From: Spirochaetaceae bacterium | GTDB lineage: Bacteria; Spirochaetota; Spirochaetia; SZUA-6; Bin103 | Reading direction: 5' to 3' | Assembly: GCA_028821475.1 (NCBI GenBank) | Contig: JAPPGB010000072.1 | Location: 1 to 54,313, forward strand | Length of the DNA: 54,313 nucleotides | Shown: positions 1 through 54,313 of the stretch, piece by piece | How the letters are laid out: the number at the start of each line of letters is the position of its first letter | Position numbering within the stretch: the stretch's first letter is position 1 | Notes under the pieces: model-generated | The model's database searches: none | Told to the model about the DNA's origin: nothing | The model's input: only the letters and a program-made list of their open reading frames with translations | Translations under genes and position numbers: made by a program

Positions 1-268
1 AGGTCATCACGCGCACCGCCATCGCCGGCTCGACGGTCGATTGGAACTCCAGCAGCAACAACAGGTACAGCCAGTCATCGTGGAAGCGGACTTGCCACAC
101 CAGGTCACCGTGGCGCTGCCGCAGGCGGTTGCTGACGAAGCTGGCGGGCACCGGCTTGAGGGTTGAGAAATCGAGTTCGTCGCTCCAATCGGGCGCGACG
201 AATCCGCGCATGAGGTCCTGAACCATATGCGGTTGCGAGAACAACCGCTTGTAAGCGGGGTCGTGCAT
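1..268 (-). CDS. Rpn family nuclease / putative transposase, N-terminal part (runs off the left edge)
   Basis: Reading leftwards from an ATG at 268 (or GTG at 271; an in-frame stop lies a few codons upstream) gives about 89 residues that stay open to the window edge. They begin HDPAYKRLFSQPHMV, continue with DLMRGFV and later LVWQVRF and LLLLLEFQS. This order is typical of the PF04754/Rpn family, PD-(D/E)XK-type nucleases linked to recombination and often annotated as putative transposases. The catalytic core lies partly off the window. No Shine-Dalgarno is evident. The gene is divergent from the dehydrogenase that follows. Family assignment rests on recalled motifs only. Confidence 0.75.
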   Translation of the reverse strand, partial: MHDPAYKRLFSQPHMVQDLMRGFVAPDWSDELDFSTLKPVPASFVSNRLRQRHGDLVWQVRFHDDWLYLLLLLEFQSTVEPAMAVRVMT

Positions 269-414
269 CACGAGATCCGGATCATACTACGGGTTCGTCG
301 GCGTAGCTTCATTCCACTTCCAATCCTTGGTCTGCGTCGCGTGGATTGCGCCGATGTGCATCCGCCGCATGTCGCTTTGGCCCAGCTCCGGAGTCTCCAT
401 CACCGCCTCGGGCG

Positions 415-423
415 TGCTACAGT
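415..423 (+). promoter_or_regulatory. Extended -10 element (TG-n-TACAGT), leaderless-type
   Basis: TGC followed by TACAGT ends 7 bases before the GTG at 431, with no Shine-Dalgarno between. This matches an extended -10 element whose transcript would start at or next to the start codon. No good -35 is seen. The same layout recurs before other genes in the window, which raises confidence. Confidence 0.45.
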
Positions 424-430
424 AGCGCGC

Positions 431-1609
431 GTGGCGGTCGGCTATCGGAGTGTGATCATCGGCGCCAGCGGCGGGCGGGCGCGGCACCACGCGTTGGCGT
501 ATCGCCACCAGCGACGGGCGAAGCTGGTGGCGGTGTCGGCGCGCACCGTGGACAAGCGGGACAAGCGGGACGAGCTGGCCGATGCCTACGGCGTCGCCGC
601 GCGCTACGACGACTACAGCGAGATGCTGGCCCGCGAGCGGCCCGACGTGGTGCACGTCAATACGCCGCCGGACGCGCGCCTGGAGCTGCTGGAGCAGATC
701 GCGGCCGCCGGCGTGCCGGCGGCGATCATCGAGAAGCCGGTCGCCATCGACGGCCCCGACTGTGCCGCGCTGGCCGCGTTTGCGCGCACCTCGCCGCTGA
801 AGGTGGCGGTCAACCACCAGCTCCACTACCACGCCCCGCGCCGGCGGCTGCAGCGGCTGGTGGCGGACGGCGCCATCGGAACGGTGCGCTTGATCGACGC
901 CAGCACCGGCATGAACGCGGCCTACCAGGGCACGCACGCCCTGCAGTCGGTGTTCGCCTTCGCCGGCGGCGCGCAACCGACGGCGGTGCTCGGGCAGGCG
1001 GCCGGCAGCGACGGCCTGCAGCCGTCGCCGCGCAACCACTTCGCCCCCGACGACCTGCTGGCGGCGATCGACTTCGCAGGTGGGCTACGCGCCGTGCTGC
1101 GCTGCGGCAGCGGCGCGCCCCGGCTGACGGAAGCGCCGCCCGCCGCGCGCGAGGCGGTGTGGGGCCACAAGCGCATCACCGTGTACGGCGAACGCGGCCA
1201 CGTCACCTGGACCATGTGGTCGTGGGAGACACTGTTGGACGGGCGCCTGGAGCGCGGCGCGCACGACTACTGGGAGCACGACGCGCCCGCCGAATCGGCC
1301 CTGGTCGATTCGGTACTGGACTGGATCGAGTCGGCACGGTCACTTCGTGAGCCGAAACACGCACCCGGTGGGCGGGAACACGACGGCAACCGAAGCACCG
1401 GCATCCCGGGCCGGCAGACCCTGGCGGACCAGGGGGCCGAACCGGACCACCCGCTGGGGCTGGCCGAGGCGACCGCGCAGTACGCGGTGCTGCTCGCCGC
1501 CTACCGCAGCGCCACCGAGCGGCGTCCGCTCGCCCTGCCCGCCGGCGACGAGTCACCGGCAATCGACGCGCTGCGGGCGGCTCTCAGTCCGGCGGCGGCG
1601 CCGTCGTGA
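431..1609 (+). CDS. Gfo/Idh/MocA family oxidoreductase with an in-frame insertion
   Basis: A 392-residue NAD(P)-dependent sugar or cyclitol dehydrogenase-like protein. The N-terminal Rossmann fold starts SVIIGASGG (the glycine motif is less regular than usual). The family EKP motif is present (IIEKPVAI), followed by NHQLHYH. I start at GTG 431 because the Rossmann strand begins there and an extended -10 sits just upstream; the frame is open further back, but that part is not domain-like. Near the C terminus about 36 residues rich in G, R, P and T interrupt the expected run from VLDWIES to HPLGLAEATAQYAVLLAAY. This looks like inserted sequence and its 5' edge resembles a dispersed repeat. The stop overlaps the next gene's GTG start, so the two are probably co-translated. 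The substrate is unknown. Confidence 0.82.
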   Translation: MAVGYRSVIIGASGGRARHHALAYRHQRRAKLVAVSARTVDKRDKRDELADAYGVAARYDDYSEMLARERPDVVHVNTPPDARLELLEQIAAAGVPAAIIEKPVAIDGPDCAALAAFARTSPLKVAVNHQLHYHAPRRRLQRLVADGAIGTVRLIDASTGMNAAYQGTHALQSVFAFAGGAQPTAVLGQAAGSDGLQPSPRNHFAPDDLLAAIDFAGGLRAVLRCGSGAPRLTEAPPAAREAVWGHKRITVYGERGHVTWTMWSWETLLDGRLERGAHDYWEHDAPAESALVDSVLDWIESARSLREPKHAPGGREHDGNRSTGIPGRQTLADQGAEPDHPLGLAEATAQYAVLLAAYRSATERRPLALPAGDESPAIDALRAALSPAAAPS

Positions 1610-2640
1610 GCCCGCCGGGCGACGCGCTGATCGACGCCGACGTCCACATCGCCACGCCGGTGGTGGAGACGCTGTATCCCTATCTCGACGCGCGCTGGGT
1701 CGAGCACTTCAGCCAGACCCTCGACAACGGCGCGAGCCAGCACTACTACCCGAAGGGGGCGCCGAACGCCGGTCCCCCGGGTGCGGGCGCCAGCCTGCAG
1801 CGGTTGCGCGCCGACGTGCTCGACGGCACCGGCGCGGAGGCGGCGATCGCCACCTGCCTGTACGCCGTGGACAGCGTGCACCATCCCGACGTGGCGGCGG
1901 CGCTGGCCGGCGCGGTCAACGACTGGCTCACCCGCGAGTGGCTTGAGCCGGAGCCGCGCCTGCGCGGGTCGGTGGTGGTGCCGATCCGGATTCCGGCGCT
2001 GGCGGTGGCCGAGATCGAACGCGTCGCCGACCGGCCCGGTTTCGTCCAGGTGTTGCTCCCGGCGCGCACCGAACACCCCCTCGGCAGCCGGCTGTACCAC
2101 CCGCTGTGGGAGTGCATCGAACGCCACGGGCTGGTGGCCGGCATCCACTTCGGCGGCGCCCCGTCAACGCCGCCCACCCCCACCGGCTGGCCCTCCTACT
2201 TCATCGAGGTGTACGCCGACATGGCCGGGGTGTTCGCCACCCAGCTCACCAGCATGATCGTGGAGGGCGTGTTCGACGCCTTCCCGAAGCTGCGCGTGGC
2301 GTTCCTGGAGTCAGGCTTCACCTGGCTGCCGGCGCACCTGTGGCGCATGGACAAGGAGTGGAAGAACCTGCGCCGGCTGGTGCCGTGGGTCAAGAGGCCG
2401 CCCTCCGAGTACGTGCGCGAACACGTGCGCCTGTCCGTTCAGCCGCTCGACGCGCCGCCCGAGCCCGGCCCGCTGCTCGACGTGGTGGCGCAGCTCGGCG
2501 GCGACCACATGCTGCTGTACGCCAGCGACTACCCGCACCTGCACGCCGCCGACCCGGATCCGGCGCTGCTTGCACATTTGCCGCGCCCATTGCAAGTTAA
2601 GATTCGCAGCGAAAACGCGCGCGGCCTGTACCGGCTCTGA
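1606..2640 (+). CDS. Amidohydrolase (ACMSD-like, PF04909), first copy
   Basis: A 344-residue TIM-barrel metal hydrolase or decarboxylase of the ACMSD/amidohydrolase_2 type. Visible metal-site signatures are DADVH at the N terminus, GIHFGG in the middle and ASDYPH near the C terminus. Start GTG 1606 overlaps the previous stop (GTGA), implying translational coupling with the dehydrogenase. A paralogue follows 30 bases later. Members act on carboxylated aromatic or lactone-like compounds; together with the Rieske ferredoxin and aldehyde dehydrogenase downstream, a small catabolic pathway is plausible, but the substrate cannot be read from sequence. Confidence 0.87.
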   Translation: MSPPGDALIDADVHIATPVVETLYPYLDARWVEHFSQTLDNGASQHYYPKGAPNAGPPGAGASLQRLRADVLDGTGAEAAIATCLYAVDSVHHPDVAAALAGAVNDWLTREWLEPEPRLRGSVVVPIRIPALAVAEIERVADRPGFVQVLLPARTEHPLGSRLYHPLWECIERHGLVAGIHFGGAPSTPPTPTGWPSYFIEVYADMAGVFATQLTSMIVEGVFDAFPKLRVAFLESGFTWLPAHLWRMDKEWKNLRRLVPWVKRPPSEYVREHVRLSVQPLDAPPEPGPLLDVVAQLGGDHMLLYASDYPHLHAADPDPALLAHLPRPLQVKIRSENARGLYRL

Positions 2641-2670
2641 ACCGCCGGCGGAGCCTGCGAGGAGGCGAAC

Positions 2671-3798
2671 ATGAGCCCGACCCTGACGGCACCGGCGCTG
2701 GACGCACGGGAGGCTGCCGCGACCGATCCCGCAATGACCGAGAGTGCCGCCCCGGCCCGCCCGGCGATCATCGATTGCGACCTGCACAACGAGATCGACT
2801 CGCTGAAGGATCTCTACCCCTACCTGTCGCAACGCTGGCGCGACCACCTGGACACGTTCGGCGTGCGTACCCCCAACAGCGGCTCCTATCCTCGCTTCAT
2901 GGACCACCGCGAGGATGCGAGGCCGCCGTCGGGCCGCTCATCGGGCTCCGACGTGGAGTTCACCGGCCGCCACTTCCTTGATCCGTACAATGTCGCCTAC
3001 GCCGTCCTGCAGCCCGCGGTGCTGGCCAACACCGCGCTCGACCTGGAACTCGGCGCCGCCCTGGCGCGCGCCTGCAACGACTGGCAGGCGGCCGAGTGGC
3101 TGGACCGGGACGAGCGCCTGCGCGCGTCGATCCTGATCACACCCGAGGATCCGGTGGCGGCCGCCGCCGAGGTGCGCCGCTGCGCGCGCGACCGGCGCTT
3201 CGTGCAGGTGCTGTTCAAGGGCCGCATGCAGGAGCCGATGGGCCGCCGCAAGTACTGGCCCATCTACGAAGCGTGCGCCGAGGAAGGAGTGCACGTGGCC
3301 AGCCACGCGTTCGGCGCCTACGGCCACCCGATCACCGGCGCCGGCCATGCCTCCTACTACATCGAGGACCACCTCAGCCCCGCCCAGTCGGTGCAGGCGA
3401 ACATCACCAGCCTGGTGATGGAGGGCGTGTTCGACCGCTTCGGCGTCAAGCTGATCTCGATCGAGAACGCGTTCGCGTGGGCGCCGTCGCTGATGTGGCG
3501 CCTCGACGCCGCCTGGAAGCTGCTGCACGCCGAGGTGCCGCACGTGAGGCGCAAGCCGTCCGAGATCGTCGCCGAGCACGTCTACATCACCACCCAGCCG
3601 GTCGAGGAGCCGCCGCACCCGAGCGACTTCCACCGCCTGCTCGACCATTTCGGCGCCATGGCGGACCACCTGCTGATGGCCAGCGACTACCCGCACTGGG
3701 ACAGCGACAACCCCGACGTGGTGCTGCCGCACAGCCTGCCCGAAGACCTGAAGGCGCGCATCCGCTACCACAACGCGGCCGCCCTGTATGGGTTCTAG
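2671..3798 (+). CDS. Amidohydrolase (ACMSD-like, PF04909), second copy
   Basis: 375 residues, a diverged paralogue of the preceding gene. It has DCDLHNE at the N terminus, YPYLSQRW, a central SHAFGAYG where the first copy has IHFGG, and ASDYPHWDSD near the C terminus. A clear Shine-Dalgarno (GGAGG) precedes ATG 2671. The N terminus carries about 30 extra alanine- and proline-rich residues before the barrel. Adjacent paralogues suggest either a heteromeric enzyme or two successive steps on related substrates. It is followed by an intergenic repeat and then the Rieske gene. Confidence 0.87.
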   Translation: MSPTLTAPALDAREAAATDPAMTESAAPARPAIIDCDLHNEIDSLKDLYPYLSQRWRDHLDTFGVRTPNSGSYPRFMDHREDARPPSGRSSGSDVEFTGRHFLDPYNVAYAVLQPAVLANTALDLELGAALARACNDWQAAEWLDRDERLRASILITPEDPVAAAAEVRRCARDRRFVQVLFKGRMQEPMGRRKYWPIYEACAEEGVHVASHAFGAYGHPITGAGHASYYIEDHLSPAQSVQANITSLVMEGVFDRFGVKLISIENAFAWAPSLMWRLDAAWKLLHAEVPHVRRKPSEIVAEHVYITTQPVEEPPHPSDFHRLLDHFGAMADHLLMASDYPHWDSDNPDVVLPHSLPEDLKARIRYHNAAALYGF

Positions 3799-3823
3799 CA
3801 GCCGGTGGTGGAGCCCGCCGGCG

Positions 3824-3973
3824 CACCGAGAGCGGCGCGGCGCCCGGCTGGCGGGGTGCGGCCAACGAGCCACTCGGCCATTTGTGAGCGAGGAGCAACG
3901 TAGCCGACCGGGCTGCATCGCCGCATGCAATGCAGCCGCAGTTTCGCCGCGGGCTGGTGTAGTGGAGCGCCGG
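3824..3973 (+). repeat. Dispersed intergenic repeat, family 2, copy A
   Basis: This spacer segment is related to 7131-7236. Shared blocks are CACCGA-AG, CCCGGCTGGC, a long block containing the palindromic TGCATCGCCGCATGCA (about 3915-3931), AGTT-CGCC and a terminal GAGCGCCGG. Copy A is about 45 bases longer in its first half. Both copies lie between same-strand genes. It may be a non-autonomous element or a structured RNA. Confidence 0.6.
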
Positions 3974-4551
3974 TGAGCGCCAGGCGACGCGCCGCGGCGG
4001 CGCGCTACGTGGTCGCCGGGGCGGATGAGATAGCGCCGGGCGAGCGCAAGATCGTCACCGTGGCCGGGCGCTCCATCGGCGTATTCAACCTCGGCGGGGA
4101 ATACTTCGCGTTGCGCAACCGCTGCCCGCACCAGGGCGGCAAGCTGTGCGAGGGCCAGCTCTGGGGCGTGCTGCAATCGGAACGGCCCGGCGAGTTCGAC
4201 TACCAGCCCAGCAGGGAGGTGCTCGCCTGCCCCTGGCACGGCTGGGAGTTCCACCTGCGCACCGGCCAGTCATGGTGCGCCCCCGACAAGCTCAGGGTGA
4301 GCCGCTACGCGGTGGCCACGGTCACCGGCGCCGACCTGGTCTCCGGCGACGGCCCGCCGGACGACGCCGGTGCGCCCGCGCCGGGCATGGTAAAGGGCCC
4401 CTACGTCGCGGAAACCTACCCGGTGAAACGAGACGGCGCCTACCTGGTAGTCGAACTGCCCACCGGCGAACGCCCGACGCGCGTGCCTGCCGCGGGCAGC
4501 CGACCACCCGAGTCCGCCGCCGTTCCAGGCGGTTCGTCCGGAAATCCGTAG
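3973..4551 (+). CDS. Rieske [2Fe-2S] ferredoxin-like protein
   Basis: 192 residues with one Rieske domain. Cluster ligands are visible as CPHQGG (Cys51, His53) and CPWHGW (Cys86, His89). There is no catalytic oxygenase domain, so it is an electron-transfer component or a Rieske-type accessory protein rather than a full ring-hydroxylating oxygenase. GTG 3973 is chosen because a GGAG lies about 6 bases upstream and the upstream frame falls in the intergenic repeat. About 30 residues separate the two ligand pairs, longer than in small ferredoxins. It sits between the amidohydrolase pair and the aldehyde dehydrogenase. The C terminus is proline-rich and probably disordered. Confidence 0.85.
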   Translation: MSARRRAAAARYVVAGADEIAPGERKIVTVAGRSIGVFNLGGEYFALRNRCPHQGGKLCEGQLWGVLQSERPGEFDYQPSREVLACPWHGWEFHLRTGQSWCAPDKLRVSRYAVATVTGADLVSGDGPPDDAGAPAPGMVKGPYVAETYPVKRDGAYLVVELPTGERPTRVPAAGSRPPESAAVPGGSSGNP

Positions 4552-4912
4552 GTCGGCAGCCACGACGAAAAACGCGCTCCCCATCGGCGCGCCGCCGGAT
4601 CGGGCTCCTTGCGCGGAAGTCCGGCCCGGACGAACAGCACCCGCCGGCGGCGAAGCGCCGCACACGGAAGTGGCACCGCGGTTGCAGGCCGGCACGCAGA
4701 CTGAGGCCACGTCACAGGGAAGCGCAACCCGACAACGGCGCGCGGCGCGCGGAAGAACTTGCCGGACATCGCGCTGGTAACCGCGCAGGCCCGGGACAAC
4801 CGAGATGCTCGGGATTCCCGAAATGGCGGCGCGGCCATTGGCAGACGCGGCGTCCGCGCAGGATAATAGGACAGGCGGCACCACAGGGCCGCCGCATGGA
4901 GGAGTTACGAAC
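4552..4912. other. 361-base non-coding spacer with an inverted repeat and a promoter
   Basis: No convincing gene is seen. A 10-base inverted repeat, GTTCGTCCGG at 4532-4541 (inside the end of the Rieske gene) and CCGGACGAAC at 4626-4635, spans the start of the spacer. The right end holds a sigma-70-like promoter and Shine-Dalgarno for the aldehyde dehydrogenase. The rest is GC-rich without obvious structure. Confidence 0.5.
4838..4867 (+). promoter_or_regulatory. Sigma-70-like promoter of the aldehyde dehydrogenase gene
   Basis: TTGGCA at 4838-4843 and GATAAT at 4862-4867 are separated by 18 bases. Transcription would start near 4874, leaving a leader of about 40 bases with a GGAGGAG ribosome site before ATG 4913. 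Unlike several genes here, this one would be leadered. Confidence 0.5.
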
Positions 4913-6331
4913 ATGAAGATGCTGCTGGGTGGCAACTGGGTGGACCGGGCAGAGAAGATCGACGTGCTGAACCCGTTCGACGGGTCGGTCGTGGACACGG
5001 TGCCGCAATCGAGCCTCGCCGACATCGAGGAGGCGCTCGCCACCGCCGAGCGCGGCGCCCGCGTCATGGCCGACCTGACCGGCTATCAGCGCTACGAGCT
5101 GCTGATGAAGGTCGCCGACCTGATGCGCGAGCGCGCCGACGACCTGGCGCGCACCATCACCCTGGAAGAGGGCAAGATCCTCGCCGAGGCGCAGATCGAG
5201 GCCACCCGGGCACGGGAGATCATCGTGCTGTCGGCGGAAGAGGCGAAGCGCCTGTCCGGCGAGGTGATCCCGCTCGACGGCGCCCCCGGCGTGGAAGGCA
5301 AGCTCGGCTTCACGCTGCGCGTGCCGTGCGGGGTGGTGGTCGGCATCAGCCCGTTCAACTTCCCGCTGCACCTGGTGTGCCACAAGGTGGGCCCGGCGAT
5401 CGCCGCCGGCAACGCGTGCATCATCAAGCCGGCCACCGACACGCCGCTGTCGGCGCTCAAGCTGATCGAGCTGTTCGTCGAGGCGGGCGTGCCGCCTGAG
5501 GCGGTGCAGTGCCTGACCGGACCGGGCGGCAGCCTCGGCAACGCCCTGTGCAGCGACCCGCGGGTGCGCAAGATCACCTTCACCGGCAGCCGCGACATCG
5601 GCGAGCGCATCTGCCAGGTGGCCGGCCTGAAGCGGGTGACCATGGAGCTCGGCTCCAACGCGCCGCTGATCGTGATGCCGGACGCGGACCCCAAGCGGGT
5701 GGCCGCGGCCGCCGCCATGAGCGGCTTCTCCAACGCCGGCCAGGTGTGCATCTCCACCCAGCGGGTGATCGCACACAACGACATCTACGGCGACCTGCTC
5801 GACGCCATGACCGACGTGGCCGCGGGCATCTCCACCGGCGATCCGCTGGCGGACGCCACCGGGATGGGGCCGATGATCCGCGAAGAGGACTCCGAGCGGG
5901 TGGCGAGCTGGGTCAGCGAGGCCGCCAGCGCCGGCGCCCGCGTGCTCACCGGCGGCGAGCGCAACGGCCAGATCTTCCAGCCCACGGTGGTGGCGGACGT
6001 GCGCCCGGAGATGAAAATCTCCTACGACGAGATCTTCGGCCCGGTGGTCGGCGTCAGCCAGGCGCCCGACATCGACACCGCCATCGAACTGGCCAACGAC
6101 ACCAAGTACGGCCTCAGCGCCGCCATCTTCACCCAGAACGTGGACTGGGCCATGCAGTTCGTGCGCAAGTGCGAGTCGGGCAACATTCACGTCAACTGGG
6201 GCACCCAGTGGCGCGCCGACCTGATGCCCTACGGCGGCCTCAAGGACAGCGGCATGGGCAAGGAAGGCCCCAAGTACGCCGTCCAGGAGATGACCGAAAC
6301 CAAGATGGCGGTCTTCCACCTGCCCGAGTAA
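4913..6331 (+). CDS. NAD(P)-dependent aldehyde dehydrogenase
   Basis: 472 residues, full length for the ALDH superfamily. The catalytic Cys is C279 in SNAGQVCIST; the general-base Glu is E245 in TMELGSNAP. The cofactor region includes SPFNFPLHLV and KPATDTP, and the C-terminal PYGGLKDSGMGKEG is typical of subfamilies that include GapN, lactaldehyde and phosphonoacetaldehyde dehydrogenases. ATG 4913 has a strong GGAGGAG site. It may oxidise an aldehyde made by the upstream amidohydrolase module, or alpha-ketoglutarate semialdehyde from the pentonate module at 44-47 kb. Both links are inference. Confidence 0.9.
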   Translation: MKMLLGGNWVDRAEKIDVLNPFDGSVVDTVPQSSLADIEEALATAERGARVMADLTGYQRYELLMKVADLMRERADDLARTITLEEGKILAEAQIEATRAREIIVLSAEEAKRLSGEVIPLDGAPGVEGKLGFTLRVPCGVVVGISPFNFPLHLVCHKVGPAIAAGNACIIKPATDTPLSALKLIELFVEAGVPPEAVQCLTGPGGSLGNALCSDPRVRKITFTGSRDIGERICQVAGLKRVTMELGSNAPLIVMPDADPKRVAAAAAMSGFSNAGQVCISTQRVIAHNDIYGDLLDAMTDVAAGISTGDPLADATGMGPMIREEDSERVASWVSEAASAGARVLTGGERNGQIFQPTVVADVRPEMKISYDEIFGPVVGVSQAPDIDTAIELANDTKYGLSAAIFTQNVDWAMQFVRKCESGNIHVNWGTQWRADLMPYGGLKDSGMGKEGPKYAVQEMTETKMAVFHLPE

Positions 6332-6359
6332 CGCGAGCAGCCCCCGGCTCTACCCGGAA

Positions 6360-6409
6360 GAGCGTCCAGCGAACGTTGCGGCCCGAAACCGCGGCGCTCG
6401 TTGGAGCTC
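6360..6409 (+). terminator. Hairpin after the aldehyde dehydrogenase gene
   Basis: Arms GAGCGTCCAGCGAACG (6360-6375) and CGCTCGTTGGAGCTC (6395-6409) pair with few mismatches, and an inner GCGG/CCGC extends the structure. There is no T-run, so intrinsic termination is uncertain. It could protect the upstream mRNA or act in the leader of the following HAD gene. Confidence 0.4.
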
Positions 6410-6424
6410 GGATCGTAGTATCTG

Positions 6425-7108
6425 TTGCATTCCAATATCAGGTTCGTCCTGTTCGATCTCGACGACACGCTGCTGGACCGAGCCGGAGGATTCGTGCGGA
6501 TGTGCCGGGACTGGTACCGCACGTTGCCGGCCGGCGGGCGGCCAGCCGACGAGGAGCGGTTCGTCGAGCGCATGGCGGAGTGGGATCGGGATGGGCTGCC
6601 GAAGCATGAGATCTACGGCAACCTGCTGCGCTGGTGGCCCGGTTGCTTTGCCAGCGTCGAGGCTGCCATCGATTGCCACCGCACGCGGTTGGCGCGGTTT
6701 ACCCCACTCGATCCGCGGACACGGGCGCTGCTGGTGCGACTGCGCCGCGGAGGACTCCGTACGGCGGTGGTGACCAACGGGTCATCCCTGTCGCAGCGGT
6801 CCAAGGTGCGGCACTGGGGACTGCCGGAACTGGTGGACGCGATCGTGGTGTCCGAAGAGCTTGGCGCGGCCAAGCCGGCCGCAGCGATATTCCGGCACGC
6901 GCTGCAACTGGTTGGAGCGGACCCGGCGCACACGCTGTTCGTCGGCGACCGTCCGGAGGCGGACATCGGCGGCGCGCAAGGAGTCGGCATGCGGACCGCA
7001 TGGATTCTCCATGGGCGACGATGGGAAGCCGCCGTGCCACCGCCCGACTACGTGGTCGCCGGGGCGTGGGAAGTCGGCGACCTGCTCGGCATCTCCGTGT
7101 CGTCCTGA
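6425..7108 (+). CDS. HAD-superfamily hydrolase
   Basis: 227 residues with all four HAD motifs: FDLDDTL (nucleophile Asp11, acid Asp13), VVTNGS, the lysine in GAAKPAAAIF and GDRPEADIGGA. The helical cap between motifs I and II places it with subfamily IA, that is phosphoglycolate, 2-haloacid or nucleotide phosphatase types. The start is TTG 6425 or CTG 6422, because a stop lies just upstream and no ATG or GTG precedes the first motif. No good Shine-Dalgarno is seen. Specific substrate unknown. Confidence 0.85.
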   Translation: MHSNIRFVLFDLDDTLLDRAGGFVRMCRDWYRTLPAGGRPADEERFVERMAEWDRDGLPKHEIYGNLLRWWPGCFASVEAAIDCHRTRLARFTPLDPRTRALLVRLRRGGLRTAVVTNGSSLSQRSKVRHWGLPELVDAIVVSEELGAAKPAAAIFRHALQLVGADPAHTLFVGDRPEADIGGAQGVGMRTAWILHGRRWEAAVPPPDYVVAGAWEVGDLLGISVSS

Positions 7109-7130
7109 CACCCCGGGGAACCCGGCGTCG

Positions 7131-7236
7131 CACCGACAGTGGCGAGGAGCCCGGCTGGCCGGTCGCAGTGAGCCGGGATGCATCGCCGCATGCAATACGA
7201 CCGGAGTTCGCCACGAGCTGCCATGCGAGCGCCGGC
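7131..7236 (+). repeat. Dispersed intergenic repeat, family 2, copy B
   Basis: Shorter relative of 3824-3973 in the same orientation. It shares CCCGGCTGGC, the palindromic block ATGCATCGCCGCATGCAAT, GGAGTTCGCC and the terminal GAGCGCCGG. It begins about 20 bases after the HAD stop codon. An 8-base hairpin, CCGGCGGG/CCCGCCGG, follows immediately. Confidence 0.6.
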
Positions 7237-7287
7237 GGGCGGCAACCCGCCGGCCGGGTTATTCTGAATGAAACCTCGCTCGACTGT

Positions 7288-7317
7288 GCCTACTACAGGA
7301 GAGCCTACTACAGGAGA
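7288..7317 (+). repeat. Exact 15-bp tandem duplication carrying the ribosome-binding site
   Basis: Two identical copies of GCCTACTACAGGAGA (7288-7302 and 7303-7317) precede GTG 7323. Each contains AGGAGA; the second is 5 bases from the start codon and is the functional Shine-Dalgarno. The first copy is a spare site 15 bases upstream. Confidence 0.85.
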
Positions 7318-7322
7318 AGCCC

Positions 7323-8246
7323 GTGGCAGATCATCGATTCGTCCCCACCGCCTATCACACCACCCTCGGCCCGCACGATCCGGTGCTCACCATCGAATCC
7401 GGTGACCGGGTGTTCACCACCACCGTGGACGCCGGCGGCTTCGACGCCAACGACGACGCCGTTACGCCGGCCGGCAACCCGCAGACCGGTCCGTTCCATG
7501 TGGCCGGCGCCGAGCCGGGCGACACGCTGGCCGTGCACCTGGAGCAGGTCCGTCCCAACCGCGCCCGCGGCTACACCAGGACCTGGGTGGCGGCCAACGT
7601 GCTCGATCCCGGCCACCCCACCCTGCCGGAAGACCTGCCGCCGAGCATCGACTGGACCGTGGACGTCGACGCTGGCGTCGCCTCGCCGCGCGGCGTGCCG
7701 GAACTGGCGCACTGGCGCGTGCCGCTCGCGCCGATGATCGGCTGCTTCGGAGTCGCCCCCGAGCGGCACCAGGCGATCTCCACCGCCACCTCCGAGCGCC
7801 ACGGCGGCAACATGGACTGGAACGGCTTCCGGGCGGGCGTCACCGCCCTGTTCCCGGTGTTCGAACCCGGCGCCCTGTTCGCGGTCGGCGACGTGCACGC
7901 CGTCCAGGGCGACGGTGAAATCGTCGGCACCGGCATCGAGATCTCCGCCGACGTGGTGTTCCGCGTCGAGTTGCTCAAGGGCCGCGCCATCGGCTGGCCG
8001 CGCGCCCGGACGCCGGAGTGCATCGCCACCCTCGGCAACGCCCGCCCGCTCGACCAGTGCGTCCAGCACGCCACCACCGAGATGCTGCGCTGGCTTGCCG
8101 ACGACTACGGCCTGGACCGCCACTTGGCCCACATCATCCTCGGCCAGGCCGCCGGCTACCAGCTCGGCAACATGTTCGACCCCGCCTACACCATGGTCTG
8201 CACCCTCTCCCACGACACCCTCCGCGCCATCACGTCGTCGCGATGA
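7323..8246 (+). CDS. Acetamidase/formamidase family protein
   Basis: 307 residues of the PF03069 (FmdA_AmdA) fold. Recognisable segments are GPFHVAGAEPGDTLAVHLE near residue 55, the MIGCFGVAP segment, GDVHAVQGDGEI and the C-terminal LGQAAGYQLGNMFDPAYT. Members hydrolyse formamide or short amides to ammonia and the acid. GTG 7323 has a duplicated Shine-Dalgarno. It ends the catabolic run at the left of the window; an amide-releasing step next to two amidohydrolases would be consistent but is not proven. Confidence 0.88.
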   Translation: MADHRFVPTAYHTTLGPHDPVLTIESGDRVFTTTVDAGGFDANDDAVTPAGNPQTGPFHVAGAEPGDTLAVHLEQVRPNRARGYTRTWVAANVLDPGHPTLPEDLPPSIDWTVDVDAGVASPRGVPELAHWRVPLAPMIGCFGVAPERHQAISTATSERHGGNMDWNGFRAGVTALFPVFEPGALFAVGDVHAVQGDGEIVGTGIEISADVVFRVELLKGRAIGWPRARTPECIATLGNARPLDQCVQHATTEMLRWLADDYGLDRHLAHIILGQAAGYQLGNMFDPAYTMVCTLSHDTLRAITSSR

Positions 8247-8284
8247 CATGGCTGGCCGCAGTTCCCACCAAGTCCGACGTGAAG

Positions 8285-8293
8285 TGCTACAAT
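8285..8293 (+). promoter_or_regulatory. Extended -10 promoter of the DUF433 remnant
   Basis: TGC followed by TACAAT at 8288-8293 is a good extended -10. A GGGAGG ribosome site at 8315-8320 and ATG 8329 follow. The promoter is still intact although its gene is truncated. Confidence 0.4.
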
Positions 8294-8328
8294 GGGGTTT
8301 TGCTGCATGATCGTGGGAGGTGACCATC

Positions 8329-8434
8329 ATGGCACATGACGTGATGCCCCTTGACCAGGCGGTATGGGTCGATCCGGACCGGATGAGCGGGGTGCCGTGC
8401 TTCCGTGGCAGCCGGCTGCCGGTTCAGCAGCTCT
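8329..8434 (+). pseudogene. DUF433 domain protein (antitoxin-like), N-terminal fragment
   Basis: From ATG 8329 about 35 residues match the start of DUF433 proteins: WVDPDRMSGVPCFRGSRLPV, the family's conserved V-P-x-x-x-G-x-P-x-x-R-G-x-R-x-P-V pattern. After PVQQL the similarity stops and the frame runs through unrelated sequence to a stop at 8511. DUF433 proteins are short HTH proteins, often antitoxins next to PIN-like toxins; no toxin is present. The truncation point is directly fused to an ATPase fragment, so this is a deletion scar. Confidence 0.65.
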
Positions 8435-8435
8435 G

Positions 8436-8705
8436 CGGCAGCCGATCAGGCGATTCACGCCATCGAATTTGTCATGGACACGTCTGTGCTCGGCGTGGCG
8501 TTAATTGGTGATGGCGAGTCGAACAGTGTGCGACGGGCGGTGGTAAGGCTAAAGGACCAGGAACGGCCCGTACCCTTGAAGAGCCTCGGCGACGGCGCGG
8601 AGAGGCTCTTCGGTGTTGCCTTGGCGTTGGCCAACAGCCGAGGTGGATTTCTGCTGATCGACGAGGCTGAGAATGGCATTCACCACTCCGTCCAGTACGA
8701 CTTGT
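8436..8705 (+). pseudogene. AAA (AAA_21/OLD-like) ATPase, middle fragment only
   Basis: In one frame, about 90 residues match the middle to Walker B part of an AAA_21-type ATPase: VPLKSLGDGAERLFGVALAL (ABC-like signature region) and GGFLLIDEAENGIHHSVQ (Walker B, with DEAEN). The N-terminal Walker A part is absent, and similarity stops right after Walker B, before the H-loop segment. It is preceded by a DUF433 scar and followed at once by a DUF3226 fragment. The missing pieces (Walker A and H-loop) are exactly those retained in the broken locus at 15.5-16.5 kb. Confidence 0.7.
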
Positions 8706-8710
8706 CGACA

Positions 8711-9018
8711 ACAGGCCGCGAATCGGGATCTGGTTGATGCCTGACAATGTGTCTGCCGGCCAAGTGGAGGAGTTCTTCGCGGGCATGATCCCGAGCGATG
8801 ACCCCGTATGGCCGCGATCCGAGGCCTACATCGACGGCATACCGGCTGCTGACCGCAAGTTCGCCAGCGGCAAGGTGCTTCGCGCCAAGGTTCACTCCTG
8901 GCTGGCCACGAGAGCGGAACCGAGGATGATGGGAGCAGCGGTCGGAGCCGGGGATCTGAATGTCGGCGCTCCCGATGCGGTTCGGCTGGTAGCGTGGCTG
9001 AACAGGTTATTCAACTGA
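8711..9018 (+). pseudogene. DUF3226 (TOPRIM-like) protein, C-terminal half
   Basis: Translation in the frame ending at 9018 reads NRPRIGIWLMPDN, then VEEFFAGMIPSDD, VLRAKVHSWLAT and AVRLVAWLNRLF. This is the C-terminal half of a DUF3226 protein: a strand ending in MPDN, a helical region, and a conserved K-H-W-L-A segment. The N-terminal EGRDE segment is missing. A continuous frame from TTG/ATG 8734-8737 could still make about 94 residues, but homology begins upstream of that start, so I call it a truncated remnant of an ATPase/DUF3226 pair. Confidence 0.65.
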
Positions 9019-9106
9019 CCGAGCAGGACGGTCTGCCTTCCCCAAGCGGCATCCCGGCCGCGTAGACCCGCACATAGATCGCCGCGAGCGCCGCCGCGGC
9101 GCGAAC

Positions 9107-9135
9107 TTGACAGCGGGCGGGGCGGGGCGCAGTAT
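9107..9135 (+). promoter_or_regulatory. Possible promoter of the sugar-transport operon
   Basis: A consensus -35, TTGACA (9107-9112), is followed after 17 bases by CAGTAT (9130-9135), a weak -10. It lies 55 bases before ATG 9190, which has a GGAGAGG ribosome site. The 9019-9106 stretch shows nothing else. Confidence 0.35.
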
Positions 9136-9189
9136 CCCTTGTTACGCAAGAGCGGCGGAATCAGGCTGCGAGGCGCGAAGGAGAGGACC

Positions 9190-10761
9190 ATGCGGATTTG
9201 GATAGGGGTGATCGTGGCGGTCGTGGTGGCCGTGTCGGGGCATGCGGCCGGGGAGACGGAGGCGGCGGCGCCGGAGCAGCTTGTCATCAGTTGGCACGGG
9301 GTCAACCCGACCGGCAACCCGGTGCTGGAGGGGTCGATCATCGAGCAGGCGATCGAGGCCCAGTTCCCGGACGTCGACCTGAAGCCGGTGCCGATCGACT
9401 GGAGCGACCGCGACCAGATCTCGCTGCGCATCGCGGCCGGCGAGGTTCCCGACTTCGCCTACGACATCGGGCGCGGCATGGCCGGCACCAGCCTGCGGCA
9501 GCTCGCCGAAGACGGCGTGATCCGCTCGATATCGCGCGAGTGGCTGGAAACCCACATGCCGATCTACGTGCGCTACGTGGACACCAACGACACCGGCAAG
9601 GCGTGGCCGTCGACCCAGGTGGACGGCGTGCAGTACGCCATTCCGAACGTGTCCGCCGGCAACGCCACCGGGCACATTCTCGGCATCCGCGACGATTGGG
9701 CGGCCGCGGTCGGCTTCGAGCGGCCCGACGCCTGGACCCTGGCCGACTTCGAGAGCCTGATCCGCAGCCTGCGCAACGAGGACCCGGACGGCAACGGCAA
9801 CAAGGACCAGTACGGCTACGCGCGCTGGGCGCAGCAGGGCCTGAGCTCGCTCAGCGTGGCCTCGGCCAGCTTTCCGAACGTGTTCGGCGCGCACGGCGTG
9901 CGCATCGCCACCTGGGACCAGAACGGCGACTGGTCGATGATCAGCGACGGCTACCGCGACGCGCTCAAGGTGCTCGCCGCCTGGTGGGAGGACGACCTGA
10001 TCGATCCGGAGAGCTTCACCGTCGACCGCGCCACCTGGACCGCCAAGTGGGCCAACCACAAGCTCGGCGTGGTGGAGCGCAACTGGACCTGGCTGCGCGA
10101 GCGCGCCGGCTCGCCGATCAACGAGATCCGCAAGACCATGCCGGACGTGTCGATGATCTACCTGCCGCAGCCGGAGGGACCGGCGGGTGCGCAGACCTCC
10201 GCCTACGGCGCCGCCACCGCGGTTGGCCTGTTCGGCAAGGACGCCAGCGACGAGAAGGTGGTCAAGATCATGCAGATCCTGGAGTGGATCGAGACCGACC
10301 CCGACCGCCACTGGCGCAGCCGCGTCGGCCCGATGGGCATCTTCGACCCGGAGGTGAAGTACGCCGAGCGGGTGTCGCCGACCGAGATCCGCCGCATCGG
10401 CGAGTTCCACAACAACGAGGCGTACGCCAAGGCCGGCATGTACAAGTTCGCCATGCACAACTACCGGCCCATTGAGCTGTGGCGCACCAACATCGCCGGC
10501 GAGGTGGCGACCGTGGTGGAGGCGGGCGTGGCCGCCCGGCTGGTCGACGAGGGGCCGTGGGTGGAGTTCTCGGCCGACGTCAACAAGCTGCGCGGCGACC
10601 TGAGCGACATCGAGGTGCAGTTCTACGTCAAGGCGATCTCCGGCGCGATCGACATCGACGCCGAGTGGGACGCCTACGTGGAATCCTGGATGGCCAACGG
10701 CGGCGCGCGCATGACCGAGGCCGCCAAGCAGTTCATCAACGACGGAACCATCATGGAGTGA
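9190..10761 (+). CDS. Extracellular solute-binding protein of a carbohydrate ABC importer
   Basis: 523 residues with an N-terminal Sec signal (MRIWIGVIVAVVVAVSGHA), hydrophobic and ending in a likely A-x-A type cleavage site. No lipobox cysteine is visible, so it would be periplasmic or secreted rather than lipid-anchored. Body features such as IAAGEVPDF, the acidic DPDGNGNKDQYGYA loop and the length fit the LplA/AlgQ group that binds oligosaccharides or sugar acids. ATG 9190 follows AGGAGAGG. It is the first gene of a three-gene importer; no ATP-binding subunit is encoded nearby, so a shared MsiK-like ATPase elsewhere is expected. Confidence 0.9.
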   Translation: MRIWIGVIVAVVVAVSGHAAGETEAAAPEQLVISWHGVNPTGNPVLEGSIIEQAIEAQFPDVDLKPVPIDWSDRDQISLRIAAGEVPDFAYDIGRGMAGTSLRQLAEDGVIRSISREWLETHMPIYVRYVDTNDTGKAWPSTQVDGVQYAIPNVSAGNATGHILGIRDDWAAAVGFERPDAWTLADFESLIRSLRNEDPDGNGNKDQYGYARWAQQGLSSLSVASASFPNVFGAHGVRIATWDQNGDWSMISDGYRDALKVLAAWWEDDLIDPESFTVDRATWTAKWANHKLGVVERNWTWLRERAGSPINEIRKTMPDVSMIYLPQPEGPAGAQTSAYGAATAVGLFGKDASDEKVVKIMQILEWIETDPDRHWRSRVGPMGIFDPEVKYAERVSPTEIRRIGEFHNNEAYAKAGMYKFAMHNYRPIELWRTNIAGEVATVVEAGVAARLVDEGPWVEFSADVNKLRGDLSDIEVQFYVKAISGAIDIDAEWDAYVESWMANGGARMTEAAKQFINDGTIME

Positions 10762-10848
10762 GTCCGCACGGTCACTCCGTGACATGGCAGGCGATGAAAC
10801 CGAGGTGCGGACATCGCCCGCCGGCCGGCTTTTCCGGATCAGGCACCG
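10760..10848 (+). repeat. Dispersed 3'-UTR repeat, family 1, copy A
   Basis: The segment begins inside the stop codon of the binding-protein gene: TGAGTCCGCACGGTCACTCC, then GTGACATGG, GCGATGAAA, ACATCGCCC and GGCTTTTCCGGA. It aligns over about 90 bases with the reverse strand of 17711-17802. The core CACGG-TCACT-CCGTG is a 5-bp hairpin. It could be a processed or regulatory 3'-UTR that lowers permease expression relative to the binding protein. Confidence 0.65.
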
Positions 10849-10906
10849 TTGGGCGCCCGAACACTGAAGCAGTTGTGCGGGCTTGGGCGCCGGTGACCGC
10901 GCTCAC

Positions 10907-11866
10907 ATGAAATCGCCGGACGCGATATCGGCGGCGGGGGCGCCGGCGCATGCCCGGGTGAATTGGGGTGCGCGCTGGCGCCTGATGCGCCGCTACAAGC
11001 TGATCTACCTGCTCCTGCTGCCGGCGGCGGCCTACTTCGTGCTGTTCCAGTACGGCCCGATGTACGGCATCCAGATCGCCTTCAAGGACTTCAAGCTGCT
11101 CAAGGGCATCTGGGCGAGCGAGTGGGTGGGGTTCGAGCACTTCGTCGCCATGTTCGGGGCGCCGCGCTTCTGGCAGGTGCTGCGCAACACCGTGGTGATC
11201 AGCGTGCTCAAGCTGCTGTTCGGGTTCCCGGCGCCGATCCTGTTTGCCATCATGCTCAACGAGCTGATCGGCGTGCGCTTCAAGAAGAGCGTGCAGACCA
11301 TCAGCTACCTGCCGCACTTCATCTCCTGGGTGGTGCTGGCAGGCATCGTCTACGAAGTGCTGTCGCCGTCACTCGGCATCGTCAACCAGATGATCGAGGC
11401 GACCGGCGGGCGACCGCACAACTTCATGGCCGATTCGGACTGGTTCGTAGGCGTGGTGGTGATCAGCTACGTGTGGCAGACGTTCGGCTGGGGCTCGATC
11501 ATCTACCTGGCGGCGTTGGCCGGCATCGATCCGCAACTCTACGAGGCCGCCCAGATCGACGGTGCGAGCCGCCTGCAGCGCACCATGCGCATCACCATCC
11601 CGTCGCTGTACCCGGTGATGGTGATCGTGTTTCTGCTGCGCGTCGGCAACCTGCTGGAGGTGGGATTCGACCAGATCTTCAACCTGCAGAACCCTACCAT
11701 CTACGACACCGGCGACATCATCGAGACCTACACCTACCGCAAGGGGATCATCCAGCAGGACTGGAGCTACGCGTCCGCCGTCGGGCTGTTCAACAACACG
11801 GTGGGGCTAATCCTGCTGCTGGTGGTGAACCGGTTCACCCGCGTGGCCCGGGAGTTCGGGTTTTGA
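10907..11866 (+). CDS. ABC transporter permease, LplB type
   Basis: 319 residues with six predicted membrane helices. The first is LIYLLLLPAAAYFVLFQYGP, followed by MYGIQIAFKDF, characteristic of LplB/aldouronate-type permeases. The EAA loop reads YEAAQIDGASRLQRTMRITI. ATG 10907 is preferred over the upstream frame extension because the membrane domain begins soon after; there is no strong Shine-Dalgarno. It pairs with the next gene to form the heterodimeric channel for the solute delivered by the preceding binding protein. Confidence 0.9.
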   Translation: MKSPDAISAAGAPAHARVNWGARWRLMRRYKLIYLLLLPAAAYFVLFQYGPMYGIQIAFKDFKLLKGIWASEWVGFEHFVAMFGAPRFWQVLRNTVVISVLKLLFGFPAPILFAIMLNELIGVRFKKSVQTISYLPHFISWVVLAGIVYEVLSPSLGIVNQMIEATGGRPHNFMADSDWFVGVVVISYVWQTFGWGSIIYLAALAGIDPQLYEAAQIDGASRLQRTMRITIPSLYPVMVIVFLLRVGNLLEVGFDQIFNLQNPTIYDTGDIIETYTYRKGIIQQDWSYASAVGLFNNTVGLILLLVVNRFTRVAREFGF

Positions 11867-12747
11867 GCGTCCTGCGCACGCGCGGCGAGCGGCTGTTCGA
11901 TGCCCTCAACGTCACCGTCCTGATTCTCGTGTCGGCGGTGGTGGTGATTCCGTTCTGGCTGCTCCTGGTGGACTCGTTCAGCACCCCCGAGTCAGTATAC
12001 CTGCGCGAGTTCCGCGCCCAGTTGCTGCCGGTGTCCTGGTCGATCACCGCCTACGAAACCGTGCTGCAGAAGTCCGCCATCGGCACCGCCTACGCCAACA
12101 CCCTGTTCCGCACCGTGGTGGGAACAGTGCTGAACACCCTGGTGACGATTGCCGCCGCGTACGCCATCTCCAAGCGCCGGCTGCCGTTCATCCGCGCGTT
12201 CACGTTCCTGGTGGTGTTCACGCTATTCTTCAACGGCGGGCTGATTCCGCGCTTCTTGCTGGTGCGCTCCGTGGGGCTGCTCGATTCGCGCTGGGCGCTG
12301 ATCTGGCCGGTGCTGGTGCAGGCCTACACGCTGCTGATCGCGCGCAACTTCATGTTCTCGATTCCCGACAGCCTGGAGGAGTCCGCCTACATCGACGGCG
12401 CCAACGAGATCACCATCCTGTGGCGCATTATCCTGCCGCTGTCCAAGCCGATCATCGCCACGGTGGCGCTGTGGGGCGCCGTGATGCACTGGAACGCCTG
12501 GTTCGACGCGCTGATCTACGTCACCGACCACACCAAGATCGTGCTGCAACTGCTGCTGCGGCGGGTGCTGCTGGAGGCGCAGATCATGTCGATGACCGAT
12601 GTGGACCTGGAGACCGACACGGCGGTGACCGAGGAGACCGTGAAGGCGGCGCTGATCTTCATCAGCATCGGCCCGATCGTGATCCTGTATCCGTTCGCGC
12701 AGAAGTACTTCATCCGCGGCGTGCTGATCGGCTCGGTCAAGGGCTGA
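11863..12747 (+). CDS. ABC transporter permease, YtcP type
   Basis: 294 residues, second permease of the importer. It starts at TTG 11863, which overlaps the previous stop (TTGA), a typical coupled arrangement. The first membrane helix is VTVLILVSAVVVIPFWLLLV, followed by DSFSTPESVYL. The EAA loop is EESAYIDGANEITILWRII, and the C terminus ends YFIRGVLIGSVKG, as usual for YtcP proteins. With the 9190 and 10907 genes it forms a carbohydrate importer that lacks a dedicated ATPase gene. Confidence 0.9.
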   Translation: MSVLRTRGERLFDALNVTVLILVSAVVVIPFWLLLVDSFSTPESVYLREFRAQLLPVSWSITAYETVLQKSAIGTAYANTLFRTVVGTVLNTLVTIAAAYAISKRRLPFIRAFTFLVVFTLFFNGGLIPRFLLVRSVGLLDSRWALIWPVLVQAYTLLIARNFMFSIPDSLEESAYIDGANEITILWRIILPLSKPIIATVALWGAVMHWNAWFDALIYVTDHTKIVLQLLLRRVLLEAQIMSMTDVDLETDTAVTEETVKAALIFISIGPIVILYPFAQKYFIRGVLIGSVKG

Positions 12748-12797
12748 CGGAAGGCGCCCGCGCCGGCGCGGCGCAACGGCGGTCGCCGACAAGTGCC

Positions 12798-12917
12798 GCG
12801 CGGTAGCGCCGTGCCGATGCCGCCGCAGGTTCGTGCACGCGTTCATGAGCGCATTCAGCAGTCAAGAGAGGCGCGCGGTAGCGCCGTGCCGGTCGCGCCG
12901 CGGTTCCGTGTACGCGC
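12798..12917. repeat. Partial tandem duplication with 75-bp period
   Basis: GCGCGGTAGCGCCGTGCC occurs at 12798-12815 and again at 12873-12890. Each is followed by a similar tail (GCCGCAGGTTCGTGCACGCG and GCCGCGGTTCCGTGTACGCG). The spacer lies between two convergently transcribed genes (permease and sialidase), where a bidirectional terminator would be expected. Confidence 0.7.
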
Positions 12918-12929
12918 CGACGGGCGATC

Positions 12930-14189
12930 TCAACCAAAGAGGTCCTGCTCGGTGGCGCCGGCGCTCAGGTCGGCTTCCGTCAGCATGACGTGGAATATCT
13001 GCCGTTTCTGGTGGTCCAGGAACAGATGCAGGCGGTCGCCGTCGAGCACCAGGTCGGCGTAGGACAACTCCACCCGGCGCCTTGCGTCGCGCGTGGACGG
13101 CGCCGCGCGCGGCACGGTGGTGTCGGCGAGCAGCAGGCGCGGTGGACTCCACGAGCGGCCTTCGTCCCGTGACAGGCACGCCCACAGCTCGCGCCGGTCC
13201 GCTTGGCCGCGCCAGTCTCCGGAGCCCTGGTTGTGGATCAGCGCCACCATCGTGCTGCCGCCGGCGAGCCAGAACACCATCGGCGGCGCGTCCGGGTGGC
13301 GCAGCGCGGTCGGCTCGGGCTCGCTCCAAGTGCGCCCGTCGTCCGCGCTGCGCAGCTCCCACATGCGCCCCGACGGCACGCGCGCGAACATCACCGCGTC
13401 GCTGCCGCCGAGCGACAGAATGGTGCCTTCCAGGGTGCGCTGCCACGGCTGCGTCTGCCAGCCGTGCGGGTGCGGGCCGGGGATCAGCGTCCAACTCGCC
13501 CCCCGGTCCTCGCTGCGCAGGACGAACTGGGTGTCGGTGCGGCCCGGCCGGTCGGTCCGGTTGCGCACGCTGTAGGTGGGCAGCAGCCAGGCGCCCGAGT
13601 CCATCTCGCAGCCGCGCATGTGCCCGACGCCGCAGTAGCCCGAGCTGTTGACCGGGTCGAGGATCTCCACCTCGCTCCAGGTGTGGCCGTCGTCGTCGGA
13701 GCGGCGCACGCCGATGCCGCCGTCGTGCGGCGGCAGGAACAGCTCCGGCGTCGGCTCGGTGCCGAAGGCGACGATCCGCGTGCCGCCGCGCGCCACCATC
13801 GGGTTGAAGCCGTGCTGGTTGTAGGGCACCTCCCACGGGTGGGTCGGGCCCTGCCAGGTGGCGCCGCCGTCGCCGGAGCGGTAGGCGAGCAGCTCGTTGA
13901 TCTTGTCGTGGTTGTTGATCATGTGCCCGGCCCCCGACTGGGTAATCGCCAGCAGGTCGCCGCCCGGCGTCTTCAGGGCGCGCACCGGCTCGCTCATGTC
14001 GTTCGGCGGCGGGAACGCGTGCAGCCGGCGCACGTCCAGGCGGTCCGAGGCGATGATGCCCAGGTCGGGGAGGTGGCGGTAGCCGGTCGGCGGTTTCGCC
14101 ACCTCGAGCGCGCCGCCGGCCAGCGGGATGCGCTCCTCCTGCTCCAGCAGTACCCCGTCCGGCGGGGGTTGATGGACGTGTGGAATCAT
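12930..14189 (-). CDS. Sialidase-like BNR-repeat (exo-alpha-sialidase family) protein
   Basis: 419 residues forming a six-bladed propeller, judged by five Asp-box-like motifs: SGDGGATW, SDDDGHTW, SEDRGASW, SADDGRTW and SRDEGRSW. No signal peptide is present, so it would be cytoplasmic or part of a non-secreted pathway. True GH33 sialidases carry an arginine triad, which I cannot confirm; related BNR proteins are often of unknown glycosidase or lyase activity. ATG 14189 follows GGCGG weakly. It lies convergent to the sugar importer and may handle the same substrate. Confidence 0.8.
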   Translation of the reverse strand: MIPHVHQPPPDGVLLEQEERIPLAGGALEVAKPPTGYRHLPDLGIIASDRLDVRRLHAFPPPNDMSEPVRALKTPGGDLLAITQSGAGHMINNHDKINELLAYRSGDGGATWQGPTHPWEVPYNQHGFNPMVARGGTRIVAFGTEPTPELFLPPHDGGIGVRRSDDDGHTWSEVEILDPVNSSGYCGVGHMRGCEMDSGAWLLPTYSVRNRTDRPGRTDTQFVLRSEDRGASWTLIPGPHPHGWQTQPWQRTLEGTILSLGGSDAVMFARVPSGRMWELRSADDGRTWSEPEPTALRHPDAPPMVFWLAGGSTMVALIHNQGSGDWRGQADRRELWACLSRDEGRSWSPPRLLLADTTVPRAAPSTRDARRRVELSYADLVLDGDRLHLFLDHQKRQIFHVMLTEADLSAGATEQDLFG

Positions 14190-14227
14190 GGGTGTTTCCG
14201 CCTTTGTCGGTGATGGGATGGCACCGC

Positions 14228-14257
14228 ACTGTACGCCCGCCCCGCCGGGGGCGTCAA
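14228..14257 (-). promoter_or_regulatory. Sigma-70-like promoter of the sialidase-like gene
   Basis: On the minus strand TTGACG (14257-14252) and TACAGT (14233-14228) are separated by 18 bases. It is the same TTGACG-18-TACAnT layout found before 44170. The leader would be about 33 bases. The rest of 14190-14465 shows only GC-rich palindromic runs. Confidence 0.5.
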
Positions 14258-14465
14258 TCTTCTTCACGTGGGGCCGGGGCCGGCAGGCGCGCGCAAGCGA
14301 GTAGCAGTCGAGGTCGGCACCGCGGCATATCCAAGCGGCCGGATGGGTAGCCTGGCCGGCGGCTCGCCGGCCGGTACCGGTAGGACGCTGGCTCTCGCGG
14401 GTGAGCACGGCGCGGCGGCGCGGGCGACGGTTCTGCGTCTGCGCCGGCCGGTTCCCGGTCCCGCC

Positions 14466-15377
14466 TCAGGGGCGGGGTCTGCGGAGGTCTTCCAACTCGT
14501 CGACGCTGCGCGGCCAGTCGGACTTGAGCAGGCGGGACAACGCGCGGTCCGCGAGCAGCCTGCCGCCGGTCTGGCACTTGGGGCAGTAGTTGCTCTCGTT
14601 GGCGGCGTACCTGATGCGCTGCACCGGCGTGCCGCACACCGGGCACGGCTGCCCGTACTTGCCGTGCACGGCCATCTTGGGATGGAACGCGGTCACCTTC
14701 TTCGGGAACTCGTCGCCGCTCTCGGCGCGCAGCAGCTCCACCCACTCGCTGAGCACCGCCACGCAGGCGCCGTGCAGCGTGTCCACCTGCTCGTCGTTCA
14801 TGCGTGCGGTGAGCTGCAGCGGCGACAGCCCGGCGCGGTGCAGGATCTCGTCCGAGAACGCGTTGCCGATGCCCGAGAACAGGCGCGGATCGGCCAGGGC
14901 GCGCTTCAGGGTGTGGTTCTCGCTCAGCAGCGCCTCGCGGAACGCGTCCGTGTCGGCCTCCAGGACCTCCAGGCCACCGCGCTCGTGCTCGGCCAACCCC
15001 CCGCTGCCCGCCGCCAAGTGCACTGACGCACGCCGCTTGCTGCCCGCCTCGGTGAGCACGAGCGTGCCGGAATCGAACTGAAAGCCGGCCAGCCCCACCT
15101 TGCGCGGAATCTTCGCCGCCGCGCTGTCATCGTGCCAGCGCAGGCGGCCGGCGACCATCAGGTGGATCACCAGGTACAGGTCGCCGCTCAGCGTGAACAC
15201 GATGCGCTTGCCGAGGCGGTCCACGGCCTGCACGCGCCGGCCGTGCGCGGCGCCGATCGGCGGATCCACCGAGCGCAGCACGAACGGGTTGGCGACGCGC
15301 ACGCGCTCCAGGGTGCGGTCCACGGTGCGGCGCCGCAGGTGCTCCACGTACACGGTTACCGAGGGCAGTTCCGGCAT
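14466..15377 (-). CDS. mutM: Formamidopyrimidine-DNA glycosylase (Fpg/MutM family)
   Basis: 303 residues. It starts MPELPSV, giving the catalytic Pro2 and Glu3 of the Fpg/Nei family. The H2TH region contains LFSGIGNAFSDEIL, and the C terminus has a zinc finger, CPVCGTP...CPKCQTGG. These features define a bifunctional base-excision glycosylase/AP lyase for oxidised purines. The finger's usual RTT-like ending is replaced by KCQTGGRLL, and a 22-residue tail follows, so substrate range may differ from classic MutM. ATG 15377 is fixed by the need for Pro2. It appears to stand alone. Confidence 0.88.
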   Translation of the reverse strand: MPELPSVTVYVEHLRRRTVDRTLERVRVANPFVLRSVDPPIGAAHGRRVQAVDRLGKRIVFTLSGDLYLVIHLMVAGRLRWHDDSAAAKIPRKVGLAGFQFDSGTLVLTEAGSKRRASVHLAAGSGGLAEHERGGLEVLEADTDAFREALLSENHTLKRALADPRLFSGIGNAFSDEILHRAGLSPLQLTARMNDEQVDTLHGACVAVLSEWVELLRAESGDEFPKKVTAFHPKMAVHGKYGQPCPVCGTPVQRIRYAANESNYCPKCQTGGRLLADRALSRLLKSDWPRSVDELEDLRRPRP

Positions 15378-15454
15378 GGTCCCTGAGCCAAGGCTACGCG
15401 CTCCTGCGGCGCCCGCCAAGCGAGGGAACAGTGCCTCGCGCCGTGATGGAGAAA

Positions 15455-15489
15455 CCTGGGAGGCTGTCGGATTCCGACAGGCTCCCAGG
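15455..15489 (-). terminator. Strong hairpin, probable terminator of the ATPase/DUF3226 locus
   Basis: CCTGGGAGGCTGTCGG at 15455-15470 pairs with CCGACAGGCTCCCAGG at 15474-15489: a 16-bp stem with one mismatch and a 3-base loop. Read on the minus strand it is followed by TTTCTCC, resembling an intrinsic terminator 48 bases after the DUF3226 stop. It also sits between that locus and mutM. Confidence 0.6.
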
Positions 15490-15537
15490 CAGGCGGGTTG
15501 GGCCGGAAGCGTCGCCGCAGGCGGCGATTTCGGGGCG

Positions 15538-16166
15538 CTACGGGTTGCCGACCGGGCGCACGGCAAGCTGGCGGACGAACTGCGCGAGCGGTGCGAACGC
15601 CGGCGATGCAAAATCCCAGACGCCCTGCAATGCGCCTTCCCCCACTCGGGCCAGGGGCTCGCCCATCGCAGCGAGATATGCATGAGCGAAGCTCTTGTCT
15701 GCATTCGTGGATCTCGAAGCGTGGCGCTCCTCGAGACACTTCAGGTACTCGTCGACGCATTCCGCCGTCGCGCTCCCCTGACGCGACCGTCGGCAGAGGG
15801 TCTCAACGGCGCCGGGCTCGGTGCCGTCCGGGACGATGAACACACCAACCGCGGGCATACCGTTCGAAAACTCGCCATGGTTCAGGGGAGGCTCGTAGTT
15901 CACGCTACGGATGCCATCGCACACGCTGTCGAACGCGGCACCAGCGTCATTGTCGGCATCCCGGACGACACCAATGGATTGCAGCGCTGGTACCGCCATC
16001 GCTGCTGTCTGGATAGCTCGGAGGTTCGACTGAACTTGTCCTTTCCGCCTGCATCGATCACCTGTATTCGTGGATCGTCGTCAAGGCAGTCACGGATCAG
16101 CGCGCGAAACAAGTTCACCTCATCGCGGCCCTCAACCAACAACAGGCGCCGCTCACGGATCTGCAC
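15538..16166 (-). pseudogene. DUF3226 (TOPRIM-like) protein, frameshifted but otherwise full length
   Basis: GTG 16166 overlaps the ATPase stop (TAGTG) and opens a frame beginning RRLLLVEGRDEVNLFRALI, with the EGRDE acidic pair expected of a TOPRIM-like fold, up to DAGGKDKF. There the reading shifts: the +1 frame continues SNLRAIQTAAM, VVRDADNDAGAAF (second acidic motif D-A-D-N-D), VGVFIVPDGTEPG and FAPLAQFVRQL to a TAG at 15538. One missing base near 16034 restores a protein of about 208 residues. No slippery heptamer is visible there, so decay or a sequencing error is more likely than programmed frameshifting. Confidence 0.7.
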
Positions 16167-16480
16167 TACCGGATCTCCAGGTTGAGGTCACGCGCCCCCT
16201 CCAGCGTCTCGCCGGTGAAGGTCGCAGCTCTCACCTTGCCCGTTTCACGGTCGGTGAATAACCTGTGTACCGACAGTTCATCGGGAGCGTCCGCGAACGC
16301 CTTGGTCGCGGCCTTGATGCATTCGGCACTGTGGGTCGTTGCCACGAGCTCAATCAGCGCTGTCTTGCCGACACCGTTCACTCCGGTGATGAGGTTGGCC
16401 CGCGAGAGACGAGGCAACGACACACCGCCTATGCCCTTGTATTGAACGGCGGTGAAACTGCTGAGAAGCATCACCCGCAT
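16166..16480 (-). pseudogene. AAA (AAA_21/OLD-like) ATPase with internal deletion
   Basis: A 104-codon open frame. The N terminus (YKGIGGVSL, then ANLITGVNGVGKTALIE with a clean Walker A) is joined directly to ELVATTHSAECIK, the H-loop region that normally lies after Walker B, and on to the natural C terminus, which overlaps the DUF3226 start. The whole middle with the signature and Walker B (about 200-300 residues expected) is missing, so ATPase activity should be lost. The start could be ATG 16480, GTG 16474 or ATG 16471; the promoter position favours the last two. It is the complement of the fragment at 8436-8705. Confidence 0.72.
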
Positions 16481-16508
16481 ATAATACGGCGCTTTGCCCG
16501 GATCGCAA
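16481..16508 (-). promoter_or_regulatory. Promoter of the broken ATPase gene
   Basis: On the minus strand TTGCGA (16508-16503), 16 bases, then TATTAT (16486-16481). The hexamer abuts ATG 16480, so the transcript would begin around 16474, at the in-frame GTG or just before ATG 16471. Confidence 0.45.
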
Positions 16509-16610
16509 GGACAGGATGTGCATGGCGCTGGCTCGGCGCGACCGGAGCCGAGCAGCACGCCGGCAAGCCGGGGTTGCCGGCAACCTCGGCACATCAGGGC
16601 GGCGCGGCTG

Positions 16611-16619
16611 TGGTATGCT
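16611..16619 (+). promoter_or_regulatory. Extended -10 element (TG-n-TATGCT), leaderless-type
   Basis: TGG followed by TATGCT ends 8 bases before ATG 16628 with no Shine-Dalgarno, so the message probably starts at the AUG. Confidence 0.45.
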
Positions 16620-16627
16620 GGGCGGCG

Positions 16628-17665
16628 ATGAAAGCGGTTCTGTATAACGGTCCCTGGGACATGAGCGTGGTCGACCTGCCGGCCCCGGAGCCGGGTGAGG
16701 GGGAGGCGCTGCTGCGCGTCGATACCGTGGGCATCTGCGGCAGCGACGTGCACGGCTTTACCGGCGAGAGCGGACGGCGTGCGCCCGGCATGGTGATGGG
16801 GCACGAGGTCAGCGGCACCGTGGAGCGGCTCGGGCCGGGCGCGAGCGCGCCTGTGCCGGGCACCCGGGTGGCGTTGTACAACATCATCGCCGACCATGCG
16901 CCGAGCCCCGAGGAGGGCGATCCGTCGTTTCTCAACAAGCAGTTGATCGGCGTGAACCTGGGCAAGCGGGGGGCGATGGCGGAGTACGTGGCGGTGCCGG
17001 CGGCCAACCTGATTCCGCTCGCCGACGGCGTGCCGAGCGAGATCGGCCTCCTGGCGGAGCCGCTGGGGGTGGTGCTGCACGGCTGGCACCGGCTGGAGGC
17101 GCGGGGCGTGACGCCGCGCCGGGTGGCGATCCTCGGCGCCGGCACCATCGGCATGGCCGGCGTGCTGGTGGCGCGCGCCCGCGGCGCCGAGCGGATCGCC
17201 TCCCTGGACACCATCGCCGCCAAGGCGCGCCGCGCGGCGGAACTCGGAGCGACGGCGGTGCCGATCGCGGCCGACGCCACGGTGGCGGATACGCGGGCGG
17301 CGGTTGCGGCGGCGCTCGGCGAGCCGCCCGACGTGGTGGTCGACGCCGTCGGCAGCGCCGCCTCCTTCGTGAGCGCGGTGCGCATGGTGGCGGAGGGCGG
17401 CACGGTGCTGATGATCGGCAACCTGGCCCACGAGGTGCCGCTGCCGGTGCAGGACATGATCAGCTACGAGTGGACCCTCGTGGGCACCTACGGCTTCGAC
17501 CGGCGCGCATTCACCGACGCGGTAGCGATGCTCGGCGGCCTGCACCGCGAGCTGTCCGGCTTCATCGAGGGCCGCTGCACGCTCGACGAAGTGCCCGCCA
17601 TGATGACCGCCCTCGCCAAGGGAGAACGCCAAGCACTGAAGATAGTGATCGACGTATCCCGCTGA
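16628..17665 (+). CDS. Zinc-type medium-chain alcohol/sugar dehydrogenase lacking the structural zinc site
   Basis: 345 residues of the MDR family. The catalytic zinc ligand Cys37 sits in GICGSDVHG and the GHE motif at His59-Glu60. The Rossmann motif is VAILGAGTIGMAG. The four-cysteine lobe that binds structural zinc in most tetrameric sorbitol/threonine-type dehydrogenases is replaced by a cysteine-free segment (ADHAPSPEEGDPSF). The later stretch GTYGFDRRAF fits polyol or galactitol-like dehydrogenases. Start ATG 16628 is probably leaderless. It is flanked by broken genes and a repeat; no operon partner is seen. Confidence 0.88.
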   Translation: MKAVLYNGPWDMSVVDLPAPEPGEGEALLRVDTVGICGSDVHGFTGESGRRAPGMVMGHEVSGTVERLGPGASAPVPGTRVALYNIIADHAPSPEEGDPSFLNKQLIGVNLGKRGAMAEYVAVPAANLIPLADGVPSEIGLLAEPLGVVLHGWHRLEARGVTPRRVAILGAGTIGMAGVLVARARGAERIASLDTIAAKARRAAELGATAVPIAADATVADTRAAVAAALGEPPDVVVDAVGSAASFVSAVRMVAEGGTVLMIGNLAHEVPLPVQDMISYEWTLVGTYGFDRRAFTDAVAMLGGLHRELSGFIEGRCTLDEVPAMMTALAKGERQALKIVIDVSR

Positions 17666-17710
17666 CGATGCCGCGCCACAGGTTTCCGCGCTCGCCACCG
17701 CCTGATGCGG

Positions 17711-17802
17711 GTGCTTCGCTGGTCCGAAAAAGCGGGCTGGTGGGCGATGCTCGGGCGTCGGTTTTCATCGTCTTCCATGTCACGGAGTGACCGTACAGAC
17801 TC
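17711..17802 (-). repeat. Dispersed 3'-UTR repeat, family 1, copy B
   Basis: On the minus strand this begins at the stop codon of the coiled-coil gene: TGAGTCTGTACGGTCACTCC, then GTGACATGG, ACGATGAAAA, GCATCGCCC and GCTTTTTCGGACC. It is the counterpart of 10760-10848, in the same orientation relative to its upstream gene. The 19-base core ACGGTCACTCCGTGACATG is identical in both copies. Confidence 0.65.
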
Positions 17803-18514
17803 AGAACCGTTCCGGAACTTCCAGGCAGAGGACCCCGGCGGCGGCGGCCCGGTTGCGGTCGGCGGCATCGATCCGGTACCCGGCAACCAGTGCCACCGCC
17901 TCCTCTCCGAACACGGCGGCAAGTGCCTCCGCGCTCTCCCGGCTGCGCTGGATGTCCTCCCCGTCCACCCGGTTGGCCACCTCTATCGCCACCCAGACCG
18001 GCGTTCGCTCGCGGCTCCGTTGCGCGCGCAGGATGACGTCGGTGGCCATGACCCGGTACTCCTGTGGAGCGGTGATCCGGCCCGCCTCGGCGGCCGTGGC
18101 GAGGGGTTCCGCCAACGCATCCTCGGCCTGGTGGACCGCGCTCTGCATGATGCGCGGCCGCCTCACCTGCAGGTGCTGACTGACCAGCGGCTGAATCCGG
18201 CGATGCACCTTCATCTCCAGGTCCGAGCCCTTGAGATAGCCGACGTCGGTCTTCAGCCCCGCTACGTCGGTCTTCAGCTCGGCCACGTCGGTCTTCAGGT
18301 GGACCACGTCGGCCTTCAGTTGGGCCACGTCGATCTTCAGTTCGGCGATGTCCTTTTCGATCCGGTCCAGTCGCGCCGGCATGCCGAGGAACTCGTTGGT
18401 CAGCAGGGCGCGCAACAGAAGCCTCTGCGCCTCCGGGTTGGCCTGCAACTCCGCGATGATGCGCGCTACGAGCGACTTCGGATCGAGATGTTCGGACTTG
18501 TGACTGCTCGTCAT
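17801..18514 (-). CDS. Coiled-coil protein with C-terminal nuclease-like (DUF3782-type) domain
   Basis: 237 residues. Residues about 50-95 are a long coiled coil made of repeated heptads of the type LKTDVAE, encoded by 21-bp tandem DNA repeats (about 18230-18360). The C-terminal 90 residues contain [16 protein letters not shown] and a following VALVAGYRI, resembling the restriction-endonuclease-like fold of DUF3782 proteins, which are common but functionally undefined. ATG 18514 begins [15 protein letters not shown]. The repeat number probably varies between strains because the DNA repeats favour slippage. No partner gene is obvious; the gene ends inside a dispersed repeat. Confidence 0.7.
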
Positions 18515-18830
18515 GGGGTCCCGCGCCGCAATGGCAACCTATTCGCGTTGTGGCGCACGGTCAAGGAAGCAGGTGCCCATCGCAGCGCGGCACCTGACGC
18601 GAAGGCTTTTCTGGAACGAACGATCTTATACACGGCCGACAACCTACCACCAACGGCGCGATGCGCACAAGTGGTCAGGAGCGACCCGACCAACCAGTCC
18701 ACGCGCAGGCCGCCCGTCCCGCCGCGACTGGCTACGAGCGCGCTACGAGCGCGCCCGCGGGGACGCGGACGGGGCTGCAAGCGCGCAACGGGGGGTTTGG
18801 CAGCGCGGCGATTCTCCGAGGGTTTACGGG
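18515..18830. other. 316-base spacer without a recognisable gene
   Basis: No coding signature is seen in any frame. It contains one perfect 10-bp tandem repeat (GCTACGAGCG twice, about 18731-18750), and no clear promoter. It separates two minus-strand genes. Confidence 0.5.
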
Positions 18831-19550
18831 CTACAGGAAGTCGAGCGGCCCCAGCGCCATCAGGGCGACCATGACCGGGAAGGCGGGGAGGAAGTTGGCG
18901 GTCTTGAGTTGGCGCAGGCCGAGCAGGTTGATGCCGATCATGACGATCAGCACGCCGCCCACGGCGCTCAACTCGGCCATCAGCTCGGCCGAGACCAGCG
19001 GCTGCAGGACGCGGCTGAGCAGGGTCAGCCCGCCCTGGTAGACCAGGATCACCAGGCTCGCGAAGGCCACCCCGATGCCCATCGCCGCGGTCAGCAGCAC
19101 CGCCATGAAGCCGTCGAGCACACTCTTGGTCAGCAGCAGTTCGTAGTCGCCCTCGACGCCGGCGCGGAACGAGCCGACCAGGGTCATGGCGCCGACGCAG
19201 AACAGCACCGAGGCGTTCAGGAACGCGACCGCGAACCCGCGCCGGCTGTCGGCCGCGGCCGCCGCTCGCGTTTCGCGCCGCCACAGCAGCCGGTGCAGGG
19301 CGGCGCCGAGCCCGGTCACGCCTTCCTCGATCTTCCACCATTCGCCGAGCAGGCCACCGATTGCCACCGACAGCGCCAAGTAGACGATCTGCTGCGACTC
19401 GAAGCCGAGCCGGAAGCCGAGCACCAAGGTGATCACCCCGATGCCGCTGGTCACCACGTCGCGGAACCGGTCGCGGATCGCGCGCCGCAGCAGCAGCCCG
19501 ATCAGCGCGCCGCCGATCACCGCCGCGGCATTGATGTAGGTGGCGATCAC
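18831..19550 (-). CDS. DUF554 family membrane protein
   Basis: 239 residues, multi-pass membrane protein. The N terminus ATYINAAAVIGGALIGLLLR followed by RFRDVVTSGIGVITLVLG is characteristic of DUF554 (YdfK/YqgA-like). About six or seven hydrophobic helices are visible, with a charged loop around residue 85. GTG 19550 is chosen because DUF554 proteins begin exactly at this strand; the upstream in-frame sequence is arginine- and proline-rich and not membrane-like. Proposed roles are transport, but no substrate is established. Confidence 0.85.
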   Translation of the reverse strand: MIATYINAAAVIGGALIGLLLRRAIRDRFRDVVTSGIGVITLVLGFRLGFESQQIVYLALSVAIGGLLGEWWKIEEGVTGLGAALHRLLWRRETRAAAAADSRRGFAVAFLNASVLFCVGAMTLVGSFRAGVEGDYELLLTKSVLDGFMAVLLTAAMGIGVAFASLVILVYQGGLTLLSRVLQPLVSAELMAELSAVGGVLIVMIGINLLGLRQLKTANFLPAFPVMVALMALGPLDFL

Positions 19551-19587
19551 GCGGCAACCAGCACGGCGCGGCCTGCGAACGAAGCTG

Positions 19588-21090
19588 TTATCCGCCCTGC
19601 AGGGCGAGGTCGAGGTGGGCGCGCCAATGCCCGTAGGCGTCGGCGTAGGCGGGTTGCAACGCCGCATCGGGCGCCACCGTCAGCACGCGGCTCAAGGTGC
19701 TGAACGCGGTATCGTAGTCGTGGATGCCGGCGCCGATGGCGGCGCCGCGCGCCGCGCCCTGGGCGCCGTCGGTGTCGTACAGCTCGATGGCCGCGCCGGT
19801 GGTGGCGGCAAACGCCTCGCGGAACAGCGGGCTCAGAAACAGGTTGGCATCGCCGGCACGCACCGTGGCGGCCTGCACGCCCACCTCGCGCATCACCTCG
19901 AGGCCGTAGGCGAGGCTGAACGCCACCCCCTCCTGGCCGGCGCGCAGCAGGTGGCGCTGGTCGTGGCTGTTGAAGCGCAGCCCGTGCACCGAGGCGCCCG
20001 GGTCGCGATTGCCGAGCATGCGCTCCGCGCCGTTGCCGAACGGCAATACCACCACCCCGTCGGCGCCCACCGGCACCTCCGCGGCGGCGGCGTTCATGGC
20101 CGGATAGCCGCGCTCACCCGCGCAGGCGCGGCGCAGCCAACTGTTCAGGATGCCGCAGCCGTTCAGGCACAGCAACACCCCGTAGCGCGGGCGCCCCGCC
20201 TGGTGGTTGACGTGCACGAACGTGTTGACGCGCGAGGCGGGATCGTAGTCGGCGCGATCGGCGACGCCGTACACCACCCCGGAGGTACCCGCGGTCGCGG
20301 CTGCCGTACCTGGTTCGAGCACGCCGAGGGAGAGCGCGTTGTTGGGCTGATCGCCGCCCCGGTAGGTGAGCGGCGTGCCGGCCGGCACCCCCAGTTCGGC
20401 AGCCGCCGCCGCGGTCAGCGTGCCCTGCGCCGAGAAGGTGGGCAGCGCCGACGGCAGCAACGCCGCGTCGATGCCGTAGTGGTCGAGCAGGAAGTCGGCG
20501 CGCGCCGAGCGCGAGAAGTCCCACAGGATGCCCTCCGACAGGCCGGAGGGGGTGGTAGCCCACTCGCCGGTCAGCCGCCAGGCGATGTAGTCGCCCGGCA
20601 GCAGGAAGTGCGCCGCCGCCTCCGCCACCCGCGGCTCGTTCTCGATAACCCAGCGCATCTTGGACGCGGTGAAGTTGCCCGGCGAGTTGAGCAGCCGGCG
20701 CAGCGCCTGTTCCGGCCCCAGCTCCGCGAACGCCCGGTCGCCGATCTCCACGGCGCGGCTGTCGCACCAGATGATCGCCGGGCGCAGCACGGCGCCGGTG
20801 GCGTCGGTGAGCACCAGGCCGTGCATCTGGTAGGCGATGCCCACCGCCTGCACGTCGGCTAGGCTACTGCCGGTGCCGCGCAGCGTCTCGCGGAGCCGCG
20901 CCGTGGCCGCCACCAGGTGCCGCCACCACACCCCCGGCTCCTGCTCCGCCCAGCCCGGCCGCGGCGCGTCGATCGCCAGTTCGGTGTCGGGCGACGTGGC
21001 CTGCGCCGCCAGCCGCCCGCTGTCGATGTCCACCAGCGCCGCCTTGATCGCGGAACTGCCGAGGTCGTAGCCGAGCAACAGTCCAGCCAT
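19588..21090 (-). CDS. FGGY-family carbohydrate kinase (xylulokinase-like)
   Basis: 500 residues, full length. The N-terminal phosphate-binding loop is LGYDLGSSAIKAAL; a substrate-side segment IWCDSRA and the catalytic-base region YRGGDQPNNALSLG follow; the C-terminal ATPase fold shows GTSGVVYG and AYGLEVMREVG. It probably phosphorylates a keto-pentose such as xylulose. ATG 21090 follows GGGGGAG with good spacing. It lies downstream of, and on the same strand as, the MelA-like glycosidase (146-base gap), so both may belong to one sugar-use unit. Confidence 0.9.
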   Translation of the reverse strand: MAGLLLGYDLGSSAIKAALVDIDSGRLAAQATSPDTELAIDAPRPGWAEQEPGVWWRHLVAATARLRETLRGTGSSLADVQAVGIAYQMHGLVLTDATGAVLRPAIIWCDSRAVEIGDRAFAELGPEQALRRLLNSPGNFTASKMRWVIENEPRVAEAAAHFLLPGDYIAWRLTGEWATTPSGLSEGILWDFSRSARADFLLDHYGIDAALLPSALPTFSAQGTLTAAAAAELGVPAGTPLTYRGGDQPNNALSLGVLEPGTAAATAGTSGVVYGVADRADYDPASRVNTFVHVNHQAGRPRYGVLLCLNGCGILNSWLRRACAGERGYPAMNAAAAEVPVGADGVVVLPFGNGAERMLGNRDPGASVHGLRFNSHDQRHLLRAGQEGVAFSLAYGLEVMREVGVQAATVRAGDANLFLSPLFREAFAATTGAAIELYDTDGAQGAARGAAIGAGIHDYDTAFSTLSRVLTVAPDAALQPAYADAYGHWRAHLDLALQGG

Positions 21091-21236
21091 GTTAGCGCTC
21101 CCCCGTTGTACCGCAACCGGCAACGTGCATCGCGTGCGCCGTCCCGGCGCACCGCGGCGTGCCAGCCGCCGATAGGTTGCGCGGCGGCCGCATCATCGGG
21201 GACGCGGCACCCGCCCTCGGGGCGCGGGCTCGACGG

Positions 21237-22580
21237 CTATACACCGTTGCTCCGATAGGAGGGCAGCAGGTCGCCGTGCGCCTCGATCAGGTCGTCGCAC
21301 ATGCTCACGATCTGGTCCAGCGACAGCTCGCTCGCGGTGTGCGGGTCGAGCATCGCCGCCTGGTAGATGCGGTCCCGCCGCCGCTCCAGCGCCGCCTCCA
21401 CGGCGAGCAGCTGCACGTTGACGTTGGTGCGGTTGAGCGCCGCGCACGGCTCCGGCAGATCGCCCACCACGCAGCCCTGCACGCCGTTGCGGTCCACCAG
21501 CGACGGCACCTCGACGCACGCCCCCGCCGGCAGGTTGCCGATGAAACCGTCGTTGAGGATGTTGCCGTGAATCCGGTAGGGGGTGTCGGTGACGATCGCC
21601 TCCATGATGCGCGAACCGTACTCCACCGAGCGCTCGTGGCCCAGGTCGGGGTTGCCGACCATGGTGGCGCTCTGCGTGCGCCAGCGCTCGATGTTGCGGA
21701 TGCAGCGGCGGATGTACTCGTCGAGCGGGATGTTGAACTCCTCGACCAGCTCCGGGTGGCTGCTCTTGATCCAGTAGGGGAAGTATTCCGCGCTGTGCTC
21801 GGACGACTCGGTGACGTAGTACCCGAAGTGACGCATCATCTCGAAGCGAATCATGTCGTCGTGCTTGTCCCGGCCGTCCCGCGCCGCGCAGTTCATGTCG
21901 GCGGCGCGCCGCTTCACCTCCGGGTACAGGTCGGCACCGGCCGCCTTCAGTTCCAGCAGCCACGCCTGGTGGTTGATGCCGGCGATCTGCCACTTGGTTG
22001 CCGCCGGATCCTGCTCCATGCCGAGCCTCCCGAGCAGCTTCGGCACGCACGCCTGCACCGAGTGGCACAGCCCGACGGCGCGCACGCCGGTGTCGCGCAG
22101 CACCGCGCCCATCACCATCGCCATCGGGTTGGTGTAGTTGAGCAGCCAGGCGTCCGGCGCCACCTCCTCCATGTCGCGGGCGAAGTCGAGCATCACCGGA
22201 ATGGTGCGCAGGGCCCGAAAAATGCCGCCGATGCCGAGCGTGTCGGCGATGGTCTGCCGCAACCCGTACTTCTTGGGCACCGCGAAGTCGATCACCGTGC
22301 TCGGCTCGTAGCCGCCCACCTGGATGGCGTTGACCACGAAGTCGGCGCTGCGCAACGCCTCCCGGCGCTGCTCCGTGCCCAGGTACGTCTCGATGCCGGC
22401 GCGTACCGCGTTGATGTTGCCGTTCAGGGTGTCCAGCATCGCCTTCGACTCCTGCAGGCGCCGCGCGTCGATGTCGTACAACGCGACCGTGGCGTCGCGC
22501 AGCGGTTCGGTGAGCATGCAGTCGCCGATGATGTTCTTCACGAATACGGTGGAGCCCGCTCCGATGAACGTAATCTTCAT
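21237..22580 (-). CDS. GH4 alpha-galactosidase-like enzyme (MelA type)
   Basis: 447 residues. It begins KITFIGAGSTVFVKNIIGD, the NAD-binding motif of GH4, and has LCHSVQ (metal/catalytic Cys region) and AGINHQAW, both diagnostic for GH4. The sequence resembles E. coli MelA along its whole length (GGYEPSTV, QTIADTLG, VTESSEH, GNILNDGFI). GH4 enzymes cleave glycosides by NAD- and metal-dependent redox elimination. ATG 22580 is clear. The gene is divergent from trkA across a 118-base spacer. Alpha-galactosides or alpha-galacturonides are the likely substrates. Confidence 0.9.
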   Translation of the reverse strand: MKITFIGAGSTVFVKNIIGDCMLTEPLRDATVALYDIDARRLQESKAMLDTLNGNINAVRAGIETYLGTEQRREALRSADFVVNAIQVGGYEPSTVIDFAVPKKYGLRQTIADTLGIGGIFRALRTIPVMLDFARDMEEVAPDAWLLNYTNPMAMVMGAVLRDTGVRAVGLCHSVQACVPKLLGRLGMEQDPAATKWQIAGINHQAWLLELKAAGADLYPEVKRRAADMNCAARDGRDKHDDMIRFEMMRHFGYYVTESSEHSAEYFPYWIKSSHPELVEEFNIPLDEYIRRCIRNIERWRTQSATMVGNPDLGHERSVEYGSRIMEAIVTDTPYRIHGNILNDGFIGNLPAGACVEVPSLVDRNGVQGCVVGDLPEPCAALNRTNVNVQLLAVEAALERRRDRIYQAAMLDPHTASELSLDQIVSMCDDLIEAHGDLLPSYRSNGV

Positions 22581-22698
22581 GGCTGCCGATTCCACCACGG
22601 AGCGGCGAAAAAGGCCAGTACCGGCGCGCCCGTGGTCGCCCGACGACGGCGCCTTCACGAGGTTGCCGGCAGGCCGCGCAGCGGTCATATTGGAGCAG

Positions 22699-24114
22699 AT
22701 GGCTGAGAAGGTCGTCATCGCGGGTGCCGGCACCACCGGGTTCCAGGTGGCGCGACACCTGATCGCTGACAACAAGAACGTCGTCCTGATAGAGCGCGAT
22801 CCGGAAACCGCCAAGTACGCGGTCAACCACCTGGACTGCATGGTGATCAACGACTCCGGCAATCGGCTGCCGGCGTTGCGCGAGGCGGGCATCGAGGCCG
22901 CCGACTTCTTCATCAGCGTCACCGACAGCGACGAGTTGAACATCGTCTCCTGCGGTCTGGTGGCCAGCGAGTTCGGGGTGCCGTGCAAGATCGCCCGCGT
23001 GCGCAACCCCGACTACGCCAACTCCAACTTGTCCGGCCACTCGCTGATGGACGTCGACTACTTCGTCAATCCCGAGATCGAGGCGGCCCAGGCGATCGTC
23101 AAGTCGGTCGAGCAGGGCGCCACCAGCGACGTGATGACGTTCGAGAACACCGACCTGCAGATGCGCAACTTCATGGTCGACAGCCGCACCCTGTTCGCCA
23201 AGCAGAGCATCGCGTCGATCAAGCAGGCGCTCGACGCCGACTTCCTGGTCGCCGGCATCTCCCGCGGCGAGGACTTCTTCGTGCCGCGCGGCGACACCGT
23301 CGTGGAGTCGGGCGACGAACTCTACCTGGTCGCGGCCGAGCACACCCTCGAGGAGGTGTTCGTGATCGCCGGACGCCCGCGCGTGGACCTGAACCGGGTG
23401 CTGCTGATCGGCGGTGGCCGGGTCGGAAGCTTCGTCGCCGGCTCGCTCACGCAGCGCGGCTTCAGCAGCAATGGCAGCCGGTCGCGCCGCCCGCGCCGCC
23501 TGCTCGACTACCTGCGCCGCCACAACAAGCGCCTGAAGATCGTCGACGCCAACTACGACAACTGCAAGCGCCTCGCCGAGCAGTTTCCGGAAGCCGTCGT
23601 GATCAACAGCGACGTGTCGGAAGAGGGCTTCTTCGAGGAGGAGGCGCTCGCCGGGTCCGACCTGATCATCACCACGACCGACAATCCGGAACTCAACATC
23701 CTGGTGGCGATCTACGCCAAGACGCTCGGCATCAAGCGCTCCATCGCCCTGGTCAACAAGTTCAACTACCTGACCGTAGCGTCGCGGCTCGGCGCGGACG
23801 TGATCATCAGCCCCAAGTACAGCGTCGTGAACACCATCCTCAAGTTCATCCGGCGCGGCAAGGTGAAGAGCGTGCACAGCATCTTCGGCGGCTTGGCGGA
23901 GGTGATCGAATCGACGCTCGACGGATCGCGCGGCTTCGTGGGGCGCGCGGTGCGCGACGTGCGGATGCCGGACAACTCCCTGATCGTCGCGGTGACGCGC
24001 AACGGCTCGCACATCGTGCCGCGCAGCAACTACACCCTGCGCGACGGCGACAAGCTCACCATGGTGGCCAAGACCGAGTCGATTTCGCGCGTGGAAGAGA
24101 TGTTCAACACCTGA
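22699..24114 (+). CDS. trkA: Trk-type potassium uptake regulatory protein TrkA
   Basis: 471 residues with two tandem RCK units. The first Rossmann fold starts VVIAGAGTTGFQVARHL with acidic VLIERDPE; its TrkA_C domain follows around residues 140-225. The second starts VLLIGGGRVGSFVAGSL, then carries a basic insertion (SRSRRPRRLLDYL) before KIVDANYDNCK, and ends with a second TrkA_C. TrkA binds NAD(H) and gates the TrkH/TrkG potassium channel at the membrane. No trkH is next to it in the window. ATG 22699 follows GGAGCAG. The basic insertion between the first strand and helix of the second unit is unusual. Confidence 0.9.
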   Translation: MAEKVVIAGAGTTGFQVARHLIADNKNVVLIERDPETAKYAVNHLDCMVINDSGNRLPALREAGIEAADFFISVTDSDELNIVSCGLVASEFGVPCKIARVRNPDYANSNLSGHSLMDVDYFVNPEIEAAQAIVKSVEQGATSDVMTFENTDLQMRNFMVDSRTLFAKQSIASIKQALDADFLVAGISRGEDFFVPRGDTVVESGDELYLVAAEHTLEEVFVIAGRPRVDLNRVLLIGGGRVGSFVAGSLTQRGFSSNGSRSRRPRRLLDYLRRHNKRLKIVDANYDNCKRLAEQFPEAVVINSDVSEEGFFEEEALAGSDLIITTTDNPELNILVAIYAKTLGIKRSIALVNKFNYLTVASRLGADVIISPKYSVVNTILKFIRRGKVKSVHSIFGGLAEVIESTLDGSRGFVGRAVRDVRMPDNSLIVAVTRNGSHIVPRSNYTLRDGDKLTMVAKTESISRVEEMFNT

Positions 24115-24257
24115 GGTGACCGGCGCGCGGACGGTCAACCAGCGTCAAGCCGGGCGACGTGACCGTGCGACTGGACCGTGAAGCGGACGCACCTCCGGGC
24201 GGTCCGTGGTCACGCGGCGGCCCGTACACCTCGTGGTATGGTAGCGACCGATTGCCG

Positions 24258-25163
24258 ATGGACCTGCGCGAGGCACGTAAACAGTTCCTGGATGCCGTCC
24301 GCCGCGGCGCGGCCGCGCACCTGGAGGCGCTGCTGGAGCGGCATCCGCACCTGGCCGATGCCCGCAACGCGCACGGCAACACGCCCGTCCGGGAGGCGAT
24401 CGACGCGCGCCGGCCGGAAGTGGTGGCGCTGCTGCTGGAGCGCGGCGCCGACCCGCTGCAGGTCAACGACGGCGGCTCGTCGCTGATGGATGCGGCCACG
24501 GCGGCGGGGTGCCGGGAGATCGCGGCCATGCTGGCGGTCCGCGGCTGTCCGATGCGTGCCTTCGATGCGGCCGGGCTGGGCGCGCTGGCTGAGCTGCGGG
24601 GGATACTCGACGAGCGGCCCGGCGCGGTGAGTGAACGCGACCGGGTCGGCGGCACGCCGCTGCACGCCGCCGCGCGCGGCAACCGGCCGGCGGCGGTGCG
24701 CCTGCTGCTCGACCGCGGCGCCGACATCGGTGCGCAGAACCGGCACGGGCATCCGCCCCTCGCGGTCGCCGTGGAAACCAACGCGCTGGCCGCGGCGGCG
24801 CTGCTGCTGGAACGGGGCGCTACCCCCGACTGCGCCGCCGGGCACTTCGGCGGCACCGCCCTGCACCGCGCCATCGCCAACCGTCACCGCGAGATGGCGC
24901 TCCTGCTGCTGCACCACGGAGCCGATCCGAGCCGCCAGGACGGCGCCGGCAAGACCGCGCTGCACGACGCCGTGATCGCCGGCACCACCGCCTGGGTGAA
25001 GTTGGTCCTCGCATACCACCCTGACCTCGGCCTGCGCACGAGGCCCGGGCCAACACAACCCGGCGGCGAGACTGCCCTCGACTACGCCCGCCGCCGCCGC
25101 AAGCCGACGCTCATCCGGCTGCTCGAAGCAGCGCTCGAAGCAGCGCCCGAAGCTGCGCCGTAA
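24258..25163 (+). CDS. Ankyrin-repeat protein
   Basis: 301 residues composed almost entirely of ankyrin repeats; recognisable units include HGNTPVREAIDARRPEVVAL, GGTPLHAAARGNRPAAVRLL and LLLDRGADIGAQNRHG. It ends in LEAALEAAPEAAP, encoded by a 12-bp unit repeated three times (25121-25156). There is no signal peptide. ATG 24258 is chosen; TTG 24252 is possible, since an extended -10 (TGGTATGGT, 24234-24242) would place the transcript start there. Ankyrin proteins mediate protein binding; the partner is unknown. Confidence 0.83.
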   Translation: MDLREARKQFLDAVRRGAAAHLEALLERHPHLADARNAHGNTPVREAIDARRPEVVALLLERGADPLQVNDGGSSLMDAATAAGCREIAAMLAVRGCPMRAFDAAGLGALAELRGILDERPGAVSERDRVGGTPLHAAARGNRPAAVRLLLDRGADIGAQNRHGHPPLAVAVETNALAAAALLLERGATPDCAAGHFGGTALHRAIANRHREMALLLLHHGADPSRQDGAGKTALHDAVIAGTTAWVKLVLAYHPDLGLRTRPGPTQPGGETALDYARRRRKPTLIRLLEAALEAAPEAAP

Positions 25164-25210
25164 AACAGCGCTGTCAGCCGCGCCGGTGTCAGCGTCCGGC
25201 GTACCGCCGG

Positions 25211-26044
25211 TTACTCCTCGGCGACCACGGGGTTGGTGAGGGAGCCGATGTTCTCGATGTCCACGGTCACCTCGTCGCCCGGCTGCAGGAAGCGCGGCGG
25301 GGTGCGCGCGCCGCCGACGCCGTGCGGGGTGCCGGTCATGATCACCGTGCCGGGCTCAAGCGTGGAACTGCCGCTCAGGAAGGAGATCAGCGCCGGCACG
25401 TCGAAGATCATGTCGCTGGTGTTCCAGTCCTGCAGCGTCTCTCCATTGATCACGGTACGGATGCGCAGCGCGTTGGGGTTGCGGATCTCGTCCGTGGTGA
25501 CCAGCGCCGGGCCGAGCGGACAGAAGGTGTCGAACGTCTTGCCGCGGCACCACTGGCCGCCGCCCCATTCGTTCTGCCAGTCGCGGGCGCTGACGTCGTT
25601 GCCGCAGGTGTAGCCGAGCACGTAGTCGAGCGCCACCCGGCGGGAGACGTTGCGGCAGCGCCGCCCGATTACCACCGCCAGCTCGCACTCGTAGTCGACC
25701 TTGTCGCTGCGCAGGGTGCGCGGCAGCATGATCGGGCCGCCGGGATCCTGAATCGACGACGGCATCTTCATGAACACCACCGGGTGATCGGGGATGGCGG
25801 CGCCCGACTCCTCGGCGTGGCGGCGGTAGTTGAGGCCGATGCAGACCACCGCCGGCGGCGCCACCGGGGCCAGCAGGCGCGCGCCGCCGATGATGCGGCG
25901 GGTCACCGACCAGGCGCCCGGACCGCCGGGACCAAGCGGGCCGCCGCCGGCCAGCGGGTCGCCGTTGATGGCGACGATCGATCCATCTTCTCGTTGACAG
26001 CCGTAGCCGACCGTTTCACCCTTGGCGTAGCGTACGATTCTCAT
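25211..26044 (-). CDS. Fumarylacetoacetate hydrolase (FAH) family protein
   Basis: 277 residues. The FAH fold is seen from VVCIGLNYRRHAEE, the metal-binding DYECELAVVIG (E-x-E) with GNDVSARDWQ, and the C-terminal VIMTGTPHGVGGARTPP. Members hydrolyse or decarboxylate acylpyruvates and 2-keto acids in aromatic or sugar-acid degradation. Start ATG 26044 is leaderless by promoter position: TACAAT ends 8 bases upstream. The start codon overlaps an ATG on the opposite strand (CATG). It is divergent from a Gfo/Idh/MocA dehydrogenase, a pairing suggestive of sugar-acid catabolism. Confidence 0.9.
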   Translation of the reverse strand: MRIVRYAKGETVGYGCQREDGSIVAINGDPLAGGGPLGPGGPGAWSVTRRIIGGARLLAPVAPPAVVCIGLNYRRHAEESGAAIPDHPVVFMKMPSSIQDPGGPIMLPRTLRSDKVDYECELAVVIGRRCRNVSRRVALDYVLGYTCGNDVSARDWQNEWGGGQWCRGKTFDTFCPLGPALVTTDEIRNPNALRIRTVINGETLQDWNTSDMIFDVPALISFLSGSSTLEPGTVIMTGTPHGVGGARTPPRFLQPGDEVTVDIENIGSLTNPVVAEE

Positions 26045-26052
26045 GGCGCGCG

Positions 26053-26058
26053 ATTGTA
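26053..26058 (-). promoter_or_regulatory. -10 hexamer TACAAT, leaderless-type, of the FAH gene
   Basis: TACAAT on the minus strand ends 8 bases before ATG 26044. There is no ribosome-binding site between. A -35 is not convincing. Confidence 0.4.
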
Positions 26059-26120
26059 GCGCGGACACGCGCCGCAGCACGAGAGTCGAAGCGTCACAGC
26101 AGAGGAGCGGCGAGCCGGCG

Positions 26121-27140
26121 ATGAAGCAAGTGAAATCGGACAAGGTGCGGTGGGGCATCGTCAGTACCGCCCAGATCGGGCGCTGGGTGTTTGCGCCCGC
26201 GCTGCGCGCCACCGCGCGCGGCGAACTGACCGGGGTGGCCAGCCGCAACCGCGAGCGGGCGGCGGCGTTCGCCCGCGACCTGGAGATCCCGGAGGTGTTC
26301 GCCAGCTACGACGACCTGCTGTGGAGCGACCGCATCGACGCGGTATACGTGCCGCTGCCCAACTCCCTGCACGAGGAATGGGCGATCCGCGCCATGGAGC
26401 ACGGCAAGCACGTGTTCTGCGAGAAGCCGCTGGCCACCAGCCCGGCAGCGGCGCAGCGCATGGTGGACGCCGCCGCGCGGCACGGCGTGCTGCTGATGGA
26501 AGCGATGGTGTTCCGTTACCACCCGCAGACGCTGCGCCTGCGCCGCCTGCTCGACGCCGGCGCGATCGGCGACCTGCGCCACGTCGCAATGCACATGGGC
26601 GGGCCGCTGCCCCCCGGCAACATCCGGTGGCAGCCCGATCTGGGCGGCGGCGCACTCGCCGACATCGGCTGCTACCTGATCGACGTGGCGCGCTGGGCGG
26701 CCGGAACCGAGCCGGTCCGGGTATCCGCGGCCTGGCGGGAGACCCGGCAAGGCGGCGTCGACAGCCACATCGGACTGCTGCTGGAGTTCCCGGACGCCGT
26801 GGTGGCCACCCTGTTCGGCACCTTCGACGCCATGCCGGTGCGCGGTGCGCAACTTGCCGGCTCCGGCGGCTCCCTGCACATCGAGCAACCCACCCACCCC
26901 TACGAGGAGAGCGCCTACACCCTGACCACGCCGCAAGCCACCGAACGGGCCACCCTGAACAACGGCGTGCGCGCGTTCACCCCGTCCCTCGACCACTTCC
27001 ACGACTGCCTGTTCGACGGCGCCGCGCCCATGCTCCCCAACACCGACGCCATCGCCACCGCCCGCGTCATGGGCGCCGCCGCCGAGTCCGCCCGCACCGG
27101 CCGGACCGTGCACCTGGATCAGCTCCGGGATCAGGTCTGA
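26121..27140 (+). CDS. Gfo/Idh/MocA family oxidoreductase
   Basis: 339 residues. The Rossmann fold begins VRWGIVSTAQIGRWVFAPAL, the EKP motif is VFCEKPLA, and the C-terminal domain starts near AMVFRYHPQT with GGALADIGCYLIDVARW (the conserved D-x-x-x-x-x-x-x-W helix). Such enzymes oxidise sugars or inositols with NAD(P). ATG 26121 is chosen because the Rossmann strand starts 9 residues later and AGAGGAG lies upstream; an in-frame ATG at 26043 is less likely. It is divergent from the FAH enzyme. Confidence 0.9.
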   Translation: MKQVKSDKVRWGIVSTAQIGRWVFAPALRATARGELTGVASRNRERAAAFARDLEIPEVFASYDDLLWSDRIDAVYVPLPNSLHEEWAIRAMEHGKHVFCEKPLATSPAAAQRMVDAAARHGVLLMEAMVFRYHPQTLRLRRLLDAGAIGDLRHVAMHMGGPLPPGNIRWQPDLGGGALADIGCYLIDVARWAAGTEPVRVSAAWRETRQGGVDSHIGLLLEFPDAVVATLFGTFDAMPVRGAQLAGSGGSLHIEQPTHPYEESAYTLTTPQATERATLNNGVRAFTPSLDHFHDCLFDGAAPMLPNTDAIATARVMGAAAESARTGRTVHLDQLRDQV

Positions 27141-29645
27141 TCAGAACAGTTCGAGTTGGCGCTCGTTGCGGCGCACCTCGCCGAAATCGCGGCGGCTGAT
27201 GGCGAGCACCGGCTCCGCGACCGGACGAATCTGGCGCTCGATGTAGTGCTCGTAGTCGATCCGGTGTGCCCGCTCGGCGGCCGGCTCCGGGCCTTCCACG
27301 GTGATCACGTATTCGATCACGCTGCGCCAGGATGATGCCTCGCCGGGTCCGGCGGCGGCCTGCTTGCGCGCGGCCACCACGTGCGGGGCGGACGCGCGGT
27401 AGTCGTCCGCGTCCTTGCGCAGCGCCTTGTGGTAGACGAGCTGCTCGTCGCGGCGCCCGGCGGTCACCTCGCCGATCACCGCGCGCAGGTACTCCTCCAC
27501 CGGCTCATCGGCGAACAACCGCCGGTACAGCTCGCGCTGCACCTCGTGCGCAAGCGCCGTCCAGTCGCGCCGCACCACCTCCATACCGGTGAACTGCAGC
27601 TCGCCGCCGGTCAGCCCGACGTACCGCTTGGTGGCGCCGCGCCCGCCGCCGCGCACACTCGGCAGCAGCAGCCGCTCGTAGCGGGTCTCGAACTCCATCT
27701 CCAGGTAGCTCCGCACGCGCCAGGTGGCGGCCACGTAGGCGGCAAGGTCCGCGTTGAGATGCCGCGCGAGGCGGGCGCCGTCGCCGGTACGGCTGCCGGC
27801 CACGAACAGGCTGTCGGTATCGCCGTACAGCACGGCCAGGCCGCGCTGCTCCATCCAGCCCTTCGCCCACAGCAGGAAGTGCTTGCCGAAGCTGGTGATG
27901 GCGTTGGCCAGCAGCGGATGGGAGAAGCGGCACGCGCTGGTGCCGAGCACGCCGTAGAACGAGTTCATCAGCACCTTGATGGCGTCGCTGGCGATCTTGT
28001 TGCCGGCCGTCTTGGCCTTCTCGCGGCTCGCGAACAGCTCGTCGAGCAGCTCGGTCAGGATGCCGCGCCGGCGCCGGAAGCGCGCCCCGTTGGGCGCCTC
28101 GATCACCTCGCCGCCGGCCGCCCGGTGCGCCTCGCTTTCCACCCGGATCAGCCCGAGCGGATCGATCTGAAAAGTGCGGATGATGCTCGGGTACAGGCTC
28201 TTGAAGTCGAACAGCAGCACGTCCTCGTGCAGCCCGGGGCGCGGCTTGAGAATGTGCCCGCCGTGCATCGGCTCCGGTCGCGCGCCGTTGCGGTCACCAT
28301 TTCCGTTGCCGTTGCCACTGTCATGGCTGTCATGGCCGTCATGGCCGCGCCGCGGCTCGACGCCGACCGTCGGCGCCGCCACGCCGCGGACGTGCAGCCG
28401 CGACAGGTAGAGGAAGTCGAACGCCGCGATTGAAGATCCCACCCGGTCGGGCGGCATCCCGGTCAGCACGCTGCGCTCGACGGTGAACGCCACCAGGTCC
28501 AGCTTGTCCAGGATGTCGAGCACCAGGCGCGCATCGGTCAGGTTGTACTCCACGAATCGCGCGGGGTCGTGGTGGAAGGTGTGCATGATCTGCTCGACGT
28601 GATCGGCCCCGCCGAGCGTCTTGCCCTCACCGAGAATCTCCCGCGCGGCGTTCTCCAGCGAGTAGCTGTCCAGGCGGTAGGAGACCGCGCGCAGCAGGCG
28701 TATGCCGTCCAGCACCACCCGCCCCGGGATGAAGATCGAGTCGCTGAACCGGCGCCGCCTGGTGCCATTGCCGGCGTTACCGACGCCGCCGCGCCGGCGC
28801 GATTGTCCGCGCTGCCGCACCCCGCCGGGTGCGCGGCCCAGCTCCAACGGCACCTTCAGCTCCGCCGCGCGGCGGAGCAGCACCGGCACGTCGAAGTCGA
28901 TGATGTTCCAGCCGGTCACCACGTCCGGGTCGAGCGCCCGCACCCGTTTGCAGAGCACGGTCAACAACTCCCGCTCGCTGACACAAGGAATTGCATCGGC
29001 GGGACAGGCGGAGCGCGCGGCGGCGTCCGGGCACAGCAGCAATACCTCGCGCGCGCCGCACCCCCACAGCGCCACCGACAGCAGGCGCGTCGCCTCGGGG
29101 TCGGTCTCGATGTCCAGGGAGAGGGTGGTGAGCGCCGGCGTCCAGCGCGCCGGCTCCACCTTCGGTTCGTCGAACACCACCGTCTCCCGCGGGGCGTCCG
29201 GCGCCGTCTCCGCCAGCGGACGCGCCGCACCTTGGATGCGCAGCGCGCTCCTGATGCCGCGGTCGATCAGGTAGCGGTAGGCGAAGCGCACGTCCGCCTC
29301 GTAGGTGGGAATTCCGGCGCGGTGCAGGCGGCTGCGCATCGCGGGCGCGTCGCCCGGGTGGCGCAGCCGGACGCGGTGCACCGGCGCGCCGTGCAAGGTG
29401 CGCCGGTCGGTGGCGTCGAGATTACCCGTGCCGAGCCCCCGCGCCTGCTCGGCGGCGCTGCTCTCGATGTAGAAGTAGGGCTCCGGGCGGCGGTCGCGCA
29501 CCAGGAACGGGCGCCCGTCGGCGAGCCTGCCGTACAGGTGCACGACCGCACGGCCGCGGTCCGGCTCAGCCAGGTAGGTGGCGTTGAGAATGAACCCCAG
29601 GTGCCCGCCGCGGCGGTCTGCGGCGCGCATTCTGTCCGGCGGCAT
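27141..29645 (-). CDS. polB: DNA polymerase II (family B) with beta-clamp-binding C terminus
   Basis: 834 residues. Proofreading exonuclease motifs: LSLDIETDPE (Asp178, Glu180), VVTGWNIIDFDVPVL and YNLTDARLVLD. Polymerase motifs: DFKSLYPSII (A, about 480), KVLMNSFYGVLG (B, about 557) and YGDTDSLFV (C, about 607). ATKRYVGL matches the family's KKRY element. The protein ends QLELF, a classic sliding-clamp motif like that of E. coli Pol II. Two unusual basic or glycine/histidine-rich insertions occur: residues about 273-300 in the exonuclease region and 433-455 just before motif A. Start ATG 29645 is preferred, 29630 possible. Family role: translesion synthesis and replication restart. Confidence 0.93.
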   Translation of the reverse strand: MPPDRMRAADRRGGHLGFILNATYLAEPDRGRAVVHLYGRLADGRPFLVRDRRPEPYFYIESSAAEQARGLGTGNLDATDRRTLHGAPVHRVRLRHPGDAPAMRSRLHRAGIPTYEADVRFAYRYLIDRGIRSALRIQGAARPLAETAPDAPRETVVFDEPKVEPARWTPALTTLSLDIETDPEATRLLSVALWGCGAREVLLLCPDAAARSACPADAIPCVSERELLTVLCKRVRALDPDVVTGWNIIDFDVPVLLRRAAELKVPLELGRAPGGVRQRGQSRRRGGVGNAGNGTRRRRFSDSIFIPGRVVLDGIRLLRAVSYRLDSYSLENAAREILGEGKTLGGADHVEQIMHTFHHDPARFVEYNLTDARLVLDILDKLDLVAFTVERSVLTGMPPDRVGSSIAAFDFLYLSRLHVRGVAAPTVGVEPRRGHDGHDSHDSGNGNGNGDRNGARPEPMHGGHILKPRPGLHEDVLLFDFKSLYPSIIRTFQIDPLGLIRVESEAHRAAGGEVIEAPNGARFRRRRGILTELLDELFASREKAKTAGNKIASDAIKVLMNSFYGVLGTSACRFSHPLLANAITSFGKHFLLWAKGWMEQRGLAVLYGDTDSLFVAGSRTGDGARLARHLNADLAAYVAATWRVRSYLEMEFETRYERLLLPSVRGGGRGATKRYVGLTGGELQFTGMEVVRRDWTALAHEVQRELYRRLFADEPVEEYLRAVIGEVTAGRRDEQLVYHKALRKDADDYRASAPHVVAARKQAAAGPGEASSWRSVIEYVITVEGPEPAAERAHRIDYEHYIERQIRPVAEPVLAISRRDFGEVRRNERQLELF

Positions 29646-29780
29646 GGCGCCGCGTGGTCTGGAAGCCGCGCCGGCGGGGTGGCTCACCTCGCCCCCAGAC
29701 CGGCGCACCCGCGCAGCCCCGCCACGTGAAACTCCCGCAAACCCGCTCCCCGCAATCCCCGTTCTCAATTCACCCCTGCG

Positions 29781-30023
29781 TCAGCCATGGACGAACGGAT
29801 CAACTACCGCCTCCAGGCCGGCCCGAAAGCGCGCCGCATCGATCCGCATGGCGAACGCGGCTTCGGCGACGGCGGCCCTGGACACGAACCGGCGTAACGC
29901 CACAGGCCTCAACTCCGCGACCGGGGTTCCACTCCGGGTCACGATCATACTCTGGCCCGCGTGCACGTCACGCAGGATGGCCGCCAACTCGTTGCGGAGC
30001 TCGCGCTGAGTGATCGTCCTCAT
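29781..30023 (-). CDS. Phd/YefM-type antitoxin, apparently without toxin
   Basis: 80 residues. MRTITQRELRNE followed by AGQSMIVTRSGTPVAEL is the typical Phd/YefM DNA-binding N terminus (V-T-x-x-G-x-P-V-A). The C-terminal half would wrap the toxin. No PIN or RelE-like gene lies downstream; only 135 bases separate it from polB and they encode nothing toxin-like. Its start is 23 bases after the DUF4143 ATPase stop on the same strand, so the two may be co-transcribed. ATG 30023 is fixed by family length. Confidence 0.8.
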   Translation of the reverse strand: MRTITQRELRNELAAILRDVHAGQSMIVTRSGTPVAELRPVALRRFVSRAAVAEAAFAMRIDAARFRAGLEAVVDPFVHG

Positions 30024-30046
30024 GCGGATGAATCGTAACGTCCGTG

Positions 30047-31366
30047 TCACTCCGTAGCGAGCAGGAATCGCCAGATCGGCACCACCTCGATGCTGCCAGT
30101 CGGGTCCTCGATCCGTTCCTGCTCGTCGCGTGTGACAATCGTTCCGCCGGTCACTTCCAACTCACCCATTGCTTCTTTCAACGCCGCCGTCTCGCGCCGT
30201 CGCGTTGCTGGATCGACCAGCGACTCGCACGCCTGCACCAGCATGGGCCGCTCGCGGCGGCGGGGGACGACGAAGTCCACCTCGCGGCCGTTCCTGGTCT
30301 TGTAGTAATAGATCTCCTGGTGACTCCGGCGTAGCGTCACGAACACGAGATTCTCCAGAAGATGGCCGGAGTTGATCAGTATCTGCGCCGACACCGACGC
30401 GACCAGGGCGTGATCGACGCAGTAGATCTTCTTGGGATTGGTGTTCCTGCGCGCCAGCGAGGCGTCGAAAATACGCACGGTAAACAGGAAGTAGGCGTCC
30501 TCGAACCACTCCAGGTAGTCGCTCACGGCGGCCTTCGGAACCCGGTGGCCGAGCGCCTTCAGGTAGCCGGTGAGGCTGTTGACCGTGTAGAGGCAGGCCG
30601 TACTGTCGATCAGCCGTCGGGCCAGATCCGCCACCGCCCGCGGGTGGGAGACATCGTGGCGCTCCACCAGATCGCGGTGCAGAATGGTGTGGAAGTACTC
30701 CTGGTGGATCTTGACCCGCAACGCCGCACCGGTGCCCGCGACCTCCGGGAACCCGCCGCGTTCCCAGTACTCGTCGAACCCTTTCCGGACCAGCAGGCGC
30801 CGCCTGGTGGACAATGCACCGTCGCTGTCGATACCGCGGTAGTCCAGGAATTCGCGGAACGAAAACGGGAACAGCTCCCATGACAGCGCCCTGCCGCGCA
30901 TCTGCGTGGCGATCTCGCGCGACAGCAGTTGCGCCGACGACCCGGTGAGGTAAATCCGGCACCGTGCGGTGCGCAGCAGCCGGTCCACGAACGGCTCCCA
31001 GCCCACCACCGCCTGGATCTCGTCGAAGAAGCAGTACACAGTCTCGACGTCCTGCTTCTCCGGGTAGATTGAGTAGTACGCTTCCGGAATCAGCGCAAGG
31101 GTGGATGGCCCGAGCCCATGCAGCCGGTCATCGAAAAAATTCAGGTACAGAACGTTGCGCCGCGACACGCCGTCCGCGAGCAGCCGCTCGATTACCTGAA
31201 AGAGGAGCGTCGACTTGCCCCCGCGCCGCACGCCGATGCACACCGTCGCCTTGCCTGCCACCGTCTCGATGCGCACCCGCCGAGGCACGCCGGTCTGCAA
31301 CGGCGACTCCTGGAAATCCAGGATCATCGTCCTGAGCGTCTCCAGCGAAGGTCCGGTGGGCGCCAT
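30047..31366 (-). CDS. ATP-binding protein, AAA_14 + DUF4143 (first of two)
   Basis: 439 residues. Walker A is GVRRGGKSTLLF, Walker B region VYCFFDEIQAVVGW, and sensor motif IYLTGSSAQLLS; these define the AAA_14 group. The C-terminal DUF4143 part has FHTILHRDLVERHDV and a nuclease-like GREVDFVV. This large family is found in many bacteria and archaea; its function is unresolved. ATG 31366 is chosen because a strong promoter (31378-31406) lies just upstream, leaving at most a few leader bases. It is followed by a Phd-type antitoxin. Confidence 0.87.
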   Translation of the reverse strand: MAPTGPSLETLRTMILDFQESPLQTGVPRRVRIETVAGKATVCIGVRRGGKSTLLFQVIERLLADGVSRRNVLYLNFFDDRLHGLGPSTLALIPEAYYSIYPEKQDVETVYCFFDEIQAVVGWEPFVDRLLRTARCRIYLTGSSAQLLSREIATQMRGRALSWELFPFSFREFLDYRGIDSDGALSTRRRLLVRKGFDEYWERGGFPEVAGTGAALRVKIHQEYFHTILHRDLVERHDVSHPRAVADLARRLIDSTACLYTVNSLTGYLKALGHRVPKAAVSDYLEWFEDAYFLFTVRIFDASLARRNTNPKKIYCVDHALVASVSAQILINSGHLLENLVFVTLRRSHQEIYYYKTRNGREVDFVVPRRRERPMLVQACESLVDPATRRRETAALKEAMGELEVTGGTIVTRDEQERIEDPTGSIEVVPIWRFLLATE

Positions 31367-31377
31367 AGTGGTCACGC

Positions 31378-31406
31378 ATCTTACCGGAGTCATGACCAAC
31401 TGGCAA
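31378..31406 (-). promoter_or_regulatory. Promoter of the DUF4143 ATPase gene
   Basis: On the minus strand TTGCCA (31406-31401), 17 bases, TAAGAT (31383-31378). The hexamer ends 11 bases before ATG 31366, so the leader is very short. This AT-richer stretch stands out from its surroundings. Confidence 0.5.
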
Positions 31407-31573
31407 CATTTATTTCCAGTATGGGTTGTCAGCGGTATATTGACCGTCGCGACCAGTACGGGTCAGATTCGTGCAGGCCGACCGCGGCAAGGTCGCGATC
31501 GAGCGCCGAACGGCGAACTGACCGCGCCGCCCTGATTCGCCTGGGTGCATCGCGGGATCAAGGGCGTGGCAGT

Positions 31574-32467
31574 GTGGTTGCGGGAGGCGGCGAGTCGATT
31601 ACAATCGCGAAATTCGATCCGGCGCAGGCTTCGAGCGATGAATTGCAGCGCTCCTACGTGGAGAGCGGCCACGTACTGGTCACCGACTTGGTGGACGAGG
31701 CCGACCGCGCCGAGATTACGCGTGAGTTGCGCAGGATCAACCGGGGCGACTACTCGCACTCGCCCACCGAGAGGGTTACTTGGCGCGACCGGGTCGAGCC
31801 GGTCGACTGGCCAGAGGATGACGAACGGCTCATTGGCCGCCACATGTACCTGGGGCAGCCGCACGCCTACAGCGCAGTCATCCGCGGCGCCATGACCCAT
31901 TCCGGCATTTGCCGCGTCCTGGACCACGTCGTGGGCGCCTACGTGCCGTTCTGGAACGGCGCCTACAAGTGCATGCAGAGCATGTTCGTGGTAAAGCCTC
32001 CCGGCGGCGCCGGCAGCCCGTGGCACCAGGACGAGCACCCCATCCCGACGCGCGACCGCTCGCTGACCGGAGTATGGATCGCGCTCGCCGACGCGACGGT
32101 GGCGAATGGATGCCTGCGGATCCTGCCGGACAGCCACAAGTCGGGGGTCATCTACGAGCGCTACGCCCACGACCTGCCGGACGTCGACAGCAATCCGGTC
32201 GCGCGCGGCTTCGACGACACCGGAGCCATCCCGGTCGAGATGGCCGCCGGCAGCGTCCTGTTCTTCAGCGGCTACCTGCTGCACAGCTCGCACAAGAACC
32301 ACAGCGACAGCTACCGCCCGGCCCTCACCTTCCACTACTGCAGCGCGTCGACGTGGCTCACCTGGGGCGGCGAGCAGAACTTCCGCGGCGTCGTGCCGAT
32401 ACGCGGCGAGGATCCCTACGCCGCCCAGGGCTACACCACGCCCCAGCCCTGGGCCAAGAAGCGCTAA
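31574..32467 (+). CDS. Phytanoyl-CoA dioxygenase (PhyH) family protein
   Basis: 297 residues. The Fe(II)/2-oxoglutarate oxygenase facial triad is visible: His151-x-Asp153 in SPWHQDEHP and the distal His237 in GYLLHSSHKN, with Arg248 (SYRPAL) for 2-oxoglutarate. The N-terminal DELQRSYVESGHVLVTDLV is typical of PhyH proteins. The start is uncertain: GTG 31574 is the first good choice, but a TTGCGG-16-TACAAT promoter at 31578-31605 would favour TTG 31643. It is one of three PhyH proteins within 10 kb. The substrate is unknown. Confidence 0.83.
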   Translation: MVAGGGESITIAKFDPAQASSDELQRSYVESGHVLVTDLVDEADRAEITRELRRINRGDYSHSPTERVTWRDRVEPVDWPEDDERLIGRHMYLGQPHAYSAVIRGAMTHSGICRVLDHVVGAYVPFWNGAYKCMQSMFVVKPPGGAGSPWHQDEHPIPTRDRSLTGVWIALADATVANGCLRILPDSHKSGVIYERYAHDLPDVDSNPVARGFDDTGAIPVEMAAGSVLFFSGYLLHSSHKNHSDSYRPALTFHYCSASTWLTWGGEQNFRGVVPIRGEDPYAAQGYTTPQPWAKKR

Positions 32468-32673
32468 TAGCCGCACCGAAAGGGTGGCCGTACCGCCACG
32501 GACAATCGGGGACTTCCCGATGGATGACGCGGTCGAGGTCCGCCGATGCACTTGCAGACTCGACCATCATCACATATCGCGAAAACGGTCCAGGCAATAC
32601 AGCAATTGCAAGAGCCCAATCTCCTGAGCTGACCGCGGTGGTGGCGGTCCGCGACCGGGCTGCCGCGGCTGCG

Positions 32674-32703
32674 TCGACGTTCCGGCGGGGGCCGGGGTAG
32701 GGT
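32674..32703 (+). promoter_or_regulatory. Probable leaderless promoter of the 32713 dehydrogenase gene
   Basis: TCGACG (32674-32679), 18 bases, TAGGGT (32698-32703), then 9 bases to ATG 32713 without a Shine-Dalgarno. The spacer 32468-32670 otherwise holds two small hairpins (GTGGC/GCCAC near 32484 and ATCGGG/CCCGAT at 32505-32521). Confidence 0.4.
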
Positions 32704-32712
32704 GGCGGCGTC

Positions 32713-33765
32713 ATGAACGATTCTGCGGGCCGCGGCCTGCCGCCCTCCCTGCCACTGGACCTGCGCCGCGGCCTGACCGATGCCGGCGACACCGCCTTCC
32801 CGCTGCGTTGGGGCATTCTCGGCGCGGGCGGCATTTCGACCCAGTGGGTGGAGGCCCTGGCGGCCTGTCCGGGGGCCACGGTGACCGCCGTGGCGGCGCG
32901 CGACCGCTCGCGCGCGGAGCGGTTCGCGGCACGCTTCGGCATTGCCGCGGCATACGGCGACTACGCCGCCATGGTCGCCGCGCCGGAGGTGGACATTGTG
33001 TACGTCGGCACCGTCAACAGCGTGCACAAGGAGCACACCCTGCTCGCCGTTGCCGCCGGCAAGCACGTGCTGTGCGAGAAGCCGCTGGCCGAGAACGCCG
33101 CCGACGCGCGCGCCATGTACGCGGCGGCGGGGGAGCAAGGCGTCATGCTGCAGGACGCCGTGTGGACGCGCTTTTTCCCGGCCGTCGAGCACGCCCGCAC
33201 GCTGATCGAGGAGGGCGCCATCGGGCGGGTGTCGCTGGTGCAGTCCGACTTCTTCGACCCGATCTACGCGGTTCAGGCGGCGCCGCTGGCGTTCGGCGCC
33301 GGCGCCAAGCCGACTGCGATCGGCGTTGCCGGCCGCAACGCGCGCGGGGCGGTGGTCGAGTACGGTCCCGAACGGTGCGCCATGCTCACCTTCCCCGCGC
33401 GGCGCAGCGAGTTTCCGGAGGTGACCGAGATTGCCGGCAGCGGGGGGCGGATTACCCTGCACCGCCCGGCGCACAGCCCGACCCGGATGTCGGTGCGGCA
33501 GGCCGCCGAGGACCAAGTCCCCTCCCTGTACGCCACCGCCAACGTACCGCTGCCGGAGCAGGTGTTCGAGTATCCGCTGCCCGGCACGTTCGGCATGCGG
33601 CGCCCGCATCCGAATCAGCACGGCTTCCTCTACCAGGCGGAGGCGGTGCACCGCTGTCTGGCCGCCGGGCTGCGCGAGTGCCCGCAGTACGGACAGCAGG
33701 AGTCGCTGCACGCCATGGACCTGCTCACCTCCATCTACTCCCTGCTACGGGCCCAGGATGACTAG
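32713..33765 (+). CDS. Gfo/Idh/MocA family oxidoreductase (dihydrodiol dehydrogenase-like)
   Basis: 350 residues. The Rossmann motif is WGILGAGGISTQWVEAL, followed by KHVLCEKPLAENAADA (EKP motif) and DAVWTRFFPAVEHARTLI, which fits the dimeric dihydrodiol/D-xylose dehydrogenase branch of the family. It has a 30-residue N-terminal extension rich in L, P and R. The stop (GATGACTAG) overlaps an ATG at 33758 that may belong to the following MFS gene. It probably oxidises a sugar such as D-xylose, of interest given the pentonate module at 44-47 kb. Confidence 0.9.
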   Translation: MNDSAGRGLPPSLPLDLRRGLTDAGDTAFPLRWGILGAGGISTQWVEALAACPGATVTAVAARDRSRAERFAARFGIAAAYGDYAAMVAAPEVDIVYVGTVNSVHKEHTLLAVAAGKHVLCEKPLAENAADARAMYAAAGEQGVMLQDAVWTRFFPAVEHARTLIEEGAIGRVSLVQSDFFDPIYAVQAAPLAFGAGAKPTAIGVAGRNARGAVVEYGPERCAMLTFPARRSEFPEVTEIAGSGGRITLHRPAHSPTRMSVRQAAEDQVPSLYATANVPLPEQVFEYPLPGTFGMRRPHPNQHGFLYQAEAVHRCLAAGLRECPQYGQQESLHAMDLLTSIYSLLRAQDD

Positions 33766-33804
33766 GCCGCCCGCCGTCTCGCCCGCCGCGGGCCCGCCAC
33801 TCCC

Positions 33805-35046
33805 CTGACCGGCGCCCAGCCCGCCGGACCGCTGGGCCGCGCCGCCGCCCTGCTGCGCGACGGCCCCTTTCGCCGCCTCCTGCTGGCGGCGGCGCTGTTC
33901 TACATCGTCCGCACCGGCGAGCTGGCGGTGCTCGGGTGGCTCATTTTCGATCTCACGGGGTCGCCGTCGCGGGTGGCGCTGGTCGGCGTGGTGCGGATGA
34001 CGCCATTGCTGTTGTTCGGGCTCGGCATCGGCGCCGTCGTGGACCGTGCCTCGAAGCGCCGCCTGGTCGCCTTCGCGCACACGCTCGTGCTGGCCGCCAT
34101 CGCCTCGGTCGTGGTGGCCACCGCGGCCGGAGCCGCGACCCCGCTGCATCTCTACCTGGCGGTGTTCGCGAGCGGCATCGGCTTCGCCGCCGACTTCTCG
34201 GCGCACCGCGCGCTGATGGCGCACCTGGTACCGCGCACCGCCCTCGGCACGGTGGCCGCCCTGGACACCACCACCCTCACCGGCAGTTACCTGCTCGGTC
34301 CCTCGCTAGGCGGGCTGGCCATCGCAACGCTCGGCTTTGCCGGCGCCTATGCGCTGCTGCTGGCCCTGGTCGGCTGCTCGCTCGCGCTGGTGCTCGGGGT
34401 GCCGCGTGACATGCCCGGCGGACCGCCGGCGCGGCGGCTGCGCCTGCCGCAGGCGTTGCGCGCGGTTGCCGCCAACCGCACCGTGCTGGCGGTGCTGCTG
34501 ATCACCATGGTGATGAACGCCTGCGCCTTCCCGTACCAGTTCATGCTGCCGGTGATCGCGCGCGACGAACTGGCCGTCGGTCCGGTCGCCTACGGCGTGC
34601 TCGGCAGCGCCGCCGGGCTCGGCGCCCTGTTCAGCGCGCTCGCCGCCGGCGCGGTGCCGCCGCGGCTGGCTGGGCGCGTGTTCAGCGGCGGCTCCCTGCT
34701 GCTGCTGTCCTGCATCTTCGTGTTCGCGCTGTCGCGCAGCTATCCGCTGTCGATCGCCGTCCTGTTCGTGGGCGGCTTCGGCTTCGCCTCCTTCGCCGTG
34801 CTGCAGACATCGGTAGTCCTGCAGGGCACCGATCCGGCACTGCGCGGGCGCGCCCTCGGCGCCGTGACCCTGGGCATCGGCTCGCAGCCGTTCGGGGCGC
34901 TCGCGCTCGGCGGGCTGGCGGAAGCGGCCGGCGCTCCGCTGGCCGTGGCCGGGATGAGCGGCCTCGGGCTCATCCTGGTGCTTGCTGTGGTTGTGGCGCT
35001 GCGCATCTGGAGGCCGCCCCGTCCCGACGGCACTGCCATCACGTGA
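33805..35046 (+). CDS. MFS transporter (DUF894/EntS-like), N terminus possibly frameshifted
   Basis: Twelve hydrophobic helices are visible; DRASKRRLVAF is the loop 2-3 motif and GSPSRVALVGVVRM precedes the second helix. The first helix (PFRRLLLAAALFYIVRTGEL) is encoded from about 33850, yet its frame has no ATG, GTG or TTG until GTG 33928, in the middle of that helix. The only plausible start is ATG 33758, which overlaps the previous stop but is in another frame that closes at 33808. Either a CTG (33805) is used or one base has been lost between 33766 and 33808. The substrate is unknown; it is likely co-transcribed with the dehydrogenase. Confidence 0.75.
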   Translation: MTGAQPAGPLGRAAALLRDGPFRRLLLAAALFYIVRTGELAVLGWLIFDLTGSPSRVALVGVVRMTPLLLFGLGIGAVVDRASKRRLVAFAHTLVLAAIASVVVATAAGAATPLHLYLAVFASGIGFAADFSAHRALMAHLVPRTALGTVAALDTTTLTGSYLLGPSLGGLAIATLGFAGAYALLLALVGCSLALVLGVPRDMPGGPPARRLRLPQALRAVAANRTVLAVLLITMVMNACAFPYQFMLPVIARDELAVGPVAYGVLGSAAGLGALFSALAAGAVPPRLAGRVFSGGSLLLLSCIFVFALSRSYPLSIAVLFVGGFGFASFAVLQTSVVLQGTDPALRGRALGAVTLGIGSQPFGALALGGLAEAAGAPLAVAGMSGLGLILVLAVVVALRIWRPPRPDGTAIT

Positions 35047-35173
35047 CCGGGCCGTGCCGGGGCGCCATCGCACCGCCGCGGAATCGTGCCGGCCCGGCCC
35101 GGCTGCGCCGCGGCTCGCCGCCGGCATCGGGCGGCAGCAGCAGGACAGGCGTTCGGGGCAGCACGCCGAACTG

Positions 35174-35202
35174 TTGTCGCGCGCCGGCCAACGCCATAGG
35201 AT
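35174..35202 (+). promoter_or_regulatory. Leaderless-type promoter of the creatininase-family gene
   Basis: TTGTCG (35174-35179), 17 bases, TAGGAT (35197-35202), then 7 bases to ATG 35210. No Shine-Dalgarno is present. It is one of the clearest leaderless examples here. Confidence 0.55.
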
Positions 35203-35209
35203 CACCGGC

Positions 35210-35980
35210 ATGATCGTGCGCTTGGCAGACCTGACCCGAGATCGCGTCGAGGAACTCGCCGCCGACAGCCTGGCGGTGCTGCCGACGGCGTCGATCGAGC
35301 AGCATGGTCCGCATCTGCCGGTCGGGGTGGATACCTTCCTCTGCGAAGCGGTGGTGACCCGCGCCGCGCAGCGCGCAACCTGCGGCATCGTGGTGGCGCC
35401 TACCCTGCGCTACGGCGACTCGGCGCATCACTTTCCATTCCCCGGCGTGCTCACGCTGTCGAGCGGCAGTTACATCGCGGCGGTGGGCGAGCTGTGCGAC
35501 TCCCTGTACCGGTCCGGCTTCCGGCGCCTGGCGGTGATCAACGGCCACGGCGGCAACGACGCCGGCAACGAGATCGCCACCCGCGACCTGCTGCACCGCG
35601 CCGAGCGCGACGTCACGGTCAGCGCGGCCGCCTACTGGGACATCGCGCGCACTGCCCTGGTCGCCGAAACCGACCTGGCCAACTCCCTGATTCCCGGTCA
35701 CGCAGGCCGTTTCGAGACCGCACTGATGCTGGCGGTCCGGCCCGAGCTGGTGGACCGGGAGGCTCTGGCGCGCATCGGCGAGGGCGGCGACACCTCCGGC
35801 GGGCGGTTCCGCTCACTGCCCGGAGCGGCGACCTCGCGCGTGCGCGCGGCCGGCGGCTGGCAGGCGGGCGGCGGCTTCACCGACCAGCCGGCCCTGGCCG
35901 AAACCGCCGCCGGCGCCCGCTACCTGGAGGTGATCACGCGCGAAGTGGCCGCCTTTCTGGACGCCCTCGCAACCCGCTGA
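35210..35980 (+). CDS. Creatininase family protein (creatinine amidohydrolase-like)
   Basis: 256 residues. The family's metal-binding signatures are complete: SIEQHGPHLPVGVD (Glu, His, Asp), INGHGGNDAGN and PGHAGRFETALM. Members hydrolyse cyclic or linear amides (creatinine, F420 precursor FAPy, mycofactocin peptides). No mycofactocin or deazaflavin genes are nearby, so the reaction is open. A TTGTCG-17-TAGGAT promoter places the transcript start at ATG 35210. It is transcribed convergently with the PhyH-HEAT gene. Confidence 0.88.
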   Translation: MIVRLADLTRDRVEELAADSLAVLPTASIEQHGPHLPVGVDTFLCEAVVTRAAQRATCGIVVAPTLRYGDSAHHFPFPGVLTLSSGSYIAAVGELCDSLYRSGFRRLAVINGHGGNDAGNEIATRDLLHRAERDVTVSAAAYWDIARTALVAETDLANSLIPGHAGRFETALMLAVRPELVDREALARIGEGGDTSGGRFRSLPGAATSRVRAAGGWQAGGGFTDQPALAETAAGARYLEVITREVAAFLDALATR

Positions 35981-36010
35981 CCGCCCCCGCGCGTCTCCGC
36001 GTCCCCGGCC

Positions 36011-37651
36011 CTATTGCGCTTCGTCGGTCTGCCGGAGCGCGGCGGTTACGGCGAAGCCGGTACCGGTGTCGGTGTCGGCAAGCGCCTCCAGCAGTGCGCG
36101 CCGCGCCTCGCCGGTGCCGATCCGTCCCAACGCGGTCGCCGCGTAGAAGCTGACGTACCGTTCGCCGCGCAGCAGCGTCTCCGACAGCGCGGACACGGCC
36201 TCGCCAGCGGCGGGTCCGGCGACCTTGCTCAGCGCGATGGCGGCATTGCGGCGCACGACGTACTCGCCATCCCGTAGGGCCGCCAGCAATCCGGACAGTA
36301 CGCGCCCACCCCGGCAGCCGATCGTGCCGAGCGCCTCCAGCGCGTTCCGGCGCACCCACCTGCTCTCGTCCCCCAGCGCGCGCACCAACGCGGGCACGGC
36401 CGGCCTCGCTCGCACGCCGATGTTGCCAAGCGCATCGGCCGCCGCCGCGCGCACGGACCACGCGCAATCCCCCAGCGCCGCGGTCAGGGCGGCCACGGCC
36501 GGCGAGCCCACCGCGCTGAGCGCGTGTACCGCGTACAGGTCGCTCGGGTTGCCGCCCGCCGGGTTGGCCTGCGACCGGCCCGCGTTGCGCCGCCGGCGCG
36601 CCGGAGCTTCCGCGCGCAACACCTCGACCAGCGCAGGGACCACCGCGGCTCCCATCGCCGCCAGCGCAAAGGCCGCGCGCAGGCACACCGCTTCGTCGTT
36701 CGTCCGCAGGTCGGCCAGCAGCGCCGGCAGTGAGTCGCCGGCCGGTACGGCGGGCGCGGTGGCCCGGCGCTCACGCCCGCACAGCCAGTTCCAGACCTCC
36801 TCCGACAGAGCCGGGTTGGCGTCGCGCGGATCGGTGTGCCAGGGCGCGCCGGCACTGTTCCAGGAAGGGCCGGCCGCCGGCTCCCGCATGCGCGTGAACT
36901 GGAACTTGAGCATGTAGCGCATGCGGTCGCTACGATTTGCCGTCGCCCGGTGCCAGGTATCGAAGTTGACCAGGTTCACCGTGCCTGCCTGCCCGCACAG
37001 CGGCAGCTCGTCCCGTTCGGCGGTGCGCGTTCTTTCGTCGTCCAGCCGGCGTGCGGTGCGCCGCACCGCCTCGGCATCGTGGTCGGGCAGCCGACTACTC
37101 TCGACGGTCATGTTGCGCGCTATTTCGAGCTCTTCGGCGGTGCGCGCGAGGTCGTTGTCGCGCACGGTATTGAAGCACTGGCGGCGCGGCAGGATCGCCG
37201 TCGGTCCCATGTCGGCGCTCACGTCCTGCGGGTAGTAGAACGCCATCACCCAGCGGAACCGGTGATGGCGCACGTTCTGGTCGCCCACGTAGTCGTCCTT
37301 GTGCCAGTGCTGCCCGTCCGCCCCCGGCCCCAGGTCGTGGCAGTGGCGGTGCGGATGGATGGCGTAATCCGGTCCCAGCAGACTGGTCAGCGCGCCGCGT
37401 ACCGAGGGCGCATCGAACACCTGGCCGATCTCCGGTACGTACGGCAGAATGTCGTCGCCCGGATTGCCGCCCCCGGCCAGCACGGTGTCGATCCGGTCGC
37501 GGATCCGGCGGTGAAGGGCAGCCGGGAGATCCGCCTGGACCTGAAGATATCCGTCGACGATGAAGCGTCGCATCGCGGCGTCGTCAAGTAGACGGGGCTG
37601 GTCCACCACGGTAGCGTCCTGTAGGAGCGAGTGCGTGCCGTGACCGTTCAT
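36011..37651 (-). CDS. PhyH oxygenase fused to C-terminal HEAT repeats
   Basis: 546 residues. Residues 1-260 are a PhyH-type Fe(II)/2-oxoglutarate oxygenase: ligands His117-x-Asp119 in HWHKDDYVG, distal His234 in FDTWHRATANR, and RMRYMLKF. Residues about 300-546 are HEAT/PBS-lyase-like repeats, for example LRAAFALAAMGAAVVPALVE, VRAAAADALGNIG and VRRNALEALGTIG. The fusion suggests an oxygenase that docks onto a protein or nucleic-acid partner. ATG 37651 overlaps the VapC stop by four bases (ATGA), so translation is coupled to a toxin-antitoxin pair. There is no other promoter between. Confidence 0.87.
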   Translation of the reverse strand: MNGHGTHSLLQDATVVDQPRLLDDAAMRRFIVDGYLQVQADLPAALHRRIRDRIDTVLAGGGNPGDDILPYVPEIGQVFDAPSVRGALTSLLGPDYAIHPHRHCHDLGPGADGQHWHKDDYVGDQNVRHHRFRWVMAFYYPQDVSADMGPTAILPRRQCFNTVRDNDLARTAEELEIARNMTVESSRLPDHDAEAVRRTARRLDDERTRTAERDELPLCGQAGTVNLVNFDTWHRATANRSDRMRYMLKFQFTRMREPAAGPSWNSAGAPWHTDPRDANPALSEEVWNWLCGRERRATAPAVPAGDSLPALLADLRTNDEAVCLRAAFALAAMGAAVVPALVEVLRAEAPARRRRNAGRSQANPAGGNPSDLYAVHALSAVGSPAVAALTAALGDCAWSVRAAAADALGNIGVRARPAVPALVRALGDESRWVRRNALEALGTIGCRGGRVLSGLLAALRDGEYVVRRNAAIALSKVAGPAAGEAVSALSETLLRGERYVSFYAATALGRIGTGEARRALLEALADTDTGTGFAVTAALRQTDEAQ

Positions 37652-38079
37652 GCGGTCGGCGTGCCGTTGCCGGACACCGGATCGAACGGATCGAGCACCG
37701 GCACGCCGAGCTGCCGGAAATCACGGACGTTGCGGGTTACGACGGTCAGCCCGTGGACCACCGCGGTGGCCGCAATCATGGCATCCTCGAGCAGCGTGTT
37801 CGACTGCCGGTGCTTGAGCCGCGCCCATGCCCTGAACTCTGCCGAATCCACGGGCAGCACGTTGCGTGACGCCAACACGTCGTCGAGCCACGCCTCGATC
37901 TCATCGGCCTTGGAGCCATCCTGCTCGCGGGTGATCTCGATACCGGCTTGTATCTCGCCGATGGTCACCGCGGACAGGAACAATCGGTCGGCCGCCTGCT
38001 CGCCGACCCAACCAACAACCGCCCTGCTCGGTCGCGGTCGGCGCAGTTCCGAGATCACGTTCGTGTCCAGGAGATACAT
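37648..38079 (-). CDS. vapC: PIN-domain toxin (VapC/FitB type)
   Basis: 143 residues. The PIN acidic residues are visible: LLDTNVISEL (Asp5), the TIGEIQAGIE glutamate, LLEDAMIAATA (Asp) and VTRNVRDF. These coordinate metal for ribonuclease activity, usually against tRNA or rRNA. It starts 7 bases after the antitoxin stop and ends overlapping the PhyH-HEAT start. It is thus the middle gene of a three-gene unit. Confidence 0.9.
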   Translation of the reverse strand: MYLLDTNVISELRRPRPSRAVVGWVGEQAADRLFLSAVTIGEIQAGIEITREQDGSKADEIEAWLDDVLASRNVLPVDSAEFRAWARLKHRQSNTLLEDAMIAATAVVHGLTVVTRNVRDFRQLGVPVLDPFDPVSGNGTPTA

Positions 38080-38085
38080 CGCCGC

Positions 38086-38346
38086 CTATTCGAAATCCGG
38101 AGTAGATCGGTGCCCCTGCGGCGACCGTGGCGGGGTCAGCATCTCCGTACGCGCATCCGGGGCGAGCAGCCACTTCTTGATGTCCGGCACCGTCCGCCGT
38201 TCCAGTCGCCGCCACTGATCGATGGAAACGAGTACCGCGGTCTCCACGCCTCGCTTGGTGACGATCTGCGGCCCTTCGATGAGGCTGGTCTCAAGAAACT
38301 CGCTGAAGCGCGCCTTGGCCTCCTGCACCTGCCATGACCTACCCAT
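38086..38346 (-). CDS. Phd/YefM-type antitoxin
   Basis: 86 residues. WQVQEAKARFSEFLE with GPQIVTKRGVETAVLVSIDQW is the standard Phd/YefM N-terminal dimerisation and DNA-binding domain; the tail binds toxin. GGAGG lies 6 bases before ATG 38346. TTGCTT-17-GATACT lies further upstream and may be the autoregulated promoter. It forms a pair with the adjacent vapC gene. Confidence 0.88.
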   Translation of the reverse strand: MGRSWQVQEAKARFSEFLETSLIEGPQIVTKRGVETAVLVSIDQWRRLERRTVPDIKKWLLAPDARTEMLTPPRSPQGHRSTPDFE

Positions 38347-38450
38347 TGCTTGCCTCCGTCCGGCGGATGACCATTTGTCTGACCAGTATCTGTACAGGCG
38401 CAGGAAGAAGCAAGGCATCAGGAGTAGGTCAGGCGAGCATACGGAGTCGG

Positions 38451-39626
38451 TCAGAACAGTGCGTCGGTCCAGAGGTTGGTGAGGAAGGTGCGCCAGTGCA
38501 GGAGGCGGATGCCGTCGTCGGTGCGGCGGTCGAGTTCGTCGAAGGAGACCAGGAACCGTGCCGCTGTGGAGCCCTCGTCGGCCAGGGCGCGCAGGCCTCT
38601 GAGGTCGCGGTCGGAGACACGGACGGACGCCTTGACCTCGATCGCCGCTGAACCGACGAGGAAGTCCACCTCCACGCCGCTCTGCGTGCGCCAGTACGTG
38701 AGCTCGAGCCGGAGACGGCGGTAGGAGACATAGCTGCGCAGTTCCATGGCGATGAAGTGCTCGAACGCGATCCCGTACTCGCTGCTGTTCCGGTGCAGCA
38801 CGCCGACGCCGCGCAGGAAGTTGGCCACGCCAACGTCGAAAAAGTAGAACTTGGCGGTTGCCACCGCCTTCCGCCGCGACCCGCGCCAGGGCTGCACCAG
38901 GAATCCGATGAACGTGTCTGCCAGGATGTCGAAGTAGGAGCGCACGGAGGTGGCCGGCACGCCCGTGTCGCGCGACACGTTCGCGAAGTTGAGCTGCTGG
39001 CCGTTGCACGCCGCCGCGACGTTCAGGAAGCGCGCGAAGTGGACGAAGTTCTGCACCAGCGCCTCGCCGCGGATTTCCTCCCGCAGGTACGTGTTGACGT
39101 AGGAGTCGAGTTCCTCCTCCGGGTAGTCGGAGTCGTATACCTGAGGCAAGCCGCCGTGCAGGAGGTACCGGCCGAGATTGAACTCGGGGATCTCCGCGGA
39201 GGTCAGCGGGAACAGGTTCGCCTGCCACGCCCGCCCGGCAAGCAGGTTCACGCCGCTGCGCTTGAGCTTGCGGCCGCTCGAACCGCTCAGCACGAAGTGA
39301 ATCCCCTGGGTCTCGATCAGGTCGTGCACCTCGTCGAGCAGCGCCGGCAGCTTCTGGATCTCGTCGATCACCACTACCGGCGGGTCGGTCGAAGCATCGA
39401 CGCGGCCCTCGGCCACGATCTCGCGCAGCAGCGCCGGACTCTCGGCGAGCGGCAGGTACTCGCTGCTGCGCAGCAGGTTGACGATCGCGCGCGCGTCGAA
39501 TTGCGCCCGCAGCAGCGTCGTCTTGCCGGTACTCCTCGGCCCGAACAGGAACACCGACTTCCTGGCCGCGAGTGCTTTGACGTCCAGCGTGCGTGGAAAC
39601 ACTCGAACAAGCGTATCGTCGCTCAA
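38451..39626 (-). CDS. ATP-binding protein, AAA_14 + DUF4143 (second of two)
   Basis: 391 residues. Walker A is LFGPRSTGKTTLLRAQ, Walker B VVVIDEIQKLPALLDEV, and sensor FVLSGSSGRKLK. The C-terminal DUF4143/PD-(D/E)XK-like part is well preserved: GVEVDFLVGSAAIEVKAS (D...E-x-K). It starts at TTG 39626. The upstream region is AT-rich with direct repeats. It is the paralogue of the 30047-31366 gene, but with a more complete nuclease-like site. Confidence 0.88.
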   Translation of the reverse strand: MSDDTLVRVFPRTLDVKALAARKSVFLFGPRSTGKTTLLRAQFDARAIVNLLRSSEYLPLAESPALLREIVAEGRVDASTDPPVVVIDEIQKLPALLDEVHDLIETQGIHFVLSGSSGRKLKRSGVNLLAGRAWQANLFPLTSAEIPEFNLGRYLLHGGLPQVYDSDYPEEELDSYVNTYLREEIRGEALVQNFVHFARFLNVAAACNGQQLNFANVSRDTGVPATSVRSYFDILADTFIGFLVQPWRGSRRKAVATAKFYFFDVGVANFLRGVGVLHRNSSEYGIAFEHFIAMELRSYVSYRRLRLELTYWRTQSGVEVDFLVGSAAIEVKASVRVSDRDLRGLRALADEGSTAARFLVSFDELDRRTDDGIRLLHWRTFLTNLWTDALF

Positions 39627-40020
39627 CTACAAAATCAACGGGAGAGCCGCTGATTTTCTGCTAAATTCAACGGATATGCCGACGATTATGGGGTGGGCAC
39701 GCGCCGCGGTCAGTACCTGAGGAAGATCTTGCTGGCCTCGCAGGTGGCGAGAAGGTCGGCGTACACCTCGCGCCACATGCACAGCATCAACGCGGCCTCC
39801 ACAGGGATCTGCGCCGGCACCACGCACTGCGGGGAAGTCCTGCAGCACCAGCATGCCCTCCCACAGCTCGTGCTCGGAAGCCCCCGGCACCAGTTGCAGG
39901 ATTTCCGCCTCGGCGGCGTTCTGCGGCCCGGCGCCGCGGCGGTGGTTGCGCCTCGCCGCGCCGTTGGTACAGACTCCCTCACATCCGCCGCCTTCGGGCG
40001 AGGATTACCCCTCTTGTGAC
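39627..40020. pseudogene. 394-base spacer holding a frameshifted gene remnant (minus strand)
   Basis: Near 39627-39690 AT-rich DNA precedes the DUF4143 gene; CCGTTGAATTT and CCGTTGATTTT form a direct repeat that could be an operator. From about 39920 to 39718 on the minus strand two frames join into protein-like sequence: AEILQLVPGASEHELWEGML then, after a shift near 39840, CVVPAQIPVEAALMLCMWRE and LLATCEASKIFLRY before a stop. I do not recognise the family; it looks like the decayed end of a gene. Confidence 0.4.
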
Positions 40021-40341
40021 ATGGAGCAGCGGCTGATGGCGAGCCCCACCGACCTTGCAGCGCTCCGGCAGAAGCTGCTGGTGCTGTACGCGGCCAATTC
40101 CAGCCCCGACACCGAGGTGGTCGCCTGGTCACTGTACGACGGTGCCAGCGACGAGACCTACGAGGCCGCCGGCGAGGCGGTACCGCCTTACGCCACCGTC
40201 CTTGATGCGATGCGCGACGGCTGGCGGGTGATCAAGTATCCCGACCTGCGGCCGCCGAGTCCCGGCCAGGAGTACGACCTCTCCTACCTGGAATTCGAAT
40301 TCGTATTGGAAAAACTGGAGGCGATCGATGGCAAGCGGTAA
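40021..40341 (+). CDS. Small hypothetical protein coupled to a PhyH oxygenase
   Basis: 106 residues, hydrophilic, acidic, without signal or membrane segment. Recognisable stretches are LAALRQKLLVLYAAN, WSLYDGASDETYEAAGEAVP and YDLSYLEFEFVLEKLE. I do not recognise a family. ATG 40021 has no strong Shine-Dalgarno; ATG 40036 is possible. Its last 14 bases overlap the start of the PhyH gene, so the two are translated together and the protein may assist that enzyme. Confidence 0.65.
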   Translation: MEQRLMASPTDLAALRQKLLVLYAANSSPDTEVVAWSLYDGASDETYEAAGEAVPPYATVLDAMRDGWRVIKYPDLRPPSPGQEYDLSYLEFEFVLEKLEAIDGKR

Positions 40342-41200
40342 CGGCGGTAACGGCACTGCCCCCGACCTGCGGCTGACCAGCCGCGACATGGCGCGCTTCG
40401 TACGCGACGGCTTCCTGCGCTTCGACCACCTGGTGCCGCGCGACCTGTGCGCGGCGGCGATGGCCGAGATCGAATCGGGCCGCCACATGCGCGACCGCGG
40501 CCAGGGCGGCGCACCGTTCCGCGACATCTGGGCGGAGCCCGGCTCGGCGCTTGGACAGGCGTTCCGGCTGCCGCGGGTGGCGGCGATCATCCACAGCCTG
40601 GTGGGCCCGGACCCGCGCTACGACCACCATGCCGCGCACCTGACCCCGGCGCACACGCGCAAGGGCGCCAATCTGCACCAGGACGCCGAGTATGACGTGC
40701 GGCGCAACCACTTCGACATCCAGATCTCGTTCTTCCCGGAGGACACGCCGGCCGAGTCGGGCGGCACGCTGTTCCTGCCGGGCAGCCAGTTCCGGCGCGT
40801 GTACGAGTCCACCACCCGCCGCTACCAGGACGTGCTCGGCCAGGTGCAGGCGGTGTGTGACGCCGGCGCCATGTTCTTCTGGCACACCAACGTGTGGCAC
40901 GCGGCGCGCAGCAACCGGACCGGCCGAGACCGCTACATGTTCAAGCTGCGCCTCAACCCGACCGTGCGCCAGCAGCGGCTGTGGAACACCGCCGACCTCG
41001 ACGACCCGGACACCCGCACCGACGTCGCGAAGATCCTCAGCGAGAGGATCCCGTGGCACGGCCAGCGCCACCGCATCGAGGTGATGAACCGCATCCGCCT
41101 GTGGCGCTACCTGGCCGGCGACCCCGACTTCGACGTCGCCCTCTGGTGGACGCGCATCGAGAACACCCCGGAAACCGTCTACCGCACCCAGCTCGCCTGA
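40328..41200 (+). CDS. Phytanoyl-CoA dioxygenase (PhyH) family protein
   Basis: 290 residues. Iron ligands: His117-x-Asp119 in ANLHQDAEYD and distal His191 in NVWHAARSNRTGRDRYM. The segment AESGGTLFLPGSQ is the usual strand before the second half of the barrel. It overlaps the upstream small gene by 14 bases, with GGAGG (40318-40322) serving as its Shine-Dalgarno. The C-terminal 60 residues (IRLWRYLAGDPDFDVALWW) form an extra helical tail. Substrate unknown. Confidence 0.88.
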   Translation: MASGNGGNGTAPDLRLTSRDMARFVRDGFLRFDHLVPRDLCAAAMAEIESGRHMRDRGQGGAPFRDIWAEPGSALGQAFRLPRVAAIIHSLVGPDPRYDHHAAHLTPAHTRKGANLHQDAEYDVRRNHFDIQISFFPEDTPAESGGTLFLPGSQFRRVYESTTRRYQDVLGQVQAVCDAGAMFFWHTNVWHAARSNRTGRDRYMFKLRLNPTVRQQRLWNTADLDDPDTRTDVAKILSERIPWHGQRHRIEVMNRIRLWRYLAGDPDFDVALWWTRIENTPETVYRTQLA

Positions 41201-41212
41201 ATCCCTCCGCGG

Positions 41213-42451
41213 CTACGGGAGTGCGCGGACCGTGCAGTGCACCCAGTGGGTGTCGACGCGGAACTCGGGGTCGCCCTGGCCGGCAGCGCGCAGCTCGCGC
41301 CGGGCCGCGGGGATGCCGAAGCCGTAGCGCTGCACCAGGCCGAGCACGCGCATCGCTTCCGCCAGCGTCGGGTTGCGGTAATCGATTACGCCCGGCCGCC
41401 CGAAGTTCTCCGGCGTGAGCGCACCGTACGGGCCGCCCGGACTATTGATCTCGATCCGGTCATCGAACCAGTACACGTGCACCGGCGCGTTGGTGCCGTC
41501 GTAGGTGCGGTGCATCACCGCATTGCGCACGAGCTGCTGCAGCGCACCGAGCGGATAGGTCGACCGGCGCGTCTCGGTGGGGGCAGAAATGAACTCCACC
41601 GCGGTGCGGTTGTGCGCTATCAGCTTGTCGTCCACCCGGCGAACCAAGTCGGCCACCGGCCCTTCGCAGCGCGCCTCGTCCAGCACCTCGCCGCCCCACT
41701 CCCGGCCGGCGATGCGCAGAAACTGCACGTAAGCCCCCGGCAGGAAGTGCTGCGGCTGCCGGCCCAGGACCAGCATGCCGGCCACGCTCGGCACCGGCTC
41801 GTCCACCGAGACGATCATCTTCGCGGCGGCCAGGCGTTCCTCCTCGGTGCGGTCGTTCGCGGCCAGCGTCTCGGCGTCGACCGCGGCCGGCAGGTACTCG
41901 TCCATGAAGCGCCCCACCCGCAGGTCGTCGACCGTGGCCGTCCGGACTGCGGAGGAGTCGTAGTGCGAATCCCGGTACCGGCGCCGCTCGTTCAGGATCC
42001 GCTCATCCTGTGCACTGGCAATCGCGCGGCGCGGACCGACGCGAATCCAGGTGCGCCCCCGGCAGCGTACGGGCGGCGAGTCGGAGGGCCGCACGGTTAC
42101 CACCGCCACCGCCAGGCCGCCGAGCACGTGCTTTGCGACGGTCAGGGTCGGCGGCGGTACGATGTTGCCGTCGGTCTTGATATCGGAGAGCTGCAGCAGA
42201 AGCTGGTCGGTGATGTCCAGCCCGGTGGGATCGCCGGCGTCATCCGCGCCGACGAACACCACCCCCGCACGCCGGTGGTCCGGCAGGTCGTTGGCGAACG
42301 CGCACACCGCCTCCCGAATGCGCGCCGCGCTGTCGCCGCGCAGCGACTCCTTGCGCTCGACCAGGTCGGACTCCAGGTCCGCCATCATTGCTTCCAGTTC
42401 GCGATCCGAGTATCCCTCGGACATTCGTACCGTGTTCCCGTTGCTAGTCAT
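41213..42451 (-). CDS. AlbA_2 (Schlafen-like) ATP-binding protein with GHKL-type C terminus
   Basis: 412 residues. Residues about 20-140 form an AlbA_2/Schlafen AAA_4-type domain (ESDLVERKESLRGD, FVGADDAGDPTGL); the C terminus has a HATPase_c_4-like region (LVRNAVMHRTYDG, EINSPGGPYG, QRYGFGIP). Such proteins are widely annotated as transcriptional regulators or helicase-like, and some are linked to phage defence. ATG 42451 overlaps the stop of the upstream Cox11-like gene (ATGACTAG), so it is translated after it. GTG 42454 is an alternative. Confidence 0.85.
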   Translation of the reverse strand: MTSNGNTVRMSEGYSDRELEAMMADLESDLVERKESLRGDSAARIREAVCAFANDLPDHRRAGVVFVGADDAGDPTGLDITDQLLLQLSDIKTDGNIVPPPTLTVAKHVLGGLAVAVVTVRPSDSPPVRCRGRTWIRVGPRRAIASAQDERILNERRRYRDSHYDSSAVRTATVDDLRVGRFMDEYLPAAVDAETLAANDRTEEERLAAAKMIVSVDEPVPSVAGMLVLGRQPQHFLPGAYVQFLRIAGREWGGEVLDEARCEGPVADLVRRVDDKLIAHNRTAVEFISAPTETRRSTYPLGALQQLVRNAVMHRTYDGTNAPVHVYWFDDRIEINSPGGPYGALTPENFGRPGVIDYRNPTLAEAMRVLGLVQRYGFGIPAARRELRAAGQGDPEFRVDTHWVHCTVRALP

Positions 42452-43343
42452 CACGCGCCTCGGCAGGGCGGCGGTCCTGGAACTGCGCCAGCGGGTAGTA
42501 CTCGTACACCATGGCGATTTCGCCGATATCGGGCGGAATGTCCCAGCCGAGGCGTATGGCTACCGGCAGCTCGCGCTCCTCCCCCGGTGCGTAGGTGTCC
42601 TCGAAGAAGCAGAAACACTGCAGCAGCTCGGTGTGCAGGAACGCCACCGGCGGCTCGAACAGGTGTCCCGCCTTGGCCTTGACGGTGCCTTCGGAGAGGT
42701 TGCGCGCGCGGAACACCGCCGCACCGGTCTCGCCCGGCTTCAGCATGATGCTCTCCGGCTCCACGCTGAACTCGAACGGGAGCTCCTCGCGCACCTCGGC
42801 GCGGAAGCGGATCGTGAAGCCCACCGCCCAGTCCAGGAACACCTTCCAGTGCTCCCCCTCCCGCACCAGCTCCACCCGCTGCGAGAACTCGATCACCGGC
42901 AGCGTGCCCGCCTCTCCGCGGCGGCGCAACTCCGCGCGGCGCTCCTCCACCGTGCTGCCGGCGGCGGCGCCCTCGCCGTACAGCAGGCCGCGCAACTCCG
43001 GATGGTTGGCGTTCGGCACGGTCCCGTGGGCGGTCACCACGCCGGCGTCACCCTGCAGGTCGCTGTCGGTTTCGCGTATCTCGATGAACTCGCCGAGCTC
43101 CACGATCAGTTCCTGGAACTCGGCCGGGAACTGCGGATGGCCTGCCAGGTGCTGCTCCAGGGTGCGCCAGCGCCGGTCCTCCGCCGACGCCAGCTCGTAC
43201 ACCACCGCCGCGTCGTTGACATAGCGCGCGTGCAGCAGGCGGGTCGCCACCTGCTCCGGCGACGGCGTTCGCACCGTCAGGAACGCCGCGCCGCCGGCCG
43301 CCAGTACGGCAGCCGCTGCCACTATCGGGAGCAGTCGTTTCAC
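42444..43343 (-). CDS. Membrane-anchored protein with Cox11/CtaG-like copper-chaperone domain
   Basis: 299 residues. An N-terminal helix (LLPIVAAAAVLAAGGAAFLT) anchors an extracytoplasmic protein. Residues about 180-290 resemble Cox11/CtaG: LPFEFSVEPESIMLKPGE, VFRARNLSEGTV and, decisively, LLQCFCFFEDTYAPGEE, matching the copper-binding C-F-C-F-x-E-x-x-x-x-P-G-E motif of Cox11. The N-terminal 150 residues are not in Cox11 and resemble a lipoprotein-like stress domain. No cytochrome oxidase genes lie nearby. GTG 43343 is chosen so that the membrane helix is N-terminal. The stop overlaps the AlbA_2 gene start. Confidence 0.72.
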   Translation of the reverse strand: MKRLLPIVAAAAVLAAGGAAFLTVRTPSPEQVATRLLHARYVNDAAVVYELASAEDRRWRTLEQHLAGHPQFPAEFQELIVELGEFIEIRETDSDLQGDAGVVTAHGTVPNANHPELRGLLYGEGAAAGSTVEERRAELRRRGEAGTLPVIEFSQRVELVREGEHWKVFLDWAVGFTIRFRAEVREELPFEFSVEPESIMLKPGETGAAVFRARNLSEGTVKAKAGHLFEPPVAFLHTELLQCFCFFEDTYAPGEERELPVAIRLGWDIPPDIGEIAMVYEYYPLAQFQDRRPAEARDD

Positions 43344-43400
43344 TCCGCATCCAATAATACGCCATCCTTCCGCCCTGCGTAGCGGGCGGTCGGAGGCCCT

Positions 43401-43429
43401 TTGACAAGTGTTACCATGCAAGGTATCCT
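43401..43429 (+). promoter_or_regulatory. Consensus promoter, leaderless, of the DUF4160 gene
   Basis: TTGACA (43401-43406), 17 bases, TATCCT (43424-43429), then 5 bases to GTG 43435. It is the best promoter in the window and fixes the start codon of the small gene. Confidence 0.6.
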
Positions 43430-43434
43430 TTCTT

Positions 43435-43629
43435 GTGGCGCGGATTCGGCGCGGCGGCTACATTTTTGTCACCTGGGTTTCCGACCACGCGCCGCGTCAT
43501 GTGCATGTCTATCGCGATGGACGACTGGCGGTAAAGTGGGACCTGGAGAACAGGGTAGCGATGAAGGGCAAGGCGACTCGGCGGATTCTGGATCTGATTG
43601 AGGAACTGCAGCGTGAGGGTGAGTTGTGA
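43435..43629 (+). CDS. DUF4160 domain protein
   Basis: 64 residues. YIFVTWVSDHAPRHVHVYRD followed by AVKWDLENR is the DUF4160 signature (R-H-V-H-V-Y and K-W-D-L-E). GTG 43435 is set by the promoter position. The stop overlaps the next gene's GTG (GTGA), a coupled pair. DUF4160 genes are commonly adjacent to DUF2442 genes; a toxin-antitoxin role has been proposed in annotation but I know of no firm mechanism. Confidence 0.85.
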   Translation: MARIRRGGYIFVTWVSDHAPRHVHVYRDGRLAVKWDLENRVAMKGKATRRILDLIEELQREGEL

Positions 43630-44135
43630 AGATTCGTACGGTGACTTTCAACAACCACAAGAAGTCGTTCGAGGTCGCGACGGACTCGGAGTCCTTTCTG
43701 TTCCCGTACGTCAAGACCGACCCCGCTCCCGCGCCCGGAGACCTCGTGGTCCAGGCCCGCGTTGACGACGAACTGGCTCAGGAGGCATTCGTCTTCACCG
43801 TGAAATCCGGGCGAGAGACCACGGTCCACATCGAGCAGGTTCTGGAATTCAACCAGGATCCGAGCTACCTGCGCGATCTGTTGCTGTACAAGCTCACGCT
43901 CGAGGCGCAGCGTAGAGTGACCGCGACGGCCGTCTCGAAGCGGGAAATCATCCGGCGACTCGGAACCTCGCCAGCTCAACTCTATCGATTGCTGGATCAG
44001 ACCAACTACCGCAAGTCCGTTGATCAGGTACTGCGCCTCCTTCACGTCCTGGAGTGCGATGTCGACGTCGTCGTGCGCGACAAGGCGCGCAAGGCATCCG
44101 CGGACGCCCGCACGATCCCTGCGCGCGTTCGTTGA
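43626..44135 (+). CDS. DUF2442-like protein with C-terminal helix-turn-helix
   Basis: 169 residues. The N-terminal 75 residues (VTFNNHKKSFEVATDSESFL, then PYVKTDPAPAPGD) resemble DUF2442, though weakly. The C-terminal part is an HTH: VSKREIIRRLGTSPAQLYRL followed by YRKSVDQVLRLLHVL, similar to XRE-type DNA-binding domains. GTG 43626 overlaps the DUF4160 stop. It is a likely autoregulator of the pair. A DUF2442 domain fused to HTH would be the larger antitoxin-like partner. Confidence 0.72.
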   Translation: MKIRTVTFNNHKKSFEVATDSESFLFPYVKTDPAPAPGDLVVQARVDDELAQEAFVFTVKSGRETTVHIEQVLEFNQDPSYLRDLLLYKLTLEAQRRVTATAVSKREIIRRLGTSPAQLYRLLDQTNYRKSVDQVLRLLHVLECDVDVVVRDKARKASADARTIPARVR

Positions 44136-44161
44136 CGGCGGAATTTGCCGGCTGCTACATT
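44132..44161 (+). promoter_or_regulatory. Leaderless promoter of the pentonate operon
   Basis: TTGACG (44132-44137), 18 bases, TACATT (44156-44161) preceded by TG, then 8 bases to ATG 44170 with no Shine-Dalgarno. The -35 overlaps the stop of the upstream HTH gene. Confidence 0.58.
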
Positions 44162-44169
44162 CGCGGGCG

Positions 44170-44994
44170 ATGTTACTGTACCGCACGCAGCGCGGCGTCG
44201 TGGCCGCCGCCGAAGACCGATTCGTACTGCTGGCCGAGGGTTGGGACACCGTGGTCGGGCCGCCCGGCCTGCCTGACAGGATCGCCGCGCTGACGGCGCA
44301 CGGAACGGCGCTCGATGCGTTCGATCCCGCCGATGCCCTGGTGCCGCTGGTGTCGCAGGAGGTGTGGGCAGCCGGGGTCACCTACTACCGCAGCCGCGAC
44401 GCGCGCATGGCGGAGTCGGAGCAGGCCGGCGGCGACAGCTTCTACGACCGCGTGTACAGCGCGCCGCGCCCGGAGCTGTTCTTCAAGGGCAGCGCGCGCA
44501 CGGCGGTGGGCAGCGGCGGGCAGATCGCCATCCGTTCCGACGCCGGCTGGAACGTACCGGAACCGGAGCTGGTGCTGCTCGCCGACGCGAGCGGTGCGCT
44601 GATCGGCTGCACCATCGGCAATGACGTCAGCTCGCGCGACATCGAGGGCGAGAATCCGCTCTACCTGCCGCAGGCCAAGGTGTACGACGCCAGTTGCGCC
44701 CTCGGACCGGCGCTGCTGGTGGGCGCCGACCCGCTGCCGGCGAGCACCGAGATCAGCCTGCAGATCAGCCGCGCCGGGGCGGTGGTGTTCACCGGCAGCA
44801 CCACCCTCGCCGAGCTCAAGCGCACGCCGGAGGAGCTGCTCGGCTACCTGTACCGCGACAACAGCTTCCCGCACGGCTGCTACTTGATGACCGGCACCGG
44901 CATCGTGCCCCCGGACGGCTTCACCCTCGCCTCCGGCGACACGGTGGACATTACCATCCCCGCGATCGGCACCCTCACCAACGAGGTCCGCTGA
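44170..44994 (+). CDS. FAH-family enzyme, probable 2-keto-3-deoxy-pentonate dehydratase
   Basis: 274 residues. The metal site EPELVLLADASG (E-x-E) and NDVSSRDIEGENPLYLPQAK fit the KdaD/XylX-like branch that dehydrates 2-keto-3-deoxy sugar acids; GTGIVPPDGFTLASGD closes the fold. It directly abuts the YjhG-type dehydratase gene (stop at 44994, ATG at 44995), which makes the substrate. Together they form steps two and three of the Weimberg (oxidative pentose) route. A leaderless promoter precedes it. Confidence 0.85.
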   Translation: MLLYRTQRGVVAAAEDRFVLLAEGWDTVVGPPGLPDRIAALTAHGTALDAFDPADALVPLVSQEVWAAGVTYYRSRDARMAESEQAGGDSFYDRVYSAPRPELFFKGSARTAVGSGGQIAIRSDAGWNVPEPELVLLADASGALIGCTIGNDVSSRDIEGENPLYLPQAKVYDASCALGPALLVGADPLPASTEISLQISRAGAVVFTGSTTLAELKRTPEELLGYLYRDNSFPHGCYLMTGTGIVPPDGFTLASGDTVDITIPAIGTLTNEVR

Positions 44995-47076
44995 ATGCCA
45001 GTGAGTACTACCGGCCAGACACGCGACACCGACACCCCCCCACGCCGCGACCCGCGCGGCCCCAATCGGGAGCCGCCGCTGCGCGTGGCCGGAGGCGACG
45101 AGATTCTCGGCTTTGAAGGGCTCAGCGGCCCCGAGACGGGGCTGCGCACGATGGGAACGGCGCCGGAGGGGGCGCTGCCGATCACCGCAGAGATGCTGCG
45201 CGAGGAGCCGAGCGGCAACCTGTTCGGGCTTACCCACAACGTGGCGATGGGCTGGCAGCCGGCGGAGACCACCCAGCCGGCGTTCATGATCCTCAGCACG
45301 CAGGGCGGCGTGCGCGCGCCGGACGGGTCGCCGATCGCGCTCGGCTTGCACACCGGCCACTGGGAGGTGGGCCTGCTGGTGCAGGCGGCCGCCGACGCCC
45401 TGCGCGACTGTGGCTGCATCCCGTTCGCGGCGTTCTGCACCGACCCGTGCGACGGCCGCTCGCAGGGCACGCCCGGCATGTTCGACAGCCTGCCCTACCG
45501 CAACGACGCGGCCGTGGTGCTGCGCCGCCTGGCGCGCTCGCTGCCGACGCGCAGCGGCGTGCTGGGGGTGGCCACCTGCGACAAGGGGCTGCCGGCGATG
45601 CTGCTGGCGGTGGCCGGCCTGCGCGGCGAGCCGGGCGTGATCGTGCCCGGCGGCGTCACCCTGCCGGCGCCCGACTCCGAGGACACCGGCCTGGTACAGA
45701 CCATCGGCGCCCGCTTCGCGCACGGGCTGATCAGCCTGGAGCACGCCCAGACCATGGGCTGCCGGGCGTGCGGCAGCCCCGGCGGCGGCTGCCAGTTCCT
45801 GGGCACCGCGGCCACCGCGCAGGTGGTGGCGGAGGGGCTCGGCCTGTCTCTGCCGCACGCCGCCCTGGCGCCCTCCGGCGAGCCGTCGTGGCTGGACATG
45901 GCGCGCCGCTCCGCGCTGGCGCTGGTGGCCCTGGCCGACGCCGGGCTGCGCACCGGCGACCTGCTCACGCAGCAGGCGCTGGACAACGCCATGGTCGTGT
46001 ACGCCGCGTTCGGCGGCTCCACCAACCTGCTGCTGCACCTGCCCGCCGTGGCGCACGCCGCCGGCCTGCCCATCCCCACGGTGCAGGACTGGGCGCGCGT
46101 CAACCGCAGCACCCCGCGGCTGGTGGACGCGCTGCCCAACGGTCCGGTCGGCCACCCCACCATCCACGTGTTCGCCGCCGGCGGCGTGCCGGAGGTAATG
46201 CTGCACCTGCGCCGCGCCGGCCTGCTGCACACCGGCGTGCGGACGGTTACGGGCCGCACCGTGGGCGAGGTGCTCGACGGCTGGCAGGACAGCCCGCGCC
46301 GCGCCGCCGCGCACGCCGCCTGCACCGCCGACGGGGTGGCCCCCGAGCAGGTGATCATGGACCCGGACGACGCCCGCGCACGCGGCCTGACCAGCACCGT
46401 GGTGTTCCCGGTCGGCAACCTGGCCCCGGAGGGCTCGGTAATCAAGGCCACCGCCATCGACCCGAGCGTGGTGGACGAGGCCGGCGTCTACACCCACCGC
46501 GGCGCGGCGCGCGTGTTCACCAGCGAGGCGGCCGCCATCGCCGCCATCAAGGGCTCTCCCGGCGTCACCCCGGTCAAGGCGCACGACATCGTGGTGGTGA
46601 TGGGCATCGGCCCGGCCGGCACCGGCATGGAGGAGATCTACCAGATCACCTCGGCGCTCAAGTTCCTGCCCTGGGGCAAGACCGTGTCGGTGCTCACCGA
46701 CGCGCGCTTCTCCGGCGTGTCCACCGGCGCCTGCATCGGTCACATCGGCCCGGAGGCGCTCGCCGGCGGCCCGCTCGGCAAGCTGCGCGACGGCGACCTG
46801 ATCGAGATCGTGGTGGACCGCACCGGCCTGGAAGGCCGCGTCGACCTGGCCGGCACCGCCGACGGTCCGCTGGAGCCGGCCGCGGCGGCGGCGCTGCTGC
46901 AACGGCGCACCGCCCACCCGGGCCTGGCCGCCAACGCCGCGCTGCCCGACGACACCCGCCTGTGGGCCGCCCTGCAGGCGGCCAGCGGCGGCACCTGGCG
47001 CGGCGCCGTATACGACGTCGACCGCATCGTCGCCGCCCTGCAGCCAAACGGAAGCAGCCGCACACAAGCGCCATGA
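44995..47076 (+). CDS. yjhG: D-xylonate dehydratase, YjhG/YagF family (IlvD/Edd superfamily)
   Basis: 693 residues, similar end to end to E. coli YjhG (about 655). Iron-sulfur cysteines are visible in SDPCDGR-equivalent [21 protein letters not shown] and [36 protein letters not shown] and [20 protein letters not shown] are family hallmarks. It dehydrates D-xylonate (or a related pentonate) to 2-keto-3-deoxy-pentonate. It carries a 60-residue N-terminal extension. It is in an operon with the upstream FAH enzyme. Other Weimberg steps (xylose dehydrogenase, semialdehyde dehydrogenase) could be the 32713 and 4913 genes, but they are distant. Confidence 0.92.
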
Positions 47077-47176
47077 CGGCCTGATCAGTTGCCGCGCCCT
47101 GCATGCCCGGCTGCCAGGTAGTCGAGCCGGCCGTGGCGGCGCGGCACCGCAGCCCTGCGTCTGGCGGGCCGGCTCC

Positions 47177-47467
47177 TCAGGAGGACAGGTTGGCGGCGGT
47201 GATGTCGAAGTGGCTCCAGTGCCGCGCAACGCGGCTGCCGCTGATTTTCAGGAGCTGCGGCGACTGATGACGCACGCCGTAGGCGTCCGCGACCCAGTTG
47301 GACAGCGGGCGCTGCTCGATCACGTTGACCCAGTACACCGGCCGGTCGAAGGAGTGGCGGCGCACCACCTCCGCCGCGGCCGCCGAAATCGGGCAGGCGG
47401 TGGAGTGCTTGTACACGTAGCAGTCGGCGGGAAGCTCCTCTCGGTCCATGGGAACGATGCTGGCCAT
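47177..47467 (-). CDS. ytxJ: YtxJ-like monothiol bacilliredoxin (DUF2847)
   Basis: 96 residues, thioredoxin-like fold. The active-site motif YKHSTACPIS holds a single cysteine plus the conserved histidine and serine; YWVNVIEQRPLSNWVADAYG and VRHQSPQLL follow as in YtxJ. Bacilliredoxins remove bacillithiol from proteins, so the presence suggests low-molecular-weight thiol chemistry. A TATAAT-like -10 (CATAAT, 47483-47478) lies inside the end of the preceding gene, 10 bases before ATG 47467; ATG 47449 is an alternative start. Confidence 0.85.
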   Translation of the reverse strand: MASIVPMDREELPADCYVYKHSTACPISAAAAEVVRRHSFDRPVYWVNVIEQRPLSNWVADAYGVRHQSPQLLKISGSRVARHWSHFDITAANLSS

Positions 47468-47474
47468 AGCGCCG

Positions 47475-47753
47475 TCAATTATGCCGCGTCCCGCGTGCCG
47501 CTGTCAGCCAATCGTGCTGACGGACACTCTCGAATTCGTTCTCCACGATCCGCTCGATGCGGTCCAACTCGTCCGAGTAGTCCCTGAGAGCGCCGAAATG
47601 CTTCATCCAGGGCTTCCTTGATTGCGCGTCCACGTGGCGCAGTCTCTCGACAACTGCTTCCGTGAAGAACTGACGGAGCGACTCTCCTCGGGAGGCCGCG
47701 CTGACCTTCACTTCGCGGAACAGCCGATCCGGAATCTCGATCATCGTCTTCAC
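47475..47753 (-). CDS. Ribbon-helix-helix antitoxin-like protein without toxin
   Basis: 92 residues. KTMIEIPDRLFREVKVSAAS is the ribbon-helix-helix start common to VapB/RelB-type antitoxins; the rest (FFTEAVVERLRHVDAQSR) is helical. GTG 47753 is selected because family members begin MKT-x-I-E-I-P; ATG 47744 is possible. No PIN or RelE gene follows; the stop lies 8 bases from the YtxJ start. Its final codons carry the YtxJ -10 hexamer. Probably an orphan or solitary regulator. Confidence 0.72.
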   Translation of the reverse strand: MKTMIEIPDRLFREVKVSAASRGESLRQFFTEAVVERLRHVDAQSRKPWMKHFGALRDYSDELDRIERIVENEFESVRQHDWLTAARGTRHN

Positions 47754-47842
47754 CAGACCACCATGCGCCAATAAATATGGGTTGTCTACCACGGAGCTGG
47801 CGCGGCTGTCGTTGCGACACCGCCTGCCAACGGTCGGTGCGT

Positions 47843-48853
47843 TCAGCCGCCGTCGTATTCGTCGGGGGTGATGGTGAGGTGGCGCACGCCGGCGCGGCGC
47901 AGCACGGTCACCGGCGTCGGCTGCCCCACCGCCCGGTCGTCGAGCAGCTTGTCGAGCTGGTCGATTGCGGAGATCGGACGATCTCCGAAGGCAATGATCA
48001 CGTCGCCGCGCAGCAGCCCGGCACGACCCGCCGGCCCGCGCACCATGACTGACTCCACCATCACCCCGGTCTCGACGCGCAGCTTCAGGTGGCGCACCAC
48101 CTGCCGGGAAAGGGCGACGTTGTGCCCGCCGATGCCGATGTAGCTGCGCCGCACGCGGCCTTCGCGCATCAGGTACATGCTCACGTACTTGGCCGTGTTG
48201 ATGGCGGTGGCGAAACAGATGCCCTGCGCCGGCACGATGGCCGCCGTGTTGACGCCCACCACCTCGCCGTAGGAGGTAACCAGCGGGCCGCCCGAGTTGC
48301 CGGGGTTGAGCGGGGCGTCGGTCTGGATCACGTCGTTCACCTGGCGCCCGGCCCCGGACCGCAGCGTGCGGCCCATGGCGCTCACCACGCCCGCGGTCAC
48401 CGTGTACTGGAACCCGTACGGGTTGCCGATGGCGACCACCAGTTGACCCACGCGGATCGCCGAGGAGTCGCCGAGCGGCGCCGCCACCAGGTCGTCGCCG
48501 GAGATCCGCACCACCGCAAGGTCGGTCTCCGGGTCCGCGCCGACGAGGTGCGCCTCGAACTGGCGCCCATCCGCCAGCGTGGCGGTCAGCGACTCGGCGT
48601 CGGCCACCACGTGGCTGTTGGTGAGGATGAAGCCGTCGGGCGTGAAGATGAATCCGGAGGCGGCGCCGTCCGCGGTATCGAGGTTGACCACCGCCGGCGA
48701 CACCGCGTCGACCGCCTCGATCACGGCGCGCGAGTACGGATCAAGCCGCGGGTCGGCGGCGCCGCCCGCCTCCACGCCCACGCCGCCATGATCGGGCGCC
48801 GCGTAGCGCGAGCCGAGGGCGTTCAGGTACGGTTCCGGGCCGTGGCGCATCAT
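47843..48853 (-). CDS. HtrA/DegP-like serine protease with PDZ domain, no signal peptide
   Basis: 336 residues. The catalytic triad is visible: His in LTNSHVVADA, Asp in PETDLAVVRI and Ser in NPGNSGGPLV. The C-terminal 90 residues are a PDZ domain (RAGLLRGDVIIAFGDRPI). The N terminus (MMRHGPEPYLNALG) is not a signal peptide or membrane anchor, so it would act in the cytoplasm unless a start lies upstream. ATG 48853 or 48850. A TATAAT (48870-48865) is 11 bases before it. Divergent from the Ste24-type protease. Confidence 0.88.
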   Translation of the reverse strand: MMRHGPEPYLNALGSRYAAPDHGGVGVEAGGAADPRLDPYSRAVIEAVDAVSPAVVNLDTADGAASGFIFTPDGFILTNSHVVADAESLTATLADGRQFEAHLVGADPETDLAVVRISGDDLVAAPLGDSSAIRVGQLVVAIGNPYGFQYTVTAGVVSAMGRTLRSGAGRQVNDVIQTDAPLNPGNSGGPLVTSYGEVVGVNTAAIVPAQGICFATAINTAKYVSMYLMREGRVRRSYIGIGGHNVALSRQVVRHLKLRVETGVMVESVMVRGPAGRAGLLRGDVIIAFGDRPISAIDQLDKLLDDRAVGQPTPVTVLRRAGVRHLTITPDEYDGG

Positions 48854-48900
48854 CCTGCCGCCGAATTATAGAATATACTTGTTGCCAACGTGGCACTTGC

Positions 48901-50283
48901 ATGGAACCGTGGCCCGCGGCCGAGACCGACTCGCGCCGCGCGGGCTGCCAGGGCCGGCTGATGGACGCCGGCGCCATTCTGCTGCTGTGGATCGTCCTGT
49001 ACCTGGTGCAGCAGGGCAGCGAGACGCTGCTCACCCTGCTCAACCTGCGCCACGGCGCCCGCCACCCGCGGCCGCCAGCAGAGTTGGAGGAGGTGCTCGA
49101 CGCCGCCACCGTGGCACGCATGCGCGAATATCAGCTTGCGCGCAGCCGCCTCGGCCTGGTGCGCCGCGCGCTGCTCGTCGCCGTCACGCTGGCGGTGGTG
49201 GCCGGCGGCGCCCTCGGCGTGCTCGACCGCGCGCTCGCCGGCTGGCTGGCGGCGAACGGCATCGCCTCGCCGCTGCTGGCCGGGGCCGCCTTCGTGGTGC
49301 TGCTGGCGGTGGCGAGCATGCTCCTGACGCTCGGCCTGCGCCTGTACGGCCAGTTCGTGATCGAGGCCCGGTTCGGCTTCAACCGCATGACGATGGCCAC
49401 CTTCTTCCTGGACCAGCTCAAGAGCCTGCTGCTCACGCTGATCCTCGGCGTACCGCTGCTGCTCGGGCTGTTCTGGTTCATGGCCGAAACCGGCAGGCAC
49501 TGGTGGATCTGGGCGTTCTGCTTCGTGGCCGCGTTCCAACTGCTGGTCAACTACCTGTACCAGCCGCTCATCGCGCCGCTGTTCAACAAGTTCCAGCCGC
49601 TCGCCGAGGGCACGCTCAAGCAGCGCCTGGTGGCGCTGGCGGAGCGCCTCCGGTTCCGGGTCAAGTCGGTGCTGGTGATGGACGGCAGCCGGCGCTCGCA
49701 GCACAGCAACGCCTATTTCGCCGGCTTCGGCGGCGCCAAGCGCATCGTGCTGTTCGACACCCTGCTGGGGACGCTCGACGAGCCGCAGGTGGAGGCGGTG
49801 CTGGCGCACGAGATCGGCCACGAGAAGCGGCGCCACGTCCTCAAGCACGTCGCCCTGAGCCTGCTGCTCACCCTGCTCGGGCTGTGGCTGATCAGCGTGC
49901 TGCTGCACCAGCCGGCGCTGTTCGCGGCGTTCGGCTTCCACGCTGCCGGCGCCGGCGAGCCGAGCTCGCACGCGGCGCTGGTCATACTCTCGCTGCTGTC
50001 CGGCCCCGCCACCTTCTTCCTGCAGCCGGCCGCCAACGGCTGGATCCGGCGCCACGAGTACGAGGCGGACCGCTACGCCGCGCGCGCCACCGGCGGCGCC
50101 GGCGCCCTGGCCGGCGCCCTCATCACGCTCAGCCGCGACAACCTGAGCAATCCCCATCCGCACCCCTGGTACAGCGCCTACCACTACACCCACCCTACCC
50201 TGACCGAGCGGCTGCGCGCCCTGCACCGCTACGCCGCCACCCTTCCGGCCGGGCCGGAAGCGGCGCCGCCCCGGCCGGTGTAA
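48901..50283 (+). CDS. M48 family membrane metallopeptidase (Ste24/HtpX type)
   Basis: 460 residues. The zinc motif is LAHEIGHEKRRHV (HExxH) with the third ligand in YEADRYA. Several membrane helices precede it (IVLYLVQQGSETLLTLLNL, VVLLAVASMLLTLGL, LLTLILGVPLLLGLFWF), and the C-terminal HTHPTL-like YHYTHPTLTERLRAL is typical. Family role: proteolysis of membrane proteins or prenylated peptides and membrane quality control. ATG 48901 or 48961; the first membrane helix begins at 48964. It shares a 47-base divergent spacer with the HtrA-like gene. Confidence 0.9.
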   Translation: MEPWPAAETDSRRAGCQGRLMDAGAILLLWIVLYLVQQGSETLLTLLNLRHGARHPRPPAELEEVLDAATVARMREYQLARSRLGLVRRALLVAVTLAVVAGGALGVLDRALAGWLAANGIASPLLAGAAFVVLLAVASMLLTLGLRLYGQFVIEARFGFNRMTMATFFLDQLKSLLLTLILGVPLLLGLFWFMAETGRHWWIWAFCFVAAFQLLVNYLYQPLIAPLFNKFQPLAEGTLKQRLVALAERLRFRVKSVLVMDGSRRSQHSNAYFAGFGGAKRIVLFDTLLGTLDEPQVEAVLAHEIGHEKRRHVLKHVALSLLLTLLGLWLISVLLHQPALFAAFGFHAAGAGEPSSHAALVILSLLSGPATFFLQPAANGWIRRHEYEADRYAARATGGAGALAGALITLSRDNLSNPHPHPWYSAYHYTHPTLTERLRALHRYAATLPAGPEAAPPRPV

Positions 50284-50354
50284 CTTCGGCCGGGCGGGCG
50301 CGGTTTTCGGGGTAGTAGCCGGTATGGCATTCGTGTACCATGCCGGTCCCCACG

Positions 50355-50428
<74 letters not shown>

Positions 50429-50560
50429 ATAAGCGCGCTGTGCGTCAGCCGCCACACCCGGTTCGCGCGGTCTGCCGGCCCTCCTTGTGCTCCCGGCGCC
50501 CGCACCGCGCACCCGGACATCGCCTGGCGAGTTGGTATCGGCGGCGCGCGGGAGAGTGAC

Positions 50561-51262
50561 ATGGCAGTGGTAACCATTTCCCGGCAGCTCGGCAGCGGAG
50601 CCCGCGCCATCGGCATCCGGACCGCGGAACTGCTCGGCTACGACGTGGTCGACAAGGCGCTGATCACCGAGGTGGCGCGCGAGGCGCACGTCGATCCGGA
50701 AGAGGTGGCCGAAATCGACGAGGTGGAGGAGCCCGGCGTACGCGGCTTCCTGACTCGCTGGTTTACCATGGAGAGCGTGGCCAACGTGCCCTCGGCGTCG
50801 TCGCTGGTCGACCTGTCCTACCACGGCCCGGGCGGCATCTTCGTGCCGCCCTCCGACCCCGACATCGGCGAGGAGGTGCACTTCCTCGACCGCCAGCAAT
50901 ACCACCGGCTCATTCAACAGACCATTCGCCGGCTCGGCGAGCGCGGCCGGGTGATCGTCGTCGGGCGCGGCGGCATGGTGCTGCTACGCGACTTCTCCGA
51001 CGTGCTGCGCGTGCGCATCGTCGCCTCCGAGGAGAGCCGCGCCGAGCGCTACGCGGGCGAGGAGGGCATCACGTTCCGCGAGGCGCTGCACCAGGTGCGC
51101 ACCAGCGACCGGCGGCGGTCCGCGTTCGTGTCGCGCAACTACCACGTCAACTGGGACGACACCGCGCTCTACCACATGGTGATCAACTCCGAGCACACCT
51201 CCACCTTCATGGCGGCCTCCGCCATCGCCTCGGCGGTCGGCGCCATGAAGCCGGCCACCTGA
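50561..51262 (+). CDS. Cytidylate kinase-like family protein (PF13189)
   Basis: 233 residues. VVTISRQLGSGARAIGIRTA is the degenerate P-loop start of this family (SRQxGSGG-type), followed by YDVVDKALI and later VIVVGRGGMVLL and VRIVASEESRAERY. Members are P-loop kinases of uncertain substrate, distinct from Cmk. GGGAGA precedes ATG 50561, which follows the tRNA by 132 bases. Confidence 0.86.
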   Translation: MAVVTISRQLGSGARAIGIRTAELLGYDVVDKALITEVAREAHVDPEEVAEIDEVEEPGVRGFLTRWFTMESVANVPSASSLVDLSYHGPGGIFVPPSDPDIGEEVHFLDRQQYHRLIQQTIRRLGERGRVIVVGRGGMVLLRDFSDVLRVRIVASEESRAERYAGEEGITFREALHQVRTSDRRRSAFVSRNYHVNWDDTALYHMVINSEHTSTFMAASAIASAVGAMKPAT

Positions 51263-51329
51263 CCTGCCGCCGGTACCCGAGCCGCCGGTCGCCCGCGGCG
51301 TGGCTGCGGCGGCGGCTTTCCGGTAGCGT

Positions 51330-52268
51330 ATGGACATGGCTGCGGGTGAACACTCCACGGAGCCGTTGCGCGTACTCGTCTCCGGCGCGTCGGGATTGAT
51401 CGGCCGTGCCGTCGCCGAGTCGCTGGCAAGCGGCGGCCACCAGGTGGTGCGCCTAGTGCGACGGCCGCCGGCGTCTCCGGCCGAAATCGCCTGGGATCCA
51501 GCCGCCGGCCAGCTCGACGCGGACGGGCTCGACGGGTTCGATGCGGTGATCCACCTGTCCGGTGAGAATATCGGCGCCGGCCGCTGGACCGCGGCGCGTC
51601 GGCAGCGCATCCGCGACAGCCGCGTTGCGTCGACCGCCCTGCTGTGCGGCGCGCTCGCGTCGCTTCGCCGCCCGCCCGCGGTGCTGGTGTGTGCGTCGGC
51701 GATTGGGTACTACGGCACCGGCGACGGTCCGGCCGACGAGGCGGCACCGGCCGGTATCGGCTTCCTGAGCGAGGTGACGGCCGCGTGGGAGCAGGCCGCC
51801 GAGCCGGCACGGGCGGCCGGCATCCGCGTTGCACACGCCCGGCTCGGTCCGGTGCTCAGCAAGGAGGCGGGCATGCTGAAACGGCTGCTGCCGATATTCC
51901 GGCTCGGGGCCGGCGGCGTGGTCGGCAGCGGCCGCCAGGTGATGAGCTGGATCGGGCTGGCTGACGCGGTCGGCGCGTTCGGCTTTCTGATGACCTGCGA
52001 CCGGGCGCACGGCCCCTTCAACCTGGTAGCGCCCGAGCCGGCCACCAACCGCGAGTTCACGCGCACGCTGGCCGCCGTTGTGCGCCGCCCGGCGTTCGCG
52101 CCCGTTCCCGGCATCGCCATCCGGCTGCTGTTCGGCGAGATGGGCGACCAGCTCATCCTCAAGGGCAAGGCGGTGGTGCCGGCACGCCTCACCGAACTCG
52201 GCTTCCGCTGGCTGGAACCGACCCTGGAGGGTGCCTTGCGCCGCGAGCTCGACTTACCCGCGGGGTGA
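51330..52268 (+). CDS. TIGR01777 family NAD(P)-binding epimerase-like protein (YfcH/SulA type)
   Basis: 312 residues. The Rossmann motif is VLVSGASGLIGRAVAESL; DAVIHLSGENIGAGRWT and ASAIGYYGTGDG are hallmarks of TIGR01777 extended SDR proteins. MSWIGLADAVGAF and LVAPEPATNREFTRTLA follow as in YfcH. Its function in cells is unknown; the plant homologue affects chloroplast division. ATG 51330 abuts a -10-like TAGCGT (51324-51329), so ATG 51336 may be the true, leaderless start. Confidence 0.88.
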   Translation: MDMAAGEHSTEPLRVLVSGASGLIGRAVAESLASGGHQVVRLVRRPPASPAEIAWDPAAGQLDADGLDGFDAVIHLSGENIGAGRWTAARRQRIRDSRVASTALLCGALASLRRPPAVLVCASAIGYYGTGDGPADEAAPAGIGFLSEVTAAWEQAAEPARAAGIRVAHARLGPVLSKEAGMLKRLLPIFRLGAGGVVGSGRQVMSWIGLADAVGAFGFLMTCDRAHGPFNLVAPEPATNREFTRTLAAVVRRPAFAPVPGIAIRLLFGEMGDQLILKGKAVVPARLTELGFRWLEPTLEGALRRELDLPAG

Positions 52269-52292
52269 GTCCGATGCCGGCCGGCGGCGCGG

Positions 52293-54313
52293 TCAGCTCT
52301 TGTCGCGGTTCGGCAGGTGCAGGATCTCGCGCGGCTTGCTGCCGTTGGCGGGACCCACGATGCCGCGTTGCTCCATCTCCTCGACCAGGCGGGCGGCGCG
52401 GTTGTAGCCGATCTTGAGCTTGCGCTGCAGGTAGGAGGCCGACGCCTTGCCGGCGCCGGCCACGATCTCCAGCGCCTGCTCCATCATCGGGTCGCCGGCT
52501 CCCGGGTCCAGGACGAGCTCCGACTCCTCGTCGTCGAACAGGATGTCCTCGTCGATATAGTCCGGCTCGCCCAGTTCGCGCACCTTCTCGGTAACCCGCT
52601 CCACCTCTTCCTCCGACACCAGGGCGCCCTGGATGCGCAGTGGGTTGGCGTCCCAGGCCGGCACGAACAGCATGTCACCGCGGCCGAGCAGCTTCTCTGC
52701 GCCCACCGCATCGATGATGATGCGCGAGTCGAACTTGCTCGCCACCATGAACGCGATGCGCGACGGGATGTTGGCCTTGATCAGCCCGGTGATCACGTCG
52801 ATGGAAGGCCGCTGCGTGGCCAGCACGATGTGGATGCCCACCGCGCGCGCCATCGCCGCCAGCCGCGCCAGGGTCGCCTCCAGCTCCTTGCCCGTGGTGG
52901 CCATCAGGTCGGCGAACTCGTCGATCACAATCACCAGGTAGGGCAGCGGGCCATGGGTGAGCCGGTCGTCCCGGTCGGTCAGCTTGCGGTTGTAGGAGCG
53001 GATGTCGCGCACGCCGAGGTGGTCGAGCAGCGCGTAGCGGCGTTCCATCTCGTACAGGCAGTACTGCAGCGCCTGGAACGCGCGCTTGGGGTCGGTGATT
53101 ACCGGCGTGAGCAGGTGCGGCACGTCGTTGTACAGCTTGAGCTCGACGATCTTGGGATCGATCAGCAGCAGCCGCACCTGTTCCGGCGTGCGTGAGTACA
53201 GGATCGAACAGATCAACGTGTTGACCAGCACCGACTTGCCGGCGCCGGTGGCGCCCGCGATCAGCAGGTGCGGCGTGGCCGTCAGGTCGATCACCTGCGT
53301 CTCGCCGGTGATGTCCTTGCCGAGCGCGATCGGCACGCCGTCGACCAGCGACCGCGGTGCCGGCCGGAACGCCCTCTGGCTGACCAGGTCGCGAAATCCG
53401 ACCACGGCACGGTGGCGGTTGGGCACCTCGATGCCGACCGCGTGCTTGCCCGGAATCGGCGCCACGATGCGCACCCGCGAGGCCGCCAGGCGCAGGGCGA
53501 TGTTGTCGGCCAGGTTGACGATGCGCGAGATCTTCACCCCCGGCGCCGGCAGGATCTCGAACATGGTGATGACCGGACCGCGGCGCACGCCGGTGACCTC
53601 GGCGTCGATGTGAAACTCGCCAAGCGTGGCCATCAGCGTGGCGGCCGCTTCGCGGGTGTCGTTCTCCACCTGCCACGGCTCTTCCGACTCGTGCTCGTCG
53701 AGGATCTCCAGCGGCACGCTGTAGCCGCGGCGGCGGGGGCGCCCGGAGCGCGGCTTTGCGGCCGGGGCCGGCTCGGCCGCCGGGTCCGGGTCCGGCTCCG
53801 CCTCCTCGTCAGCCGGGACCACGAACGCCACCGGGTTCGGCTCGCCCTCGGAGCCGTCCGGGTGCGCCAGGTCGAGGGCCCGGGCCGCGTCCTCGACCAG
53901 TTCCGTGGTAGCGGGTGCCTCGGCCGCGGCCGGTTCCTCGGGCAGGACGTGCTGGAGCGGCGGCTCGTCGGCAGGAGACGGCGGCCCGCCGGGGACGGCC
54001 GCCGCCGCGTCATGGGCGGTGTAGTCCGGCTCATCGACGTATTCGTAACCGCCCGTCGGCGGCGGGACCATCCCGTTGACCCCGTCGACATGGGGCGTGA
54101 CGCCGTCGGACTGCGGCGGCGACGCGCCGGTGACGCCGTTGACATGGCCATGCGCGGTCCCGTTCAGGTACGGTTGCGCGGCACCGTTCGCGTAGTGCGG
54201 CGGGCCGTCCGCGGTGCGATCGGCGGCCTCCTCGCCGCCCGGCTGCACCGTCTTGCCCTCGTCCTCGTCCATCGCGCGCGCGGCTGAGCGCTGCGCGGCG
54301 CCCGGTGCCGGCG
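52293..54313 (-). CDS. ftsK: FtsK/SpoIIIE DNA translocase (5' end beyond the right edge)
   Basis: At least 659 residues from ATG 54272, but the frame stays open to the window edge and no membrane helices are seen, whereas FtsK normally starts with four; the gene therefore probably begins outside. Residues 1-200 are a low-complexity acidic, proline- and alanine-rich linker. The motor has GATGAGKSVLVNTL (Walker A, about 345) and VIVIDEFADLMATTGKELE (Walker B), then the gamma DNA-reading domain ASYLQRKLKIGYNRAARLVE. It pumps chromosomal DNA and helps XerCD dimer resolution at division. Confidence 0.93.
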   Translation of the reverse strand, partial: PAPGAAQRSAARAMDEDEGKTVQPGGEEAADRTADGPPHYANGAAQPYLNGTAHGHVNGVTGASPPQSDGVTPHVDGVNGMVPPPTGGYEYVDEPDYTAHDAAAAVPGGPPSPADEPPLQHVLPEEPAAAEAPATTELVEDAARALDLAHPDGSEGEPNPVAFVVPADEEAEPDPDPAAEPAPAAKPRSGRPRRRGYSVPLEILDEHESEEPWQVENDTREAAATLMATLGEFHIDAEVTGVRRGPVITMFEILPAPGVKISRIVNLADNIALRLAASRVRIVAPIPGKHAVGIEVPNRHRAVVGFRDLVSQRAFRPAPRSLVDGVPIALGKDITGETQVIDLTATPHLLIAGATGAGKSVLVNTLICSILYSRTPEQVRLLLIDPKIVELKLYNDVPHLLTPVITDPKRAFQALQYCLYEMERRYALLDHLGVRDIRSYNRKLTDRDDRLTHGPLPYLVIVIDEFADLMATTGKELEATLARLAAMARAVGIHIVLATQRPSIDVITGLIKANIPSRIAFMVASKFDSRIIIDAVGAEKLLGRGDMLFVPAWDANPLRIQGALVSEEEVERVTEKVRELGEPDYIDEDILFDDEESELVLDPGAGDPMMEQALEIVAGAGKASASYLQRKLKIGYNRAARLVEEMEQRGIVGPANGSKPREILHLPNRDKS

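Follow-up and report, generated by a model that had tools for sequence, protein, structure and literature searches.

A Gfo/Idh/MocA-family oxidoreductase gene in the DNA stretch analysed here (54,313 nucleotides, referred to as the window) encodes a segment that its relatives lack, which raises the question of the origin of the additional residues. An earlier note on this DNA had placed about 36 extra residues at positions 1329 to 1445 and had likened the insertion to the palindromic elements that enter Rickettsia genes without breaking the frame. Assignment of the gene product to the oxidoreductase family is supported by Pfam (PF01408, E 3e-16), and a codon model detected a coding segment at positions 425 to 1573. 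The features of the gene and the repeat copies found in the window are as follows.

437 to 1609, plus strand: Gfo/Idh/MocA-family oxidoreductase gene, 390 amino acids counted from the VGYRS start used.
1328 to 1330, plus strand: GAG target codon (Glu), host sequence, directly 5' of the element.
1331 to 1432, plus strand: in-frame family 1 element, 102 nt, consisting of the 81-nt element and 21 nt at its centre.
1335 to 1350, plus strand: conserved core CACGGTCACTTCGTGA, one base off CACGGTCACTCCGTGA.
10763 to 10842, plus strand: second window copy, 80 nt, intergenic (10759 to 10842 with its target).
17719 to 17799, minus strand: third window copy, 81 nt, intergenic (17719 to 17803 with its target).

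The insertion is in frame, as had been proposed, and its extent was revised to 34 residues (positions 1331 to 1432). The insert runs from TCG at 1331 through CAG at 1432 and encodes SARSLREPKHAPGGREHDGNRSTGIPGRQTLADQ, residues 299 to 332 of the protein; these edges agree with the GAG target and the CAG end of a dispersed repeat, family 1. The left edge had been reported to differ by one base from the family 1 core, and this was found to be correct (CACGGTCACTTCGTGA versus CACGGTCACTCCGTGA at 1335 to 1350). The 21 central nucleotides of the insert are without counterpart in the family 1 consensus. In the predicted structure of the protein (mean pLDDT 78.7, 15 sequences), the insert occupies a loop (pLDDT below 50 at residues 305 to 333) flanked by helices at residues 282 to 304 and 342 to 361. 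The prediction suggests that the insert is probably a tolerated, disordered loop of the enzyme.

The family 1 core occurs three times in the window at two mismatches or fewer, versus 0.05 matches expected. The window's own genome, a draft assembly of 5.73 Mb in 183 contigs designated G000, contains 38 core matches at one mismatch or fewer, and the reversed control gave none. Alignment of these 38 places in register revealed a much longer conserved element, which enabled comparison of the insert with genome-wide copies, a check that the earlier note had proposed. With nhmmer, a model built from 34 copies, the window copy being held out, matched positions 1328 to 1428 over model positions 3 to 82 of 83 with 24.5 bits. 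Among 21 decoys as long as the window (20 made by shuffling three-base blocks, one by reversal), the top score was 12.2 bits. A second model, R1, built from 24 copies and again without the window copy, matched positions 1328 to 1432 over model positions 3 to 86 of 87 (38.7 bits, E 5.6e-9 in the 5.7 Mb genome). Since the held-out models match over nearly their full length, the whole insert, and not its edge alone, is a family 1 copy: the entire insert, beyond the core, is a full-length diverged member of the family. Chance likeness to the repeat was thus rejected at the sequence level.

Family 1 was searched for in 26 genomes of the order, including a close set of four (G000 to G003). One of these, G002, is also a draft assembly, with the taxonomy Spirochaetaceae bacterium bin103; the available text of PMC5649159 describes bin103 as a bin from the microbiome of the sponge Aplysina aerophoba. 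At E ≤0.1, R1 matched at least 120 places in G000, 38 in G002, 3 in G003, and none in G001. In the 22 genomes of the order beyond the close set, three single weak matches (E 0.005 to 0.01) were obtained at E ≤0.01. Collection with nhmmer yielded 112 distinct copies (92 in G000, 19 in G002, and 1 in G003), 59 of which were considered intact as they scored at least 45 bits and reached both model ends. The length was exactly 81 nt, or 27 codons, in 45 of the 59 intact copies; the consensus of these 45 is TCTGTACGGTCACTCCGTGACATGGAAGACGATGAAAACCGATGCCCAAGCATCGCCCGCCGGCCGGCTTTTTCGGACCAG, usually preceded by TGAG. GAG is located directly 5' of the element in 46 of the 59 intact copies (window background 1.5%), the three positions being G in 56, A in 52, and G in 55 of them.

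No target duplication was detected, since flank-to-flank k-mer matches (k 2 to 6, 59 copies) were at the shuffled level. The dinucleotide AG at the right-hand end was retained in 8 of the 10 copies with a non-AG left flank, so that AG was taken as the terminus of the element and rejected as a target duplication. L085, one of the two exceptions, has CG on both sides, which would fit a duplication. At the second and third window copies, the first three bases of TGAG are at the same time the TGA stop of the upstream gene, which thus stayed intact upon insertion. Including these two, 11 copies have a TGA stop codon within the target. The peptide read from the element after a GAG codon is SVRSLRDMEDDENRCPSIARRPAFSDQ, which is recognisable in the window insert; this plus frame is open in 41 of the 45 copies of 81 nt. 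Four of the six frames are open, and this was rejected as a design feature because, at this base composition, 448 of 1000 shuffles have at least four.

Neither 72,556 plasmid nor 50,697 phage records matched a 92-base stretch with one copy, so that carriage of family 1 by plasmids or phages received no support. Rfam searches of five loci with copies, at the gathering threshold, gave no hit at the element itself. About 140 nt downstream of one copy, at L132:1723-1946, they detected a cobalamin riboswitch (RF00174, 69.2 bits). Four copies (L096:1489, L107:62, L111:1511, and L115:1492), three of them at contig ends, have the common left flank CGATTCACGTGAGCC. The common flank and the contig-end positions suggest that a longer multi-copy repeat carries the element at these places. 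Adjoining pairs of copies, in the same or opposite orientation, were observed at L159:2487-2662, L152:1560-1758, L110:1427-1577, and L165:1490-1647; the G002 site corresponding to the L159 pair matches neither copy.

Empty sites were sought in part of G002 (tiles and loci), which gave 13 pairings. Comparison with G002 revealed a clean net gain of 81 nt at the intergenic loci L106, L098, and L154. At L106, the empty site reads TTGAG|TGAGAC and the filled site ATGAG[..CGGACCAG]TGATAC; L098 and L154 show the same pattern. Gains of 81 nt were also found within genes, at L088 by comparison with a paralogue in the same genome (contig C106) and with contig C75 of G002, and at L162 by direct alignments with the G002 orthologue; BLAST edges gave a net difference of 78 nt both for L162 and for L088 versus G003. 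The (T)GAG motif was already present at the empty sites of other copies, and the insertion site of L162 is G-rich rather than (T)GAG. The G002 counterpart of the window copy at 10763 also has TGAG, with other changes alongside. Five pairings with further changes were left uncounted, with net differences of 155 (L102), 108 (L091), 140 (L159), 80 (L026), and 113 nt (the window copy at 10759). Model scores differed between copies shared with G002 and copies whose site is empty there (6 versus 8, p 0.012), a soft comparison since the copies were hand-picked, two shared rows correspond to the same G002 locus, and the low-scoring L026 is empty in G002. Insertions were found in both orientations, in and between genes. 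Family 1 is a small non-autonomous mobile element, insertion-polymorphic between close relatives and with precise boundaries.

According to the codon model, 5 of the 92 G000 copies and 2 of the 19 G002 copies span a stop-free coding segment, and 87 and 17, respectively, are intergenic. This model was trained on the open reading frames of the window and of the loci, with four window frames as seeds, one supported by Pfam and three recognised by eye. Two other codon models were discarded, one of which selected an antisense frame for the window gene. Because a stop-free frame was a condition for assignment to the gene-spanning class, the absence of stops in these copies carries no independent weight. 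In addition to the window gene, the following hosts were identified.

L088, contig C102: DUF6851 protein with FG-GAP repeats.
L148: UvrD-type helicase protein.
L162: beta-lactamase-family protein.
L121, in G002: alpha-L-rhamnosidase, with the copy where the N-terminal Ig domain ends.
L085: protein without Pfam match.
L143: protein without Pfam match; partial copy, model positions 2 to 50.

These host proteins are unrelated to one another. Among the seven genic copies, comparison with homologues shows true insertions at L162 and L088; for the window gene, the insert is absent from relatives other than G002, all of which are distant. The L162 protein reads RMRVA[WSEEVGGRAMPGHRPSSSSVSPSDRTH]PE versus RMRVAPED in G002, and the 27 residues are lacking in all seven aligned homologues. 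The L088 protein reads PEE[SVRSLRDLEDDESRHPSITRRPAFSGK]G versus PEED in the C106 paralogue of the same genome; the insert is also absent from contig C75 of G002 and contig C2 of G003. On contig C65 of G002, the corresponding site harbors a stretch of similar length and unrelated sequence, indicating that the L088 site is variable in its own right. For L121, homologues match from just 3' of the insert onward. No clean empty site was found for L148, whose relatives align to the regions flanking the linker and not to the linker itself. The window gene, L088, L121, and L185 share the plus frame, following GAG or another GAR-like target codon. The resulting peptides are SVRSLRDLEDDESRHPSITRRPAFSGK for L088, SVRSLRDIEDDDDRGPSIAPRPVFTDQ for L121, SARSLRE...DGNRSTGIPGRQTLADQ for the window gene, and PVRSLRELKDGAGGRTGSAGRLARSDR near the C-terminus of L185, a protein without Pfam match that was left out of the seven genic copies as the element overlaps the gene end.

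The only close orthologue of the window gene that was found is located in G002 (MPNH01000013.1, Spirochaetaceae bacterium bin103), is 92% identical, and has the insert at the same position. The insert columns are gaps in 21 of 21 other aligned relatives, including the in-genome paralogue on contig C168 (for example, LDWLEDGSAL-PGT versus LDWIE[...]GAEPDHPL); these relatives display at most about 37% identity, and pairwise alignments cross the insert site for just two of them, the paralogue on C168 and its counterpart in G002, the others being placed by multiple alignment. The alignment was built from 21 loci, two of which contributed zero (L082) and two rows (L239). The alignment of orthologues that the earlier note had called for thus showed the insert to be lacking outside the G002 orthologue; within the genus, no empty orthologous site of the window gene was found, G002 also having the insert. 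The G002 insert is 12 nt longer than that of G000, with a central growth of 33 nt versus 21 nt, and its likeness to the repeat is weak: R1 matched over model positions 3 to 84 (19.9 bits, E 0.003), and the 34-copy model gave two partial matches (10.9 and 3.7 bits). An orthologue having the residues and lacking the repeat would have spoken against a repeat origin. Since the G002 orthologue has the residues together with a weak full-length repeat match, the original reading stands, and G002 alone is no proof of it.

Together, these results make it very probable that an old family 1 copy, translated in frame, gave rise to residues 299 to 332. As seen from the empty sites of other copies, the 81-nt element inserts directly 3' of (T)GAG and leaves the target unduplicated. 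Since its length is a multiple of three and the plus frame after GAG is open, a copy landing at a glutamate codon lengthens the protein by 27 residues without a frameshift. Such a gain of 27 residues was observed at L088 and may be extended to the window copy. The latter would have entered a GAG codon, now in the loop between two C-terminal helices, before the split between G000 and G002, and would later have been altered in steps of three nucleotides, the centre having grown by 21 nt and, in G002, by 33 nt.

One explanation of how the element moves, which is quite conceivable and to which we nonetheless give slightly less weight than to its opposite, is mobilisation in trans by a known enzyme that does not duplicate its target, either of the HUH type (IS200/IS605, RAYT-like) or a core-dinucleotide recombinase (IS110, IS607-like). 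The frequency of GAG directly before the element, the shuffled level of flank matches, and the retained right-hand AG are in favor of this possibility. An AG common to both sides is the footprint expected of a recombinase acting on a shared core. Miniature IS200/IS605 derivatives of the PATE type insert 3' of a short fixed target and do not duplicate it, as does family 1; unlike for these derivatives, no Y1 transposase was found in G000 to G003 and no covariation supported a hairpin. The Y1 transposase domain (PF01797) was found in none of these four genomes, whose assemblies are incomplete, and in 5 of 14 control genomes, so that a Y1 enzyme was not retained as the mover. IS110-type genes were detected (one in G000 and three in G002). 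In the stretches around these four genes, with limited flanks, family 1 matches did not exceed 3.9 bits, none of the genes was bracketed by the two ends of the element, and end-like sequences matched just loosely, with two to three mismatches. IS110 was rejected as the mover on the lack of matching ends within these limited flanks. The CG on both sides of L085, which resembles a duplication, also argues against enzymes of either type.

The best match between candidate terminal inverted repeats was 8 of 16 positions, a value reached by 677 of 2000 shuffles. Fold z-scores were −0.17 and 0.45 for the two strands of the consensus and 0.41 and −0.97 for the window insert; the G002 insert folded somewhat better than shuffles (z −1.68; 11 of 200 shuffles). 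No compensatory pair was found among 10 predicted pairs of short local dyads in 24 copies. Fold z-scores, covariation, and Rfam thus provided no support for a structured RNA or a REP-like hairpin.

Small repeats located in frame within genes are best known from Rickettsia. The comparison of family 1 with the Rickettsia palindromic elements (RPE; Ogata et al., 2000, 2002), based on the available text of PMC10969869 and PMC3733652, indicates that both are small dispersed repeats with some copies in frame inside unrelated protein genes, and that both encode a recurring peptide whose presence in the product is apparently tolerated. The analogy drawn in the earlier note was therefore retained for entry into genes without frame breakage, as seen from the held-out matches, the two genic empty sites, and four more genic copies, and was abandoned for the palindrome, in view of the consensus fold z-score of −0.17 and the lack of covarying pairs. 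Family 1 behaves like RPE in being tolerated by genes. Unlike RPE, which are about 150 bp long in the available text of these sources, family 1 is 81 nt long, has no clear palindrome, has a defined GAG target, belongs to hosts related to another phylum, the Spirochaetota, and is mostly intergenic (5 of 92 G000 copies spanning a coding segment). Repeats of the REP type, including GTAG- and CGTC-tagged repeats with intragenic copies, are similarly described in the available text of PMC3733652 as numerous and mainly intergenic, with some copies in open reading frames and ends that may overlap stop codons. According to the same text, REPs are palindromes of 20 to 40 bp, many of them linked to tyrosine transposases, unlike family 1, which is 81 nt long and weakly structured, in four genomes without a detected Y1 transposase. 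MITEs and ERIC-type units with intragenic copies, as presented in the available text of PMC2759123 and PMC10969869, are also small non-autonomous mobile sequences able to fuse with host genes. Unlike MITEs, family 1 has neither above-chance terminal inverted repeats nor target duplication. Since it displays no palindrome, no such inverted repeats, and no duplication, family 1 is best described as a small repeat inserted in frame in genes, rather than as an RPE or a MITE.

In the titles and abstracts of the open-access collection searched, no paper reporting family 1 was found, and the available text of PMC11656744, on another sponge spirochaete, does not mention such repeats. It is doubtful, and proposed here tentatively, that family 1 represents a mobile-element class of its own, new and adapted to residence in genes, combining entry at (T)GAG, a length of 81 nt, an open frame, and an unrecognised mover, and providing sponge-associated Spirochaetaceae with a recurrent source of 27-residue segments. 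The data include before-and-after insertion pairs in a spirochaete relative, one of them involving a same-genome paralogue, and define target, length, and frame precisely enough for testing. Young copies with empty sites and one old copy in two species form a series on the uptake of a new segment by proteins.

Recruitment of the genic copies for a useful peptide, such as an interaction or localisation segment, appears improbable. Between G000 and G002, 3 of 54 nonsynonymous and 5 of 21 synonymous sites differ in 25 element-derived codons (Fisher p 0.035; dN/dS 0.20), codons that were picked after the alignment had been seen and exclude the centre, and different genes contain the same plus-frame peptide. 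However, the insert as a whole has a dN of 0.155 and a dN/dS of 0.44, versus 0.037 and 0.13 upstream and 0.042 and 0.27 downstream, indicating that constraint is weak; none of 320 windows of 34 codons in the rest of the gene reached its dN. In addition, the insert is predicted to be disordered, the hosts are unrelated proteins, and the same data are accounted for by selection for nothing more than an intact frame and fold. An ordinary variable loop of the enzyme resembling the repeat core by chance is very unlikely, since its low-confidence structure, rapidly evolving centre (dN of the insert 0.155 versus 0.037 upstream), and weak repeat match in G002 are outweighed by the genome-wide significance of the held-out full-length match with R1, a score with the 34-copy model of twice that of the best decoy, bounds agreeing with the GAG target and CAG end of the family, and the lack of any residues there in the 21 relatives other than G002.

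Two minor observations concern the core and the surroundings of the window gene. At C58:77300-77414 of G002 (L030, minus strand), the core is CGCGGTCACTCCGCGA, with two changes relative to the family 1 core, both at third positions, silent in the gene, and preserving the pairing of the short dyad. In the window, the oxidoreductase gene is followed, at positions 1606 to 3798, by two adjacent and mutually related genes (direct repeat families D2 and D7), which appear amidohydrolase-like by eye.

Follow-up and report, generated by a model that had tools for sequence, protein, structure and literature searches.

A spirochaete Cox11-domain protein with an additional N-terminal domain, probably the CuB insertion factor for its family's sole aa3-type oxidase

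The window, a stretch of 54,313 nucleotides from a Spirochaetaceae bacterium, encodes a 299-residue protein with a GTG start (42444..43343, minus strand). The gene was called from its open reading frame and translation, and homologs with the same architecture are present in three other genomes of the family (G001, G002, and G003). From the N terminus, the protein has a putative membrane anchor (residues 4-24; 43272..43334, minus), judged by eye from hydrophobicity and kept in 4 homologs; an extra domain that lacks cysteine (residues 27-174; 42822..43265, minus); and a CtaG/Cox11 domain (residues 175-290; 42474..42821, minus), which includes a CFCF motif that is predicted to bind copper (residues 243-246; 42606..42617, minus). 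A Lys-Arg pair lies ahead of the anchor and is predicted to be inside, with the remainder of the fusion predicted to be periplasmic. The stop codon of the fusion gene (hereafter cox11) is overlapped by a gene for an AlbA_2 (Schlafen)/HATPase_c_4 protein, which we identified with Pfam (41213..42454, minus). Among the neighboring genes that we scanned with Pfam, there was no cox gene beside the fusion.

The preliminary description of this locus had proposed that the C terminus is a Cox11 domain, and several comparisons agree with this. The protein contains the Cox11 signature LLQCFCFFEDTYAPGEE. The PF04442 (CtaG_Cox11) profile matches residues 175-283 (E = 6e-18; 65.7 bits, with a cut-off of 25 bits), and it also matches the proteins from all four family members. 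The structurally characterized CtaG from S. meliloti (PDB 1so9) is matched as well, with E = 1e-11 for the single sequence and E = 5e-20 for a profile of four homologs. Judged from these E values, both matches are far above chance. In contrast, the score against the canonical Cox11 equivalog (NCBIfam NF003465) is just 78.4 bits, which is under the cut-off of 162 bits. By these profile comparisons, the fusion is a member of the Cox11 domain family PF04442 that lies outside of the canonical equivalog. Homology to 1so9 implies an immunoglobulin-like fold for the head; our own model of the head is of low confidence (pLDDT of 32-59 per ten-residue block). With the full-length model (pLDDT 49.8) as the query, Foldseek found nothing meaningful.

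The preliminary description also stated that the N-terminal ~150 residues are not part of Cox11, and indeed, residues 27-174 had no match in Pfam, NCBIfam, or the sequences in PDB, even with profile queries. We did not find a second copy of this extra domain in the same genome, and a tblastn search of plasmids found Cox11 heads only, with the extra domain absent. In the open-licence literature, we found no description of a Cox11 fusion with this architecture. An AlphaFold2 model of residues 27-174 alone has moderate confidence (pLDDT 74.8) and contains, in order, helices, a strand hairpin, two helices, and a strand hairpin. The structural neighbors of this model are mostly NTF2-like or cystatin-like (Z of 5-7, where Z below 8 is not conclusive), which suggests that the domain is likely to have an NTF2/cystatin-like α+β fold. 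In none of the four species does the extra domain contain a cysteine, and it has no conserved methionine or histidine; it is therefore unlikely to be a copper-binding domain. NTF2-like domains often form pairs, which makes it most economical to guess that the extra domain holds a Cox11 dimer together or docks the dimer to COX1.

The organism is a spirochaete of the sponge-symbiont type. Among public sequences, its nearest relative, at 90% identity, is from Spirochaetaceae bacterium bin103 (MPNH01000012), a sister species that was the only match when we scanned contigs with the fusion. The sister was binned from a metagenome of the sponge Aplysina aerophoba (PMC5649159). Our sample of the family comprises four genomes from the genome collection (G000-G003), and all four of their Cox11 proteins share the architecture of anchor, extra domain, and Cox11 head. 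The extra domain is 38-42% identical to those of the two more distant family members. Compared to the sister species, dN/dS is about 0.14 in the extra domain and also about 0.14 in the Cox11 head, so both domains are under purifying selection. Given the shared architecture, the conservation of the extra domain, and the low dN/dS, we conclude that the fusion is an old and selected feature of the family and not an assembly accident.

Each of the four genomes encodes exactly one PF04442 protein (the Cox11 fusion) and exactly one PF00115 protein (COX1); as these genomes represent a single lineage, this co-occurrence reflects one evolutionary event. In the window's own genome, the only haem-copper oxidase subunit I is on another contig (contig 79) and has the CuB-ligand motifs: it contains HPEVY, AHHMF, and HDTYYVIGHFH (of the form HDTYYVxGHFH), which are established in haem-copper oxidases as the motifs that hold CuB and the haems. 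Its nearest solved relatives are COX1 subunits of aa3 oxidases, so we describe it as aa3-like. The same cluster encodes a cupredoxin-like lipoprotein, COX3, a COX4-type small subunit (COX4_pro), a small membrane protein with a CAVCFG motif, and COX2, with the CuA motif CAQLCGLGHYRM (of the form CAQLCGxGHxxM); Cox11 is not included. Haem A synthase (CtaA) is encoded in three of the four species, and in G001 its gene is directly behind COX2. The preliminary description was correct that no cytochrome oxidase genes are near the fusion, but it had also called the fusion an orphan. A search for oxidase genes elsewhere in the genome rejects this, as COX1, COX2, COX3, COX4, and CtaA are all encoded on other contigs.

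In all four species, the fusion gene lies outside of the cox cluster. It is on a different contig from the cluster except in G003, where COX1 and the fusion are about 680 kb apart on a single 1.65-Mb contig. This rules out a mis-binned cox contig, at least for G003. We found no match to COX15/CtaA in G003 (locus L018; 97% complete) despite the presence of COX1 and COX2: either the gene was missed or this oxidase uses another haem.

Two other proteins of the cox cluster could be relevant to electron transfer or copper. First, a putative lipoprotein, encoded directly before COX1, combines a cupredoxin-like segment with a carboxypeptidase-regulatory-like C terminus (L016:11125-12105, minus; L018:8893-9783, plus; L019:2516-3349, plus); it is a possible electron donor or copper carrier. 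Second, the small predicted membrane protein has a signal-like start and CAVCFG before its single transmembrane helix, and its gene adjoins COX2 in three family members (L016:7781-8128, minus; L017:8732-9001, minus; L018, within 12202-13017, plus). It could be a factor that provides thiols or copper for CuA. Also near the cox cluster is a gene for a SIR2-like protein (L016:5903-6892, minus), whose PADLOC match (E = 7e-57) is to the N-terminal region of the defence protein Dsr1.

To place Cox11 within the phylum, we considered 393 sampled genomes. COX1-type proteins were found in 77 of these, and an acceptable Cox11 was found only in the window's own genome, so Cox11 seems to be special to this family's oxidase. 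(A match in one other genome, G038, was below the cut-off and had four internal stops, so we treated it as a chance hit.) Perhaps the family acquired its Cox11 by transfer. Within the four family genomes, there was no Sco above the cut-off (the weak matches all had E of 0.006 or worse and fell below it), PCuAC was not found, and no Caa3_CtaG was above the cut-off. This leaves the fusion as the family's only recognized CuB insertion factor.

Most probably, then, the fusion is no orphan but a variant component of a known machine. We put the probability at roughly 80% that it is a structurally variant Cox11 that carries out ordinary CuB insertion into the family's sole aa3-type oxidase. Specifically, we propose that it is a membrane-anchored, periplasm-facing Cu(I) chaperone of the Cox11 type, which would load CuB of the organism's only haem-copper oxidase. 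Its C-terminal domain would bear the copper site at CFCF. The NTF2-like domain, between the anchor and the head, would most likely be a membrane-proximal spacer, a dimerization module, or a docking module, and would position the copper heads over COX1. The intact CFCF head, the single pairing of PF04442 with PF00115 in 4/4 family members, the aa3-like COX1 with its CuB motifs, the failure of our searches to recover another known CuB factor in the family, and the purifying selection on both domains favor this role for the fusion. Also, in α-proteobacteria, the CuB site of aa3 oxidases cannot be formed without Cox11, a requirement that added copper does not bypass (PMC12617631, PMC9232578). Several observations point the other way: the gene's location outside of the cox cluster in all four species, the lack of a third cysteine (discussed below), and the score of 78 bits against the equivalog cut-off of 162. 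Furthermore, about 75 other genomes in the phylum encode COX1-type proteins but no Cox11, so not all spirochaete haem-copper oxidases need Cox11.

In canonical Cox11, as seen in our alignment with five canonical proteins, a third cysteine lies within a LYxxFCxxTG segment just outside the membrane. This segment is absent from all four of the spirochaete fusions, whose sole cysteines are the two of CFCF; the CFCF motif itself is invariant across the fusions and the five canonical sequences. The extra domain takes the position of the short LYxxFCxxTG linker of canonical Cox11. In human COX11, the third cysteine takes part in passing copper on to COX1, and the dimer has its Cu(I)-thiolate centers oriented toward the membrane (PMC9232578). 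The weakest points of our proposal are the transfer of copper without a third cysteine and the building of CuA without Sco or PCuAC. As the third cysteine is held to help hand copper to COX1, a conserved natural Cox11 lacking it, from genomes where no other CuB factor is recognizable, would allow its necessity to be tested. It would also show that copper heads can be placed at the membrane in an alternative way. We speculate that the oxidase of these spirochaetes acquires its copper sites without Sco, PCuAC, or the third cysteine of Cox11, with the NTF2-like domain handling the dimerization and positioning of Cox11 and the CAVCFG protein possibly supplying the missing thiols; this fuller scenario is less likely than not.

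The lack of Sco and PCuAC in a family whose COX2 keeps its CuA motif raises the question of whether the fusion might serve both sites, loading CuA in COX2 in addition to CuB in COX1. Human COX11 does interact with COX2 (PMC9232578). However, the extra domain, with no cysteine and no conserved methionine or histidine, offers no obvious second copper site, and the CAVCFG protein is another candidate for CuA, so we consider a dual role to be unlikely.

It is less likely still that the fusion was repurposed as a copper sensor or as a chaperone that serves something other than cytochrome oxidase, as the preliminary description had suggested. A gene outside of the cox cluster, whose product lacks the third cysteine and has gained a domain, could be viewed as a sign of such a change. 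But every genome with the fusion has a single PF00115 enzyme, and we found no alternative CuB factor for it, which argues against another target. Nor did we see a conserved regulator or signaling partner beside the fusion in the family's loci. The neighbor of cox11 in G003 is a PhyH gene, and in G001 it is what we take to be a transhydrogenase (pntAB-like) gene set, recognized by eye from the translation.

The preliminary description also linked the fusion to the adjacent AlbA_2-type ATPase by translational coupling. The overlap between the two genes is present, but a conserved link is ruled out by synteny with the sister species (L015), in which the AlbA_2 gene is missing and cox11 runs up to a convergent PhyH gene. 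The flanks align on both sides at 84-91% identity (39936-41214 of the window to 12204-10932 of L015, and 42454-44994 to 10890-8330). Using tblastn, we found nothing similar to the AlbA_2 protein around cox11 in the sister or in the two remaining species (L015, L020, L021, and L022; for G001, the contig covers only 5.2 kb). The overlap is specific to the window's species, where the gene is an insertion, and despite the overlapping stop and start codons, it is highly improbable that the fusion and the ATPase form a functional operon. In PADLOC, the AlbA_2/HATPase_c_4 gene weakly matches models associated with SIR2-pAgo (E = 4e-12).

The fusion and its oxidase can be compared to three known systems. 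The modeled extra domain resembles the NTF2-like/cystatin-like fold (CaMKII hub, NTF2, and SnoaL/ketosteroid isomerase-like proteins) in having helices followed by strand hairpins, but it has no sequence-level match to these proteins and it has additional helices between its two hairpins. The spirochaete cox cluster encodes the same core subunits of the oxidase as the canonical cox operon of α-proteobacteria (such as L023 and L024). In those operons, ctaG sits between the oxidase genes, while in the spirochaetes, Cox11 is outside of the cluster and our search of the genome gave no Sco. Finally, relative to canonical Cox11, the fusion has ~145 additional residues that separate the anchor from the head, it lacks LYxxFCxxTG and hence the third cysteine, its gene is outside of the cox cluster, and it is only 20-27% identical to the five canonical proteins that we aligned. 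What it has in common with Cox11/CtaG (as in S. meliloti CtaG, PDB 1so9/1sp0) is the membrane anchor, the head domain, the CFCF motif, the PGEE segment, and its co-occurrence with an aa3-type oxidase.
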